Shown here: positions 1 through 64,000 of the stretch, one piece after another
How positions within the stretch are numbered: the stretch's first letter is position 1
How the letters are laid out: every line of letters begins with the position of its first letter
Assembly (NCBI GenBank): GCA_018920185.1
Contig: JAHLMT010000002.1
Span: forward strand, 93,871 to 157,870
Length of the DNA: 64,000 nucleotides
Direction of reading: 5' to 3'
From: Candidatus Aenigmatarchaeota archaeon
Lineage (GTDB): Archaea; Aenigmatarchaeota; Aenigmatarchaeia; CG10238-14; SCSR01
Translations under genes and position numbers: made by a program
Notes under the pieces: generated by a model
The model's database searches: none
Seen by the model: only the letters and a program-made list of their open reading frames with translations
Told to the model about the DNA's origin: nothing

Positions 1-546
1 GTTAGAAAACAAGTGGATGAGTATGTGAAATCATTAGTTCAAGAAGGAAGATGTGAACTATTACCTGGTGTTGTTTTTATCGACGAGTGCAGCATGCTTG
101 ATATTGAAACATTTGCATTTCTTAATAGAGCTCTGGAGCAAGAGTTATCACCCATTATTATTTTTGCAACAAATCGAGGATTTTCAACAATTAGAGGGAC
201 TGATATCAAAGCAGCACATGGTATGCCACTTGATCTAGTCGATAGGTTGTTGATAATAAATACCAAACCGTATGGAAAAGAAGACATTAGAAAAATCGTA
301 GAGACAAGAGCGAAAGCTGAAAAGATTAAACTAACAGACGAAGCTTTAGAATATCTGACCGAAGTTGGTGCTAGAACTAGCTTAAGATATTCGATTCAGT
401 TGCTTGCTCCTGCCTTTGAATTTGCAAAAGAGAATAATTCAGAAAAAATAGAGAAAGAACATATTATTTATGTTGAGAAATTGTTTGTTGATGTCAAAAA
501 GTCTGTTGAATATCTTAAGGAATATGAAAGTCATTTTTTGGCATGA
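1..546 (+). CDS. TIP49/RuvB-like AAA+ ATPase, 5'-truncated by the window edge
   Basis: Frame open from base 1 (VRKQVDEYVKSLVQEG...PGVVFIDECSMLDIETFAFLNRALEQELSPIIIFATNRG); Walker B and sensor region typical of TIP49. Confidence 0.88.
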   Translation, partial: VRKQVDEYVKSLVQEGRCELLPGVVFIDECSMLDIETFAFLNRALEQELSPIIIFATNRGFSTIRGTDIKAAHGMPLDLVDRLLIINTKPYGKEDIRKIVETRAKAEKIKLTDEALEYLTEVGARTSLRYSIQLLAPAFEFAKENNSEKIEKEHIIYVEKLFVDVKKSVEYLKEYESHFLA

Positions 547-555
547 TAAAGTTTT

Positions 556-828
556 TTATTTTCCTAAAGCCCATTTCTTCAAAGTCTCGTAATCAACAGC
601 TCCACAAATCCATTGCCCAGTCTTAGTGTTAAAGAAGAAAGGCACTCCACCACAAAATCCTCTGTCATACTTTTCCATTAGCTTTGCATTTTCAGCATTA
701 TGCCAAACTTCTAGTTCTTTAATTTTTACTTTTTCTTCTTTCTCTAGTTTTTGGACTAATGGTTTCATCTCATTGCAGTGAGGACATTCCCTTCCAGTAA
801 AGAACAGCAATTCTTCCATATATCTCAA
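556..828 (-). CDS. Thioredoxin/glutaredoxin-like protein
   Basis: LLFFTGRECPHCNEMKPL CxxC motif, later cis-Pro GGVPFFF. Confidence 0.8.
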   Translation of the reverse strand: MRYMEELLFFTGRECPHCNEMKPLVQKLEKEEKVKIKELEVWHNAENAKLMEKYDRGFCGGVPFFFNTKTGQWICGAVDYETLKKWALGK

Positions 829-919
829 ACTAAATTTAGAGTTTGATTTATATAAAAATTTCTCTTCAATGTTAAATAAATATGAGAAAATCCAAGGGTG
901 TTAGCTAATTTAAAAATTA

Positions 920-2302
920 TTACTTAGTCACGGATACAACACGAGATTTTTTATAATACTTCACCAACTGTTGTATAGCTCTTACAGCATCCTCAGGATA
1001 AGTGTAAGTTGGAATACCATTTTCTTCTAAATTTCTTCTCATTACTTCTGTATACTCGCCCCCCGCCGACACAACAACAATAGGTTTTTTCTTCAAATCA
1101 TTCGCTTCAATCAAAATATCCACTATATCCGTTGCTATTAATGGAGTTTGTACTAGAACTATTATTAACAAAATATCAATATTCTCATCCTTCATGCATG
1201 CATCTATGCAAAGCTTGTACCTTGCAGAAGTAGCATCACCAACTAAATCCAAAGGGTTTTCTATGTTAATTATCTTCGGTAGATTTTTCCTTAATTCTTT
1301 CTTAGTTTCATTTGAAAGTTTGGCAAGTTCAACACCATTTTTTGCCATGGCATCTACAGCAAGAATCCCATATCCCCCACCGTTAGTCATTACTTGTACC
1401 CTTCCACCTTTTGGTGGAATGCATTTCTCAAGAATTTTTGCAAAGTTAAACATATCTTCCAAATTTTCCGCACGAATAATTCCAGATTGTTTGAAGACAC
1501 CAAAGTAAATTTCAGCACTTCCGGCTAATGAGCCTGTATGTGATAACGTAGCTTTAGCTCCAGCTTCTGTTACACCACCTTTAATTGCAATAATCGGTTT
1601 TTTCTTTGAGACTTTTTTACAAACTTCCAAGAATTTTCTACCATCTTTTACAGCTTCTATATACAGGCAGATAACTTTTGTATTCTCATCATCACCAAGA
1701 TAATCTATCAGATCACTTTCATCAACGTCAACAGCATTACCGTAACTGATAAATTTTGCAAAACCATACCCTTCTGCAGTAGCCAAATCAACAATAGAAG
1801 AACCAACGGCTCCCGACTGACAAACAAAAGATATAACACCTTCCTTTGGTCTACTCATTCTAAATCTGGGTAAAAATAGCGAGTCAATTCTAGAATAAGC
1901 ATCAAACACACCTAAAGCATTCGGTCCAATAACTCTTAATTTATATCTTTTTATAACATTTTCCAATTTCTTTTCGAGCTTGTAATTACCAACTTCTTTG
2001 AAACCAGCACTGATAATAATTATATTTTGTATTTTCTTTCTTCCACATTCTTCTAAAACCTTAGGAACAATTTCGGCAGGAACAGCAACAATAGCTAATT
2101 CAATCTTTTCAGGTATATCCAAAACAGAAGCATAAGAACGGTAATTCAAGATGTTCTCTGCATTTGGATTAACTACAAATATTTTTCCTCTGTAACCACC
2201 ATCAATAAAATTTCTGAAAATTACATGACCTACCTTATTTGGGTCTCTTGACACTCCAATTATAGCTACACTCTGAGCGTTGAAAAAATTATCTAAACTC
2301 AT
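920..2302 (-). CDS. Acetyl-CoA synthetase (ADP-forming), alpha-type subunit (CoA-binding/ligase)
   Basis: FFNAQSVAIIGVSRDPNKVGHVIFRN, SGAVGSSIVDLA, TLSHTGSLAGS motifs. Confidence 0.9.
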   Translation of the reverse strand: MSLDNFFNAQSVAIIGVSRDPNKVGHVIFRNFIDGGYRGKIFVVNPNAENILNYRSYASVLDIPEKIELAIVAVPAEIVPKVLEECGRKKIQNIIIISAGFKEVGNYKLEKKLENVIKRYKLRVIGPNALGVFDAYSRIDSLFLPRFRMSRPKEGVISFVCQSGAVGSSIVDLATAEGYGFAKFISYGNAVDVDESDLIDYLGDDENTKVICLYIEAVKDGRKFLEVCKKVSKKKPIIAIKGGVTEAGAKATLSHTGSLAGSAEIYFGVFKQSGIIRAENLEDMFNFAKILEKCIPPKGGRVQVMTNGGGYGILAVDAMAKNGVELAKLSNETKKELRKNLPKIINIENPLDLVGDATSARYKLCIDACMKDENIDILLIIVLVQTPLIATDIVDILIEANDLKKKPIVVVSAGGEYTEVMRRNLEENGIPTYTYPEDAVRAIQQLVKYYKKSRVVSVTK

Positions 2303-2335
2303 GATAATTTATTATTAGAAACTATATTTTTATCT

Positions 2336-2959
2336 ATGCGAGTTTTGTTAGGCAAGGATGCTGAAAAGTTCCTTAAAGGATTGCCTCTTGCCAAGAGTTT
2401 TCTAATAAAAAATCTAAGAGAATTGATAAAAATCAAGAAATACCCTGTAGTAATGAAATTAATCTCACCCCGAGCTATACACAAAACCGAAGTAGGTGGA
2501 GTGAAGATAGTCGACAATTTACAAGAAGCACAAGAAACTTTCAATCAATTTGTTAAATTAGCCAAAACGAAAAGAATGAAGTTGATAGGAATTTTAATCC
2601 AAGAATACGTCAAAGGAAGAGAGTTTATCATAGGAATTAAAAAAGATCCTACTTTTGGCCATGTGATAATGTTTGGTGCTGGCGGAATTTTTGTAGAAGC
2701 TTTGAAAGATGTGACATTTAGAGTCTGTCCTATATCAAAAGAGGATGCAGAAAGCATGCTATATGATTTAAAGAATCAATGGCTGCTCTCAGGTACACGA
2801 GGAGAAAAACCGGTTAATACTAAACTATTGAAGCAAATTCTTGTAAAAGTTTCTAGATTACCACAGAAATATAAAAACATAGAAGAACTTGATATTAATC
2901 CTTTAATGGTTAGTGAAAAGTCTGTAAAAATAGTTGATGTAAGAATTCTGATGAAATAG
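2336..2959 (+). CDS. Acetyl-CoA synthetase (ADP-forming), beta-type subunit (ATP-grasp)
   Basis: YPVVMKLISPRAIHKTEVGGVKI and IQEYVKGREFIIGIKKDPTFGHVIMFGAGGIFVE ATP-grasp motifs. Confidence 0.9.
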   Translation: MRVLLGKDAEKFLKGLPLAKSFLIKNLRELIKIKKYPVVMKLISPRAIHKTEVGGVKIVDNLQEAQETFNQFVKLAKTKRMKLIGILIQEYVKGREFIIGIKKDPTFGHVIMFGAGGIFVEALKDVTFRVCPISKEDAESMLYDLKNQWLLSGTRGEKPVNTKLLKQILVKVSRLPQKYKNIEELDINPLMVSEKSVKIVDVRILMK

Positions 2960-3467
2960 TCCATCTATCTGCCTTTCTCAATTCTTTAAATTCTCGTGTG
3001 TAATCTCTCAAGGAACTACCATCCCTAAATGGCAAAGCTAAAAACTCTTGTTTAGCACCATCTAAACAGTAACATTCCCATGTATAAGTTCTTTGTTTCT
3101 TGACAGACATCTGAATATCCCCGAGTATTTCGATATTATCTGATACCCGAAATCGTTCCAACTCTCTTAACATTTCTTCATCTATGCGATCTTTAGGTTT
3201 GTGATTAAAAGTTTCTACCAATCTTATTTCATTTTTACGTAACCTAAAAATACAAAGAGCTGTAGGTTCTTTTCTATTAAGAAACTTTTTAAGAGTTATG
3301 TTACGATCAAATGCGTACCATACAGCAATGAGAAAATCTGATGTCAAATAAAGTCGATTTGCTGGAGAAGCTCTTAAAGTTCCGTTAAATGGTTCTAATA
3401 AATAATTAAAAACTTTATCAGGTGTATACAAAACTGCACTTCCGTGATATAGATATGGTGAACTCAT
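2910..3467 (-). CDS. Hypothetical protein, weak resemblance to ADP-ribosyltransferase-like folds
   Basis: 185-aa ORF; N-terminal LYHGSAVLY...NRLYLTSDFLIAVWYA; 3' end overlaps acd beta gene by 50 nt. Confidence 0.6.
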   Translation of the reverse strand: MSSPYLYHGSAVLYTPDKVFNYLLEPFNGTLRASPANRLYLTSDFLIAVWYAFDRNITLKKFLNRKEPTALCIFRLRKNEIRLVETFNHKPKDRIDEEMLRELERFRVSDNIEILGDIQMSVKKQRTYTWECYCLDGAKQEFLALPFRDGSSLRDYTREFKELRKADRWTISSEFLHQLFLQTFH

Positions 3468-3485
3468 AAAAATGATAAAAAGAAT

Positions 3486-4637
3486 TTATTCCCTTTCCTT
3501 ATTCTGCTTTACTCTCTCTTGTGCAATCTTTAATGCAGCATCTCTCGGTTTTACATTTTCTTTTCTAGCTCTATCCAAAACAATCTTCACATTCCTTTTT
3601 ATCTTCTTCTCAACTAGCTCAAACATTTTCTTAGGATTATATCCGCGATATTCAGCATAAGAAGAAATCACACCCCCAGCATTAGCAACAAAATCTGGAA
3701 CAACCAAAATTCCACGCTTATGCAAAATTTCTTCCATTTCAGGTGTTGTAGGAATATTCGCAGCCTCAACAACAATCTTAGCCTTCACATCATTCACATT
3801 ATCTTTATTAATCACATCCGGTAATGCAGCAGGTATCAGTATATCAACAGGTAATTCAAAAATTTCTTTATTTGCTAAAACTTTCCCGGGCTTGTAATTA
3901 ATCACGCTTCCAGTTTTCTCTTTCACATCTAACAGCTTTTTAACATCCAAACCATTCTCATTATAAATCACACCTTTGCTATCACTAACAGCAATAATCT
4001 TTGCCCCAAATTCTGACAAATGTTTTGAAGCAAAAGTACCAACATTACCAAAACCTTCTATTGCAACTGTAGCATTTTTGATGTTCAATCCAACATAATC
4101 AGCTGCTACAGCTGTAGCATGAGCTACACCGAAACCTGTAGAACCATATTCATGTGGTATTCCACATTTCTCTCCAGGTTTTCCAAATAACTTCATACAA
4201 ACATTAGCTGGTTTACCGGTGCACGCTTTCCAGTTACCATTAGCTTCAAAGAACCATTTCATCTCTTCCTCCCCTGTGTTAACATCTGGCCCTGCTATGT
4301 AAAGCTTAGGCACAATAGGTTTCAATGCTTTAGAAAACGCCTGTATCAATGCTTTTTTGCGTTCTTTATTTTTAATATCTTCGGGTGAAGCTTTAATTCC
4401 TGCCTTTGCTCCGCCAAATGGTAGTTCAGCAAGAGCATTCTTCCAAGTCATAGTTCTTGCAAGTCGAAAAATCTCTACAACATCAACAGTAGGAGTCATC
4501 CTAATTCCTCCCTTACCCACACCTCGATTTGTATTATCTATGCATAAAAAACCATGCATCTTTGTTTTAGGATCGTACACCTCTATTATCAGTTCAGGTC
4601 CCCACTCGTCTGGTTTAATTTCCTTATTTATAATCAT
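3486..4637 (-). CDS. Glu/Leu/Phe/Val dehydrogenase (glutamate dehydrogenase-like)
   Basis: GGIRMTPTVDVVEIFRLARTMTWKNALAELPFGGAKAGI; Rossmann VAIEGFGNVGTFASKHL. Confidence 0.93.
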   Translation of the reverse strand: MIINKEIKPDEWGPELIIEVYDPKTKMHGFLCIDNTNRGVGKGGIRMTPTVDVVEIFRLARTMTWKNALAELPFGGAKAGIKASPEDIKNKERKKALIQAFSKALKPIVPKLYIAGPDVNTGEEEMKWFFEANGNWKACTGKPANVCMKLFGKPGEKCGIPHEYGSTGFGVAHATAVAADYVGLNIKNATVAIEGFGNVGTFASKHLSEFGAKIIAVSDSKGVIYNENGLDVKKLLDVKEKTGSVINYKPGKVLANKEIFELPVDILIPAALPDVINKDNVNDVKAKIVVEAANIPTTPEMEEILHKRGILVVPDFVANAGGVISSYAEYRGYNPKKMFELVEKKIKRNVKIVLDRARKENVKPRDAALKIAQERVKQNKERE

Positions 4638-4730
4638 AAATACTCTTTTGTCTTGCCAACCCTTATATTTTCATTAAGTTAAAACATGCCATGAACACTG
4701 TCTATCACATATAAAATTCTATTGATTTCG

Positions 4731-4767
4731 GTAAGTTTATATATCATGAAAGACTGCATAAACTTAC
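4731..4767. promoter_or_regulatory. Perfect 10-bp inverted repeat GTAAGTTTAT / ATAAACTTAC, 17-nt spacer
   Basis: Read directly; lies in the divergent gap between the glutamate dehydrogenase gene and the 4844 ORF. Confidence 0.4.
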
Positions 4768-4843
4768 TATATTTCACGACATAATAGTTGTAATGTATAT
4801 AATGTAAAACCAAAAAATATTTATATTCATATACTACTTATTA

Positions 4844-5251
4844 GTGATGAAAATAAATGAGGTGAAACACATGGTAAAAAAACCAATAAACACCATCGCA
4901 GCTTTACTGCTTTTATTTGGTTTAGGATATGGTATAGGACGTGGTGTTGATATTTTCAGACAATATGAAAGATCCAATGTGTCTGCTCGTATAGAAAGAG
5001 CATACAACTCAGATCAAGATTCCGATATTAAAGTTGTGAACAAGAATGATATCAAAAACTCATGTTCCGTTTATATTCTTGACGCAGGAATACATCTTGT
5101 TGATGATACCTGTGACGGTCGAGTTGACAGGGTAAGAAAAGATGGCAAAATAGGAAAAATCCTCCTTACCTATAATAAAGACGAATTTCCGCTCGAAGTT
5201 ATTAAGATGGCGAATGAAATGTATCAGAAATATCAGAGAGGAAATAAATGA
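4844..5251 (+). CDS. Small single-TM protein of unknown function
   Basis: ORF with N-terminal TM; more likely start ATG at 4871, preceded by GAGGTGA. Confidence 0.6.
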   Translation: MMKINEVKHMVKKPINTIAALLLLFGLGYGIGRGVDIFRQYERSNVSARIERAYNSDQDSDIKVVNKNDIKNSCSVYILDAGIHLVDDTCDGRVDRVRKDGKIGKILLTYNKDEFPLEVIKMANEMYQKYQRGNK

Positions 5252-5474
5252 ATATTCGGTAAAGACGAATAGAATGAACTGCTAAAGATCAGCTAGACAC
5301 AATATTTTACCTAGTTCCTTCTCTTATCTTCACTCCCAGTATCGACTGTATCTAATGTTAGTTTTGGTGAATAGACAAAATTTTCATAAACTTTATTTTA
5401 ATGTGTTTATCTGTTATTACTACTATTATGTAGTGAAGTACAGAAATGCTTAAATATGTTGAACGCATATATTA

Positions 5475-5957
5475 TTGCTGATTAAAATGGTATCTAATGG
5501 TTATAACCCCGAGAATGAAATAAATCAAATACCCCTAGTAAAATCAGAAGGAGAATTGTTGAGAGTACCGAGAGGTAGCAGAGTTAGAGTAGAATGTTTT
5601 ATACCGTATTTTGAAATTGAGGGAGAAGTTATTTTAGGAGTTCCATACGAAGATCGTTATAACCGCGTTTTAGGCAAACCAAGTGGAATTGATTGGAGAA
5701 TGCCCCACGATACATTAACTCATCCACCTTGTTGTTATCTTCCAGTAAGAATGCTTGATGATGCGTACATACAAATCTCCGGTTATTCTCCTACAGAAAA
5801 CTTTTACAAACTGTTAGTAAATGCTGCCAGGAATAAAAAACGTGTACGGATTACGGGTAGATTTGATGGGTCAGGCTTGTCAGATGTAGAAACTATCGAA
5901 ATAGATGGTCAAACTATAAAATGGGAGGCTGAGAAGTATGAGATTCAATTTTATTAA
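5475..5957 (+). CDS. Hypothetical protein
   Basis: 160-aa ORF overlapping the next ORF by 20 nt. Confidence 0.6.
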   Translation: MLIKMVSNGYNPENEINQIPLVKSEGELLRVPRGSRVRVECFIPYFEIEGEVILGVPYEDRYNRVLGKPSGIDWRMPHDTLTHPPCCYLPVRMLDDAYIQISGYSPTENFYKLLVNAARNKKRVRITGRFDGSGLSDVETIEIDGQTIKWEAEKYEIQFY

Positions 5958-6546
5958 AAGAAGAAGTCATGATATCATATCAGAATATCGTAAAACTGCT
6001 AGAGCCCAACTAAATACAGTTTACCAAGCATCTGTCAGAATAATAAGCCAACTAGAAAACATGAGAATAAGAAATGAACCTAATCCAGAAAACTATTTAC
6101 AAGCTCTTATAGATCTGTATAATGCATATCGAGCTGTGAACAATCTGAGAGAAACTTGCAGACTGGCTAATGATTCTAAAAAAGATCATAAACTATCAAA
6201 CGTAATGTGGAATTTGTATGTTGCGTTCTTAACCTTACAGATGCCTATAAAAACAGATGCAGAGGCTATAGTCGATTATGTTAGAACAAAAATAAATAGA
6301 CCGCACAATGCTTTTGAAAAAGTTTTTCCGCAATATTTTGAATCTGGACTTTCATATGATGATTTAGAAAGAGCTATTGAAGAAAATCGCAGAAGAGGAT
6401 TCTTTCCAGACTTTGAAAAGCTTTATAACACCGATAGACAAACTGCTGTTTGGGAAGCAAGAAAAAGGATAACAGGAGCCGAAAGAGCTATGCTAGAAGC
6501 TCTCAAAGGGTTAGAGAAATTAGGAGCTAAATTGCCTAAACAATAA
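5938..6546 (+). CDS. Hypothetical helical protein
   Basis: 202-aa ORF; residues SEYRKTARAQLNTVYQAS...PNPENYL are duplicated at 55083-55212 with silent differences. Confidence 0.7.
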   Translation: MRFNFIKRRSHDIISEYRKTARAQLNTVYQASVRIISQLENMRIRNEPNPENYLQALIDLYNAYRAVNNLRETCRLANDSKKDHKLSNVMWNLYVAFLTLQMPIKTDAEAIVDYVRTKINRPHNAFEKVFPQYFESGLSYDDLERAIEENRRRGFFPDFEKLYNTDRQTAVWEARKRITGAERAMLEALKGLEKLGAKLPKQ

Positions 6547-6588
6547 AATAAAATTTTTAAAAGAATAAAACTGAATGATTGTTTATAA

Positions 6589-7245
6589 CTATCTCTGATA
6601 AGTTAATATCTCCTCTAGCCATCTCATATGTCGGATATGTCTACTTTCTAAATTTTTTTCCATCAGATTGTAAATTTCAGATCGTTTATTCAAATCTTCC
6701 ATAAGTCTCGAGACATAGTCATCTGAATTTATTGCAGCCCGGTATAATCTTGCTACTTCCTTATCACCTACTTTACTTTTAAGTTCTTCCCAGAGATCTT
6801 TGTCCTTGGATATTTTGGCGAGTATTACCTCAACGTCCGTCACTGCTTTGTGAGCTAATTTCATAGCTTCACTGGGTGTTAGCGGTCGCCTGTATTGATA
6901 ATCTGCTTTGTGCTTATAAGTTTTATACGTACCTATACGTATGGCCGCCTCAGCATCTTCTAGATAATGTTTTCCTGTTGAAATTATACCACCTACCCCC
7001 TTCTTCATGGATTCAGGCAACAGGTGATAAAATCGATCAAGGGCAGTTTCCAAGTCCTCTAAAGATGAAATCAAATTATAGACTGGATCTGGAGGTTCTG
7101 GAGGAGGTTTTTCTGGATTTCCTATAAATGCTCTTTTCACTAGTCTTCTGTCGTCTGCAACAGCAACGTCTGCAGTAGGCCACTCTTCACGTCTACTAAT
7201 TTGAGCAACTCTTTTACCAAATAAGACAAACTTAAAAAATTTCAA
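6589..7245 (-). CDS. Hypothetical protein
   Basis: 218-aa ORF, TTG start, directly after micro-ORF 7248-7340. Confidence 0.6.
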   Translation of the reverse strand: MKFFKFVLFGKRVAQISRREEWPTADVAVADDRRLVKRAFIGNPEKPPPEPPDPVYNLISSLEDLETALDRFYHLLPESMKKGVGGIISTGKHYLEDAEAAIRIGTYKTYKHKADYQYRRPLTPSEAMKLAHKAVTDVEVILAKISKDKDLWEELKSKVGDKEVARLYRAAINSDDYVSRLMEDLNKRSEIYNLMEKNLESRHIRHMRWLEEILTYQR

Positions 7246-7247
7246 AA

Positions 7248-7340
7248 TTATCGGAAAAGAAAAACAGTGAATATAACACCTCCGAGGAAGGTAGCACCTG
7301 AAGTTAATAAAAACATCCCTGTTGAAATCTCAAGTGTCAT
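7248..7340 (-). CDS. 30-aa single-TM micro-ORF (MTLEISTGMFLLTSGATFLGGVIFTVFLFR)
   Basis: ATG ~25 nt from an AATTTATAAAC box; stop 2 nt before the next start; not in ORF track. Confidence 0.45.
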   Translation of the reverse strand: MTLEISTGMFLLTSGATFLGGVIFTVFLFR

Positions 7341-7471
7341 AATTAAAATTATATTTCTTTGTTTATAAATTTATTAAACTAAAAGAAACTTCACTAAGTC
7401 CAAACTCAGTTTTATAAATATTTTATGTAAAACCCTCAATTATAATTTTCTAAAAAGAAAGACTTGATGAT

Positions 7472-8608
7472 ATGTCACGAATTAAATATCCCTATAAATT
7501 TGACCCAAAGAAAAGAAGATTAGCATCAGCCTATCGTAGAGGCAAATTACTATTCTTTTCTCTAAGCTTATTGATTTCGCTCGCAACAGCTTTATTTATT
7601 TTATTTAGTGGTTTGCATATAACAATTAGAAATTTTGTTTTACAGTTTCCATTCTCAACTCTATTTAATGGCTTCTTAGTTATGTTAATATTTACCATAA
7701 CAGGATTTCCACTTTCATTTTATTCTAACTACATATTCGACCGAAGATACAAATTAGCAAACTATAATTTATTAAGCTGGTTCAGAGACTTTTTAAAAAT
7801 TAATCTCATTAATTATGTGTTTACATTACTTCTTGTACTTGCTCTTTACTTCACGATTAACACATTTTCACCTTGGTGGGTATATGCTGGAATATTTTAC
7901 ATAATATTTTCAATCATAGTTAACTACATTTATCCTACAATTATAGTTCCGTTCATGTGGAAAACCGAACCTTATAGAGACAGATCAATGAAAAATAAAA
8001 TTCTCATCCTTTGCAAAAAGCTAGGAGTTACACACATTAAAAATATAGTTGTTATTAAAGAAAGTGAAAAATCTATAAGACCAAATGCAGTTTTTATGGG
8101 GTTTGGTAATTCTAAAAGAATAGGTTTATTCGATAATTTACTCAATAATTTCACAAGAGACGAAATAGAATGTGTTATTGGTCATGAATTAGGCCATTAT
8201 GTCAACAAAGATATTTTACGCGGGTTGATATTAGAATCGATTATGATTTTTCCAACATTGTTTGTTATCGATTATTTAGTCAGAACATTATCGCCGATAT
8301 TCGGAATACAAGGAATAAGTGATTTAGCCTCACTAACTTTAATTGGATTAATTAACGGTACACTAGCTTTTCTATTTATGCCTTTAGTAAATACACATTC
8401 TCGCTGGAGAGAGTCAGAAGCCGATAAGTTCGCATTGCAGCATGTAAATAAACCGATAGCACAAATTTCACTAGAGAAAAGACTTGCAGATATGCATTTA
8501 GCTGAAGTGAATGTGCATCCTTTAATTGAATTTTGGTTGTTTACACATCCTTCAACAATCAAAAGAATAAAAATGGCTGAAAATTGGAATAAAAAAGTTA
8601 GAAGTTAA
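7472..8608 (+). CDS. M48 family metallopeptidase (Ste24/HtpX-like), membrane-bound
   Basis: CVIGHELGHYVNKD (HExxH), SRWRESEADKFALQ second motif, several TM segments. Confidence 0.9.
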   Translation: MSRIKYPYKFDPKKRRLASAYRRGKLLFFSLSLLISLATALFILFSGLHITIRNFVLQFPFSTLFNGFLVMLIFTITGFPLSFYSNYIFDRRYKLANYNLLSWFRDFLKINLINYVFTLLLVLALYFTINTFSPWWVYAGIFYIIFSIIVNYIYPTIIVPFMWKTEPYRDRSMKNKILILCKKLGVTHIKNIVVIKESEKSIRPNAVFMGFGNSKRIGLFDNLLNNFTRDEIECVIGHELGHYVNKDILRGLILESIMIFPTLFVIDYLVRTLSPIFGIQGISDLASLTLIGLINGTLAFLFMPLVNTHSRWRESEADKFALQHVNKPIAQISLEKRLADMHLAEVNVHPLIEFWLFTHPSTIKRIKMAENWNKKVRS

Positions 8609-8642
8609 ACAAGTTAAATGCTTTTCTATTAAATAATTAGTT

Positions 8643-8780
8643 ATGGTAATTATACTGGAAAGGTTATTGAGAAATTATGAAGAAAGAACTTTCTGGAGAT
8701 CGCTTCTAGGTATGAATAGACTACATCTAGCAACACAAGATGAACTCCAAACTTTAGCTCACCAACTAAACTTAAGATAA
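8643..8780 (+). CDS. 45-aa small ORF (MVILERLLRNYEERTFWRSLLGMNRLHLATQDELQTLAHQLNLR)
   Basis: Complete ORF read by eye, ends immediately before ORF 8782. Confidence 0.35.
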   Translation: MVIILERLLRNYEERTFWRSLLGMNRLHLATQDELQTLAHQLNLR

Positions 8781-8781
8781 A

Positions 8782-9171
8782 GTGCATTCTACACGAAACG
8801 GTGTTCATACTATTTTAATAGGATTTAATTCACCATACTTTCATACAGGATTCACACCAGCACCAATTGAAACAACATGTGAAAGATTTAGAGGTTGGGG
8901 ATATTTTACCGAACTACTTGCAATGCATGAAGGATACAAATCAATTACAACTTATATACTCAGTCAATTGTGGAATAGAACACCAGATCCTGGTACAAAA
9001 GATAGAGATAGTATAAGAGTTTCAGCTGTATATGATGGTAGTTGTGATATTAGTTTAACAGATATATTTCATGATTTAGTGCCTCATTTAAGAGACACAC
9101 GTGTACAAGCTGTGATGAATTTCATTGCAAGTTTATATCACTGGCGACCATTGTCTAATGTTTTTTCTTAG
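8782..9171 (+). CDS. Hypothetical protein
   Basis: 129-aa GTG-start ORF; convergent 3' overlap with trxB-like gene. Confidence 0.45.
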   Translation: MHSTRNGVHTILIGFNSPYFHTGFTPAPIETTCERFRGWGYFTELLAMHEGYKSITTYILSQLWNRTPDPGTKDRDSIRVSAVYDGSCDISLTDIFHDLVPHLRDTRVQAVMNFIASLYHWRPLSNVFS

Positions 9172-10228
9172 CTACCCAATCGGCAACAAATGTTGGTTGT
9201 TGCCCAGCAAGATAATTATAAGCTTGCAACGCAGCTTTACATCCTTCACCAGCAGATACAACAATCTGTTTGAACGGTGTTTGTGTGATATCCCCAGCAG
9301 CAAAAATTCCAGGCCTAATTTTGTCACTATCTGGATAATAAGTTTCACAATTGTTATTAATCACAACTTGTCCCATACCATTAATCTTAACCAAATGCTT
9401 TATAAAATCAGTTTTAGTTACAGAACCTATTTCAATAAACACTCCCGATACAGGTATTTCCTTAGTTTCATTTGTCACAACATTTTGCACGACAACAGAA
9501 TGGACAGTATTAACGCCTTTAATTTCCTTTACAACAGAATTCAAAACTAGTTCAACATTTTTCCTTTTTTTGACCTCTTCAACTAAATATTCGAATCCTC
9601 TGAATTGATCTCTGCGATGAATTAAATAAACTTTTTTACAAATCTTGCTCAGATATTCGGCGCCTTCTAGTGCAGAATTACCTCCACCAACTACCGCAAC
9701 AACCTTTTCTCTAAACAACGGTCCGTCACAGACGGTACAATAAGATACACCTTTACCACCGAATTCACCTTCACCTGGTACGTCCAAAGTTCTTGGTGTT
9801 TTCCCATACGCAAGTATGACAGTTTTTGTTTTGTAACTATTACCAGAAGTTGTTTTTACATTAAATACCGGCTTATCAACATTAGGAATTTCTTCTAACT
9901 CATTCACTTCCTCATAAATAACTTCTGCACCAGATTTTAGAGCTTGTTTTAACATTTTGTTCATCAAAGAAATTCCACTTATAGAAAGAAATCCAGGATA
10001 ATTCTCAATCACATCCGTCATGATAGCTTGCCCGCCAATACTTTTAGCTATAACTAAAGTTTTCAATGCTCTTCTCGCGGCATAAATTGCAGCCGTCAAA
10101 GCTGCGGCACCACCACCAACAATTATACAATCATAAATTTTTCCCTCGGTTTTAGTTCCTGAAACTTGCTCTTGTTCAATTTCTTCGGTTCGGTTTTGTA
10201 AAAGCAAAGTCTCTTGAATGTTAACCAC
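9155..10228 (-). CDS. Thioredoxin reductase (FAD/NAD(P)-binding)
   Basis: DCIIVGGGAAALTAAIYAARR, YCTVCDGPLF (CxxC), VVGGGNSALEGAEYLS, FAAGDIT. Confidence 0.93.
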   Translation of the reverse strand: MVNIQETLLLQNRTEEIEQEQVSGTKTEGKIYDCIIVGGGAAALTAAIYAARRALKTLVIAKSIGGQAIMTDVIENYPGFLSISGISLMNKMLKQALKSGAEVIYEEVNELEEIPNVDKPVFNVKTTSGNSYKTKTVILAYGKTPRTLDVPGEGEFGGKGVSYCTVCDGPLFREKVVAVVGGGNSALEGAEYLSKICKKVYLIHRRDQFRGFEYLVEEVKKRKNVELVLNSVVKEIKGVNTVHSVVVQNVVTNETKEIPVSGVFIEIGSVTKTDFIKHLVKINGMGQVVINNNCETYYPDSDKIRPGIFAAGDITQTPFKQIVVSAGEGCKAALQAYNYLAGQQPTFVADWVAKKKH

Positions 10229-10358
10229 CTTTTAATTTGAGAACTATATCGCATTGTTGGCACATACCAGGTTTTTTGTAAACTTTTTTACAAACGCTAC
10301 ATTCAAAAAGAAGTTGAGTATATTTTCCTATAATTTCTTCCATTTCTTCTTCTGGCAT
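10221..10358 (-). CDS. 45-aa zinc-ribbon-like protein
   Basis: MPEEEMEEIIGKYTQLLFECSVCKKVYKKPGMCQQCDIVLKLKGG; two CxxC; overlaps trxB-like start by 8 nt; not in ORF track. Confidence 0.7.
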   Translation of the reverse strand: MPEEEMEEIIGKYTQLLFECSVCKKVYKKPGMCQQCDIVLKLKGG

Positions 10359-10359
10359 C

Positions 10360-10605
10360 TTATTTACCTAAAACAGCTATAACTTTATCTTTTTGAGGAA
10401 CTCCAACCCATTTAACGACATTATCAACAATTATAGTAGGAACAGCCATTATAGAATATTTCGCTACAAGTTTTTGTCCTTCTGGTGACGTGGCATCAAT
10501 TTCCTCGTAATCAAACTTGTATTGTTTTTTTAGATCTCTAAACATCGCTTTTGCTATAGGGCAATAAACACAGCTCTTAGTGTAAACTAATTGGACTTTA
10601 ACCAT
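10360..10605 (-). CDS. Thioredoxin/glutaredoxin-like protein
   Basis: KSCVYCPIAKAMF CxxC and AVPTIIVD. Confidence 0.85.
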   Translation of the reverse strand: MVKVQLVYTKSCVYCPIAKAMFRDLKKQYKFDYEEIDATSPEGQKLVAKYSIMAVPTIIVDNVVKWVGVPQKDKVIAVLGK

Positions 10606-10627
10606 TTTATTGACACCATTATTTTAT

Positions 10628-10646
10628 CAAGTTAAAATATAACTTG
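10628..10646. promoter_or_regulatory. 19-bp palindrome CAAGTTA-AAATA-TAACTTG upstream of the glutaredoxin-like gene
   Basis: Perfect 7-bp arms read directly. Confidence 0.5.
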
Positions 10647-10671
10647 TTTGCATTTATTAAAAAGGTTTTTA

Positions 10672-10968
10672 TTATTTGTAAATCTTCCATTTACTCCCCC
10701 ATTTACCAATTTCAGCTATAATTGGATAGAGGTTTTTGCCTTTTCTAGTCAAGCTATAATTACTTTTATTTCCATTAACATTTTTTTCTATGATACCATG
10801 TTGTAACAGAAATTTCAAATTTAGAGACAAAGTTCTGGAGCTTAATCCAGATTCTCTTTTTAGCTGATTAAATCCCATGCTCTTTCCATCAAGGTATCTA
10901 AGAATTAACAATCGTGGTTTGGAGCCGATGATTTTGATAGATTCGACGATAGGACAAATATTTGACAT
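10672..10968 (-). CDS. Winged-helix transcriptional regulator (HxlR/ArsR-like)
   Basis: CPIVESIKIIGSKPRLLILRYL...GFNQLKRESGLSSRTLSLNLKFLLQHGIIEK. Confidence 0.85.
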   Translation of the reverse strand: MSNICPIVESIKIIGSKPRLLILRYLDGKSMGFNQLKRESGLSSRTLSLNLKFLLQHGIIEKNVNGNKSNYSLTRKGKNLYPIIAEIGKWGSKWKIYK

Positions 10969-10996
10969 AGTATAAAAAAGTATAGTTATCTTTAAA

Positions 10997-11015
10997 TAGT
11001 TTACTTTGTAAACTA
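10997..11015. promoter_or_regulatory. 19-bp palindrome TAGTTTAC-TTT-GTAAACTA in the divergent gap HTH / CDGSH
   Basis: Perfect 8-bp arms read directly. Confidence 0.55.
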
Positions 11016-11028
11016 ATAACGGGATAAA

Positions 11029-11205
11029 ATGGCGAAAAATATTGTCATAGAAGCTAATGAAAATGGTCCTTATTTGGTTAAAGTAGATAATGAAGTTAGA
11101 ACAGCGCTCTGCAGATGCGGAGGATCAAAAAACAAACCTTACTGTGACGGAACTCATGCAAAAATAGGTTTTAAAGCCAATAAAACTGAAGTTAAAGTAA
11201 TTTAA
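11029..11205 (+). CDS. CDGSH iron-sulfur domain protein
   Basis: MAKNIVIEANENGPYLVKVDNEVRTALCRCGGSKNKPYCDGTHAKIGFKANKTEVKVI; not in ORF track. Confidence 0.9.
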   Translation: MAKNIVIEANENGPYLVKVDNEVRTALCRCGGSKNKPYCDGTHAKIGFKANKTEVKVI

Positions 11206-11209
11206 ATAG

Positions 11210-11374
11210 CTATTTAGGAAAATAAATTGCATTCTTTGTTATCTGTAGATTACAGCTTTTGTGGGTCGAACACCAATTCTGACATTTTTCAGCTAAATCT
11301 TTATTTTTATATCCAAAACCACAAATCACGCACTTGTAAATTTCTTTATCACCGATTAAAATCTTTTGTGGCAT
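11210..11374 (-). CDS. 54-aa Cys-rich small protein
   Basis: MPQKILIGDKEIYKCVICGFGYKNKDLAEKCQNWCSTHKSCNLQITKNAIYFPK; CxxC + CxxxC + C; not in ORF track. Confidence 0.75.
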   Translation of the reverse strand: MPQKILIGDKEIYKCVICGFGYKNKDLAEKCQNWCSTHKSCNLQITKNAIYFPK

Positions 11375-11438
11375 TTCTATTATCCTCAGTTTAATCTTTA
11401 TTTAACTAATTTATAAAATAAACTTCATATAAAAACTA

Positions 11439-11855
11439 ATGATAGTTGAAACCGATGTTATAATTAAACTTTTATTATCTGTTGGATTAGGTTTGTTGAT
11501 TGGCTTAGAAAGGGAAATTAGTAGAAAACCCGCGGGTTTGAGAACTCATTCTCTTGTTTCTCTTGGTGCATGTTTGTTTACTTTAGCATCATTAAGTTTA
11601 GGTAATGTCGAATCTGTAGGAAGAATGCTACCTGGGATAGTTACCGGAATAGGTTTTCTTGGCGCTGGAATTATTTTTCAATCTGAAGATAGAGTAAAAG
11701 GACTGACAACAGCTGCAGAAATTTGGGCGTTAGCAGCAATAGGCATTTTAATTGGTATTGGTTCTTATTCTGTTGCAATAATATCAGCAATTCTAATTTT
11801 AATAATTCTTGTACCATTTAAGTGGTTTGAGAAAAGGATGGAAAAAGTGAAATAA
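11439..11855 (+). CDS. MgtC/SapB family membrane protein
   Basis: GLGLLIGLEREISRKPAGLRTHSLVSLGACLFTL and GFLGAGIIFQ. Confidence 0.9.
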   Translation: MIVETDVIIKLLLSVGLGLLIGLEREISRKPAGLRTHSLVSLGACLFTLASLSLGNVESVGRMLPGIVTGIGFLGAGIIFQSEDRVKGLTTAAEIWALAAIGILIGIGSYSVAIISAILILIILVPFKWFEKRMEKVK

Positions 11856-11882
11856 CATTCGAATTCCCTCTTCAAATTCTTT

Positions 11883-11900
11883 ATGTTATACGTATAACAT
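11883..11900. promoter_or_regulatory. Perfect 18-bp palindrome ATGTTATACGTATAACAT between convergent genes
   Basis: Read directly. Confidence 0.45.
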
Positions 11901-11901
11901 T

Positions 11902-13212
11902 TTAACAAATCTCCTTAACAGAGTCTTCAAAAATATCTAATCCCAAATCAGCCTGTTCTTTTGTCAAAATTAATGGAGGACAAATTCTTATCGAGCTTGT
12001 GCCAGCAGGTAACATTAACAATCCTTTCTCACTAGCCTTACACAAAATATCTGACCTTTCCTTTATTCCATAATCTTTTGATTTCTTATCTTTCACAATT
12101 TCAATTCCAATCATTAATCCCATCCCTCTCACATCACCGATAATTTCGTATTCCTCTTTCATTTTCTCCAATCTTTTCATCATATAATTTCCAATTTTTA
12201 TTGCATTCCTTCCAAGCTTTTTCTCACGCATAAATTTCAAAGTCGCAATTCCAGCAGCACAAGCTAATAGATTACCGCCAAAAGTGTTTGCATGAGAACC
12301 AGGTATCCAATCCATTATTTTTTCATTCGCTACAGTAGCACCTAAAGGAATTCCACCACCAATAGCTTTGCTTAAAGAAACGATATCTGGTTTGACACCA
12401 AAATTCTCTATTGCAAGAAATTTTCCTGTTCTGTAACAACCAGCCTGAACTTCATCGTCACATAATAAGATATCATGTTTATCACACAACTCTCTTACAC
12501 CTTGAACAAAATCTTTCGGCGGAACAATATATCCAGGTTCACCTGCAATAGGCTCCATAAAAATACCGGCCAAATTTTTATTACATTCTAATATCTTCTG
12601 CTCTAAAACGTCGAGATACAAATTCGTACATGCATCGTGCTCTTTGTTACCGAATGGACACCTGTAACAATAAGGATACAGAGCATGCTTCACAGGAAGA
12701 AAAGGTCCGAATCTTTCTTTCTGCACTGGTTTAGCATTTGTCAAGGACAAACTTCCCATTGTTCGTCCGTGAAATGAAGGTTTAAATGCGATGACCCATT
12801 TTTTGTTTGTATGCCATCTCGCAAGTTTATACGCTGCTTCCACAGCTTCTGTTCCTGAATTAGACAAAAAAGCTTTGTTCAAATGTCTTGGTAGAAATGT
12901 TAACAGATACTCAACAAATTTCACAGGTAACTCAGCATAAAAATCAGAAAATGCGGCATGAGATGCTAATTTAATCTGCTGCTGTAAAGCCTGTTGAATC
13001 ACAGGGTTCGAATGTCCTATATTCATCACAGAAACTCCAGCGGTGAAATCTAGATATTTTCGGTTATCAGCATCCCAGATGTAACACCCCTTAGCTTTCT
13101 TAAAAACAAGTGAATATTCGCGAGTCAAAGAAGGGGAAATAACCTTTCTATCCCTTTCGATAATTTTCACAGATTTTGGTCCTGGCTTTCTACAGATGAA
13201 ACGGGTTTTCAT
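11902..13212 (-). CDS. Class III PLP aminotransferase (acetylornithine/4-aminobutyrate aminotransferase family)
   Basis: NSGTEAVEAAYKLAR, ILLCDDEVQAGCYRTGKF, SLSKAIGGGIPLGA. Confidence 0.92.
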   Translation of the reverse strand: MKTRFICRKPGPKSVKIIERDRKVISPSLTREYSLVFKKAKGCYIWDADNRKYLDFTAGVSVMNIGHSNPVIQQALQQQIKLASHAAFSDFYAELPVKFVEYLLTFLPRHLNKAFLSNSGTEAVEAAYKLARWHTNKKWVIAFKPSFHGRTMGSLSLTNAKPVQKERFGPFLPVKHALYPYCYRCPFGNKEHDACTNLYLDVLEQKILECNKNLAGIFMEPIAGEPGYIVPPKDFVQGVRELCDKHDILLCDDEVQAGCYRTGKFLAIENFGVKPDIVSLSKAIGGGIPLGATVANEKIMDWIPGSHANTFGGNLLACAAGIATLKFMREKKLGRNAIKIGNYMMKRLEKMKEEYEIIGDVRGMGLMIGIEIVKDKKSKDYGIKERSDILCKASEKGLLMLPAGTSSIRICPPLILTKEQADLGLDIFEDSVKEIC

Positions 13213-13259
13213 TCTAATATTATTTTTATTATGGAAAACAAAATATATTTAGTGAACAT

Positions 13260-14276
13260 ATGGAACTACTTGAAAAATTGATTAATGCTTATGGCGTCAG
13301 CGGTAATGAAAGTGAGGTTAGAGAACTAATCAAAAACGAAATTTCAAAATACGTAGATAAGACATATGTTGATAAGTTTGGTAACTTGATTGCCTACAAA
13401 AAAGGCAAAGCACCCCGAGTAATGCTTGCTGCACATATGGATGAAATAGGATTGATGGTCAAGAGAATAAATGAAAAGGGTAAGATAGTTTTTTCAACTA
13501 TCGGCGGTATAGAAGTACCCTCACTTATAGGTCAAAAAGTTGCTATACAAGGCAAGACTCAAGTAATAGGTGTAATAACTTCTGACCAATTGGCATCTGG
13601 AGATGAAATCAAAGAATTGCCTAAAGTAACAGATTTATACATAGATACAGGACTAAATAGAAGTCAACTAACAAAACTAGGAGTTGAAATTGGTAATTAT
13701 GTGCATTTTTATGATTGCAATTATCGTTTAATTGGTAATAATGAATTCATCTGTGGTAAGGCACTTGATAATAGGATAGGATGTTACATTCAAATAGAGT
13801 TGGCTAGGTTGTTGAAAGAAAATAAAAATGAGATATTTTATGTCTTTACTGTACAAGAAGAAGTTGGTTTGTATGGTGCAAGAACCTCTGCTTATACAAT
13901 TGATCCTGCATGGGCTATTGCTATTGATACCACAGCTGCAGATGATGTATATAGTACACCAACCCGTTCTCTTGGTGGTGGACCAGTGATAACTATGAAA
14001 GATGCAAGTATGCTGGGCAACCTGTGTATAAATAATTGGTTAATGGAAGTAGCAAAGAAAAATAATATACCAATTCAATATGGTGTTAGTGAATATGGTG
14101 TTACAGATGCTTTGACAATTTCTCTTTCTCGCGGTGGCATACCGGCAACTTCGGTAGGAGTGCCTGTAAGAAATATCCACACTGTTGTTGGCGTGGCGAG
14201 TGTCAGAGACGTTCAAAATACCATAAAACTTCTGGAAATTTTATTAAGGAAAGCTCCTTCGACTTGTCTTGTGTAA
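13260..14276 (+). CDS. M42 family aminopeptidase/endoglucanase-like
   Basis: MLAAHMDEIGLMVKRI, GKALDNRIGCYIQ, FTVQEEVGLYGARTSAY. Confidence 0.92.
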   Translation: MELLEKLINAYGVSGNESEVRELIKNEISKYVDKTYVDKFGNLIAYKKGKAPRVMLAAHMDEIGLMVKRINEKGKIVFSTIGGIEVPSLIGQKVAIQGKTQVIGVITSDQLASGDEIKELPKVTDLYIDTGLNRSQLTKLGVEIGNYVHFYDCNYRLIGNNEFICGKALDNRIGCYIQIELARLLKENKNEIFYVFTVQEEVGLYGARTSAYTIDPAWAIAIDTTAADDVYSTPTRSLGGGPVITMKDASMLGNLCINNWLMEVAKKNNIPIQYGVSEYGVTDALTISLSRGGIPATSVGVPVRNIHTVVGVASVRDVQNTIKLLEILLRKAPSTCLV

Positions 14277-14385
14277 TTTCGAAAATGCCAAAATTACTAT
14301 CTATTAATTACAGGATTGACATACATTTATAAGCCCGATTTGTATAAATCACGTATCATTTAAATAATCAGCAGGAGGTGCCTAA

Positions 14386-14445
14386 ATGGCAAAGAAGAAA
14401 AAAGAAGAAGCTAAAAGTCAATCTTCTCAATCAAGTTCTCAATAG
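14386..14445 (+). CDS. 19-aa micro-ORF MAKKKKEEAKSQSSQSSSQ
   Basis: Strong AGGAGGTG Shine-Dalgarno 5 nt before ATG, TATA-like TTTATAAGC upstream, T-rich tract downstream; not in ORF track. Confidence 0.5.
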   Translation: MAKKKKEEAKSQSSQSSSQ

Positions 14446-14498
14446 TTTAAAGCTAAATTTTTAAAATATCGGTTTCTAGATTCTTTTTTTTCCTTTTT

Positions 14499-15077
14499 TT
14501 ATAAAACAACTAGTCCATTTAAAATAAATTGAACAGCAATTACAGTTAAAAGTATTCCCATTATTCTTGTTAGCGTCTCTGAACTCTTGGTACCAATTAT
14601 TTTCATTATATTCGTACAGAAAGCTAGAGTCAATTCCATTAAAATCATAGCTACTACAATCGAAATAATAGCAGTTTTTAACCCATAAGTTTGTGATAGA
14701 ATTATAGTCATTGTAATAGCTCCTGGTCCCGCAATTAAAGGTATTCCTAAAGGAACAACACCAAAATTTCTGTCATATTTGTATTGTTTTATCCGTCCTC
14801 TAACCATATCTAAACCAATCAAAAACAACAAAATTCCACCTGCAATTTGAAAACTTTCGAATGACAAGTTGAAATAGTCAAAAACACCCTTTCCTAAAAC
14901 TGCAAATGCAATTAAAATGAGAGATGCTGTTAAGATAGCTTGTTGTATTATTTTTTTCCTTCTGTCTTCTTTGAAAGCTTTAGTCACACTGAAGTACACA
15001 GGAACATTGCCCAAAGGATCCATTATTATGAAAAGAAGAACTATTGACTGAATTATGAAGGATATATCTGGGACCAT
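14499..15077 (-). CDS. MarC family integral membrane protein
   Basis: MDPLGNVPVYFSVTK, GVVPLGIPLIAGPGAITMTI. Confidence 0.9.
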   Translation of the reverse strand: MVPDISFIIQSIVLLFIIMDPLGNVPVYFSVTKAFKEDRRKKIIQQAILTASLILIAFAVLGKGVFDYFNLSFESFQIAGGILLFLIGLDMVRGRIKQYKYDRNFGVVPLGIPLIAGPGAITMTIILSQTYGLKTAIISIVVAMILMELTLAFCTNIMKIIGTKSSETLTRIMGILLTVIAVQFILNGLVVL

Positions 15078-15112
15078 GTATAATTTTTATACGAAGAACT
15101 AATTAAATGTAG

Positions 15113-16417
15113 ATGAAACGAATTAAAACAATTATTCTCGGCGCTGCAGGAAGAGATTTCCATAATTTTAACATGGTATATCGCGATAACCCCAATTACG
15201 AAGTTGTAGCTTTTACTGCAACGCAAATACCAGGAATAGCTGGAAGGTTATATCCAAAAGAATTAGCTGGAAAGCTATATCCAAAGGGCATCCCGATATA
15301 TCCAGAAGAAAAATTACCAGAACTAATAAAAAAATTTAAAGTTGATCAAGTTGTTTTTGCTTATTCGGATGTTTCTCATGAGTATGTGATGCACAGAGCT
15401 TCGATTGCTTTATCCAATGGTGCTGATTTTGTTTTGCTTGGTCCAAATTCGACAATGTTAAAATCTTCTAAACCTGTGATATCCGTCACCGCTGTTAGAA
15501 CAGGTTCAGGAAAAAGTCAGACAACAAGAAAAATTGCTAAAATTCTAAAAAATAGAGGAAAAAGAGTAGCTGTTATTCGACATCCTATGCCATACGGCCA
15601 TTTAAAAAAACAAATTGTTGAACGATTTGCTACTTATCATGACTTGGATAAATACAATACTACAATAGAGGAGCGGGAAGAATACGAACCACATATTGAT
15701 AATGGAATAATTGTTTATGCCGGTGTAGATTATGAAAAAATCTTAAGGCAAGCAGAAAAGGAAGCAGATGTTATAATTTGGGATGGCGGTAATAATGATT
15801 TCTCTTTTATTAAATCTGATTTATACATAGTTGTAGTTGATCCTCATCGTGCTGGACATGAGCTGAAATACCATCCCGGAGAAACAAATTTGCGAATGGC
15901 CGATGTCATAGTTGTTAATAAAATTGATTCTGCTAAAAAATCGGATATACGCCAAGTAATTAAAAATACTAAATCTCTTAATCCAAAGGCAAAAATAATT
16001 CTTGCTAAATCTGTTGTAACAGTAGATAAACCAGAATTAATCGAGGGAAAGAAAGTACTGGTGGTTGAAGATGGTCCCACCTTAACACATGGTGGTATGC
16101 CTTATGGTGCAGGAACTGTAGCTGCACAAAAATATAATTGTGAGATAATTGATGCACGAAAATACTCTGTAGGTTCTATTAAAGATGTTTACAAAGATTA
16201 TCCTCATCTAAAGAAAGAACTACCCGCTATGGGTTATAGCAAAAAACAGATCAAAGAATTGGAAAAAACTATCAACTCAGCAAAATGTCAAGCCGTAATT
16301 GATGCAACTCCAATAAAATTACCTCGAATTATGAAAATAAACAAACCTGTAGTACAAGTTGATTATGAATTACAAGAAGTTGGGAAATTGAATTTGGAGA
16401 AGGTTATCAAGTTATGA
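15113..16417 (+). CDS. COG2403-type predicted GTPase / cyclic 2,3-diphosphoglycerate synthetase-like
   Basis: ILGAAGRDFHNFNMVYRDNP, VTAVRTGSGKSQTTRKIAKIL P-loop, VVNKID. Confidence 0.85.
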   Translation: MKRIKTIILGAAGRDFHNFNMVYRDNPNYEVVAFTATQIPGIAGRLYPKELAGKLYPKGIPIYPEEKLPELIKKFKVDQVVFAYSDVSHEYVMHRASIALSNGADFVLLGPNSTMLKSSKPVISVTAVRTGSGKSQTTRKIAKILKNRGKRVAVIRHPMPYGHLKKQIVERFATYHDLDKYNTTIEEREEYEPHIDNGIIVYAGVDYEKILRQAEKEADVIIWDGGNNDFSFIKSDLYIVVVDPHRAGHELKYHPGETNLRMADVIVVNKIDSAKKSDIRQVIKNTKSLNPKAKIILAKSVVTVDKPELIEGKKVLVVEDGPTLTHGGMPYGAGTVAAQKYNCEIIDARKYSVGSIKDVYKDYPHLKKELPAMGYSKKQIKELEKTINSAKCQAVIDATPIKLPRIMKINKPVVQVDYELQEVGKLNLEKVIKL

Positions 16418-17301
16418 AATTAGCTGTAGTTGCTTTAGGTGGTAATGCTCTAATTCATCCGAAAGAAAGAGGAACTGCTGAAAGACAAATTAAGCATGTA
16501 AATGAAACTATTTTGCGTCTAAAATCTCTAGTAAAAAAATTTTCTTTAGTTTTAACAAATGGAAATGGTCCTCAAATAGGAAACTTATTACTCCAACAAG
16601 AACATTATAAACAAACTATACCAGTAATGCCTCTAGATACTTTAGATGCAATGACTCAAGGTCAATTAGGATATTGGATCCAACAATCTGTAGAAAACAT
16701 TTTAAAGAAGAATGCCGTTACAATTATCACACGTGTATTAGTTGATAAAAAAGATCCAGCATTCAAAACTCCAACTAAACCTATAGGTCCATATTATAAA
16801 AAGAAAATTTTTCCAAAGATGATTAAAGAACCAGAAGGATGGAGAAGGGTTGTACCTTCGCCTAAACCAGTAAAAATTATTGACATCGAGGAAATTAGAA
16901 GTTTAGTTAAAAGAAATTTTGTTGTAATCGCATGCGGTGGCGGAGGAATACCGGTAATAAAGGAAAAAAACAAGTTTGTAGGTGTAGAAGCTGTAATTGA
17001 TAAAGATTATTCAACTGCAAAGCTGGCTACCCAATTAAAAGCTAAAGTTCTTATTTTCTTAACCGATGTTCCACATGTCTATTTAAATTATGGACAAAAA
17101 GATCAGAAACCAATTTTAAAACTAAAGAAAAAAGATGCAAGAATTCTTTTAGACTCAGGAGAATTCAAAGAAGGTTCTATGAAACCAAAAATTGAAGCTA
17201 GCATAAACTTTTTAGAAAAAGGTGGTAAGAGAGTGATAATTACATCTCCACAAGAAATAAATTATGCATTAGCTGGAAGAGGAGGAACTGTGATTGAATG
17301 A
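16414..17301 (+). CDS. arcC: Carbamate kinase
   Basis: VVALGGNALIHPKERG, LTNGNGPQIGNLLLQQE, GSMKPKIEASINFLEKGGKRVIIT; 4-nt overlap with previous CDS. Confidence 0.93.
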   Translation: MKLAVVALGGNALIHPKERGTAERQIKHVNETILRLKSLVKKFSLVLTNGNGPQIGNLLLQQEHYKQTIPVMPLDTLDAMTQGQLGYWIQQSVENILKKNAVTIITRVLVDKKDPAFKTPTKPIGPYYKKKIFPKMIKEPEGWRRVVPSPKPVKIIDIEEIRSLVKRNFVVIACGGGGIPVIKEKNKFVGVEAVIDKDYSTAKLATQLKAKVLIFLTDVPHVYLNYGQKDQKPILKLKKKDARILLDSGEFKEGSMKPKIEASINFLEKGGKRVIITSPQEINYALAGRGGTVIE

Positions 17302-18164
17302 AGCATTTGCTATCGATGAATGATTTGTCTAAAGTAGATATAGAAAAAATATTTCGATTAACTGATAAGTTGAAAAATAAACAAACAAACGATTTAAAAG
17401 GAAAGAATATTGCACTAATTTTCCAAAAACCATCTACTAGAACAAGAGTTTCTTTTACAGTTGCTATTAATCAATTAGGCGGAAATGCGATAACATTAAA
17501 TTGGAATGAACTACAGTTAGGAAGAGGAGAAACTGTAGAAGATACTACACGAGTATTAGAAAGATATGTTGATGCAATTGTTGCTCGTGTATTTTCGCAT
17601 GAAGATTTAGTGAAAATGGCTAAGATATCTAAAGTACCAGTTATTAATGCGCTATCAGATTTAGAGCACCCATGCCAAGCTTTAGCTGATTTGTACACAA
17701 TAAAGCAGAAAAAGAAAAATTTGAGAAGGTTGAAAATAGTTTTTCTTGGCGATGGTGCTAATAACACGTTTCATTCTTTGATATTAGCTTGTGAAAAATT
17801 TGGTTTAGATATAGTTGTCTCTTGTCCAAATAATTATCGACCGAAAGTTAGAGCTAAATACAAAATCATAGAAGATCCAAAAGAAGCAGTTAAAGATGCG
17901 GATATACTCTATACAGATGTTTTCGTTAGCATGGGCCAAGAAACTGAACAAGAAAAAAGATTGAAAGAATTACAAAAATATCAACTGAATTCTAAATTGG
18001 TTGAATTAGCTAAGAAAGATGTTATCGTACTTCATCCATTACCCGCTCATAGAGGACAAGAAATAACTTCCGATGTTATAGATGGGGAAAATTCTGTTGT
18101 TTTCGATCAAGCTGAGAACAGATTGCATACCGAGAAAGCTATTCTCTATCTTTTAATGAAATAA
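17298..18164 (+). CDS. argF: Ornithine carbamoyltransferase
   Basis: FQKPSTRTRVSFTVA (STRTR), HPCQALADL, FLGDGANN, VLHPLPAHRGQEI; 4-nt overlap. Confidence 0.93.
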   Translation: MKHLLSMNDLSKVDIEKIFRLTDKLKNKQTNDLKGKNIALIFQKPSTRTRVSFTVAINQLGGNAITLNWNELQLGRGETVEDTTRVLERYVDAIVARVFSHEDLVKMAKISKVPVINALSDLEHPCQALADLYTIKQKKKNLRRLKIVFLGDGANNTFHSLILACEKFGLDIVVSCPNNYRPKVRAKYKIIEDPKEAVKDADILYTDVFVSMGQETEQEKRLKELQKYQLNSKLVELAKKDVIVLHPLPAHRGQEITSDVIDGENSVVFDQAENRLHTEKAILYLLMK

Positions 18165-18186
18165 ATACCAGAACTAAAAATTAAGT

Positions 18187-19188
18187 ATGGAAATTAAGGG
18201 TATTTCAACTGTTATCGCTTCTGTTCTAATGCTTATGATTGTCATAGCTTTAGCTGGCACTGCTTATCTATATATCTCAGGAACATTTACCAGCAAGACA
18301 GCGACAACATTTGAGATAATAGAATCTGTTAACGATACTGTTACAATAAGAAATTCTGGAACTGAGTCGATAACAAACATAAAAGCTACATTGGACGGTG
18401 GTGATGTTAACATTGCTGTGGTTCCGAATATACAAGGATTAGTTGGATACTGGAGCTTTAATGAAGGGAGTGGAAGTACAACAGCTGATAACAGTGGAAA
18501 CGGGAATGTAGGCACTTTATTTAATAATCCTACTTGGGTTGATGGAAAGTTTGGAAAAGCTTTATGGTTTGACGGTGTGGATGATTATGTACTCACAGGT
18601 TCTACTGGTTTGAACAATCAAGAAATTACTATAAATGTGTGGATTAAACCTGATACATCTAATAATCCAATATATTCTGGACAAAATAGGATAGCAAGTG
18701 TTTTAGCTAATGGTGGGTTTTATCTGTATAATGACATAGGGGATGGAAAATCAGCGGCACATATAGTACATTATTGGGGGAGATGGAGCTATACATCAAC
18801 TCCGGATAATATTATAGAAAATGGTAAATGGTATCCTATTGCATTTGTTATAAGCACTGTTAATGGAGGTACGCAAAGAATTTATGTAAATGGTGAATTA
18901 CGGGGTGAAAACACAAACATAGGATTCAGTTCTATTAACTTACTTGAACCCAATATCGGACGTGCCTCTTGGGGTGGAACAACCCACTATTTTCATGGTC
19001 TAATTGACGAAGTTGCAATATACAACAGAGCTTTAAGCGAAAGCGAAATTAAACAATTGCATTCAGGTTTAGTATCCCCCGGACAAACAGCAACAATCAA
19101 ACCTTTAATCTCCTTATCCAAAGGTACCCACACTCTACGCCTGTGCACATCAAGCATGTGCAGTACCGCAATTTTAACAATCATTTAA
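18187..19188 (+). CDS. Pilin/archaellin-like N-terminus with inserted LamG/concanavalin-like domain
   Basis: MEIKGISTVIASVLMLMIVIALAGTAYLYISG class III signal; GLVGYWSFNEGSG...LIDEVAIYNRALSESEIKQLHSG LamG. Confidence 0.82.
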   Translation: MEIKGISTVIASVLMLMIVIALAGTAYLYISGTFTSKTATTFEIIESVNDTVTIRNSGTESITNIKATLDGGDVNIAVVPNIQGLVGYWSFNEGSGSTTADNSGNGNVGTLFNNPTWVDGKFGKALWFDGVDDYVLTGSTGLNNQEITINVWIKPDTSNNPIYSGQNRIASVLANGGFYLYNDIGDGKSAAHIVHYWGRWSYTSTPDNIIENGKWYPIAFVISTVNGGTQRIYVNGELRGENTNIGFSSINLLEPNIGRASWGGTTHYFHGLIDEVAIYNRALSESEIKQLHSGLVSPGQTATIKPLISLSKGTHTLRLCTSSMCSTAILTII

Positions 19189-19232
19189 CTGATTATTTCT
19201 TATTTTTTAACTTAAAAAACAATTATTAACTA

Positions 19233-20708
19233 ATGACAATTCCAACTTACAAAATGTATATAGATGGTAAATGGGTATCAAGCGAATCTGGAGAAACTTA
19301 TACTCGTGTCAATCCTGCTAATTACAATGAAGTTCTCGGCAAATTCCAACAAGGAAATGAAAAAGATGTTGATAAAGCTATTGATGCTGCAGAAGAAGCT
19401 TTTGAAAAATGGAGAGAAATACCTCCACCAAAAAGAGGAGAAATTCTTTTAAAAGCCGCGCAATTATTACGACAAAATAAAGAAGAATTGGCAAGAATAA
19501 TGACTAGAGAAATGGGAAAAGTTTTGATGGAAGCTCGTGGAGATGTGCAAGAAGCTATTGACGTATGTGAACTAATGGCAGGCGAAGGTAGAAGATTATT
19601 CGGAAGAACTACAACAAGTGAATTGCGCGATAAATTTGCAATGACCGTTCGTTTGCCCTTAGGTGTTGTCGCATGCATAACTCCCTGGAACTTTCCTGTT
19701 GCTATACCAGCATGGAAAATTGCAGCAGCACTGATTTGTGGTAATACAGTTGTATTCAAACCATCCAGCGATACTCCGATATGTGCGATTAAATTTGTTG
19801 AAATTTTAGAAAAAGCTGGTGTACCAAAAGGTGTTGTTAATCTTGTTACGGGTCCTGGTGGTACTGTTGGCACACATTTAGTTAAAAGTAAAAAAGTCAG
19901 AGCTGTTTCTTTTACCGGTCACCGCGATACGGGTGCACAAATTCTAAAGGATGCAGGTGTTGGAAAGAAAATAGGGTTGGAAATGGGGAGTAAGAATCCG
20001 ATAATTATCATGGATGATGCAGATTTGAAACTTGCATTAGACGGCGTTATATGGGGAGCATTCGGCACTAGTGGTCAGAGATGTACAGCTGCAAGTCGAA
20101 TAATTGTTCACAAAAAAGTTAAACAGAAATTTGAAAGGATGCTAATAGAAAAAACAAAGAGATTAAGAATCGGCAATGGATTGGACCCGAAAACAGATGT
20201 CGGTCCTCTGGTGAATAAAGCAGCACAAGATAAAGTTATCGGCTATATCGAAATTGGGAAAAACGAAGGTGCAATGCTATGTTGTGGAGGTAAAGTTCCT
20301 AAATTAAACGGCTGGTTTGTTGAACCCACTATATTCACCAACACATCGTCAGATATGAGAATTTTCCAGGATGAGATATTCGGTCCTGTAACAGCTCTAA
20401 CAGAAGCGAGGAATTTGGATGATGCCATAGATTTAGCCAATGCTGTTGAATACGGACTAAGTTCTTCTATCTATACCAAAGATATCAACAATGCCTTCCA
20501 CGCAATAAAACATCTTGAGTATGGTATAACATATGTTAACGCACCGACAATAGGAGCAGAAGTTCATTTACCATTTGGTGGAGCTAAAGCATCAGGTTCT
20601 GGATGGAAAGAAGTCGGTTGGACTGGGACTGAATTCTTTAGTGAAGAAAAAACTGTTTTCATTGATCATTCAGGTAAATTACAAAGAGCACAGATTGATA
20701 TAGGATAA
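19233..20708 (+). CDS. NAD(P)-dependent aldehyde dehydrogenase
   Basis: ACITPWNFPVAIPAWKIAAALICGNTVVFKPS, GLEMGSKNPIII, SGQRCTAASR. Confidence 0.93.
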   Translation: MTIPTYKMYIDGKWVSSESGETYTRVNPANYNEVLGKFQQGNEKDVDKAIDAAEEAFEKWREIPPPKRGEILLKAAQLLRQNKEELARIMTREMGKVLMEARGDVQEAIDVCELMAGEGRRLFGRTTTSELRDKFAMTVRLPLGVVACITPWNFPVAIPAWKIAAALICGNTVVFKPSSDTPICAIKFVEILEKAGVPKGVVNLVTGPGGTVGTHLVKSKKVRAVSFTGHRDTGAQILKDAGVGKKIGLEMGSKNPIIIMDDADLKLALDGVIWGAFGTSGQRCTAASRIIVHKKVKQKFERMLIEKTKRLRIGNGLDPKTDVGPLVNKAAQDKVIGYIEIGKNEGAMLCCGGKVPKLNGWFVEPTIFTNTSSDMRIFQDEIFGPVTALTEARNLDDAIDLANAVEYGLSSSIYTKDINNAFHAIKHLEYGITYVNAPTIGAEVHLPFGGAKASGSGWKEVGWTGTEFFSEEKTVFIDHSGKLQRAQIDIG

Positions 20709-20710
20709 AC

Positions 20711-21283
20711 TCATAGTTTAACACTAATCTCCATAGCATCCTTAACATTTTTTGAAAATTCTAAAGGAACATTAATGGTTTTACTATTATATTTTCCAGA
20801 ATTTCTTACATAACTAAGATAATCTTTCATATACTGTTCAAAAATACCAACATTATCTGCGATAACAACACTACCTTTCTTCAAGTTCTTTTCAGCTAGC
20901 TTAAGATAGTTAAAATATTCTTCTTTAGTTGCATCTATAAACATTAAATCGAACTTTTCTTTTAGTTTCGGGATTACATCTAAAGCGTCCCCGACAATAA
21001 TTTCTATTTTGTTAGAGAGGTTAGTTTGCTCTATGTTTTTTCTTGCCATATCAGCATACTGAGGGTTTATTTCGATAGTTATTACTTTTCCACCTTTAGG
21101 TAACAATCTTGCCATGAATATAGCAGAATATCCAAATAAAGTTCCAATCTCTAAGATTTTCTTTGGTTTATGTTTTTTAATTTCGTCTTCGATAATTTTT
21201 CCTTTTATCGGACCTATTGATGGAATAAATTGCTTCTCTCCTAATTTTTCTAGTGCTCTAAGAACTTGTATCGATCTATCCAC
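20711..21283 (-). CDS. O-methyltransferase (SAM-dependent, COMT-like)
   Basis: KILEIGTLFGYSAIFMARLLPKGGKVITIEI, DLMFIDATKEEYFNYL. Confidence 0.9.
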   Translation of the reverse strand: MDRSIQVLRALEKLGEKQFIPSIGPIKGKIIEDEIKKHKPKKILEIGTLFGYSAIFMARLLPKGGKVITIEINPQYADMARKNIEQTNLSNKIEIIVGDALDVIPKLKEKFDLMFIDATKEEYFNYLKLAEKNLKKGSVVIADNVGIFEQYMKDYLSYVRNSGKYNSKTINVPLEFSKNVKDAMEISVKL

Positions 21284-21565
21284 GAATTATATATGTATTC
21301 TATTTAAAATTATGATGTGTAAATGCGATAAACAAAATTTGCTACAATTAAAAATAAGACAAGTTTTTCATCAAGAGACAACTTCTAGGTTGTTGAAAAA
21401 TTGGAAAAGGCAATTGGAAAGAAGATTTATATGAGAATTTTTATCTAGATTTCTTAGAAAGATCGTTTGGTTAATTTATATTTTAGATAATTCTATAAGA
21501 TTTAAATGATAGCCAAAGGTCAGAGAGACCAAAGAGAAAGGATAAAGATTAAATTAACTGAACTA

Positions 21566-21593
21566 GGAATATTGGTAAAGGAATATTGGTAAA
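21566..21593. repeat. Tandem duplication of GGAATATTGGTAAA (2 x 14 bp)
   Basis: Read directly. Confidence 0.7.
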
Positions 21594-21614
21594 GGGATAT
21601 GTAGGCTGATAACT

Positions 21615-21887
21615 GTGAAAAGAGTAAATGCAAAGATATACGGCATCGTGCAGAATGTTGGTTTTAGAAATTTTATTAAGAAGAACGCTGAAAAGTTGGG
21701 AATTACTGGTTGGGTGAGGAATAATTTTGATGGCACAGTGGAAGCTGTGTTTGAAGGCGATGATAATGCTGTATCAGAAATTATAGAAAAATGTAAGAAA
21801 GGTCCTCTTCTAGCTTTGGTTGAGAAGGTTGAAGTCAGGGAAGAAGAACCGAAGAAAGAGTTCGACGAGTTTCATATTTTTAGATAG
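21615..21887 (+). CDS. Acylphosphatase
   Basis: VNAKIYGIVQNVGFRNFIKKNAEKLGITGWVRNNFDGTVEAVFEG. Confidence 0.93.
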   Translation: MKRVNAKIYGIVQNVGFRNFIKKNAEKLGITGWVRNNFDGTVEAVFEGDDNAVSEIIEKCKKGPLLALVEKVEVREEEPKKEFDEFHIFR

Positions 21888-21953
21888 AGATATTAAATTA
21901 TATAATTCTTGGTAGTCAAAATCTTTAATCCTGTCTACATGTGCCTTACAAAG

Positions 21954-23255
21954 CTAACTGCAATCCCCTGGACAACCACCAGTAGTCCTTTCAATATCTT
22001 GACATATACCATCTCCACACCGACCACTTGCACCCCCAAGTGTGGGTTGTTGTTGAGATTGTGTCTGAGTTAGAGTAGAACGTTCTTTCGGAGACCCAGA
22101 AGGATTACCGCCATACTGTCTTGAAAAATCTTGGAGTACTTTCACTACTTTAGGCATATCTGAAAATGAATGTTCTGCCCGACACCAAAATATTTTTGTG
22201 ACACCATTGCCGAATGTTGATTCTATATGCTGTTTCACCCATTCTGCTTCCACATCTGCGTCAGAAGAAATTGTGAACCTATCTCCGACATCACGGCTGC
22301 CAGTCTCGGAAAGCCAAATCTCTTTATCCGCCGGGACATACCGCTTCCAATAACTTATATACTTTGCTATGTCTGGCTCTTTTTTCCCTACCAAATAATG
22401 AAAATTAAAGAAATCCATATAATTTGTTCCACCGTTTTTAAAGAAGTAGCCAAAATTCGCTTCACCCATCGGATCAATTCGGCTATTCATGTCATATATC
22501 GGTGCCGGTCCGCCAGGAGAAATCATAAGTGATTTGTCCACCTCTTTTGCTGCTTCATAAGCAGTTTTCACTAAATCAAAAAAGTTTTTATAACAAGTTT
22601 CGCCAGTAGTTTCGCAAAATGGTTCAATTCCAACTTCCCAATAAGTAATTTTGGTCGTAAGTCCAGGCATGTCATTTTTGCCATCACCATTATAACGATC
22701 AACAACTGCTTTTACATAATTCCTGAAACTCGAAAGATCAACAGACTGCTTTATTTTCGGCATACCTGTAGGAAATACTGTACCAAAAATTTGAATGCCA
22801 GATGCTTGCATTTGCTTAACAACCTCGTCAGGTATGGAAAAATCATAACTCCCCTTTTGTTTTTCAATTGTTTCCTGAGAAAAGACGTCTCCCAGTGGTC
22901 TCCCCCAACCGAACCCAAGAGCTTTTGTATCTTGGATATCATCTGCTATACCTGTTTTACTGAACCCGTCACATAATCCAAATTTCTCACTACCGCGATA
23001 ACCCTCAATTGGTTGAGTTGTTGTGGTCTGCTGAATTTGTCTAGTAGCACAGTCTTGAGGACATCCACCGGTTTGTTTTTCTATATCATCGCAAACATTA
23101 TCACCACATTTCCCCACTGAAGGCTGACCGGTAGAAGTTTTCTCGGATATAGGAAGAGTTGATTTAGTGGGTTTCTGAGTAATAAGGTAAATTGAAGCAA
23201 CTGCAGCTGCCGAAATAATTAATACAATTAAAACTGCAATTGTTACAACATTCAT
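21954..23255 (-). CDS. Secreted/anchored glycoside-hydrolase-like (TIM-barrel) protein with two Cys-rich modules
   Basis: N-terminal TM; CGDNVCDDIEKQTGGCPQDC and CGDGICQDIERTTGGCPGDC flank a barrel-like region (YWEVGIEPF, IWLSETGSRD). Confidence 0.65.
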   Translation of the reverse strand: MNVVTIAVLIVLIISAAAVASIYLITQKPTKSTLPISEKTSTGQPSVGKCGDNVCDDIEKQTGGCPQDCATRQIQQTTTTQPIEGYRGSEKFGLCDGFSKTGIADDIQDTKALGFGWGRPLGDVFSQETIEKQKGSYDFSIPDEVVKQMQASGIQIFGTVFPTGMPKIKQSVDLSSFRNYVKAVVDRYNGDGKNDMPGLTTKITYWEVGIEPFCETTGETCYKNFFDLVKTAYEAAKEVDKSLMISPGGPAPIYDMNSRIDPMGEANFGYFFKNGGTNYMDFFNFHYLVGKKEPDIAKYISYWKRYVPADKEIWLSETGSRDVGDRFTISSDADVEAEWVKQHIESTFGNGVTKIFWCRAEHSFSDMPKVVKVLQDFSRQYGGNPSGSPKERSTLTQTQSQQQPTLGGASGRCGDGICQDIERTTGGCPGDCS

Positions 23256-23317
23256 TAAAATATTTTGATTTTAGCTTATAAATAGTTTCTGATAACATCT
23301 TTTATCGCAATGGACGA

Positions 23318-23431
23318 GTGAAAGGCACATTCGGCGAGACATTAAGAATTGTTATAGCTTTGGTGTTTGCTATCACTGCTTTGATTCTTATCTGGTATTT
23401 CCATGATAAGATAGCTGATTTGCTCTTATGA
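23318..23431 (+). CDS. 37-aa single-TM micro-ORF (MKGTFGETLRIVIALVFAITALILIWYFHDKIADLLL)
   Basis: GTG-start ORF read by eye; not in ORF track. Confidence 0.35.
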   Translation: MKGTFGETLRIVIALVFAITALILIWYFHDKIADLLL

Positions 23432-23484
23432 AGTATTCCACAAAACTCTCTAAATTTAAAAATTAGGTATGACCACAGAAAAAT

Positions 23485-23604
23485 TTGTCAAAAAAAATTC
23501 GAAGAGGTAAAATCGGAGACGATCAAGATTATTTCGAATGGTTCTCGTTGTTTAAAGCTAAGAAACATTGGGAAGACGAACTTAAGCAACTACAGGCTGA
23601 ATAA
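23485..23604 (+). CDS. 39-aa small ORF (MSKKIRRGKIGDDQDYFEWFSLFKAKKHWEDELKQLQAE)
   Basis: TTG-start ORF read by eye; protein-like composition. Confidence 0.3.
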   Translation: MSKKIRRGKIGDDQDYFEWFSLFKAKKHWEDELKQLQAE

Positions 23605-23742
23605 TGATCTCCGATTACTTTCAATTGGTCGAAAAACTTCTATTTCCATGTCCATTAACAGTTTCGACAGTTAATGAAATTTAAATAAATTATCTCCAAT
23701 CGAATAGATACCTTTAAAAGCTATCCTCCCAAATATCTTTAT

Positions 23743-24105
23743 ATGGCAGCAAGACGTAAAGCACCAGCTTCTACCTTAAAGGTAGGAGAATGGGCTTTTC
23801 TCGTTGGAGTTTTGCTAGCGATTGTCCTTGGGTTATTCCCACAGGCACTAGCAGCAACTACGGTGACTGCTGTATTAGTTGTACTTGGTATTATCGTAGG
23901 CCTAGTTAACATAGTTGCCAAAGAATCGCACAACTTCCTGTTAGCAGCTGTAGCCTTGCTTGTAGCAGGTACAGCTGGTTACGGTGTATTACCAGGATTA
24001 GGAAACTACTTCGCTGCTATTTTAACAAACATCTCAACATTCGTATCACCAGCAGCTGTAATCGTGGCACTCAAGGCAGTTTATGAGCTAGCAAGAAAAC
24101 CTTAA
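23743..24105 (+). CDS. Small multi-TM protein of unknown function
   Basis: 120-aa ORF with four hydrophobic segments; TATA-like TTTAAAAG ~25 nt upstream of ATG. Confidence 0.75.
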   Translation: MAARRKAPASTLKVGEWAFLVGVLLAIVLGLFPQALAATTVTAVLVVLGIIVGLVNIVAKESHNFLLAAVALLVAGTAGYGVLPGLGNYFAAILTNISTFVSPAAVIVALKAVYELARKP

Positions 24106-24108
24106 ACT

Positions 24109-24681
24109 TTACTTTTTCTTTTGTCTTTTTTTACTTACATATAGCTTTTTATACCCCACCCAAAGAACAAGCAACAATTCTACGAAAATTACTATTACTC
24201 TCAGAACTTTATCAGCTTCACCAAAAAATCTGACAGTAGCATAGAACAAAAGAATTATCCCACCAAACATTATTCCAGTTGCAAGAAATTCTATCCTCCA
24301 TAATGTACCCGAAAATATAGCACCAACTCCAACTAGCCCAATAATGATGAAAATATTTCTTGCATACACTTTCCTCGCGTCATCATATACTCTATTACAA
24401 AAATCACATTTATCGAATATAAGACAACCAGTTTCATTAGTTTTAAATCTTGGTATACCACCATCTTTTAAACACCGACTGTATTCTTCGCCATATTCAT
24501 AATCGCACTTAGGTTCCCCAACTGGTATTGGCTTAGTACGAAGTTCGAATTCATCTTTGCAATAATTAGAATATTTAGGTTCGGGATATACAGCATCTAC
24601 GAGCAATATTACAAATAAAGCAGAAAGAATAGCTACAGCAGCTGCAATTGCTATTTGTCTTAAATCGACCATTAAAAACAA
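24109..24681 (-). CDS. Membrane protein of unknown function
   Basis: 190-aa ORF with N-terminal TM, Cys-containing loop and C-terminal TM segments. Confidence 0.7.
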   Translation of the reverse strand: MFLMVDLRQIAIAAAVAILSALFVILLVDAVYPEPKYSNYCKDEFELRTKPIPVGEPKCDYEYGEEYSRCLKDGGIPRFKTNETGCLIFDKCDFCNRVYDDARKVYARNIFIIIGLVGVGAIFSGTLWRIEFLATGIMFGGIILLFYATVRFFGEADKVLRVIVIFVELLLVLWVGYKKLYVSKKRQKKK

Positions 24682-24691
24682 ATGTGAATCT

Positions 24692-24976
24692 TTATTTATT
24701 AACTTCTTTGTTCAATTCTTCAGCAAGATAATGCCCACTCATGTTCAGTTTCACATGTGTGACACCAGGTATATGAGAGACAACTTCTTTTATATCATAA
24801 GCCATCTTTAGAGCAAGCATGGGCGGGCAATAAGGAGCTGTTAAATGAAAATCTATAATAACTTCACCGTCTTTAATTTCTATCTTGTCTACTAGCTCCA
24901 TTTCTGTTATCGGCACGTTTAATTCTGGGTCCATTACCTTTTCTAACTCTTTTAAAATAGTTTTCTTATCTATCAT
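24692..24976 (-). CDS. DUF59/MIP18 family (PaaD/SufT-like) Fe-S assembly protein
   Basis: MIDKKTILKELEKVMDPELNVPITEMELVDKIEI...LTAPYCPPM; start moved downstream of the tracked ORF start. Confidence 0.85.
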   Translation of the reverse strand: MIDKKTILKELEKVMDPELNVPITEMELVDKIEIKDGEVIIDFHLTAPYCPPMLALKMAYDIKEVVSHIPGVTHVKLNMSGHYLAEELNKEVNK

Positions 24977-25032
24977 TAGAAATTCCCCAGCGCATAATAA
25001 ATTGTTTATCTTTAAAAATCCATATTCAAATT

Positions 25033-25311
25033 GTGCAGCAAATCGTTGTCGTAAAACGAAGGGGACGAAAAGTGAATTTCGACGAAAGGAAAGTTTATGC
25101 ATCAATTTACTTTGCTTGCATGAGCGCATATTATAGTGAAATAAAGTGTGAAAAAATAGCTGAAAAAGTTACAAAGAATTTAAAAAAATGGTTAAAAAAT
25201 AAAAGAATCGTAAGTTCTTCTGAAATAAGACGAAAAGTTATGAAAGAATTGAAAGATGCGAAAATCGCATTCCATTATGATAAGCACTTGCCCAATTTGT
25301 CTAAATTGTGA
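25033..25311 (+). CDS. Stand-alone ATP-cone domain protein
   Basis: IVVVKRRGRKVNFDERKVYASIYFAC...KIVSSSEIRRKVMKELK-like ATP-cone; overlaps VKOR start by 4 nt. Confidence 0.7.
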   Translation: MQQIVVVKRRGRKVNFDERKVYASIYFACMSAYYSEIKCEKIAEKVTKNLKKWLKNKRIVSSSEIRRKVMKELKDAKIAFHYDKHLPNLSKL

Positions 25312-26342
25312 TGATGATGAAAGAATCTACCAGAAGATTAATAACAATGTGGGTAATGTTATTATTATCAATAGCTGGTTTAGTTGTAGCTGGCTATCAA
25401 ACATACGAACACTACTTTTTAACAACAAGTATATGCGACATTTCAGCTACACTTTCTTGCTCTGTAGTAACAGAATCACGATATGGTGAGTTTCCTCCAG
25501 ATTCAGGAATAGCCGTAGCAGCTTATGGTGTATTATGGTGGGGGGTGTTAATTGTGCTAATTTATCAAAATCTCAGAAAAATATCCAAAAATGAATTTTA
25601 CATTTCCCTGTGGATAATCTTAGGCTTGTTATTTGTTTTCTACCTTCTTACAGTAGAGCTTTACATTCTTCCGAGAGAAATTGGAATGATTGTAATATGT
25701 CCTTTATGTACAGTTCAACACATTTTCATAGGAATTTTATTAGTCCTAAGCTTCCTGTTGCTTCGAAAATCAATTAAATCATACTTGAAAAATTTGTTTT
25801 TTATCGAGAAAGAAGGAAAAGGAAAGCAGATAAATCCAAAACCACTTTTTGTTCTTGGTACGGCTTTCATAATAACGATCGGCGGTTATTTCATCCTAGG
25901 CAGTGGATTAAGAGAAATTAATTATTATGATTTCGCCAAATGTCTAGCTGACAAGAATGCGACCATGTATGGGTTCAAAGCGTGTCCTAACTGCAACAAA
26001 CAAGAGCATATTATTGGAAGAGAAGCATTTGAAATGTACATAGAAGGAACAGGAAGATATGTTTTGTGCAGACCTGAATCAGAAGGTAGCAAACCGATAG
26101 GTGTGAGACTGCAAAATATAAGCATACTCACAGAGTACAAGGATAAAATATCTCCTCTCACAACCCAGGCAGAATTGTGCTCATTAATGGTGGGTAAAGG
26201 TACACCAACTTGGATAATTAATGAAAAACAAGTTGTCGGCTGGAAAACTATACCAGAACTTTCTGAATTATCCGGATGTCCTGTACCCGAAAATTTCAAA
26301 GGAGAGATTGTAGGTAAGGGTAAAAGAATAACTCCCGTCTAA
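25308..26342 (+). CDS. VKOR family membrane protein fused to a thioredoxin-like domain
   Basis: SICDISATLSCSVVTESRYGEFPPDSGIAVAAYGVLWW; CPLC TM motif; C-terminal FKACPNCNKQEHI. Confidence 0.9.
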   Translation: MMMMKESTRRLITMWVMLLLSIAGLVVAGYQTYEHYFLTTSICDISATLSCSVVTESRYGEFPPDSGIAVAAYGVLWWGVLIVLIYQNLRKISKNEFYISLWIILGLLFVFYLLTVELYILPREIGMIVICPLCTVQHIFIGILLVLSFLLLRKSIKSYLKNLFFIEKEGKGKQINPKPLFVLGTAFIITIGGYFILGSGLREINYYDFAKCLADKNATMYGFKACPNCNKQEHIIGREAFEMYIEGTGRYVLCRPESEGSKPIGVRLQNISILTEYKDKISPLTTQAELCSLMVGKGTPTWIINEKQVVGWKTIPELSELSGCPVPENFKGEIVGKGKRITPV

Positions 26343-26344
26343 AG

Positions 26345-27196
26345 GTGAGTAAAATCGCGGCTGAGTTATTAGGATTGGTAAATATAGAAAGATTAACAAT
26401 ACCAACCATAGTAGTCGGTGCATTCATCGATTCTATAAATCCATGTGCTATTGGTGTGCTCATTTTCCTGATTGCTTACTTAATGAAAGTTTTCAAAAGT
26501 AGAAAAATGTTGCTGTTGGGAGGTGGATTGTACATAACTGCTGTTTATGTTACATATTTTCTTGCTGGTATCGGACTATTAACAGCGATACAAAATGTTA
26601 CCATAGCTTATTACTTTTATTGGTTGGCGACTTTCATTGCATTTAGTGCAGCTGCATTTGAAATAAAAGATTTCTTTTGGTATGGGCGAGGATTTTCCTT
26701 ACAGTTATTTCCTGGGGGTGCACAACGTTTAACGATATTAGCAAATAAACTGGAGAATATTTCTAAAAAAACACCACAGTTGGCTTTGTTAATGACTTTA
26801 CCAATAGGGTTTGCCGCATCGGCATTTGAATTGCCATGTACAGGTCAGGTTTATCTGACGATATTGGCTTTAGTAAGAAGTGCAGCCGTGTCACAATGGC
26901 TTCCCTTGCTTCTGTTTTACAATTTCATCTTTGTGCTTCCATTGATTGTGATAACAGGGTTGATGTTTATAGGTATATCCAGCCACATTCTCGAAAAATG
27001 GAGAAAGAAAAACAGACGTTATATGAGACTTTTAGTAGGATTGTTTTTATATAGCTTAGGAGGATTACTCTTATGGTATATATACAACGAATTTACATAC
27101 GGAGCTTTCATACGACCGTTGACTTTCCTCTTGTATGCATCTCAAGTATCAATCATAGCTTATGTGATTTACAAAGGATTTTTCGAAAAAGATTAG
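26345..27196 (+). CDS. CcdA/DsbD-like transmembrane thiol transporter
   Basis: GAFIDSINPCAIGVLIFLIAYLM and AFELPCTGQVYLTILAL paired PC motifs, multiple TMs. Confidence 0.85.
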   Translation: MSKIAAELLGLVNIERLTIPTIVVGAFIDSINPCAIGVLIFLIAYLMKVFKSRKMLLLGGGLYITAVYVTYFLAGIGLLTAIQNVTIAYYFYWLATFIAFSAAAFEIKDFFWYGRGFSLQLFPGGAQRLTILANKLENISKKTPQLALLMTLPIGFAASAFELPCTGQVYLTILALVRSAAVSQWLPLLLFYNFIFVLPLIVITGLMFIGISSHILEKWRKKNRRYMRLLVGLFLYSLGGLLLWYIYNEFTYGAFIRPLTFLLYASQVSIIAYVIYKGFFEKD

Positions 27197-27291
27197 CAGA
27201 ATTTGCAGATTTTAGGCTCACCTTTCTGATGTTTCTTCAAATCTTTTTTCTCAACCATTTTCCCACATGAACCGCATTTGATTTTAGGCAT
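27193..27291 (-). CDS. 32-aa zinc-finger-like micro-ORF MPKIKCGSCGKMVEKKDLKKHQKGEPKICKFC
   Basis: Two CxxC pairs; stop overlaps the convergent ccdA-like stop; not in ORF track. Confidence 0.6.
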   Translation of the reverse strand: MPKIKCGSCGKMVEKKDLKKHQKGEPKICKFC

Positions 27292-27420
27292 AAAATAAAT
27301 ATACTTTTCTTAACTTATAAAATTAAAATTCGTCAATCTTAACTAGAAGATAAATCAAAAATTATTTTTTTAATTTTGTACCATTAAAAATATTAATAAG
27401 AAAAACGATAAACTTTATAT

Positions 27421-27909
27421 ATGATTCTGAGAAAAGAACAAGTCTGGGTTCTTTTAAGATTGGGAATGGGATGGATTTTCCTGTGGGCGTTTTTTGACAA
27501 GTTATTTGGATTAAGTTTTGCTACCACACCAGATAAATCATGGCTTGCTGGAGGTTCACCAACTTATGGATTTCTGAAGTTTGCTACTTATGGACCACTC
27601 GCTTCATTCTACCATAGTTTGGCGGGAAGTGTTGTAGTCGACTGGTTGTTTATGCTCGGATTACTTGGCATAGGAACAGCATTAATATTAGGAATTGTAA
27701 CTCGGATTGCAAGTTATGCCGGTATAATAATGATGATTTTAATGTGGAGTGCTCTTTTACCGCCTAAAAATAATCCATTCCTGGATGAACATATCATCTA
27801 CGCATTAGTTCTGTTGAGTTTATCAACAGTAAGAGCAGGTCAATGGTTTGGTCTCGGAAAATGGTGGAGTAAGACGAGATTAGTTAAAAAATACCCAATC
27901 CTAGAGTAA
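27421..27909 (+). CDS. DoxX/DoxD-like membrane protein
   Basis: VLLRLGMGWIFLWAFFDKLFGL...SPTYGFLKF, four TM segments. Confidence 0.8.
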   Translation: MILRKEQVWVLLRLGMGWIFLWAFFDKLFGLSFATTPDKSWLAGGSPTYGFLKFATYGPLASFYHSLAGSVVVDWLFMLGLLGIGTALILGIVTRIASYAGIIMMILMWSALLPPKNNPFLDEHIIYALVLLSLSTVRAGQWFGLGKWWSKTRLVKKYPILE

Positions 27910-28425
27910 TTATTTCTTCTCAAGGGGACAATTTGTTAATTTACTTAACTTTTCTAAGCTCTGTACACCTGAATAACTTTTACCATCGATTATCCAGGTG
28001 GGATACCCACGAATATTGTTTTCCACACAAAGTTCAGGTTGTGCGTTCTTTCCTTTAGGATCACATTCAACATACTTCACAAATTTTATAGATGGTCCAA
28101 ACATTTTCTTTTGCTCTGCACAATGTGGACACCAATAAGCCCCATAAAATACAGCTCCTTTTTCTGTCAAGCATTGAGCAAATTCATCGTATAAGCCAGG
28201 TTCAACAAATCTACCAGTAATAGAAGTGAAAGCAAAGTAACCTATAACACCAATAACTAATAACGCAGAAACTACTCCAATTATCGGCACTTTGGCTAAT
28301 GTTCTTTTTCTTTCGACTGTTGTAATAATAACTTCTTTATGTATAACATTCTTGTGTTGCTTCAGCGCTTCATTAGTTTTGAATTTCCTGTTGCATATGT
28401 CACAAGAAACCTTTTCCATCATCAT
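27910..28425 (-). CDS. C2H2 finger + TM + thioredoxin-like domain protein
   Basis: EKVSCDICNRKFKTNEALKQHKNVIH; TM; FYGAYWCPHCAEQKKMF; GYPTWIIDGKSYSG. Confidence 0.88.
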   Translation of the reverse strand: MMMEKVSCDICNRKFKTNEALKQHKNVIHKEVIITTVERKRTLAKVPIIGVVSALLVIGVIGYFAFTSITGRFVEPGLYDEFAQCLTEKGAVFYGAYWCPHCAEQKKMFGPSIKFVKYVECDPKGKNAQPELCVENNIRGYPTWIIDGKSYSGVQSLEKLSKLTNCPLEKK

Positions 28426-28469
28426 ATTTCTAGTGAGAAATATTTAAGAACTTTACGAAATTTGTCCAA

Positions 28470-29000
28470 TTATTGAAATATCCTCGCATATATGTATCTT
28501 CTACCGATAATATTTGCTAAACTTGTTCTTCCATGACCGTCTATTAAAAATCCAGTTCTCTCACCTTGGTAGTTAAGAAGAAAAATCCATATGGATGGTA
28601 TCTCAAACCCTCTTTCGACATAAGACTTTAATTCACTTTGAACATCTCCAAGATTTACTGGTGTAAAATCTTCATAATAATAACAGCTTTCACCTTGATA
28701 ACAAGTTCCTTTAATCAATCCCAAAGGCACTTTTTTGGGTGGTGGCAATCGTGTAAATCCACTATTGACCCCTTTGACAATTGATTCGGCATGGTCTGCT
28801 AAGTCCATAGAAAGTATGTTATTCAATTTTCTCTCTCTGGCTCTTCCCTGTTTTAATAATACAATCTCCTCCAGTAATGAGAACAAAATCATATATTTAT
28901 CCAGATCTTTAAGGGGGTTGTAAGTCTTTCTTAATTCGGCATTTAGTTGTTGAAATTCTTTTTGAAGTCTTCTGATCCTTTTTTCTATTTCTTCTACCAT
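28470..29000 (-). CDS. Hypothetical protein with possible ParB/sulfiredoxin-like C-terminal motif
   Basis: N-terminal coiled coil; C-terminal GFLIDGHGRTSLANIIGRRYIYARIFQ. Confidence 0.55.
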   Translation of the reverse strand: MVEEIEKRIRRLQKEFQQLNAELRKTYNPLKDLDKYMILFSLLEEIVLLKQGRARERKLNNILSMDLADHAESIVKGVNSGFTRLPPPKKVPLGLIKGTCYQGESCYYYEDFTPVNLGDVQSELKSYVERGFEIPSIWIFLLNYQGERTGFLIDGHGRTSLANIIGRRYIYARIFQ

Positions 29001-29101
29001 TAGAAAATATTGTTAATTAACTTTTATGAAATTATCTTTTCTTGCCTTTCATTTATGTTTTGAAAACATAGTTCAATCTACTCCTTTTCTGAATCTTGAT
29101 T

Positions 29102-30187
29102 CTACACAGTTTTTATAATTTCCTTCTTTTTGCTTTTTAACTTCGTTAAATACTCAGAAGCCGCAATAAATGCTTTTGCACCTTCACCAGCTGCAACTAT
29201 CACTTGCTTTTCACTTATATCTGTACAATCGCCAGCAGCAAATATTCCAGAGACACTCGTGTGATTGTTTTTATCAATAACTATTTCATCTCTGTCATTT
29301 AATTTCAACAAACCTTTGACAAAATCTGTGCTAGGTTTATACCCAACGTTAATAAAAACACCGTCTACACTTATCTTTCGCTCTTTGCCATCTTGAGAAA
29401 TTCTAATACCTTTAACAATTTGATCACCAAAAATTTCTAATGTTTTAGTTTTGGTCAGAATCTCAACTTTCGGATGATTTCTAACAAAATCTGTTGAAGG
29501 TCCCAACTGTTTTATCTCATCTGCAATTTCAATTAGATACACCTTTGATGCTATGTTGACTAACTGAGAGGCAGCATCTAACCCAGATCTACCACCGCCG
29601 ATAACAGCAACAACTTTATCTTTGAATAATGGTGCATCACAATGTGCACAAAATGATACTCCTCTTCCTATGTAATCAAGTTCTCCTGGGATGTTCAAAG
29701 TTTTGTTAACTCTTCCAGTTGCAATTATCAAAGCTTTTGAGAAATATGTAGAAGAATCTGTCAGCACATTAAAGCCTTCTTTTCCAGCTTCAATTTTATT
29801 AACGGTTTCATATTTAACTTCTATGTCAAAACTTCTAAAATGTTCTTCAAATTTTTGTTCTAATTCAACACCTGTAATGTAGTGATAACCTAAGTAATTT
29901 TCTATTGGATATGTGTTGATTTTAGTCTGACCACCGATGTCTTTACTTATAACACAAAAATCTAACCTCTGCCTTGCAGCATATATCCCAGCAGCTAATC
30001 CTGCAGGACCACAACCTATAATAATCAAATCATATTTATCTTTCACAGGCTTACTCGTTATTTCCTTCTTTTGTAATTTTGTCTGTTCTAAACTTCCTAA
30101 TGTTTTCCAGTATCTAAAAGCGAATTTCATAAACTGGAAAAATAATTTAATTTTATACCCAAAAGTCTTTAACACCATATAAAACAT
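29102..30187 (-). CDS. Second thioredoxin reductase-like protein with N-terminal extension
   Basis: DLIIIGCGPAGLAAGIYAARQ, SFCAHCDAPLF (CxxC), VIGGGRSGLDAA. Confidence 0.9.
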   Translation of the reverse strand: MFYMVLKTFGYKIKLFFQFMKFAFRYWKTLGSLEQTKLQKKEITSKPVKDKYDLIIIGCGPAGLAAGIYAARQRLDFCVISKDIGGQTKINTYPIENYLGYHYITGVELEQKFEEHFRSFDIEVKYETVNKIEAGKEGFNVLTDSSTYFSKALIIATGRVNKTLNIPGELDYIGRGVSFCAHCDAPLFKDKVVAVIGGGRSGLDAASQLVNIASKVYLIEIADEIKQLGPSTDFVRNHPKVEILTKTKTLEIFGDQIVKGIRISQDGKERKISVDGVFINVGYKPSTDFVKGLLKLNDRDEIVIDKNNHTSVSGIFAAGDCTDISEKQVIVAAGEGAKAFIAASEYLTKLKSKKKEIIKTV

Positions 30188-30577
30188 CGTTATTTTTGCT
30201 CAATTAATTAAACCAATCCTTTAATTTCTTTAGTACTCCTCGTAAATAAAGCCAACGGCATTTCTCAATTTGTCCATCTTCAACAAAATCTCAAAGAGGT
30301 TCACAACTATAGAACGCAATAAACTGTCTAAAATCCCCAAATAGCCCTCAAGCTAAAACTACACAGATTAAGTAAAACAATCAAAGCTATAAATAAATCT
30401 ATATCCCAACAATCGAGAGTAACTGAGTAGCAACTTGTATAGCACTAGTTAGTTATCTACTCTATCCAAGTGTTTTTACCTTGTAAAGCAAAAATGTCAT
30501 GACCAGGAAATTCTCTGAAGATGGCTATCCTTAAAATCCATTCGATATTTTGGCATTATCTTTGTTTTACCATTACA

Positions 30578-31087
30578 CTATCTTCTCTTTTTAATTACAA
30601 CTTTTCCTGTGAAAAGTAAAATTAAAACCACAAATAGTACAATAGCTAAAATCCAACCAATTGCAGAAAAAATTAGAAGTGCGTTGTAACTTGTGTAACA
30701 AGCTGGATAATAGTTGCCCATCATCCTCGTCATCATAGGTATCATATACTTACCCATCATTCCCTGAAAGACGGTTTCACATCCCAACCAATTTTTTCCC
30801 ATTGTAATGTGCATTTGTCTTAGACTCTCAGAGCCTTCACCACCCATCATAACATCCATCTGTTCATGTAATTCTTTATTACCTACCATTCTGTCCATTA
30901 CAGCATCTCCCAATTCTTCAAATTCGTGTTCAGAAATTTTATTGCAATCTAAATCGCTCGCCCGGCTAACATTTTGATTCGATATCATATGATTCATTAT
31001 ATTATCAACAGATTCAATTTCCATGTGAGCATATACAAAATTGACTAAGAATAGAATACTCGCAAATGTAATTAATATCTTTTTCAT
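30578..31087 (-). CDS. Met/His-rich exported membrane-anchored protein, possible metal binding
   Basis: Signal peptide MKKILITFASILFLVNFVYAH; Met-rich central region MDVMMGG...MMGKYMIPMMTRMMG; C-terminal TM. Confidence 0.72.
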   Translation of the reverse strand: MKKILITFASILFLVNFVYAHMEIESVDNIMNHMISNQNVSRASDLDCNKISEHEFEELGDAVMDRMVGNKELHEQMDVMMGGEGSESLRQMHITMGKNWLGCETVFQGMMGKYMIPMMTRMMGNYYPACYTSYNALLIFSAIGWILAIVLFVVLILLFTGKVVIKKRR

Positions 31088-31115
31088 ACAATCAACTTTT
31101 GTTTTTTTTAACTAA

Positions 31116-31160
31116 TTATTGATGGTGTTTGCACTTTCTACTTCCGCAACATTTTGGCAT
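31116..31160 (-). CDS. 14-aa Cys/His-rich micro-ORF MPKCCGSRKCKHHQ
   Basis: AGGAGGT Shine-Dalgarno 6 nt before ATG, embedded in the last codons of the upstream gene. Confidence 0.45.
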   Translation of the reverse strand: MPKCCGSRKCKHHQ

Positions 31161-31163
31161 ATA

Positions 31164-31835
31164 CTAACCTCCTAAACATTCCTTATATCTATCAGGATGA
31201 TGACTCATGTGTTCTCTCCAAGCTCCATCTGTATATCCTGGTGGTGTTGTACATTTATCATTTAATTCAGTTGCAATAAATTTTCTATAACCAACATATT
31301 TCTTGTACCATTGATACACTAGGAACGAAAAAACTACAATTAACACTATAAGAACTACGCCAAAAGTAATCTGCAACAATACTTTTCTATCTATATTGAA
31401 TTTTACTCTATTTTTCTTCGCAAGATTTATCATACTAATTATACCTACTATGTTTGAAACTATACCAACTGCAAGTAAAACTGGTTGATACTGTAATAGA
31501 AATACACCAACAGCTGACACACCAAGAATAGGCATTACATCAGTTACATGATGAACACAGCATGCTACCATTGATGTCATGGATATACCTCCACATGCAC
31601 CAGTTGTGCCTGTAGACATTTTCATAAAATTTCTGATATAAATAAAAAGACCAACCTGAACTCCAAATCCAATTACAAGTGGAGTCATCAAGTACCAGAA
31701 CTCTACGAATCTACCAATAGCATAATTCAATCCTTGAAACAAACTAACAATTATCAAGTACAGAAAAATAAGCGATAAGCTTGATAAAATACCGTAAATA
31801 ATAGACTTTCTCCAAATCTTAGTTTTTCTAACCAT
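31164..31835 (-). CDS. Multi-TM protein with Cys/His motif, possible metal transporter
   Basis: TGACGGISMTSMVACCVHHVTDVMPILG within TM region. Confidence 0.7.
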   Translation of the reverse strand: MVRKTKIWRKSIIYGILSSLSLIFLYLIIVSLFQGLNYAIGRFVEFWYLMTPLVIGFGVQVGLFIYIRNFMKMSTGTTGACGGISMTSMVACCVHHVTDVMPILGVSAVGVFLLQYQPVLLAVGIVSNIVGIISMINLAKKNRVKFNIDRKVLLQITFGVVLIVLIVVFSFLVYQWYKKYVGYRKFIATELNDKCTTPPGYTDGAWREHMSHHPDRYKECLGG

Positions 31836-31899
31836 TCTTACAACACTCTATCATAGCTTTTGCTATCTTTTTAAGTATCTGTTTAAATCTGAATCTCAT
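31828..31899 (-). CDS. 23-aa micro-ORF MRFRFKQILKKIAKAMIECCKNG
   Basis: ATGA overlap with upstream stop and stop overlapping downstream start; not in ORF track. Confidence 0.5.
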   Translation of the reverse strand: MRFRFKQILKKIAKAMIECCKNG

Positions 31900-32240
31900 C
31901 TATAAACACCTGACAATATCAAATAAACAATCAAAACTCCAAAAAGAATTACCAACGGCTTTATTAAAAGTAAGTTCTTGTTTTCAGTAGTTTTAACTCT
32001 TCTTTCTAGAAAATACATAAATCCTACCACCGAACCTCCCATAAGAATCGCAACAATACTCTGGGGAATGGCATATCCGATTAATTTCATCACCAACAAA
32101 CCTGACCATGTTGAAACAATAGTTGCGCAAATTGCACAAATCTCGAATTTAAAAATTCTCTTTATCAAATTTCTTAGAACTAGCCATGTGAAATAAATTC
32201 CTACCATTGTTAGCAACACATAATAAATTACATCAACCAT
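31896..32240 (-). CDS. Multi-TM protein of unknown function
   Basis: 114-aa ORF; ATG directly follows the upstream TAA; Cys pair FEICAICATIV. Confidence 0.7.
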   Translation of the reverse strand: MVDVIYYVLLTMVGIYFTWLVLRNLIKRIFKFEICAICATIVSTWSGLLVMKLIGYAIPQSIVAILMGGSVVGFMYFLERRVKTTENKNLLLIKPLVILFGVLIVYLILSGVYR

Positions 32241-32750
32241 TTACATCACCAAATATAAAACTAACGAACTCGTAATGAGCGATAGAATAAAAATAAAAAT
32301 AGACTGATAAGGCAGAAAATTTCTGTTTCTATTAAATTTTCTAAGAATCTCATGAAGTTTGAATGACGCGAAAGATACTCCAATTCCAATTAATGTGCCA
32401 AATAGAATCCTATCAATACCAAATATCTTGAAAGGATTTGGAGGACCAATTAATTTAGCAAAATAAAATGTTACAATTGTGAGGATAAAGAATATAATCA
32501 ATACTATGACAGGTTGAAATGGGATATACTCCTTTCCCTTATTGTGTCTTTTAACCATATTGTTTATCCACAATCCAGTTGCTACTACCATCCCTCCGAC
32601 AAATACACCAACAATAGAATCGTCAACACCGTACCATCTAGTAAATGCTACTGCTGCACCAGTTGCCGCTGTACACAAAGGACAATGTGCTAATACAGTT
32701 GAAATTAAAAAAATAAAGGAAAAAAGAAACGAAATAAAATAAAATTTCAT
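32241..32750 (-). CDS. Multi-TM protein of unknown function
   Basis: Signal/TM then AHCPLCTAATGAAVAFTRWYGVDDS; GAGGTGA before ATG. Confidence 0.72.
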   Translation of the reverse strand: MKFYFISFLFSFIFLISTVLAHCPLCTAATGAAVAFTRWYGVDDSIVGVFVGGMVVATGLWINNMVKRHNKGKEYIPFQPVIVLIIFFILTIVTFYFAKLIGPPNPFKIFGIDRILFGTLIGIGVSFASFKLHEILRKFNRNRNFLPYQSIFIFILSLITSSLVLYLVM

Positions 32751-32770
32751 ACATCACCTCTTGCATAATT

Positions 32771-32878
32771 TCAGTAGCAACCTTTTCCTCCCCTATTTTT
32801 CATCCTACAAAAGTTTTTGTGATCTAGCTTCATTCCACATTGTTCACATCTCGACATTCCTAATCCAAATTTAACCAT
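32771..32878 (-). CDS. 35-aa Cys-rich micro-ORF MVKFGLGMSRCEQCGMKLDHKNFCRMKNRGGKGCY
   Basis: CxxC + H + C pattern; overlaps the upstream CDS end by 8 nt; not in ORF track. Confidence 0.6.
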   Translation of the reverse strand: MVKFGLGMSRCEQCGMKLDHKNFCRMKNRGGKGCY

Positions 32879-33308
32879 GGTGGCTCCTCATATTGCTAAA
32901 ATCTTGTGTTCTTATCACCCTTGCAGTTCCGTCAGAATCAAGAATTTCTATTATCATTTTTTCTGGACCATACATATGTATGCAAGGCTGTACAGCCATA
33001 TTGTGACGATAACGAAAATTTAACACACCATATTCAGCTGTCTTTATACCACCATCACATTCGGTAATTGGTGAGCCCACGCAATTTCTATCATACACAC
33101 TTATGCCTTCTATTCTTCCTGGTTTGACTTTTACATTTGTTATCTTACCTTCGAACACATTAAGATCTGATGGAATATCGTAACTTGTATACCCAGTTTT
33201 AGGTGCATATAGTTTGTAACCAAAGACTGTCATTAACCCTAGTAATAGAGTTATGATTGCTATACTTAATACCCAACCGCTAACTTTTATTTTAATCAAT
33301 TTTATCAA
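32871..33308 (-). CDS. Membrane-anchored extracytoplasmic protein of unknown function
   Basis: N-terminal TM, Cys/His-containing ectodomain (NCVGSPITECDGG, YRHNMAVQPCIHMYG). Confidence 0.7.
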   Translation of the reverse strand: MIKLIKIKVSGWVLSIAIITLLLGLMTVFGYKLYAPKTGYTSYDIPSDLNVFEGKITNVKVKPGRIEGISVYDRNCVGSPITECDGGIKTAEYGVLNFRYRHNMAVQPCIHMYGPEKMIIEILDSDGTARVIRTQDFSNMRSHHG

Positions 33309-33344
33309 AAATTAACTCAAGGAAATATCTTATAAACATTAAAG

Positions 33345-33358
33345 TGAAACTAGTTTCA
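33345..33358. promoter_or_regulatory. Perfect 14-bp palindrome TGAAACTAGTTTCA, upstream copy
   Basis: Identical to 33821-33834; adjoins a TTTATAAG TATA-like box for the 33308 gene. Confidence 0.7.
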
Positions 33359-33844
33359 TTCAGTTTTTAGCAGCACCAGATTACTCATTCCGCGTCTTCT
33401 TCGCTCAACTAATCCTTTAGTTTCTAACCTGTCTAATATCCTGCTTACTTTTACTTTTGAGAATCCGCTTACATTAATCAAATCATTCTGAAATGCAGAA
33501 CCGTCATTTTTAGTCAACTCGTTGAATATCTTCTTTTCATCCTCGGACAAATCTTTAATAATTTTATTTAACTTTGCTTTAGAAATTGTTTGTGTTCTCT
33601 CTCCTTTAGGTTGGTTAAGAGCCAGATAACTTCCTATACCAGCAGATACTATTAGAATACCAAATCCCGCATAAGCTTGCACAGGTATATGATTGACTAA
33701 AGTACAAGATGGTGACCCACATAACGCATGTTCCATACGTGCATACCCAAGGGAAATGGTTAACAAAATGACAAACATTATAATGGATATACCAATTATT
33801 GACATACCAAGATAGTTTGTTGAAACTAGTTTCATATACGACAA
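33356..33844 (-). CDS. Membrane-anchored winged-helix transcriptional regulator
   Basis: Two TMs with CGSPSC loop, then AFQNDLINVSGFSKVKVSRILDRLETKGLVERRRRGMSNLVLL; likely ATG at 33835. Confidence 0.85.
   Translation of the reverse strand: MSYMKLVSTNYLGMSIIGISIIMFVILLTISLGYARMEHALCGSPSCTLVNHIPVQAYAGFGILIVSAGIGSYLALNQPKGERTQTISKAKLNKIIKDLSEDEKKIFNELTKNDGSAFQNDLINVSGFSKVKVSRILDRLETKGLVERRRRGMSNLVLLKTE
33821..33834. promoter_or_regulatory. Perfect 14-bp palindrome TGAAACTAGTTTCA at regulator start codon
   Basis: Identical to 33345-33358; abuts ATG at 33835, with a TTAAATA box ~25 nt upstream. Confidence 0.7.
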
Positions 33845-33860
33845 TTCAAATTTTGAGTAT

Positions 33861-36014
33861 TTAAGTGTTAGCTATTGGCGGTTTGTATCTATTTAGAAGC
33901 ATAGCATTTCCTACTACAGAAATTGAGCTAGTAGCCATAGCCATAGCGGCATAAATAGGATTCAACAAAATACCAAAGAAGGGATATAGTAATCCTGCAG
34001 CTACTGGAATCAATGCCACATTGTAAAAGAATGCCCAGAAAAGATTCTGTTTCATCTTGTTCACAGTTGCTTTGCTCAAATCAATCGCAGTTACAACATC
34101 ACGCAAATCATTCTTAATCAGCACTATCCCGCCAGTTTCTTTTGCAATATCTGTTCCTGCACCTATAGCGATACCAACATCGGCTTGTGCCAACATAGGT
34201 GCGTCATTAATACCGTCACCACATGCTGCAACAATTTCTCCTCTTTCCTGTAATTCTTTCACTTTCTTTGCTTTGTCCTGAGGTAGTACCTGTGCCATTA
34301 TCTTATCTTCATCAATTCCAATTTGCGATGCAATTGCTTTAGCAGTTCTCTCGTTATCACCAGTAATCATCCAGACTTCTTTGCCCATTCTCTTTAATTC
34401 TTTAACAGCTTCTTTTGAAAATTCTTTTAATGTGTCAGCAATTGCAATCAATCCAACAACTTTTTTATTGTAAACAACTATCACAACAGTTTTACCCTCG
34501 CTTTCTAGTTTTTGAATTTGTTCTTCAAGATTTTCTGTTTGTATGTTGTTGTCTTTCATGAGTATTCTGTTCCCAACTAAGACAGTTCTATTCTGATAAG
34601 TTGCTTTAATTCCTTTTCCGGCAACAGTTTCGTACGATTTCCCTTCACGCAATGTTAGTTTCATTTCCCTAGCTTTTTTAATTATAGCCTGTCCTAACGG
34701 GTGTTCCGACCCTTTTTCAGCTAGTGCAGCCAACTCAAGTACATCCTTTTCTGTAGAACCTATTGGAATAACATCAGTAACAGAAGGTTCCCCTTTTGTC
34801 AATGTTCCGGTCTTGTCAAAAATAATCGATGTTATCTTATGTGTTTTCTCTAAATACTCACCGCTTTTAATTAAAATTCCATTCTGCGCACCTTTACCTG
34901 CGCCAATCATTATTGCAGACGGTGTAGCGATTCCTAAAGCACATGGACACGCAATTATTAGAACAGAAATCAAGATTGTCAATGCCAACGGGAATGATAA
35001 TCCACCCACAAAATACCATAGGATAAATGAACCTATAGCAATCAATATAACAACAGGAACAAAATAAGCTGATACCAAATCAGCCATCCTTTGCATGGGT
35101 GCTCTACTAGCTATCGCTTCCTGTACCATTTTAACTATTTGTGATAATGTCATCTCAGCTCCAACTCTCGTCGCTTTTACTTTCAACAAACCACTTTTGT
35201 TAATCGTCGCGCCGATAACCTCGTCACCAACCTTCTTACCAACAGGTATTGACTCACCTGTAATCATTGATTCATCAATCGAAGAATGACCTTCTACAAT
35301 AACTCCATCAACAGCTATCTTTTCACCTGGTTTCACAATGAAAATATCACCAACTTTAACTTGTTCAATAGGAATTTGCTGTTCTTTTCCGTCTCTGATA
35401 ACAGTTGCTAACTTTGGTTGTAAGTCAATCAGTTTTCTGATAGCTTGCGATGCCCTTCCCTTTACCAAATGTTCAAAATATTTTCCAAGTAGAATGAAAC
35501 CAATAATCAAACCAGATTCTGTAAAATATACTTCTGGTCCGCCAGTTGTAACTTTTGGAAATATCTGTGGCCATAGAATTCCTTGGAATGTGTAAATAGT
35601 ACTGTAAATCCATGCGGCTGATGTACCGATGGCGATTAAACTATCCATGTTAGCTTGCTTAGCTTTTATTGCATCAAGAGTTCCTCTGTAAAACCTCCAC
35701 CCGCCAATAAACTGCACAGGAGTTGCTAAGAAAAATAGCCAAATGTAGTTAGGTATGTCAAACCATGAAATTTTGTAGATATATTCAAATATTGCTGTAA
35801 GTGCTCCCAAACTCAGGCTGAATATTGTGATGTATTTAAGTTTTTTAATTTCTTTTTGTGGTTTTAGGAAAGTATCCAGACAATTGTTGCTACAGAAATA
35901 ATATTTCATTCCATCTTGTTCAGCTTTAAATGGAGTCTTATTTTCATCAACATACATCCCACAGACAATATCTTTTGCCACAGACTCTCTCCTCTTACAA
36001 TTTAACATTCGCAA
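33861..36014 (-). CDS. copA: P1B-type heavy-metal (copper) ATPase with N-terminal YHS/TRASH-like domain
   Basis: [48 protein letters not shown] (CPC); [11 protein letters not shown]; likely GTG start at 35981 with GAGGAGA upstream. Confidence 0.93.
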
Positions 36015-36037
36015 CGGTAAATAAAAATAGGTAATTA

Positions 36038-36544
36038 CTATCTCAAGCTAGCAAACTTGATTATTATTTCATCACCATCTTTTATAGTATACTTTTCAAA
36101 TTCCTCGTTCTCTTTACCATTAACAAACATTCTCAAACTACCGTTACAATAATCAAAAATACATTCACTATCAAATCTCTTACCCCAGACATCATTAATA
36201 AAATATCCGATTGTTAATGTCTCTGGTTTTGCAGAAGGATTTAGATTTTCGATATGCAATTTACCTGTTGAATCATGCGTGTGGATAGGTGACATGTGCA
36301 TACCACTTATATGATTGTCAATATTATTACCTGTAGTTATCCCCACACCAGCAGGTATCGGAATTTGTTTGCCATCAATTAGAATTGTCAATTTTGCATG
36401 CCAATGTATATTCTTTGTAAGTAAACTTACATTACCAGTTCTAGAAACAGCAAACAAAGAGTATAAACCGAGTATCAAGCCAATAGCACCAATTATTGTT
36501 ACAAAAGTCAGTATCAAAGTTTCATTTCTTTTAGACCCGATCAT
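36038..36544 (-). CDS. Membrane-anchored His-rich ectodomain protein, paralogous to the ectodomain of 39058..39729
   Basis: [36 protein letters not shown]-terminal [14 protein letters not shown]; 4-nt overlap with upstream gene. Confidence 0.72.
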
Positions 36545-37335
36545 GTTACATTGACTACCTTATTCTGGGTTAAATCCTTATAGGTTCCCATTTGTTCTGT
36601 TGCTCTAAACACGTACCAGCCGTCGCTTTCAACTGTGCCCACTTGATTCCATATCCGAGTTAAAGCTGGATATACCGAAATATCTGGTGAAAGAATTATA
36701 GTAGGAACTTTTGTTATATTATACTTCTTCAATAAATCCTTTCCATTAGAGGAGGATATATCGTAAGTTAACGATTTGTCTATATAGACCCCAAATCTCG
36801 GAAGTATTTGCATATGATTTTCGACGTTATAACATTCTGTGCAGGAATTGTCTGTTATCTTGATTACTTGAACTAGCCCAACAACATTTTTTGTCTCCAG
36901 ACTATAATATGGTGGATACCCACTCACAATTACAACATTTCCAACAAATTCAGCGCCTATATTGTTCCATAAAGGTATCACATCATCCTGAAGTGTTTCA
37001 CCTGTAATTACTAAAGCTGGCAGAACTTTGATATTATTCTTTGATATAAGCTGTTGTGCTTCCTTATTTCCGTATGTGAGATTCTTTTCTGTGAGTACTT
37101 TCACATTTGTTTGTCTTTTAATAAACGATACAATATTGTTCATATCAAAGCAATTATCACAATCAGTAGTAATTAGAGTCAGATGTAAGTTTGCTGGTCT
37201 TTCCTTTTCAGATTTCAGAGGAGAAATAATTTTACTGGTAATAAATATATTCACACCATACAAAACAATCAGAGCTACTATTAGCCCTAAAAATACATTC
37301 CTGTATAATCTGTTTTCATCTCTAAGTCTTCTCAA
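36541..37335 (-). CDS. Membrane-anchored tandem thioredoxin-fold protein
   Basis: Two repeats with TTDCDNCFDMNN and TDNSCTECYNVENH, each followed by a VLPALVI / VPTIIL cis-Pro region. Confidence 0.72.
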   Translation of the reverse strand: MRRLRDENRLYRNVFLGLIVALIVLYGVNIFITSKIISPLKSEKERPANLHLTLITTDCDNCFDMNNIVSFIKRQTNVKVLTEKNLTYGNKEAQQLISKNNIKVLPALVITGETLQDDVIPLWNNIGAEFVGNVVIVSGYPPYYSLETKNVVGLVQVIKITDNSCTECYNVENHMQILPRFGVYIDKSLTYDISSSNGKDLLKKYNITKVPTIILSPDISVYPALTRIWNQVGTVESDGWYVFRATEQMGTYKDLTQNKVVNVT

Positions 37336-37363
37336 CTAATCTTCCTCATTAAAATTAAAGAAA

Positions 37364-37555
37364 TTATCCGCATCCACCAACTTGTGATGCCTGTGATAGT
37401 TGAGATAATACACTTGACCCAGTACTTTTCACAGTTGTTGTCGTCGTGACACCGCTGGATATAGCATGTGAGATTGTGACTAGTTGAAATGCTTGTATTC
37501 CAGCCATCAGTACTAACACACCCATTAGCGCAAGCAACACAACATTTGTATTCAT
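37364..37555 (-). CDS. 63-aa membrane-anchored peptide ending GGCG
   Basis: AGGAGGTTAAAA Shine-Dalgarno region; N-terminal TM; Thr/Ser-rich tail with sole Cys at the C-terminus. Confidence 0.65.
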   Translation of the reverse strand: MNTNVVLLALMGVLVLMAGIQAFQLVTISHAISSGVTTTTTVKSTGSSVLSQLSQASQVGGCG

Positions 37556-37616
37556 TTTTAACCTCCTTTTAATTTATTTATACTTACTTTAATAAATGTC
37601 CTTTACCCCCATATTC

Positions 37617-39020
37617 TCACAATCCTAAATTCTGCAAGTACTGCTTAACTGCATATGAACCCGATATGGATGAATATTGCTTTCCTGCAATAAGCTCTCT
37701 GTCAACATCATTCCAATCTTTGTTTTCTACCAATTTAAAGTATAATGCATCTTGGATGTATGTGGCAGGGAACCAGTACGAGTTGAATTTAACAAATGCG
37801 TCAAATATTTGTTTCTTGTTATATCCTTGTGATGCCATCAACTCAATTAATCCTAGAGCAGCAAATCCGTGAGAACAATCAGGATGACCTGTAGGATTTC
37901 CACAACATGGTCTGTAAGAATTTAATGCAACATACTTTGCAATTTCCTGTTGTTCTGGTGTCAGTTCAATCAACTTAACATCTCCATAGCCAGCTCTACC
38001 AACTCCAATATCATAATTTTGAAAATACTGAGCGAACGGACTATCATGCAGAATTGGATTATCATTATGTTTCGCCAACGTCCATAAAATATACATCATG
38101 AATACCGCATTCTTAGAGTTGATTGTTAATTTTTCATTCGAGTACTCAGATGTGAGCAATTTCTTTTGCTCTTCAGTTAGTGGTTGTCCGTATCTTTTCG
38201 TCATTATATTGTTTAATTTATCAATATCCAGCACACCGGCTTTAACCATCTTGCTTATAGAATCTTTCCATGTCACATCGATAGTAAATCCTTCTTCCGG
38301 TAGAACTTGAGAAATTATTTTTTCTAAGTCTAAATTATTTTTATGTTCATCTGTAGCAACTGTAGCTCCTGTAATTCCTGTGGCAGCAAATACAAATGGC
38401 AAAATTTGATAACCAAGAGCAAGAATTGCTAAAATCAGAAAACCAAAGAAAACAAAATTTTGTATTGGAGTTAATGTTCCACCGAATATGCTAGTTTCAA
38501 CTTTTCTTTCTTTCGCAGGTTCAGTTGTACATGCTAGACAAATATTTTCATAAGAATATTTAACAGTTACTACTAAGCCTAACGTCAATAAAATTAATCC
38601 AGCAATCTGTATCCAAAATAAATAAGGAATCAAGGAAACCAAAGGAACTGTTATAAAATTACCGAATACAAGAAAGTTCACACCTAAGCATACAGGACAA
38701 ATTGCACCAAACAATCCAGTAGATACACCAAAGAAAGCTAGACCTCTTGTAAGAGCTTTCTTTTGGATAGAATATTTCGTCAATGTCACGATTAACGCAG
38801 ATAAAATTGAAGAAGAGAATATGTAGAAATAATCAAATGCATCAGGCTTAACATCCTTAAAAAATCCTATCTCTAGAATCGGGACTGTGAAAACACCATA
38901 AAAGAACAGATACAAAAGACTGAATGTTATTAACGAAGTTATAAAGAATATCAAATTTCTTCGAGCCACAACGGTAAAGGTATTTGAAATCACCTTTTTG
39001 ATATTAGATTCCATTTTCAT
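37617..39020 (-). CDS. Multi-TM protein with large Cys/His-containing C-terminal ectodomain
   Basis: GLFGAICPVCLGVNFLVFG in TM region; RPCCGNPTGHPDCSHGFAALGLIELM in C-terminal domain. Confidence 0.72.
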   Translation of the reverse strand: MKMESNIKKVISNTFTVVARRNLIFFITSLITFSLLYLFFYGVFTVPILEIGFFKDVKPDAFDYFYIFSSSILSALIVTLTKYSIQKKALTRGLAFFGVSTGLFGAICPVCLGVNFLVFGNFITVPLVSLIPYLFWIQIAGLILLTLGLVVTVKYSYENICLACTTEPAKERKVETSIFGGTLTPIQNFVFFGFLILAILALGYQILPFVFAATGITGATVATDEHKNNLDLEKIISQVLPEEGFTIDVTWKDSISKMVKAGVLDIDKLNNIMTKRYGQPLTEEQKKLLTSEYSNEKLTINSKNAVFMMYILWTLAKHNDNPILHDSPFAQYFQNYDIGVGRAGYGDVKLIELTPEQQEIAKYVALNSYRPCCGNPTGHPDCSHGFAALGLIELMASQGYNKKQIFDAFVKFNSYWFPATYIQDALYFKLVENKDWNDVDRELIAGKQYSSISGSYAVKQYLQNLGL

Positions 39021-39057
39021 GATATCCTAAATCTATTTGTTATTTATTAATTATTTT

Positions 39058-39729
39058 CTATCTTCTTAAAACCATACTTCTACCAGAGTTATCCTTTGCG
39101 AAATCTGTGACATTATTCTGTTGTAGTTGGATTTCTTCATCAGTTTCATTACCATAGGTGATCAATATTTTGTCCAAATCTTTAAAAACGTATTTCTCAT
39201 ATTCAAAATTCTGCTCCCAAGTACCATTCACATGTTTAACAAACATTTTCAAAGTATTAACACCATCGTTACAGTATTTGTTGTCCTTATTAATTTCAAA
39301 ACATTTTGAAGTAAGTTTCATCCCTAAGCTGTTGAAGAACATCTTTAACGGAACATTTGTTGCATGCATATGAATCACACTTCCGGCTCCAGGTCCTGCC
39401 TCAACATGTATATAAGGACTCGCTACATAGTATTGTTCTGGTAATGGTGTGATCTTTTTACCATTCAAGAATATTGCAAAGTCCGCGTGTATATGTGTTG
39501 AACCCAAGGTTCCTATGCTTTCTGTTGTCAGAGCCCAGTAAATTGCATACCCTATTAAACCAAAGATTACGATTGGAATAACTATTGCAAAAAGTTTACC
39601 TTTTGATATTTTCTTCTTTTCAACTTGACTAACAGCAGAGGCTTGTTTATGTGCATCATTCTTGTGTTGCTTCAACGCTTCATTAGTTTTGAACTTCCTG
39701 TTGCAGATGTCACAAGAAACCTTTTCCAT
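39058..39729 (-). CDS. C2H2 finger + TM + His-containing ectodomain protein
   Basis: MEKVSCDICNRKFKTNEALKQHKNDAH; TM; STHIHADFAIFLNGKKITPLPEQYY...VIHMHAT. Confidence 0.82.
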   Translation of the reverse strand: MEKVSCDICNRKFKTNEALKQHKNDAHKQASAVSQVEKKKISKGKLFAIVIPIVIFGLIGYAIYWALTTESIGTLGSTHIHADFAIFLNGKKITPLPEQYYVASPYIHVEAGPGAGSVIHMHATNVPLKMFFNSLGMKLTSKCFEINKDNKYCNDGVNTLKMFVKHVNGTWEQNFEYEKYVFKDLDKILITYGNETDEEIQLQQNNVTDFAKDNSGRSMVLRR

Positions 39730-39782
39730 AACAATTCTATTAACAATTAATATTTAAATTATAAGCTAGTTCTTTAATTTGA

Positions 39783-39990
39783 TCTGGTAGATTAGGGGGA
39801 AATCCCGAGCTTGAGAACGATTTTATTACTAATCTGCAAAGCAAACAATTATTTTTTCTTCATATAAATCTTGAAAGTATTTACCGTCTCAGATGAATAT
39901 TCACGAGAACGCAGAGTGCTATAGAAGACAACAACCTCCTGTCAGGTTCGATTCATCTAATGGAAGCTGTGGTTATCTAGCCCCACAGAG
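39783..39990. other. Intergenic region with several inverted repeats, possible structured RNA
   Basis: AGATTAG/CTAATCT, AGATGAAT/ATTCATCT and CTGTGG/CCACAG pairs; no ORF. Confidence 0.3.
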
Positions 39991-39993
39991 AAG

Positions 39994-40740
39994 TCACCGA
40001 ATTTCGGTTAAATAAGAATCTATTACTTGTTTAAATACAGAATATGGTTGTGCACCTACAATTGAGGTATATCCGTCTTTTGAATTTCCTATAAAAAAGG
40101 TAGGCGTACCACTCACACCAACCGCTACCCCATCTTGAAAGTCTTTCTGAACCTCTTGTGCATATTTACCAGAGTCAAGACACTGGTTAAACTTCTGCAT
40201 GTTTAATCCTAATTCAGAAGCCCATTTCTTCAAATCATCGTTAGAGAATTGGACAGTTCCTTGCCCTTGTTTATTCTGTTCGTCAAATATCTTATTATGC
40301 ATTTCCCAGAACTTTCCTTGTTCATCGGCGCATTCGGCTGCTTGTGCTGCAGGCGTAGCTCCAGGATGTATAGAATCTAAAGGAAAGTCACGATAAACAA
40401 AATAGACCTTACCTGTTTTAATATATTCCTCTTCCAATTGCGGTAACGTCTGCGTGTAAAATCTTCTACAAAACGGACATTGAAAATCAGAAAATTCAAT
40501 TACAATCACATTAGCATTTTTATCTCCTTTACCAGGATCATCATCAACTGATACCTGAACTTTGGGGGGTTGTTGTTGCTGTGTAGGTTGAGGCTGGGTT
40601 TGTGTAGTTTCCACAGTTTGTCCTGTGAATGACGAAACTCCAAAAACATTACCTAACAAATATCCAATTCCCAAAGCTAGTACAAGTAGAACTATCATCG
40701 ATTTTGACAATTCGAAACTTACTTTAATCTTGTCACCCAT
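39994..40740 (-). CDS. DsbA-family thiol-disulfide oxidoreductase, membrane-anchored
   Basis: VIEFSDFQCPFCRRFYTQTLPQL; VGVSGTPTFFIGN. Confidence 0.92.
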   Translation of the reverse strand: MGDKIKVSFELSKSMIVLLVLALGIGYLLGNVFGVSSFTGQTVETTQTQPQPTQQQQPPKVQVSVDDDPGKGDKNANVIVIEFSDFQCPFCRRFYTQTLPQLEEEYIKTGKVYFVYRDFPLDSIHPGATPAAQAAECADEQGKFWEMHNKIFDEQNKQGQGTVQFSNDDLKKWASELGLNMQKFNQCLDSGKYAQEVQKDFQDGVAVGVSGTPTFFIGNSKDGYTSIVGAQPYSVFKQVIDSYLTEIR

Positions 40741-40774
40741 AACTAATTAATAAAATTTGATTTAAATAATTAAC

Positions 40775-41230
40775 ATGAAAATAAAAGGTTGGAAAGAACC
40801 AAAGAAAACTCCTAAAACAACTATCGATGTGATAATTGAAAAAGGAAATAAAATCGTTTTAGTAAAAAGAGAGATAGAGCCATTCAAAGGTAAATTAGAA
40901 CTTCCCGGTGGACATGTTGAATACGGTGAGACTGTTGAAACAGCTGCGATTAGGGAAGCAAAAGAAGAAACAGGACTAAAAGTTAGACTAAAAGAAATTC
41001 TTGGTGTTTATTCTGATGTAAATAGAGATCCAAGGTTCCATACTATTACTACAACATTTATAGCTGAACCAATTTCAGGAAAATTAAAAGCTAGTTACGA
41101 AGGTAAGCCAAAATGGTTTAGTTTGAACGAAATAGATTTTAAAAATTTAGGGTTCGACCATGCAAAAATTTTGAAGGATTATCTGAAATGGAAAAAGAAG
41201 AGAGGAACCTATTGGTCAACTAAAAGATGA
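40775..41230 (+). CDS. NUDIX hydrolase
   Basis: GGHVEYGETVETAAIREAKEETGL Nudix box. Confidence 0.93.
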   Translation: MKIKGWKEPKKTPKTTIDVIIEKGNKIVLVKREIEPFKGKLELPGGHVEYGETVETAAIREAKEETGLKVRLKEILGVYSDVNRDPRFHTITTTFIAEPISGKLKASYEGKPKWFSLNEIDFKNLGFDHAKILKDYLKWKKKRGTYWSTKR

Positions 41231-41290
41231 TATCCCATATGGGACATCATAGTTATAGTGTCATACGTATGATAGAGTATTCCAGGAATA
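41227..41290. repeat. Cluster of three palindromes between convergent genes
   Basis: ATGATATCCCATATGGGACATCAT (41227-41250), TCATACGTATGA (41261-41272), TATTCCAGGAATA (41278-41290). Confidence 0.6.
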
Positions 41291-41305
41291 ATCCATCTTA
41301 CCGCT

Positions 41306-41947
41306 TCATTTAAATTTTTCATCAATCTCTTTCTGAATTCTTTTAGCACATCTTTCAGCTACATCTTCTGGGTCGTCTCCACCATCTATATACTCTACAT
41401 GGAACTCATTTACAAGTTCTTGCGGTAGATCGTAATAAACTCTAAGTTCTTCTTCCAAATGCTCAAGAGTTTCAAATTTATCGTGATTTCTTTTCTCTAA
41501 CTGGCTTCGTTTTATAATCTCATTTGCCATAACTTTCAATATCAAAGTCAAATCAGGAATATTTTTATCAAATTTATTAATTGTTTTTAACCAACTCAAA
41601 TCTGTTTTGCCAATCAGGCTCTGATATATGTAGGTTGATAAAAGTGATCTTTCCTGGATAACAACAAAATTTTCTTTCGACTCCTTTAAAGGTTTGATGA
41701 CAGTTTCATAATGATGCAAATGATCTGTTGCATAAGCTAAAGCAAAAACATTTGATGAAACATTATCAGAAGAATTTCTTAAAATTTTTGTAAAGAAACC
41801 TGTAGTTAAAGTGCTGGGAACTTCTGTTCGTTTGAAAATTATATTCCTCTCTTTATTGTTTCTTCTGAGAATTTCGACTAAAAGATTTGCTATTGTTGAT
41901 TTACCAGAAAAATCTGGTCCGTCTATGCTAACTACTAAAGCTGGCAT
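41306..41947 (-). CDS. Thymidylate kinase-like P-loop nucleotide kinase
   Basis: VVSIDGPDFSGKSTIANLLVEIL; IQERSLLSTYIYQ. Confidence 0.85.
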   Translation of the reverse strand: MPALVVSIDGPDFSGKSTIANLLVEILRRNNKERNIIFKRTEVPSTLTTGFFTKILRNSSDNVSSNVFALAYATDHLHHYETVIKPLKESKENFVVIQERSLLSTYIYQSLIGKTDLSWLKTINKFDKNIPDLTLILKVMANEIIKRSQLEKRNHDKFETLEHLEEELRVYYDLPQELVNEFHVEYIDGGDDPEDVAERCAKRIQKEIDEKFK

Positions 41948-41981
41948 AATTGTCTATTATTTTGGCTAATAAATAATTTCT

Positions 41982-42947
41982 TTATTTCTTAACAGTAATT
42001 GTCATCTCTGAAGTAGATGGGAGATAACCGTCTCTAATACATGAATGTTGACTCGTTGCAGTAATTTTATAAGTTCCAGGAGTTTCAGGTAGCCAGTTTA
42101 TTGAAAAATCTCTAAATTGTTGTATATATTCTCCTCCTTGCACTTCCTTTCGGATTTCAAAATATTTCACAAAATTTCCTTCTTTCGTAACTACTATCCC
42201 TACCTTAAATACAGGAGGGTTAGCGTATCCAGAAATTAAAATCGAAGTATATGGAGTTACCTCTTTTGTATCCGATTTGAGGACTATCTCTGAAGGTCGA
42301 CCAAAGCAAATATTTGCAATAACCCCTCTATTTTCGCTATACCGCCGTCTTGATGTGTCGGCTCTAGGCCACCTAATTTCTGGTTCTAGGAAAGTCACGC
42401 CCGGAATAAAGAAATTATAAGAACCAGACTCGCTTGGTTTGAATTTTAATATAACTTCTTTATCTGTTGGTATTTCAGCTAATGTGAGCATTTCTGTATT
42501 TTCTGTGTCAGAGCATCGTCCAAGACCTACACCTGGAACATCTATACAACGTTGTTTACTGTAATTAATTTGTACACGATTACCTGGGTATACTTTGCTA
42601 GAAACAAATGTGCGAATATTAACTGTTTCACCTATAGGTGCTAATTCAGGCGCTTCAAAAATTAGAACCTTTTCATCATCTATAAAACAGCGAACTGGAT
42701 TTTGGTAGTTCCAACTTATTTTAGTAGGTTCACCATCTTGATAGCATTTAAGTTTAGTTATAATAGGGTGAGGTGTAGGTGTAGGTACAGGAGTCGGGGT
42801 TATAGACGGACCACATGCAGTTAAAAATCCTAAAGTACCAGCTAAAGCAATAGGAACAATAAATTTTCCTGCAGTTCTTATGCTATCATGATACAATTCT
42901 TTTACATATTCCCTGCAAAAATCGAATAAACTCATTAATATTAACAT
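41982..42947 (-). CDS. Secreted lipoprotein-like protein
   Basis: FLTACGPSITPTPVPTPTPHP lipobox-like signal with Pro/Thr linker. Confidence 0.7.
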   Translation of the reverse strand: MLILMSLFDFCREYVKELYHDSIRTAGKFIVPIALAGTLGFLTACGPSITPTPVPTPTPHPIITKLKCYQDGEPTKISWNYQNPVRCFIDDEKVLIFEAPELAPIGETVNIRTFVSSKVYPGNRVQINYSKQRCIDVPGVGLGRCSDTENTEMLTLAEIPTDKEVILKFKPSESGSYNFFIPGVTFLEPEIRWPRADTSRRRYSENRGVIANICFGRPSEIVLKSDTKEVTPYTSILISGYANPPVFKVGIVVTKEGNFVKYFEIRKEVQGGEYIQQFRDFSINWLPETPGTYKITATSQHSCIRDGYLPSTSEMTITVKK

Positions 42948-42967
42948 TCAAGAAAAACTATTTAAGT

Positions 42968-43263
42968 TTATCTAAGTATCTTCTTCATCTTGCTCAAAAA
43001 TTCTTGAGGTATATCAACATAAATAGCCATATCAGGCGAATAGATATATCTATAATCAGCATCTTCTCTAGATGCCAGGGCAGCACGGAAATCATTTACA
43101 TTGATTCTAATTTACCATCTTCATTTAATTGTTCCAAAACTATCCCAACAGCAAGATGTCTCCGTTCTTTCAATCCCAAAGAAAACAATTCTTTTGAAAT
43201 GAGTTTTTCATCAACCGAGATTCTTGCCAAATAGCCACTTTCGATAAGTTCGTCAACATTCAT
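42968..43263 (-). pseudogene. Frameshifted HEPN-like protein
   Basis: MNVDELIESGYLARISVDEKLISKELFSLGLKERRHLAVGIVLEQLNEDGKLES then shifted frame RINVNDFRAALASREDADYRYIYSPDMAIYVDIPQEFLSKMKKILR. Confidence 0.5.
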
Positions 43264-43760
43264 TAAATCAGTTTTATTTTATCTTTTTCTACATTCGTAG
43301 AATGCAGGGTCTTTTCTTGCTAGACTCCATTCAAGTTCGGTGTAACAGCTTGGTTTGACACGTTTCTTCAGTCTCGCTTCTAATCTTCTATAATTTCTTT
43401 TGATTGCTTACCTATAATCAACAAATCTATATCACTCTCTTCCACATCTTCACCTCTTGCTGTACTCCCGTATAAAAATACACGTACATTTTCCAACTTA
43501 GAAATAGTTTGGAATAACTTTGATAGATTAATCAGAATCTTAAACTGTTTAGCAACAGGAGAATCTAAATTTAATTTGTACAGATCCATTCTTCCTCTTG
43601 TTATCTTGTTCAATAACTTGAGATTAAACAAAATTCTTAACCGCATGTTTGTGTTCGCTCTTGCTAATTTCAGTTTTATTCTGACGTCTGTTTCACTATA
43701 GTGACTAGTAGGATTTTCTAAGAAAAACACCAATATACCCACAGCTACTCTTCTACCCAA
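43264..43760 (-). pseudogene. MNT-type nucleotidyltransferase with N-terminal winged helix, C-terminus frameshifted
   Basis: FLYGSTARGEDVEESDIDLLIIG motif; ORF 43380-43760 stops at KEIIED, alignment-like continuation ARLKKRVKPSCYTELEWSLARKDPAFYE and NVEKDKIKLI in other frames. Confidence 0.6.
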
Positions 43761-43815
43761 TATTTCATTTAATTATACACAATTTCAAGTATTTTTTACA
43801 TTATGTTTTTGTTAA

Positions 43816-46626
43816 CTATACAGACCAATATCTCTTTGTTCGAGCAAACATCTTTTCCGATTCAAGTACATCCTTAAATAAATCATCATCATCCTTATGA
43901 TATTTTCCAAGAATTCTTTTAGCTGTAGTTGGTCCAACTCCTTTACCTGCCAATACTTTCACTGCTTTAGCTCGATAATAAAGGAACAATTCTGCTCTTT
44001 TCTTCATGTTCTCATATCTTTTCCTTTCAAGTTCATTCATTCCAACTTTTCTCAAAGCTTTCTTAACAATCTTTCCACCACCAACCCATTCTTTCTTCAA
44101 AGTTGCTAACAATCGTGAATCACACTTTCCACATTTCAAAGAATCTTTCACTTCTTTTACAACATACAACTGATCCCAATTACCACAATTGACACATACC
44201 AATCTCACCTGAGTATTTAGCAACCTCTGTTTGAACAATTCAAAAATTTCTACTTCAGGTTTCTCAGGACCAACAACTTCTGCATACTTGTGTCTAATAC
44301 CAATTTTTCCTAAATAAGATAAACCATTCTTAAAAACAACTTTAATCTCCCCATTCTGTATCTTTTTCAATATCTCAGTAGCAGTTGGTATATCGAACTT
44401 CTCCGTCTCTAACTCTTTCAAGGTTTCCTTATAAATTGGAGTTCCAACATAATCGTCAATGATTTTTTTCATTAAAACCTTTCCGTATTCTGCATCTTTT
44501 GTAATTGCACCGAATCTTTTAGCTACATGTACAAACTTCCATTGGAATAACTCACTGTTGGCTAACGACATTTCCAAATAACTTTGTAAATGCTCTGGTT
44601 TAATGTTGAATAAAATTTCTTTTATCAAGTCAACATTTTTTTTCTGGAATTGAATCATTATTCTGTAAGGATCTGTTTTCAATCCAACAGAACCAACTCT
44701 ACTTGTCAATAATGCTGTAAGAAATCTTCCCAAAGTCTCATTAACAGTATTACCAAAACAACTATGAATCACAACAAGATTTTCAAAATCTTCAACAAGA
44801 ATAGTTTTGTCATCGGGTACAACACCAAATTTCAACTGTTTTTTAATTGTTCTGATCATTTCTTTTGCACAATTCTCATCAATTGGATATAGCTGTTGCA
44901 ATTCACTCACGAGTTCATTTTGAGATATGTGCCTTATTTTATTGGCAATCAAAGCTCGTAATTTTCCAACTTCTTGTGTAACGTCAGGTAAAACAGGAAT
45001 TAATTCACCTTCCCAACCTGGAATAGCAGCTTCTATATCTTCCACAGGTTCGACTGTTACCCTGTCATCTTCAACAGTTACTATCCTCCAAGGTTGACCT
45101 TTGACTATGAAAGTTGTATTTGGTTGACCATGTACAGCAACAAATTCCTCATCTAACATGCCGACAAAAGTTCTATCAAATATGTTAAATATTCGATATT
45201 GCTTTATTGTAGGAATTGTTGAGAGATTATCAAAATAATATTGAAAGCTTCGTGTTCTCTTTTTGATGTGACTGTTCAGAAATATTAATCCTAATCTTTC
45301 CATCTGTCTGCAGACATCAAGAAATTCTTGATAGCTTAAGTTACGATAAGGGTATGCACGCTTTATAATATTGTAAGCTTTTTCCAATTCAATCTTACCA
45401 AAATCAAATGTCAAACCAATTAACTGATGAGCCAAAACATCGTAAGAATTTTGATGATATACCAATGGCTCCAATTCACCAGCTAAAGCTTTTCTGGCAA
45501 TTACTGCAGATTCGAAAATATCATCTTCATCAGTTGCAATAATTATACCTTTGCTTACTTTTGTCAATTCATGGCCCGAACGTCCTGTTCTCTGTATTAA
45601 TTGTGTTACTTGTCTTGGGCTCATATATTGTAGCGTTTGTTCTACAGAGCCTATATCAATTCCAAGTTGTAAGCTGCTAGTTGCAATTAATGATTTCAAT
45701 TTTCCTTGTTTGAACTCATTTTCGGCTTTTATTCTTACTTCCTTACTTAACGATCCATGATGTATGGCAATTGGAAATTTTTTATCAATAGCTCTTATTC
45801 TCGATGCCAATATTTCTGCAAAATCTCTTGTATTTGTAAATGTCAAAGTTGCACGAGAATTTTTAATCAAATCCATTATAGTTCTCAATCTTGCTGCTGT
45901 ATCTCTCGATGAAAATATTTTACTTGCTATCTTATCATCTTGTGACTCTGGTTTTGGGTAGATTACATTTATTTCAAATTGTTTCGCGACATCAGCTTTG
46001 ATTATTTTGACTGTTCTACCACCAGAGAAAAAGTTCGCTACTTGTTCGGGATTAGAAACAGTAGCCGATAACATTATCAGTTGAAAATCGCCGCATAATT
46101 CTCTTAATCTTTCTAATGCTAATGTAAGTTGTACACCACGTTTAGAATCGACTATCTCATGCACTTCATCCAAAATTACATATTTAACATTTCTTAATAA
46201 TTCACGGATATTCCTTCCAGATAACATTGGCTGTAACTGTTCTAATGTGGTTATCATTATATCCGGGGGGAATTCAACTTGAGCTTGTCTCTCGCTGGGA
46301 GAGGTATCACCATGTCTTACAGAAACTTCTAATTCTAATTCTTTTGACCACCACATTATTCGATCTAACAAGTCTCGGTTCAAACTTTTCATGGGAGTAA
46401 TATAAAGAGTGCTAATAGGCCTTGGTTTCTCTTGGATAACTCTGTCAAAAATTTTTAAAAGTGCAGCTTCCGTTTTTCCTGATCCAGTAGGCGCTATTAT
46501 TAGAGTATTTATTCCAGATGCTATGTATGGTATAGCCAATTGTTGTGGTAATGTTGGTTGTTCAAACCTTTTCTTAATTACTTGTTGCATTTTGGGAGAG
46601 AGTTGTCCGAAAACCACAAAAATCAC
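43816..46626 (-). CDS. lhr: Lhr-like superfamily 2 helicase
   Basis: IIAPTGSGKTEAALLKIF, ILDEVHEIVDSKRG, LIQRTGRSGH; C-terminal Zn-ribbon CVNCGNW...CGKC. Confidence 0.9.
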   Translation of the reverse strand: MIFVVFGQLSPKMQQVIKKRFEQPTLPQQLAIPYIASGINTLIIAPTGSGKTEAALLKIFDRVIQEKPRPISTLYITPMKSLNRDLLDRIMWWSKELELEVSVRHGDTSPSERQAQVEFPPDIMITTLEQLQPMLSGRNIRELLRNVKYVILDEVHEIVDSKRGVQLTLALERLRELCGDFQLIMLSATVSNPEQVANFFSGGRTVKIIKADVAKQFEINVIYPKPESQDDKIASKIFSSRDTAARLRTIMDLIKNSRATLTFTNTRDFAEILASRIRAIDKKFPIAIHHGSLSKEVRIKAENEFKQGKLKSLIATSSLQLGIDIGSVEQTLQYMSPRQVTQLIQRTGRSGHELTKVSKGIIIATDEDDIFESAVIARKALAGELEPLVYHQNSYDVLAHQLIGLTFDFGKIELEKAYNIIKRAYPYRNLSYQEFLDVCRQMERLGLIFLNSHIKKRTRSFQYYFDNLSTIPTIKQYRIFNIFDRTFVGMLDEEFVAVHGQPNTTFIVKGQPWRIVTVEDDRVTVEPVEDIEAAIPGWEGELIPVLPDVTQEVGKLRALIANKIRHISQNELVSELQQLYPIDENCAKEMIRTIKKQLKFGVVPDDKTILVEDFENLVVIHSCFGNTVNETLGRFLTALLTSRVGSVGLKTDPYRIMIQFQKKNVDLIKEILFNIKPEHLQSYLEMSLANSELFQWKFVHVAKRFGAITKDAEYGKVLMKKIIDDYVGTPIYKETLKELETEKFDIPTATEILKKIQNGEIKVVFKNGLSYLGKIGIRHKYAEVVGPEKPEVEIFELFKQRLLNTQVRLVCVNCGNWDQLYVVKEVKDSLKCGKCDSRLLATLKKEWVGGGKIVKKALRKVGMNELERKRYENMKKRAELFLYYRAKAVKVLAGKGVGPTTAKRILGKYHKDDDDLFKDVLESEKMFARTKRYWSV

Positions 46627-47255
46627 AGATAATTTTTCAATTTTTTTTCTAATTGTGCTGCACTGTTGAATAGAATAGCTTTCATTCCAGCTTTTCGTGC
46701 ACCAATTACATTGTCCATTTTATCGTCAATAAAAATACATTCTTCGGGTCTAACTCCCAATTTTCCCGCAACATATTGATAAATCTTAACATCGGGTTTT
46801 TTCATTCTGAGTTTGGTTGATAGGAAAACTCTATTAAAGAATTTATAATGCCCCAATTTTCTGTGAAGTCTCTCATGAGGTGTTGGTACATTTGAGAGTG
46901 CGGCTACTATATACCCATTTTTCTTGACATTTTTTATAATCTTTACAACATCATGATTTAATGTACCATGTTTTTTCAGAGAGTTCATCCAGACTTTTTT
47001 AAAAGTATTCACATCTTTTATTTCTAAATATTTTGCTAAATTTAACCAGAATTCCTTTTCAGAAATTTTATCGGTTGATATCAAAGGTTCAAGTTTCTCG
47101 TAGATTTTTTTGATCGTCTTCTTGCTTATTTTAAATTCTTTCTCTATATCATGGTAAATCCCGTCCATAGGATATTTTATAGTTACCCCACCAATGTCGA
47201 AGATGACAGCTTTAATCAAGATAATCACCACTAACCATGACAGGAGTATATACAT
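46623..47255 (-). CDS. HAD superfamily hydrolase
   Basis: AVIFDIGGVTIKYP, ALSNVPTP, KKPDVKIYQYVAGKLGVRPEECIFIDDKMDNVIGARKAGM. Confidence 0.9.
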   Translation of the reverse strand: MYILLSWLVVIILIKAVIFDIGGVTIKYPMDGIYHDIEKEFKISKKTIKKIYEKLEPLISTDKISEKEFWLNLAKYLEIKDVNTFKKVWMNSLKKHGTLNHDVVKIIKNVKKNGYIVAALSNVPTPHERLHRKLGHYKFFNRVFLSTKLRMKKPDVKIYQYVAGKLGVRPEECIFIDDKMDNVIGARKAGMKAILFNSAAQLEKKLKNYL

Positions 47256-47350
47256 CCAAGCACATAATACAACATAACTACAAGATTTCTATCAGTAATA
47301 GATATATTTCTTTTATAAAGCTTTAATTAGAGTCGTCTAATTTAAAACTA

Positions 47351-49543
47351 ATGACAAATAGCATGAAAATAATCCTGACTATTTTGATTTTTTATAGCTC
47401 TATCAATTTTTTCTTGAGTATAGGATATAGTGCTATTGTAATTAATGAGATTATGTACGATCCAGACCAGTGTAGTGATTCTTTTTGTGAATGGATTGAA
47501 TTATATAATACCGAAGATACTCCAGTGAGTTTAACAGGATATACACTATGTGGTAATGAGCTTCTTGCAGGATACGTCAACAGTTCAGATGGGAAAATAT
47601 ATGCAAACACTGGAATGAATATAAGTGGTAAAGGATTTGCAATTATTACAGATGGTGGAACTGGTACAAATGTATATGAAAAATTTAATGTCAATTCATC
47701 TTCACTAGCACTCCATACCAATACAAGCTCTATTTGTGGAGGATTAAGTAACACAGGTGACACAGTCTACCTGGCTGATTCTTCTGGAACACTAGTCGAC
47801 CAAGTTACTTACAGTAACTCATGGGGTGCTAACGGAAATAATAAGACATTAGAAAGAATAGATCCAACTGGAAATTCCAACAGCTCGATTAATTGGAAAG
47901 AAGGTGATGTAAACGGAACGCCGGGATTTAAGAATAGTGTTACACCAAATGAACATGATTTAGCTGTTTATAGCAGTAATATAACTTTTTCACCTCCTGA
48001 TCCATCACCGAGAACAGGTGTTAACATTTCTGTCTCAATTCAAAACAAGGGTATATCAAACGAGACTAATGTTAATATAAGCATTTACAACATTTCCGAT
48101 TCTGCATTAACTTTAATTCATAGTCAGTTATTAAATATAACAAAACGAGATTCTTCATCAATCACGATAAAATGGAACAATACCGTAAAAGGAAATTCAA
48201 CAATTTTAGTAAGATTTGAAAATTTCACCGACGACAATATAACGGATAATAATGCAACAAAAAATATTACATTCGATTTTCATTTGGTTATCAATGAAAT
48301 CATGTACAATCCACCAGAAGAAATAGGTTCTGATGCAGATTTCGAATGGTTAGAGATATACAACAATGCAACTTATACGGAAAATCTTACAGGTTGGATA
48401 TTGCAATGTGATAGTAGTTCAAAATTATTAAGCGGTAACCTGAGTTCTAATAGCTACCTTGTTTTTGTAAAAGATAGAACACAATTCTACACATATTACA
48501 GTTCAAGCATAATTACTGACAGTGAAAGTTGTTCTTTGAATAATGATGGTGATACTATAAAATTAATTTTCAATGATTCTGGAATTTATCACGAAGAAAC
48601 TGTCAGCTATTCTCCAAACTGGGGCGCAGATGGTACTGGTTATTCCTTAGAAAAGAAAATTCCTACAACTGATAACAATTCAACTAATTGGGCTGAAAGT
48701 AAGGCTTATGCAGGCACACCAGGTGCTAGAAACAATCCTGACAATCGAATAAAAGGTTCTTTGAGAAATCAAACCACTTCGGTTATCTACAGAACTAACA
48801 CTGAAATAGTTTACATACCTAAAGAAGATCCAGATTACAAGATAGTCTCCTTTCCAGAGTTTGTATACGTCAATGAACCATTCAAGACAACAGTAAGCTT
48901 ACGTTCCTCACGAGAAGAAATTGTAACAGTTTACTCTTATGTCTACGATGGGAAAAATATAGTCTCACAAGGATTTGACGGTAGTAATTGGAAAAGTACG
49001 TGGACAGCAAATAAAAAAGATATTAAAATAGGCCCGACAGCTGTATATGCTGAATTTGAAAATAAAATAGAGCCGGGAACGCCACCGGGCAAATATCAAT
49101 TCAAAGTCAGAATAAAAGATAAGACAGATCTCACACGTACAATCGATGTTTTGCCAGAAAGAAAAGAACTTCAACCTGTCAAAGCTAATTATAGCAAAAT
49201 AATCGTCCACTGCGAACAATCGGATAATCAAGCCAAAATAACTGTAAATGGTTCAACGCAAGAATCGACTCTTTTGCTGCATTTTTCCAAAGGGCCAATT
49301 AAAAACGAAACTCTTAATGTTAACGGAAGCTTGACTTACACCATTAATCTAGAAGAAGGTTACAACTCTGTAATTTTCATTCAGAATAACAGAATACTTG
49401 ATTTATGCATCTTTCTATATCAAAAACCATCTCTAGTAACAGGAAGAGTTACGCAACCTTTATCTACTACTAATAAGATTTTCATTTTTATCAAATCTTG
49501 GTTAGAAAAACTTAGTTTCTTAAACATTTTTAGAAATATTTAA
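47351..49543 (+). CDS. Secreted protein with two lamin-tail domains
   Basis: IVINEIMYDPDQCSDSFCEWIELYN and LVINEIMYNPPEEIGSDADFEWLEIYN. Confidence 0.82.
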   Translation: MTNSMKIILTILIFYSSINFFLSIGYSAIVINEIMYDPDQCSDSFCEWIELYNTEDTPVSLTGYTLCGNELLAGYVNSSDGKIYANTGMNISGKGFAIITDGGTGTNVYEKFNVNSSSLALHTNTSSICGGLSNTGDTVYLADSSGTLVDQVTYSNSWGANGNNKTLERIDPTGNSNSSINWKEGDVNGTPGFKNSVTPNEHDLAVYSSNITFSPPDPSPRTGVNISVSIQNKGISNETNVNISIYNISDSALTLIHSQLLNITKRDSSSITIKWNNTVKGNSTILVRFENFTDDNITDNNATKNITFDFHLVINEIMYNPPEEIGSDADFEWLEIYNNATYTENLTGWILQCDSSSKLLSGNLSSNSYLVFVKDRTQFYTYYSSSIITDSESCSLNNDGDTIKLIFNDSGIYHEETVSYSPNWGADGTGYSLEKKIPTTDNNSTNWAESKAYAGTPGARNNPDNRIKGSLRNQTTSVIYRTNTEIVYIPKEDPDYKIVSFPEFVYVNEPFKTTVSLRSSREEIVTVYSYVYDGKNIVSQGFDGSNWKSTWTANKKDIKIGPTAVYAEFENKIEPGTPPGKYQFKVRIKDKTDLTRTIDVLPERKELQPVKANYSKIIVHCEQSDNQAKITVNGSTQESTLLLHFSKGPIKNETLNVNGSLTYTINLEEGYNSVIFIQNNRILDLCIFLYQKPSLVTGRVTQPLSTTNKIFIFIKSWLEKLSFLNIFRNI

Positions 49544-49582
49544 ATTTTTTCAATTTTCAATCTTATATCCTTTCATCCTATA

Positions 49583-51130
49583 ATGTTAAGTATGCAATTA
49601 CATTCGAGAGAAGCTTTACCGATTTCAACATTTTTAGTTTCGATGATTATTCTAGTACCGTCTGTATTTGCAGCAGTTGTGAAGGTAGATTTATCGCCTC
49701 CGCAGACATCACCCGACAAATCGGTTGAATTCTCCTTGTCTGTCAAAAATCTCGCGGGAGATAATGTAAACAAGGTTGAGCTAATTGTTCCTCAGAAAGA
49801 CAATACACCATTATATTTAATTAAAGAAATCGGTAGTCCAGCCGGTTGGACTTACGAGTCACGGTACTCTGTTGGAGCACCATCACCATTTAAAATAATC
49901 TGGTCTACTGCAGATGTGGGTATATCCGCTACCAAATCTCTGAGTTTTAATTTTGTTGCAACATCCCCAACTGCAGCTGGTGATTATAGATTTGAATGGC
50001 GAGTAGTTGACTTGAGAGGTGATGAAGATTTCGGTGAAGTTAAAGTAACAAACTTTGCTCCCGTGTTGGCAAGTTTCGAGGTGAAATCACCTAACTCAAC
50101 AATCGCAGGAAAAGAATTTGAATTGTCCGTTGCAGCATTAGACCAAAATGGAAATAGAAAATCAGATTACACAGGTACTGTAAAGTTCTCATCGTCTGAT
50201 CCGTTAGCAATATTACCCGCAGACTACACATTCCAACTTTCTGACAACGGTATAAAGACTTTCAAATTAAAATTGAAAACAGCAGGTGAACAACAAGTAA
50301 AAGTTTCTGATGGTAGTGTGGAGAAATCTGTTAAAATGACCGTGCTCCAAAGTGACATTAGTTCGATTGAATTAAAGTTGAGCAACGACACCGTGACACC
50401 AAACACAGTCATTACATTAAGTGTACTATCCGCAGATGTATATGGGAATACAAAAGATGTGACAAAAGACTCTACTTTTGAAGTCGACAAGGAAGCTGGA
50501 GGAAAACTGGTGAACAATATGTACACAACTGAAGCAATAGGAAAATGGACTATAGTTGCCACATACAAGGTTAACGGTCAGAAATTCTTGGACGGAAAGC
50601 TGTTGACAGTTGTATCTAAAAAGCCGATTGCAGAAGAGAAACAAGTTAAACCAGAAAAAATGGCTATGGAAATTATAGCTGATGATGTGATTGAAATTCC
50701 ATTCAATTCAACAAAACTTTTCTCACTGACGGTAAAAAATACAGGTGAAGTTGACATACCAAATGTGAGTGTTTACTTCACGGGCTATCCTGAGAAATGG
50801 CTTAGCATATCACCTGCGATGGCAAATATAAACAAAGGTAAATCTCAAAGATTCACGGTAACAGTTTCTGCTCCTGAGCACATAGAACTATTAGATGTGG
50901 AATTTCTTGCATTATCCTCATCATATCCCAGCCAGATGCTAAATGCAACAAAAAAGGTTAAATTTAACATAACAGAACCTGTTGTTGAGAGGGCACCCGG
51001 AGTAGGAAGAATTGTGCTTAGTAAGAATCTAACTTATCTTGGAATAGCAATTGTTGTATCTGTAGTATTAATCATAGTCTTCTGGGTTCTTTTCCTAAGG
51101 GAAGAACCGAAGAAGAAAAAAGCTGAGTAG
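49583..51130 (+). CDS. Membrane-anchored surface protein with Ig-like/NPCBM-associated-type repeats
   Basis: Signal peptide; FSLTVKNTGEVDIPNVSVYFTG...WLSISP; C-terminal TM followed by REEPKKKKAE. Confidence 0.75.
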   Translation: MLSMQLHSREALPISTFLVSMIILVPSVFAAVVKVDLSPPQTSPDKSVEFSLSVKNLAGDNVNKVELIVPQKDNTPLYLIKEIGSPAGWTYESRYSVGAPSPFKIIWSTADVGISATKSLSFNFVATSPTAAGDYRFEWRVVDLRGDEDFGEVKVTNFAPVLASFEVKSPNSTIAGKEFELSVAALDQNGNRKSDYTGTVKFSSSDPLAILPADYTFQLSDNGIKTFKLKLKTAGEQQVKVSDGSVEKSVKMTVLQSDISSIELKLSNDTVTPNTVITLSVLSADVYGNTKDVTKDSTFEVDKEAGGKLVNNMYTTEAIGKWTIVATYKVNGQKFLDGKLLTVVSKKPIAEEKQVKPEKMAMEIIADDVIEIPFNSTKLFSLTVKNTGEVDIPNVSVYFTGYPEKWLSISPAMANINKGKSQRFTVTVSAPEHIELLDVEFLALSSSYPSQMLNATKKVKFNITEPVVERAPGVGRIVLSKNLTYLGIAIVVSVVLIIVFWVLFLREEPKKKKAE

Positions 51131-51183
51131 AGTTTTCCGCAACGAATCCTGGTTTAGAAAGCTTTATTTACGCCAAAGGGTAG

Positions 51184-51210
51184 AAATTATTGACGACAAT
51201 AATTTTTATA
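51184..51210 (+). terminator. Hairpin AAATTATTG-ACGA-CAATAATTT followed by T-rich tract
   Basis: Perfect 9-bp stem, 54 nt after CDS stop. Confidence 0.45.
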
Positions 51211-51393
51211 GTCGTGATAGGTTTGTGGTGTTGTGTTTTATCTTGTGAAAAAGAATGTGATGAAGTTCGATAAAATATTCACAAAAGAGATACAAGTCAG
51301 GAAGAACTAAAAAATATAATAGACAGCAGACAATAGTCCCAGATTCTTAAAGATTTAAAAGATTTATATAGTATCCTTTCCAATTATTTTTAA

Positions 51394-53814
51394 ATGTCTT
51401 TAGGACTCCGTCATAATTTATTTAATGAAAAAAAGTTTAAAATTCTTATATCGTCAATTTTACTAAGTTTTTTCATCGTTTTTTACCTATTTGTAGTAGA
51501 TGCGAACGCATTTGTTATAGCTAACAACACAATAAACCAAACCCCAGCTATAGCGCCGTTAAATAACATACAATTAAATTTTTCGATTTATGGCAATGCT
51601 TCTAGTGTAACTACACATAATTTGACAAATGTTACTATTGTTTTCCAACCAATAACAGATAATGTGAGACTATTTAATGTTTCGGCTGGAACAGTCAATA
51701 CATCGGCAAGTTATATTGTAACCCAACCCAACTCATCTACAATAGTATTTTCAAATGCGTCCACATCTCTAAATCTTTTTACAGAAGCAAACCAACTTCT
51801 TAGTTTTTCAATAAATGTTTCTGCGCCCCAGAGCGGGACGTATAATATATTCATTAATACAACTATTAACAGTAGTATTTTGGATAATTCTACCACAGTT
51901 TCCCTTAATGTTATTAACGGTACACTAACTTTAACAAATGCAACATTCTCAAACTTCACTTATGATGGAAGTACAATAAGAATGAATTTCACCGGGACAG
52001 CTTCTTCACCAACTGGAGGAGGTTCTATAGGCGATAACATTACTTATACATTATACTTGAATAATAATTTGCAGGTTACTAACTATACATGCGGTACAAC
52101 ATGTACAGGTGGTGTAGGTACAGCTAATCTAACTATTAACGGCACAGCTGGTATTTATACTTTTGTTTGGAATACAACAGGAACTAATAACTACACGGCA
52201 GTTAGTTTAACGGCTGTGCTAAATATAAGCAAAGCTACACCAACAGTGAGAACATTTCTATCAGGAACACCTGGAAATATTACTGTTACCTATCCAACTT
52301 CTGTAGAAATAAGAGGTAACGCCACATTTGGAAATGTGACTACCATAGCTGAACCTACGTTTAATATTTACATCTTTAATGTCACCGAATCTTCACCTAC
52401 AGTATCATTAACTGCTTCAGGTATGCCAGCTGTAAGAACAGAAACACTTGGTAATGGAACCTATAGAATAGTTTATAATACTTCAGGTAGTGTAAACTAC
52501 ACAGCTGCAGAAAATAATACTTTATACTTACATGTTAACAAAGGAATTCACGATATAACAATCTATGTAAATGGTTCAACAAATGGAACTTATATAGCTG
52601 AAAGAGGTGACATAATAAATATAACTATAGTCTCAAATGCAACAATAGATAACATCACTACATCAATGAGAATTTTCACAAACTTTACAGGATCTAATGC
52701 AACTATTGCCACCTTAACAGGACCAATCCTCAATAGTTTATATAACATAACAAACACATCTAGGTTAGTTTTAGGAAATCATACCATTTCAGCAAATGCA
52801 ACAGAAACAGCTAATTATACATCCACAGCTAATAACACAATATTGCTTTGGGTTAGAGATACTATTCCACCAAGGATAACTTCATTCACTTTAGTCAAAG
52901 CCGAAAGTATTTATGTAAATTCTCCACTTACAACATCAGATTTCTCTTGTTCGGCTATAGATAATTCATCAATAACTATAAGCATAACAGGTTTAGACAC
53001 TTCATCACCAGGAAGAAAGACCGCTACATGTCAAGTAACAGATGAAGCTAACAATATAGCAACTGCAACAGTTGAATATACAGTTTTTAGTCTATCTACA
53101 GTTACTACATCAACACCTTCCATCTCCGCAAACAAAATAGACAAAGGAAAGGCTAGAGCAAACATTCAGAGCATAGCAGCTAATGGAATTGCTACTGTGA
53201 GTATAAACAAAACATTTGAAACGAATATAAATGAAATAAAAATTGGTGTGAAAAATCAAGCAGCAAATGTATGGATAAATGTAGTTAAACTAACTGGAAA
53301 ACCCACAGAAATAAAAGAAGTACCTAATGGTACAGTATTTGGTTATGTGAATATTAATGTTGATTTATCGCAAGATAACATAAGAAATGCAACAATAAAC
53401 TTCTATGTACCGAAATCATGGATACAGCAAAGCAACATAGATGAAAATAGAGTTTACTTGAACAGATACGCTGATAACAAATGGAACAGATTGAACACAA
53501 GTAAGATAAGTGATGATACAGAATTTGTTTATTACAAAGCATTAACACCAGGATTTTCAGTATTTTCAATTACAGGAGAACAAAAAGTTGCAGAAGTACA
53601 ACCACCACCTGCAGAAAGAGAACAATCAGCACCACCAGAATCACCTTCTTCCCCACCAGAAGCACCACCATCAGCGCCAAAAGCTTTTCCGATAGGTTTG
53701 ATATTGATAGCTATTGTAATAATTGCTGTAGTTGCAGGGGTATTCTATTTACTGAGAATAAAGAAACTTCGCTGGGAAGAACTAAAAAGAAAATATAATA
53801 AAGTTTATTTCTAA
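51394..53814 (+). CDS. Surface protein with Ig-like repeats and PGF-pre-PGF-like C-terminal domain
   Basis: W...LNTSKISDDTEFVYYKALTPGFSVFSITG; Pro-rich linker; C-terminal TM and basic tail. Confidence 0.8.
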   Translation: MSLGLRHNLFNEKKFKILISSILLSFFIVFYLFVVDANAFVIANNTINQTPAIAPLNNIQLNFSIYGNASSVTTHNLTNVTIVFQPITDNVRLFNVSAGTVNTSASYIVTQPNSSTIVFSNASTSLNLFTEANQLLSFSINVSAPQSGTYNIFINTTINSSILDNSTTVSLNVINGTLTLTNATFSNFTYDGSTIRMNFTGTASSPTGGGSIGDNITYTLYLNNNLQVTNYTCGTTCTGGVGTANLTINGTAGIYTFVWNTTGTNNYTAVSLTAVLNISKATPTVRTFLSGTPGNITVTYPTSVEIRGNATFGNVTTIAEPTFNIYIFNVTESSPTVSLTASGMPAVRTETLGNGTYRIVYNTSGSVNYTAAENNTLYLHVNKGIHDITIYVNGSTNGTYIAERGDIINITIVSNATIDNITTSMRIFTNFTGSNATIATLTGPILNSLYNITNTSRLVLGNHTISANATETANYTSTANNTILLWVRDTIPPRITSFTLVKAESIYVNSPLTTSDFSCSAIDNSSITISITGLDTSSPGRKTATCQVTDEANNIATATVEYTVFSLSTVTTSTPSISANKIDKGKARANIQSIAANGIATVSINKTFETNINEIKIGVKNQAANVWINVVKLTGKPTEIKEVPNGTVFGYVNINVDLSQDNIRNATINFYVPKSWIQQSNIDENRVYLNRYADNKWNRLNTSKISDDTEFVYYKALTPGFSVFSITGEQKVAEVQPPPAEREQSAPPESPSSPPEAPPSAPKAFPIGLILIAIVIIAVVAGVFYLLRIKKLRWEELKRKYNKVYF

Positions 53815-53833
53815 GTCCAGCTAAGTTTTAATT

Positions 53834-54523
53834 ATGTTCATAGAAAGAGTGGAAACTGGTATTCCTGGATTCGACAAGCTTATAGAAGGTGGGCTAGTTA
53901 AAGGATCTACGAATTTGGTTGCAGGTAATTCAGGAACAGGTAAAACCATCTTTTGTATGCAATATCTTTGGAATGGATTACAAAGAGGAGAGAATGGAGT
54001 TTACATAACATTAGAGCAGCGACCGGAAGATATACTTTCTGACGTAGCAAGATTCGGTTGGGATTTTTCTAAATATATAACAACAGGCAGATTTCGGTTG
54101 GAGAGCCTGGTTGCTAGCGATATAGCTACAGTCACCAAAAGTATAGTAGAGAACATTAAAGCTGTAAATGCAAAAAGATTTGCACTTGATAGCTTAACAA
54201 TAGCTACGATGGGATGGAAGGAACGACCGGAAGAAGCATTTCAATTACGTGGTAAAGCTTTCGACATGCTGAACACACTGAAATCTTTAGGCGTGACCAG
54301 CATGATAATTTCTGAAGTTCCTCGATCGGCGAAGGAGGAGATAAGTAGATTTGGATTTGAAGAGTTTGTTGTTGATAGTGTGATATTGTTGAACTACATG
54401 ACCATTGGTGGTGCTTCTCGTAACTTACAGATATTAAAGATGAGAAGAACAGATCATGGGAAAAAGATATATCCTTTTGAAATAACTGAGAGAGGAATAG
54501 TAGTTAGAAGTTTGACGGTTTAG
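53834..54523 (+). CDS. KaiC-like RecA-superfamily ATPase
   Basis: TGIPGFDKLIEGGLVKGSTNLVAGNSGTGKTIFCMQYLWNG. Confidence 0.9.
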   Translation: MFIERVETGIPGFDKLIEGGLVKGSTNLVAGNSGTGKTIFCMQYLWNGLQRGENGVYITLEQRPEDILSDVARFGWDFSKYITTGRFRLESLVASDIATVTKSIVENIKAVNAKRFALDSLTIATMGWKERPEEAFQLRGKAFDMLNTLKSLGVTSMIISEVPRSAKEEISRFGFEEFVVDSVILLNYMTIGGASRNLQILKMRRTDHGKKIYPFEITERGIVVRSLTV

Positions 54524-54536
54524 AATGTGTTACAAT

Positions 54537-55025
54537 TCAAACATTCCCTTCTAATATTTTTTTCAATTCTTCCACGCTTTTACCAAAATATTTTTCGAAT
54601 TCATCTGTGAGTTTGACTATTTTTGTACGAGAAAATTTTTCTGTTTTTATCAGACCTTTCTTTTCAAGTTGTTCGATATAGCCATAAGCTTTGTTTCCTT
54701 GATATTTGACTATAGTAGATTGTTTGACAGGAGGTTTTATTGCCACAGCCAGTGCTAATGTTCTTAGCTGACCTTCTGTTAAATCAGACATTGGTGCGAG
54801 TTTAGCTATTTTCTCTCGATATTGCGGTTTTATTCTGAATTCATAACCTTCTGGAGTTTCCACAAGTTCCATTCCTTTTTCTTCTTGTGAATGTTCTCGA
54901 CGTATTTTTTCTATTATTTGTTTCAATTCGTTTTGTGGTAAATTTGTGATTTCTGATAACTTCGTCAGAGTTAATGGTTTATCCGAGACAAATAAGGCTG
55001 ATTCAACTAGAGCTTTTTTATTCAT
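54537..55025 (-). CDS. scpB: Segregation and condensation protein B
   Basis: ALVESALFVSDKPLTLTKLSEIT; LTEGQLRTLALAVAIKPPVKQSTIVKYQGNKAYGYIEQLEKKGLI. Confidence 0.88.
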   Translation of the reverse strand: MNKKALVESALFVSDKPLTLTKLSEITNLPQNELKQIIEKIRREHSQEEKGMELVETPEGYEFRIKPQYREKIAKLAPMSDLTEGQLRTLALAVAIKPPVKQSTIVKYQGNKAYGYIEQLEKKGLIKTEKFSRTKIVKLTDEFEKYFGKSVEELKKILEGNV

Positions 55026-55082
55026 ATAATATCATTTGTTTTCTCATTCTATTAATTTTCAAAATATCAATTAACATGCATC

Positions 55083-55212
55083 CACATCAGAATATCTTAA
55101 AACTGCCAGAGCTCAACTAAACACAGTTTACCAAGCATCTGGCAGAATAATAAACCAACTAGAAAACATGAGAATAAGAAATGAACCTAATCCAGAAAAC
55201 TATTTACGAGCT
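55083..55212 (+). pseudogene. Fragment duplicated from the 5938-6546 gene
   Basis: ~130-bp match to 5976-6105; 7 mismatches in the 125-nt core; reads SEYLKTARAQLNTVYQASGRIINQLENMRIRNEPNPENYLRAGL* in the same frame, no in-frame start. Confidence 0.85.
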
Positions 55213-56462
55213 GGGTTGTAATCTCTCACTCTCTTATTGTAATTCTCAATGTAATTCCTAATAGCTTGGAGGGGTTCATCCACTAAATGAATAACTTCGT
55301 AATTATTAGATGTTATATCTCCGATTATTTTTAAGAGTTCTGAACCTCTTCTTAAGTGATCATTACCAACAATCATTATCGAGATTCCTCGCTCTGATCC
55401 TTGGAGTAATTGTTTATAAACATCGGAAATTTCTTCTTCACGTGCGTACATTCCCCAAGTTCTCTCCCTAGCATTTAGAGTAGTAAACTTAGCTAAATCT
55501 TTAACATATTTAGCAATATTTCTATAGGTCACACTCTCTATAGTCCCTTTTAAGCTGTTCAGAAGAGGAGAAAGTTCCTTAAATCTATTCCTAAATATTG
55601 TAGGATTCCTCGATTTCTTAAGTTCTTCTAATTCTTCTCTAACATGATTGAACGCATCATACATATCTTTAATTTCACTAAATACTTCACTACCATACCT
55701 ATTCTTAACATGATCTGGCGCATTTAAGAGTATAGAGAGACTTCCTATCACTTCATCAAGAGGCTTTATCAGATAATTTTCTAGTTTTCTCCAAGGTTTA
55801 CTGTAAAAGTCAGCAAATTCATCAGTAAATGGTAGCTTTTCGATCTTTTCGATACCTTTTCTTAATTCATGAAGATATTTATCAATGCTCCCACTACCCA
55901 CCTTTAATTTCATAAGCTCTTCTCTTTTTAAAGCCTGTTCAGACGTATGTGATGCATAAAGCAACGCCTTTTCATCCATTTCAATTATGTCAGCACCTAC
56001 CTCTCTACAGGTTTGAATTATCTTTCTTAAAGCTTCTGTTTGATATGGGCTGACAACCTCTTTACCGCTCTCTATCTCCTTAACAGTCCCCAGAGGTAAT
56101 TCAAGAAATACTCTCTTTGGTTTATATTTTCTGATCAGTTCTACCTCTTTGTCTACCTCTTCTTCTATTGCCTTTTTCACTTCAGGCGTGTTATATATAT
56201 CGGCAGCTTTTGCATGCACTTCCCCAATAACGACAAAACTTGGGTTTTGGGGTTCTTCAGATTTAAACAGGCGTGATACCAGTTCTCTAGGATTAAAGTT
56301 AACTAAAGAGGTCACCAAAAGTGAAATACCTATTATGCTACCGATAATATTTACAGAAATAGTGGTAACGGGAGAAATAAAACTTCCAGTAATTTTTGGT
56401 GAAAGTGAGAAGTATAAAATCAACAAGCCAAGAAGAAATACCCCAAGACGCCACCCACGCAT
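55200..56462 (-). CDS. TraB family (pheromone shutdown/TIKI-like) membrane protein
   Basis: FVVIGEVHAKA...KRVFLELPLG..., GISIMIVGNDHLRRGSELL; N-terminal TMs. Confidence 0.75.
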   Translation of the reverse strand: MRGWRLGVFLLGLLILYFSLSPKITGSFISPVTTISVNIIGSIIGISLLVTSLVNFNPRELVSRLFKSEEPQNPSFVVIGEVHAKAADIYNTPEVKKAIEEEVDKEVELIRKYKPKRVFLELPLGTVKEIESGKEVVSPYQTEALRKIIQTCREVGADIIEMDEKALLYASHTSEQALKREELMKLKVGSGSIDKYLHELRKGIEKIEKLPFTDEFADFYSKPWRKLENYLIKPLDEVIGSLSILLNAPDHVKNRYGSEVFSEIKDMYDAFNHVREELEELKKSRNPTIFRNRFKELSPLLNSLKGTIESVTYRNIAKYVKDLAKFTTLNARERTWGMYAREEEISDVYKQLLQGSERGISIMIVGNDHLRRGSELLKIIGDITSNNYEVIHLVDEPLQAIRNYIENYNKRVRDYNPARK

Positions 56463-56620
56463 AATTAAATTTTATTTTACGAATTTAAATATCTGTTAAA
56501 ATTTACTTAAGAAATAGTTCTTCGAGTTTTAAATAAATAAATTAACTATGACTACTAATAAGAGCAGCTTTTACTATTTTTGATACCGTTCCCATACGGT
56601 GTAAGTGGACAATAAGAATT

Positions 56621-57346
56621 CTAATCCGAAGGAATTCTTTTTGATATAAAAATTTCCTTGAAAAAATCTTCTTGCTCACCAATAACTTTCCCATCATGCT
56701 CTAAATGCAACAAAGGAACAAACTTATTAACAATCTTATCCCTTTTCCATTCTTTCACAAGTTGAGAAAATTCTACCTTGTCAGTATGCAACTTTTCCAT
56801 TAGTTCGTCTATTTCTTTCAGCATCTTTTGAGTTCTAATAGTTATATCCTCTTCAACTACATTAACTATGTCTAACTGTCTACGAACAACTTTTATTCTT
56901 TCTTCTTTTCTCTCTTTAACAGCAAGTGCTTTTCTCAGTGCCGCGATTAACTCTTCTAATGTTACTTGTCGCTTGGGTGCTCTTTTCATTGGATATCCAA
57001 GTTGAACAAGATTAGGATCAATCCCAAGTTCAGCAAATGGTTTATCTTCTTTTAACATTTCTTCTACAGATTCTTCCTCTTCTTCAAATATAGAAAGATA
57101 GTCAGCTTTTAACCTAAGCAAAATAGCAGCAACAAAAATGACTTTAGCTGGAATTCTGAAATCCAAGTCTTCTGCGTTCTTAATAAATTTAATGAAGCTA
57201 TCCGTCAACTTTACTAGATTAACATCCCATGGATTCAGTTGTTCCAAGCTTACAATATAATAGATAACATCCTCCCAACTCTCCTTCTCAATAATCGTTT
57301 TTAAAATGTTTTCTTCTTGTGATTTTACTTCTTGTTTCACATTCAC
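56621..57346 (-). CDS. scpA: Segregation and condensation protein A
   Basis: LEQLNPWDVNLVKLTDSFIKFI...AAILLRLKADYL; 4-nt overlap with smc. Confidence 0.9.
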   Translation of the reverse strand: MNVKQEVKSQEENILKTIIEKESWEDVIYYIVSLEQLNPWDVNLVKLTDSFIKFIKNAEDLDFRIPAKVIFVAAILLRLKADYLSIFEEEEESVEEMLKEDKPFAELGIDPNLVQLGYPMKRAPKRQVTLEELIAALRKALAVKERKEERIKVVRRQLDIVNVVEEDITIRTQKMLKEIDELMEKLHTDKVEFSQLVKEWKRDKIVNKFVPLLHLEHDGKVIGEQEDFFKEIFISKRIPSD

Positions 57347-59847
57347 ACCTTAGGCAATTCGAGTGCCATTATTTTGCTCTCACCATCTACCATCGAAACA
57401 CCATAAACACGATCACCATATTTAATTGTAGTATCATTATGTGTTATGAGAATAAACTGTGCATTCTTAGAAAATTCTTTAATCATCTCAGCAACTATCT
57501 TACTATTTTCCTTGTCCAATGCAGCATCAACTTCGTCTAAAATGTAGAATGGTGCAGGTTTGTATTTTTGAATTGCAAATATGAATGCTAAAGCTGTTAA
57601 TGATTTCTCACCACCAGACATAGCATCTATATTCAACAAAGTTTTGCCTTTAGGACTAGCTTTTATTATCAGTCCACTTTCGATATTGTTCGGATCTTCC
57701 AACTCCAAGCTTGCAGTGCCTTTTGTCATCTTTACAAAAATATTGTTGAATTCCTTACTGATTTCATTCAAAGTTTTGAAGAAAACTTCCTTTCTTTTCT
57801 CTTCTATTTCTTGTATCATCTGAAGAACAGCTTTCTTTTCCTCCAAAATTTTTTCATATTTTTCTTTATACCCTTCAAATTCAACTTTGAATTTTTCAAA
57901 TTCATCAATAGCTTTCAAGTTAACCAAACCAATTGATGCGAGTTCCCTTTCAATTTTTTTGATGAATTCTTCTAATGTATGTAGTTTCTCGTCGACATAG
58001 GTCATCTCCCCATACTGTTCTAATTCAAATTTAGCATTTTGTAATTCGGTTTCTATTCTTGCCTTTTCTATATTGCGTGTGTTTATTTCTATCTCGAGAT
58101 TAAGCTTTCTTTCATGCAATTTCCTTCTCCTCTCTCGTAATTTGTCAACTTCCTGTTCAGAAGCAATTCTCAATTTCTCTAAATCAATAAATTCTTTAGC
58201 TTCTTCAGATACACCAACTTTCTTTAGTTTCCTTTCCAACTCATTAACATCTTCTTTTAATGTCTCAACCTCATCACGCAACCGATTTCTCAAATCAATG
58301 TATCTATCAATCTCTTGTTTCACAGATGCTTCAACAAATTTGGGATGAGATTTGACATAATAACCACCAACCATAGCTCCACTTCGCTCGATTAAATCAC
58401 CGTCCAATGTAACCATTCTTGCTTTGCCAATACCAACAGCACGTGCAGCATCTAAATTCTCAACAATCAAAGTATTACCAAAAACAAACTCTATAGCAGA
58501 CATGAACTTTGTATCGTACTTTATCAGTTTGCTAGCAATTCCAATTACACCAGGCTTGTTTAACAAGGAAAGGTCACCAAAAAGTATAGGTCTAATCTTG
58601 TTCAAGGGCAGAAATGTAGCTCTACCGATTCTTTCTCTTCTCAGATATTCTATGCAATAACTAGCAACATCATCATTCTCAACAACAATATCATACAAAT
58701 GTGGTCCAGCTGCAACTTCTACTGCAACTTGATATTTTTCTGGTACTGATATCAAGTTTGCGACAGTTCCAAATACACCACGTAAATTCAACTTTATTAT
58801 ACTTTGTACAGCTCTAGGTATTTCTCCTGTTAATTCAGCTTTCTTAGATTCTAAAGCTTCAAGTCTTTCTATTAAATTATTCAACCTTTCTATCTCACGA
58901 ATGTTAGCATCAATTTTATCTTTCTTAATCAATAGTTGCGAACGCAATTCAGATATTTCTTTTTCAAGTTCGACCCTTTTTGACAATGCAATTAACTTAT
59001 CGGCAACTTCTCTGATACTAGCCTCTTTTATATCTAGTTCGGTCTCAACTTCTTCTAATTCTTTACTTAACTTTTCATTCAATTCTTTCTTTTCAGCAAG
59101 AGCTTCTTCTATTTTTGTTAGTTGATCTTGTAAAATTTGCATTTTCTTATTTATAAAAGACGCTTTCAAAACTCTCAATTGTTGTTGAAGATTTTGATAC
59201 TTGATTGCAGCATTTCTCTCTTCTTCCAATTTCTTGAAAATGTCATATCTCTGTGTGATGATTATCTCAGCTTCTTTTAGCTTCTGATCAACAGCATCCA
59301 AATCACCTTGAGCTTTCTCTTTCTTATCATTATACTCCGCTATTCCGGAGATCTCGTCGATTATTTGTCTACGTTCAACTGGGTTCATCTCAATTATTTC
59401 TGTTATATCACCTTGCAAGATTATGTTATGTCCGTCAGGATGTATCCTAGCGGCATTCAATGTCTGAAGAATCTTGTCGCGTGTAACAGTTCTGTCATTC
59501 ATCTTATATACAGTCACCCCCTTCCGATTTACCTTTCTAACTATTGAGAGTTCATCACCTTCGACCGGAAAGACTTTTTTAGAATTATCAAAAGTTAATG
59601 TGACTGACGCAAAATCAGCAGGTTTCTTACCATTACCACCGTGGAAAATCAACTCGTGCAACCTATCGGCACGTAAAGATTTAGCCGAAGTTCTACCTAA
59701 CACAAATGCAATAGCATCTAATATGTTACTTTTACCAGAACCATTAGGACCAGCAATGCAATTGAATCCTGGAAGAAAAGGTATAGAGACGCGTCTGTTA
59801 AAACTCTTGAATCCTTGCATTGTTAACTTTGTTATAGCTGTATTCAT
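57343..59847 (-). CDS. smc: SMC chromosome segregation ATPase (short arms)
   Basis: LTMQGFKSFNRRVSIPFLPGFNCIAGPNGSGKSNILDAI; hinge GVFGTVANLISV...ARMVTLDGDLIERSGAMVGG; LSGGEKSLTALAFIFAIQ; 834 aa. Confidence 0.95.
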   Translation of the reverse strand: MNTAITKLTMQGFKSFNRRVSIPFLPGFNCIAGPNGSGKSNILDAIAFVLGRTSAKSLRADRLHELIFHGGNGKKPADFASVTLTFDNSKKVFPVEGDELSIVRKVNRKGVTVYKMNDRTVTRDKILQTLNAARIHPDGHNIILQGDITEIIEMNPVERRQIIDEISGIAEYNDKKEKAQGDLDAVDQKLKEAEIIITQRYDIFKKLEEERNAAIKYQNLQQQLRVLKASFINKKMQILQDQLTKIEEALAEKKELNEKLSKELEEVETELDIKEASIREVADKLIALSKRVELEKEISELRSQLLIKKDKIDANIREIERLNNLIERLEALESKKAELTGEIPRAVQSIIKLNLRGVFGTVANLISVPEKYQVAVEVAAGPHLYDIVVENDDVASYCIEYLRRERIGRATFLPLNKIRPILFGDLSLLNKPGVIGIASKLIKYDTKFMSAIEFVFGNTLIVENLDAARAVGIGKARMVTLDGDLIERSGAMVGGYYVKSHPKFVEASVKQEIDRYIDLRNRLRDEVETLKEDVNELERKLKKVGVSEEAKEFIDLEKLRIASEQEVDKLRERRRKLHERKLNLEIEINTRNIEKARIETELQNAKFELEQYGEMTYVDEKLHTLEEFIKKIERELASIGLVNLKAIDEFEKFKVEFEGYKEKYEKILEEKKAVLQMIQEIEEKRKEVFFKTLNEISKEFNNIFVKMTKGTASLELEDPNNIESGLIIKASPKGKTLLNIDAMSGGEKSLTALAFIFAIQKYKPAPFYILDEVDAALDKENSKIVAEMIKEFSKNAQFILITHNDTTIKYGDRVYGVSMVDGESKIMALELPKV

Positions 59848-60155
59848 ACTATCGAGAATTTCTTTAATTAATAAATAATATTTAAACTTTCTCTTACTTG
59901 AGTTTTTCTTGACTTTCAGCTCTTGAACCTCTCCATACTGGCAATAAACATAAAGCAGACTCTTTTAAACCTCTTCTAAAACCATAATTTTTTATAAAGT
60001 TAACATGTATGTCGCAGATCACAGTTCTAAAAAGTCTGGGAACCGTGACAAGGTAGTACCCAAAAATGTATAACCATTCTCAAAAATAGAGTTTCTAAAT
60101 TTCTCAACGATTCATCTTGCATCAACCCAAATGAGATATGGAATAAAAGATTAAC

Positions 60156-60416
60156 TTAAACAGTAAACATTCTCTTTAAACTATCTGGAACTTCAAAAAC
60201 TTTCAAATGCAATCCGGCATCGACATAAGCCCATACAATAAAAGCTGTTTCCAGAGCTTGTAAATATTGCTTCTTTTCAAAGAATGATTTAGAATCTTGA
60301 TAATAAGAATTGAGAACTTTCAGCAATCCATCAGCTTTTGAATCTACTACTTTAAGATTTTGTATTATCTTTTCAATTCTTTCTATTTCTTTTTGAGCTT
60401 CCTTTTCTAGTTCCAT
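60156..60416 (-). CDS. DUF357 family protein
   Basis: YYQDSKSFFEKKQYLQALETAFIVWAYVDAGLHLKVFEVP. Confidence 0.85.
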   Translation of the reverse strand: MELEKEAQKEIERIEKIIQNLKVVDSKADGLLKVLNSYYQDSKSFFEKKQYLQALETAFIVWAYVDAGLHLKVFEVPDSLKRMFTV

Positions 60417-60420
60417 AGAA

Positions 60421-61335
60421 TCAACTAAAAGTTAGAATCTTTTCAATTATCTTTGGACGATGGCGTGCAATTACAAGGAAGAGTGCACCTACACCAATGA
60501 ACATTCCACCAACCAGCTGAAGACCTGTGGGAAAATTATCCAAAAATACCATCGAGTAAATGAAAATCACAAACGGGTCTAATGCTCTAATAATTGCAAC
60601 CTTGGACAACTCGGCCACCTCCAAAGCTTTGAAGAAGAATACAAATCCTGCTACAGCTGAAAGATTAGCGCCGATAAAAACTAAAAGCATGATACTCGGA
60701 GGTGGTATAACTAAATTCATCCTTGATATAACGTAAATAGATACTACCAAAAAGGTGAATACTAACCTCAACGCATTAAATACAACAGGTTCTATATGTT
60801 TAACGTAATTCTTCATGAAAAGTTGTTCTAAAGATACTACAAATGAAATGAATAATGCAAGAAACACCCCGGTTATTATATGTTCCCCACCTTTGAATGT
60901 AATCAAAAATGCACCTAAAATCATTATAACAGCTCCCAAAATTTCGCCTTTGTTAAACTTTTCTTTGAGATAAACTACTCCAAGTGCGACTGTGAATATA
61001 GTAGAAAATCTCATCAAAAATCCTAAAGTAGACGATCCCACTAGTTTCAATGCCAAAAGCCAAAAAATCGATAGGACACCACCCACAAATCCGAGAACTG
61101 CAATTGGTTTCCAATGGTTTCTGAGCAAGAATCTTGTTCTTTCCAATTTTTTAGTTATCACAAGCAAGATAAAAGCACCTATAACACCGAATCCAAAGAA
61201 GTAGAACATCAAAGTTGTAATGTTGACACTTTGTAATGCGACATAGTTTATAATAAATGAGGAAGATACTAACAACGAAGATAAAACTGCAAATATGTAT
61301 CCTTTCATTTGACCGTCCATAAAAATTCCTGACAT
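60421..61335 (-). CDS. EamA/DMT family transporter
   Basis: Ten hydrophobic segments, FLMRFSTIFTVALGVVYLKEKFNKGEILGAVIMILGAFLI. Confidence 0.88.
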   Translation of the reverse strand: MSGIFMDGQMKGYIFAVLSSLLVSSSFIINYVALQSVNITTLMFYFFGFGVIGAFILLVITKKLERTRFLLRNHWKPIAVLGFVGGVLSIFWLLALKLVGSSTLGFLMRFSTIFTVALGVVYLKEKFNKGEILGAVIMILGAFLITFKGGEHIITGVFLALFISFVVSLEQLFMKNYVKHIEPVVFNALRLVFTFLVVSIYVISRMNLVIPPPSIMLLVFIGANLSAVAGFVFFFKALEVAELSKVAIIRALDPFVIFIYSMVFLDNFPTGLQLVGGMFIGVGALFLVIARHRPKIIEKILTFS

Positions 61336-61362
61336 TAGAATTTGCCGTTCTATAAGATAAAC

Positions 61363-62364
61363 TCATCGGATATGCTCTATTTCTTTTTCCATCTTTTCTA
61401 CAGTATTTAAACTCTTTAACTCCTGCTTAATTCTATCAATAGTTTTTGTCCGCCTCCAGTCAATTCCCTTTAGTTCTGCAAGCTTAAAACTTAGATAGGC
61501 ACCTTGATAAACTAGAGACATCACTTTTGATAGCTTTGATTTTCCATAAGTCCAAATTTCATTAATATTTCTGACCTTGTCACGGATAATATTCTTAGTT
61601 ATTTCTATTCTTTTCGAAATTTCTATTCTTTCATCAACATCTCTCAAGAAAATAACTGATATATTTGGATAGCTGAAAATCTCATATCCGACTATTTCAT
61701 TATGATTTAATTCTGGTAGTTCCTCAACTTTAGCAATTAATTTGCTGTTTTCGTTTAACTCATTCTTAATTCTTCTCAACACCCCAGAAAATTCGGTTGA
61801 ACCATAAATAAAAATTAGAGAATCCTTTATATCATTTGCTATCTTGTCGATTCTCTTCAAATCAATTTTCTCCATCAAATTTAAAAACTCATTTTTGCCG
61901 CTAGAATAATCTTTGAGATTTAATTTTTCCAAGATTGAGAGCGCACTAAAGAATAAATAAGGCAAGGCTTCCCTCGGTTCATATCCACTTGGTAGCTGAA
62001 CAAAAGGTATATCCAACTTCTTGGACCATTCCAATAACTTACCACCAGAACTAATTGAAAATATTGCACATTTTCTTTTAACAGCTTCGACAAATTGATA
62101 CAAAGTTTCTTCTGTATTTCCTGAATAGCTTATACAAACAACTAAACTATTTGAATTGGCCAGTGACGGTAGGGTATATCCCTTTGAAACTTCTATAGGT
62201 ATATCCAAATCAGCTACATCCTTCACCAAATTACCAGCTATACCCGAACCACCCATACCAGCAAAGATAATTCTCTCAGGATTTGAGAAGTTTAGCTTAA
62301 TGGTATTGGCCAGTTGGATGGCTTCATCACATATTTTCCTATAATTTTGGATGGTATTACTCAT
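61363..62364 (-). CDS. Bifunctional phosphoglucose/phosphomannose isomerase (SIS domain)
   Basis: RIIFAGMGGSGIAGNLVKDVA, VVCISYSGNTEETLYQFVEA; start taken as MSNTIQNYRK rather than the 62415 extension. Confidence 0.88.
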   Translation of the reverse strand: MSNTIQNYRKICDEAIQLANTIKLNFSNPERIIFAGMGGSGIAGNLVKDVADLDIPIEVSKGYTLPSLANSNSLVVCISYSGNTEETLYQFVEAVKRKCAIFSISSGGKLLEWSKKLDIPFVQLPSGYEPREALPYLFFSALSILEKLNLKDYSSGKNEFLNLMEKIDLKRIDKIANDIKDSLIFIYGSTEFSGVLRRIKNELNENSKLIAKVEELPELNHNEIVGYEIFSYPNISVIFLRDVDERIEISKRIEITKNIIRDKVRNINEIWTYGKSKLSKVMSLVYQGAYLSFKLAELKGIDWRRTKTIDRIKQELKSLNTVEKMEKEIEHIR

Positions 62365-62429
62365 ACAAATGGCCCTTGAGACAGGATGACCCTGGGTTGT
62401 GGTGAGAGAGCCCAATTATGAAAATTATT

Positions 62430-62458
62430 AAAAAAATTAATAAAATTTTAATTTTTTT
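62430..62458. repeat. A/T-only inverted repeat AAAAAAATTAA-TAAAATT-TTAATTTTTTT
   Basis: Perfect 11-bp arms. Confidence 0.5.
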
Positions 62459-62847
62459 CATACCTAATCAAATTTAATTTTACCATTTTTTCATAATTTT
62501 AAAAAATAATTCCGGCCAAAGCAGTGGCGACCAGTTAAAAAGATTGATTCTCAAATCTCCACCGCTTCATCATAAAAATCTCTCTAGCAATTCTAAAACA
62601 AATTTTCATTTCTCGCCTCTATTTTCTCAAATTGATTAAGTCCATTCAATATACTTTCGGAAAAGTTTGAGACAGCAATCGAATTGGTTACAATCGTTAA
62701 AAGAAAGCTTTTAACAATCTGACAATAATTTTTCGTATTCTTTTTGTTATAAATTTTTCTAAAAATCAACTGGGAAAATTTAATAATTCTATGTCTTTCG
62801 TAATCTAGCTGCACAAAATAAATTTGATTTGAATGATTTTTTAGCCC

Positions 62848-63276
62848 CTACTTTATTTGCTTTAGTGGATTTATAAAAACAGCATAGATTGCTTTGCCCG
62901 GCAGTCTTCTTCTAAACCCTGCTTTTGCTTGGCTAATATTTTTATTTTTTGGAAAATTAATCCAGGGATCCATCCAAAAATTTTTATGTCTTATTAAATA
63001 ATGGCCATATGGATATTTCTTTGAGCGTCCAATAAAAACAATTGTGCCTTCCTTATAAATATTTTTTCGCCATTTCGATGTTAAATAGTGATATTCGCAG
63101 TTATATCCAAGCTTTCTTAATAGTTGACAAAGCTCACGCAGATAAAATCCAACTTTTTTAGCTTTATTTTTGCCTAAGAGGTTTACTATTTCTTCATAGC
63201 CTCGATTTGTCAAAAAGGCTATACAGGCTGCTCCACAGCCAAAAGGATCTTTTTGAACAGTGGGGCTTTGTTTCAC
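62848..63276 (-). CDS. C39-like cysteine peptidase-fold protein
   Basis: QKDPFGCGAACIAFLTNRGY (Q..CG.AC), later YPYGHYLIRHKNFWMDPW (H..D). Confidence 0.7.
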   Translation of the reverse strand: MKQSPTVQKDPFGCGAACIAFLTNRGYEEIVNLLGKNKAKKVGFYLRELCQLLRKLGYNCEYHYLTSKWRKNIYKEGTIVFIGRSKKYPYGHYLIRHKNFWMDPWINFPKNKNISQAKAGFRRRLPGKAIYAVFINPLKQIK

Positions 63277-63354
63277 TCACTCCTACTCCTATTACATAAT
63301 TATAACTCTCAAACGAAATCTTTATTTAACAATTTCTTCGTATGCATCATATGA

Positions 63355-63684
63355 ATGTGCATTGCCATGAGTCGATACACTCGCAAACGGCTGGTCTCCG
63401 CCCTGGGACCTTACGCTTCGTCTGAGGAAATCAAGCGAATGGTTAACAGTAGACCTCCAGCGGAACTGGTATGGGAAATATTGGAAATCCAGGACCGTCT
63501 ATCCAAGGCCATTTGTGAAGAGGTCGAAGAAAGCAGCAAAACTTTTATCAACTTGCCACTGATAGCCGACCATAATCGATACATACTCCCTTTGATACGG
63601 GCATTGTACTTCATTTCGCATCCTTACGACCCGAAACAAGGGTTCATGCGGTTTCTACGATACTTGGAATCCTATAAACTTTAG
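63355..63684 (+). CDS. Hypothetical protein in a less AT-rich segment
   Basis: 109-aa ORF with helical, protein-like composition; likely start at 63367 (MSRYTRKRL). Confidence 0.5.
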   Translation: MCIAMSRYTRKRLVSALGPYASSEEIKRMVNSRPPAELVWEILEIQDRLSKAICEEVEESSKTFINLPLIADHNRYILPLIRALYFISHPYDPKQGFMRFLRYLESYKL

Positions 63685-63792
63685 TGTCGCAGCTCTCTTT
63701 TCTGACTTCGGTGGCTGTGACAGCGCTGACTTTGCCTTAGGGAAATATTTCCTCATTAGCATCCCTCGAAGCACCGTTCGAGTTCCAGGCAA

Positions 63793-63942
63793 CTAGTAAC
63801 CATCAAGTACTGTGAGGGCACAAACCTCTCGCATAGCACGCGTCCTAAGCTCATTCCTATACCCGACAATTTCAGACAATTTGTGATCGTCTGTTAATGT
63901 CTGCCAAATGGACTGCAAATATTCAGCGGCGACCGTGGACAT
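63793..63942 (-). CDS. 49-aa small ORF (MSTVAAEYLQSIWQTLTDDHKLSEIVGYRNELRTRAMREVCALTVLDGY)
   Basis: Complete ORF read by eye; not in ORF track. Confidence 0.35.
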   Translation of the reverse strand: MSTVAAEYLQSIWQTLTDDHKLSEIVGYRNELRTRAMREVCALTVLDGY

Positions 63943-64000
63943 ATAAGTTGGTCTACAAAAGATAAGTTCTTATAAGTTAATCTAAATATTAGTGAGAATT

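What the first reader, a model, noticed from the sequence alone, without database searches (positions are those of the whole stretch)
33345..33834. Perfect 14-bp palindrome TGAAACTAGTTTCA present twice, flanking the regulator gene
Seen: identical TGAAACTAGTTTCA at 33345-33358 and 33821-33834. The second abuts the regulator ATG (33835), about where transcription would start if the TTAAATA box ~25 nt upstream is used (leaderless). The first sits just upstream of the TTTATAAG box preceding the 33308 operon. I found no other copy by eye. Inference: operator of the 33356-33844 regulator, giving autorepression and control (activation or repression) of the downstream operon.
Basis: partly seen in the sequence, partly recalled or inferred. 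Interest (0 to 1): 0.72.

Follow-up and report, generated by a model that had tools for sequence, protein, structure and literature searches.

The report
Conserved copper-operon operator in DPANN archaea
The twin 14-base palindromes are the predicted binding sites of a membrane-embedded gene switch next to copper-handling genes; the same exact sequence marks that switch and copper/thiol genes across two phyla of tiny archaea, which would make it one of the first regulatory circuits worked out for these largely uncultured organisms.

Summary
Confirmed and extended. TGAAACTAGTTTCA occurs exactly twice in the 643-kb genome (about 0.01 expected), both times at the regulator gene. Copy 2 (33821-33834) lies inside codons 1-5 of the regulator; copy 1 (33345-33358) overlaps its stop codon and sits 8 nt upstream of the TATA box of the next operon. 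The genome is a Candidatus Aenigmatarchaeota MAG. The exact 14-mer is found in 41/159 genomes of that phylum and 94/380 of the Nanoarchaeota phylum, against 0/149 Halobacteriota and almost none for the reversed control. Of these site-bearing genomes 37/41 and 91/94 also encode the regulator, usually close to the site. The upstream-of-TATA placement is conserved (TATA at offset 9), often with a third half-site GTTTC 18 nt downstream, and leads into CopA ATPases, HMA proteins, DsbD, DUF411 and Cys-rich proteins. The regulator has two TM helices, an external loop with two invariant cysteines, and a cytoplasmic winged helix. Best reading: a membrane-embedded copper (or thiol) sensor that activates the operon from copy 1 and represses its own gene from copy 2. 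Operator identity is strong; sign of regulation and ligand are inferred. The copy at the regulator start is a lineage-specific addition.

The parts
33345..33358 (.). Operator copy 1, TGAAACTAGTTTCA; overlaps the regulator's TGA stop and lies just upstream of the BRE/TATA of the 33308 operon
   Evidence: Exact; same position in orthologous loci of G003, G004, G005, G016, G007, G011 and across two phyla
33329..33336 (-). TATA box TTTATAAG of the 33308 operon, 8 nt beyond copy 1
   Evidence: Sequence; TATA at offset 9 is the commonest position in both phyla, 34/56 and 28/36 sites
33322..33326 (-). Degenerate third half-site ATTTC (GTTTC in most relatives) immediately downstream of the TATA box, offset 18 from copy 1
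   Evidence: GTTTC at this exact offset in 44/56 Aenigmatarchaeota sites versus 0.09% in shuffles; the window copy has one mismatch
33821..33834 (.). Operator copy 2, TGAAACTAGTTTCA; spans +2 to +15 of the regulator gene (codons 1-5)
   Evidence: Exact; conserved at the same place in G003 (1 mismatch), G005, G016 with AAA-CTA-GTT codons kept
33858..33864 (-). TATA box TTAAATA of the regulator promoter, starting 29 nt upstream of the ATG (leaderless), overlapping the ATPase stop codon
   Evidence: Sequence; TTAAATA at the same distance in G003, G005, G016, G007
33356..33835 (-). Regulator: 159 aa, 2 TM helices, external loop with invariant C39/C44, C-terminal winged helix (DUF7343/MarR-like)
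   Evidence: Pfam, alignment of 31 homologues, AlphaFold2 secondary structure
32871..33308 (-). First gene of the controlled operon: 145-aa membrane-anchored Cys/His protein, TTG start at the expected leaderless +1
   Evidence: ORF; family seen in 5 loci directly downstream of copy-1 orthologues
32771..32878 (-). Small 35-aa protein with CEQCGMKLDHKNFC, resembling metal-binding zinc-ribbon/TRASH-type peptides (by eye)
   Evidence: Translation; not tested against a profile
32241..32750 (-). Operon gene: membrane protein with HCPLCTAATG motif, no Pfam or NCBIfam family
   Evidence: Same family downstream of the operator in 20 loci; no family hit above cut-off
30578..32240 (-). Further co-directional membrane genes of the operon (31896-32240, 31164-31835, 30578-31087)
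   Evidence: ORFs; homologues in similar operon positions in other loci
33861..36014 (-). Copper-type P1B ATPase with YHS domain, immediately upstream of the regulator; not itself preceded by the palindrome here
   Evidence: TIGR01511 612 bits against cutoff 397, YHS, CPC motif

Best explanation
TGAAACTAGTTTCA is the operator of the 33356-33835 regulator, a one-component transcription factor embedded in the membrane. Two transmembrane helices hold a short extracytoplasmic loop with two invariant cysteines (predicted Cu(I) or thiol sensor); the cytoplasmic winged-helix domain binds the palindrome as a dimer. At copy 1 the dimer sits directly upstream of BRE/TATA, in most Aenigmatarchaeota relatives also contacting a GTTTC half-site on the far side of the TATA box, and helps TFB/TBP assemble, switching on the copper/thiol operon that starts at 33308. 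At copy 2 it covers +2 to +15 of the regulator's own leaderless transcript and blocks it, giving negative autoregulation. Shown here: the sites, their rarity, their conservation, their linkage to this regulator, their fixed promoter geometry, and the copper/thiol content of the downstream genes. Inferred: binding itself, sign of regulation, ligand.
For: Only two exact copies in the genome (expectation 0.011). Exact site in 41/159 Aenigmatarchaeota and 94/380 Nanoarchaeota-phylum genomes, 0/149 Halobacteriota, reversed control about 1/159 and 3/380. Co-occurrence with the regulator 37/41 and 91/94 (p 3e-13 and 4e-27); median gap 31 bp in 36 Aenigmatarchaeota pairs. TATA at offset 9 in 62/92 sites versus 4.5% in shuffles, and GTTTC at offset 18 in 55/92 versus 0.09%. 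Three divergent promoters carry mirrored TATA+GTTTC around one shared palindrome. Downstream genes: HMA, cupredoxin, CopA, DsbD, DUF411, FtrD, thioredoxins; same in 34/50 Nanoarchaeota loci. A site on another contig from the regulator still heads an HMA-DsbD-CopA operon (L224 of G358). Invariant C39/C44 and recognition-helix and wing residues. Precedent for both signs: Pyrococcus CopR motif directly upstream of BRE activates copA and CopR represses copR (PMC7830388); TrmBL1 activates from upstream of BRE and represses from downstream of TATA (PMC4706686).
Against: No binding, expression or metal data exist for any member. The CopA operon of the window itself (33861 up to about 39020) has no palindrome at its 5' end, so the window regulon is narrower than in relatives. 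31 of 68 regulator-bearing Aenigmatarchaeota lack the exact site, though many have 1-2-mismatch versions at the same geometry. Copy 2 exists in only four of the six nearest relatives examined, and in one of the two without it (G004) the contig ends there. The half-site beyond the TATA box would also suit a repressor that occludes the TATA box.
Confidence: 0.68

Rival explanations
1. Repressor at both sites: the regulator shuts off the operon by occupying the palindrome plus the GTTTC half-site around the TATA box, and copper releases it (like CopY or ArsR).
For: The third half-site abuts the TATA box at a fixed distance, so a second dimer there would overlap TBP; most bacterial copper repressors work this way (general knowledge).
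Against: The conserved full palindrome lies upstream of BRE, not over BRE/TATA/start; in Nanoarchaeota the half-site is usually absent (11/36 have it) while the upstream placement is kept. Upstream-of-BRE sites activated in TrmBL1 and CopR studies.
Confidence: 0.25
2. Same operator and regulator, but the signal is extracytoplasmic thiol-disulfide state (or silver/other soft metal) rather than copper.
For: Two invariant loop cysteines could form a disulfide; many target genes are DsbD, DsbA, thioredoxin-like or Cys-rich.
Against: HMA domains, copper-type ATPases, cupredoxin and DUF411 proteins dominate many target operons; DsbD-HMA fusions also point to copper handling.
Confidence: 0.25
3. The palindrome is the target of another factor, and the neighbouring regulator is only a linked gene.
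For: No binding data; linkage alone cannot prove binding.
Against: Co-occurrence across two phyla, lineage-specific extra site at the regulator's own start, sites on other contigs in genomes that still encode the regulator (G358), and no other gene family shared by all loci.
Confidence: 0.05
4. The two identical copies are target-site duplications or recombination scars of a mobile cassette carrying the regulator.
For: Direct repeats exactly flank the gene.
Against: Most relatives carry only the downstream copy, each in a promoter context, with a perfect palindrome and fixed TATA spacing.
Confidence: 0.01

Closest known systems
CopR of Pyrococcus furiosus / Thermococcus (PMC7830388)
   Same: Archaeal copper regulator; semi-palindrome directly upstream of BRE; activates copA and represses its own gene; divergent promoters around one motif.
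   Different: Soluble Lrp-type octamer with TRASH domain and motif TTNNCAWWWTGNNAA; the present protein is a 2-TM winged helix with an external Cys loop and a different 14-bp operator.
TrmBL1 of P. furiosus (PMC4706686)
   Same: One factor with position-dependent sign: activates from upstream of BRE, represses from downstream of the TATA box.
   Different: Sugar-responsive soluble TrmB family, motif TATCAC-N5-GTGATA.
Transmembrane transcription regulators (TTRs; PMC10269533), e.g. archaeal ArnR
   Same: One-component, DNA-binding domain tethered to the membrane, extracytoplasmic sensing.
   Different: That paper's main text mentions no MarR, copper, metal or DPANN example; this family has a MarR-like wing and a two-Cys loop.
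DUF7343 / MarR and Lrs14 winged-helix proteins
   Same: Winged-helix domain (Pfam PF24034 E 5e-13; weak MarR_2, TrmB, Lrs14 similarity).
   Different: The haloarchaeal homologues found match only the winged helix and their phylum lacks the site; the 2-TM Cys-loop sensor is specific to this family.

Membership tests
DUF7343 winged-helix domain proteins | Match to PF24034 above gathering score | tested here: met
   49.2 bits against 27.6, residues 97-156
Transmembrane transcription regulators (one-component) | Predicted TM region plus DNA-binding domain in one chain | tested here: met
   Hydrophobic helices 4-38 and 52-73, winged helix 86-156; TM assignment from sequence and a moderate-confidence model
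Transmembrane transcription regulators (one-component) | Regulates transcription while in the membrane | not testable with these tools
   Needs experiment
Archaeal CopR (Lrp + TRASH) family | Lrp-type HTH with C-terminal TRASH domain | tested here: not met
   No such Pfam or NCBIfam match; C-terminal MarR-like wing, N-terminal TMs
Archaeal CopR (works like) | Palindromic motif directly upstream of BRE/TATA of copper genes | tested here: met
   TATA at offset 9 in 62/92 sites; copper genes downstream
MarR family (soluble) | MarR dimerisation helices around the winged helix and Pfam MarR above cut-off | tested here: inconclusive
   MarR_2 passes (32.2 against 27), MarR PF01047 fails (22.9 against 24.6); dimerisation not tested
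Copper-responsive regulator | Binds Cu(I) and responds to it | not testable with these tools
   Only two invariant loop cysteines and target-gene content

The most novel reading that the evidence does not exclude
An undescribed family of membrane-embedded copper sensors with a two-cysteine external loop and one virtually invariant 14-bp operator, shared by Aenigmatarchaeota and the Nanoarchaeota phylum: a regulon spanning two phyla of DPANN archaea in which the palindrome and a half-site bracket the TATA box, so that metal sensed outside the cell is wired directly to the basal promoter machinery.
Probability: 0.5. Interest if true: 0.75.

Novelty: new variant of a known kind. Interest (0 to 1): 0.62.

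Why it matters
No mention of this 14-mer or of DUF7343 was found in the held papers, and to my knowledge DPANN archaea have hardly any described transcription factor with a known operator. An operator kept letter for letter across two phyla, with a tight promoter geometry, lets one read the copper/thiol regulon straight from metagenome sequence, flags several unnamed Cys-rich families as copper or thiol proteins, and offers a small soluble wHTH domain and a 14-bp site for direct tests of how a membrane-tethered factor drives an archaeal TBP/TFB promoter.

Tried and rejected
Extra genomic copies: 2- and 3-mismatch hits are at chance level; the hit at 39307 lies inside a coding region. Core-only copies elsewhere in G004 and G005 and one copy in G016 lie inside genes without a matching TATA context and were dropped. 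Mobile-cassette or duplication origin: rejected because relatives carry single promoter-placed copies. Haloarchaeal homologues share only the winged helix; their phylum has no site. BRE trade-off idea: within the Nanoarchaeota set the GTTTC half-site is rarer where a strong BRE (AAAAG) is present (p 0.025), but the pooled value is confounded by phylum, so it is only a lead. Similarity of window 37617-39020 to the CGCAHS family: not supported. Foldseek gave only generic winged-helix matches, none below E 0.001.

Full report
Observation. TGAAACTAGTTTCA stands at 33345-33358 and 33821-33834. They are the only exact copies in the 643-kb assembly, where about 0.011 are expected. Both touch the same gene: copy 2 begins at the second base of the regulator's ATG and runs through codon 5 (ATG AAA CTA GTT TCA), and copy 1 begins with the regulator's TGA stop. 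TATA boxes lie 29 nt upstream of the ATG (TTAAATA) and 8 nt beyond copy 1 (TTTATAAG), 28 nt before the TTG at 33308, so both transcripts look leaderless.

The protein. The 159-aa regulator has a C-terminal winged helix (PF24034 DUF7343, 49 bits; MarR_2 32 bits) behind two hydrophobic helices; the AlphaFold2 model (mean pLDDT 68, wHTH part 76-89) gives helices 4-38 and 52-73 and a winged helix at 86-156. In 31 homologues from two phyla the loop cysteines C39 and C44 are invariant, as are F115, Q116, K127, R132, E138, E144, R147, R148, G149, N152 of the DNA-binding part. A positively charged stretch after TM2 places the wHTH inside and the cysteines outside (inference from the positive-inside rule).

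Phylogenetic footprint. The nearest named relatives are Candidatus Aenigmatarchaeota MAGs. Orthologues in G003, G004, G005, G016, G007 and G011 have the same palindrome just beyond or near the regulator gene. In the whole phylum 41 of 159 genomes hold the exact 14-mer and 37 of these hold the regulator (68 regulator genomes at E <= 1e-11; Fisher p 3e-13). Median distance between site and regulator match is 31 bp in 36 pairs. Many regulator-bearing genomes without the exact site have a 1-2-mismatch version in the same geometry. In the Nanoarchaeota phylum, reached through a Woesearchaeota homologue, 94 of 380 genomes have the exact site (reversed control 3), 91 of them with the regulator (199 regulator genomes at E <= 1e-20; p 4e-27). 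These counts treat genomes as independent, so shared ancestry inflates the p-values; the conclusion rests as much on adjacency and geometry. Halobacteriota: 0 of 149.

Promoter architecture. Aligning 56 Aenigmatarchaeota and 36 Nanoarchaeota-phylum sites (palindrome conservation itself is inflated by selecting sites with at least 13 of 14 matches, and strand was chosen by the better promoter side) shows two features that the site search did not select for: a TATA box starting at offset 9 (62/92 versus 4.5% in shuffles, about double that allowing for strand choice) and GTTTC at offset 18 (55/92 versus 0.09%). In Nanoarchaeota a BRE-like CAAAAG often follows the palindrome directly. Three loci with divergent promoters show TATA+GTTTC on both sides of one palindrome. 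The window's copy 1 keeps the spacing with a weakened half-site (ATTTC). The start codon of the downstream gene usually lies at offset 36-39, matching a leaderless +1.

The regulon. First genes downstream are HMA-domain membrane proteins, HMA-cupredoxin, CopA ATPases, DsbD-type HMA fusions, DUF411, FtrD-like, AhpC/thioredoxin and DsbA proteins, and two unnamed families (HCPLCTAATG membrane protein, 20 loci, and CCG..CGCAHS protein, 23 members in 20 loci). 34 of 50 Nanoarchaeota-phylum loci carry homologues of these within 1.5 kb. In G358 one site lies near the regulator and a second on another contig heads an HMA-DsbD-CopA operon, which suggests action in trans. In the window the copper-type ATPase (TIGR01511 above cut-off, CPC motif) precedes the regulator but has no palindrome of its own.

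Copy 2 is younger. The palindrome at codons 1-5 is found in G000, G003 (one mismatch), G005 and G016 only, all in one group of the regulator tree that also contains G004 and G007 without it. The codons AAA-CTA-GTT are kept although the proteins are 62-69% identical; by window codon usage that combination has probability about 0.04 in one genome given K-L-V, which points to constraint on DNA.

Mechanism. A site directly upstream of BRE with fixed spacing is the position from which TrmBL1 and Pyrococcus CopR activate, and a site downstream of the TATA box is one from which TrmBL1 represses; CopR does both, activating copA and repressing copR in vitro (PMC4706686, PMC7830388). I therefore favour activation at copy 1 and autorepression at copy 2, each at about 0.7. 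Copper as the signal: about 0.6; thiol/disulfide state: about 0.25. Operator-regulator pairing: about 0.93.

Novelty. The 14-mer and DUF7343 are in none of the held papers, and literature searches for copper regulation in Aenigmatarchaeota or Woesearchaeota, or for DPANN regulons, returned nothing relevant. The library lacks most subscription journals and all preprints, so this is not proof of absence. The parts (membrane one-component regulators, position-dependent archaeal factors, copper operons) are known kinds; the family, the operator, its conservation across two phyla and the bracketed TATA box appear new.

Noticed in passing
L018 (G011), L055 (G044), L167 (G234): Regulators of two Aenigmatarchaeota genomes branch with Nanoarchaeota-phylum ones (node 95/98), suggesting transfer of the regulon between phyla.
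   Followed up: partly
L128:3886-4527 and 22 further members; 15 Nanoarchaeota loci: Unnamed extracytoplasmic protein with CEYCCG...CGCAHS motif is a very common target of the operator; no Pfam or NCBIfam match.
   Followed up: partly
window 32241-32750: Membrane protein family with HCPLCTAATG motif in 20 operator-controlled operons, no known family.
   Followed up: partly
window 32771-32878: 35-aa Cys-rich peptide (CEQCGMKLDHKNFC) in the controlled operon, resembling small metal-binding zinc-ribbon/TRASH peptides.
   Followed up: no
G418, L217-L222: One Nanoarchaeota-phylum genome has nine exact 14-mers; three cluster at the regulator, while the five others examined have no clear TATA context.
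   Followed up: partly
Nanoarchaeota-phylum sites in L167-L216: Promoters with a strong BRE (AAAAG) tend to lack the GTTTC half-site (p 0.025 within this group), hinting that the half-site compensates for weak TFB binding.
   Followed up: partly
window 33861-39020: The CopA/thioredoxin operon directly upstream of the regulator has no palindrome at its 5' end, unlike many relatives whose CopA is operator-controlled.
   Followed up: partly
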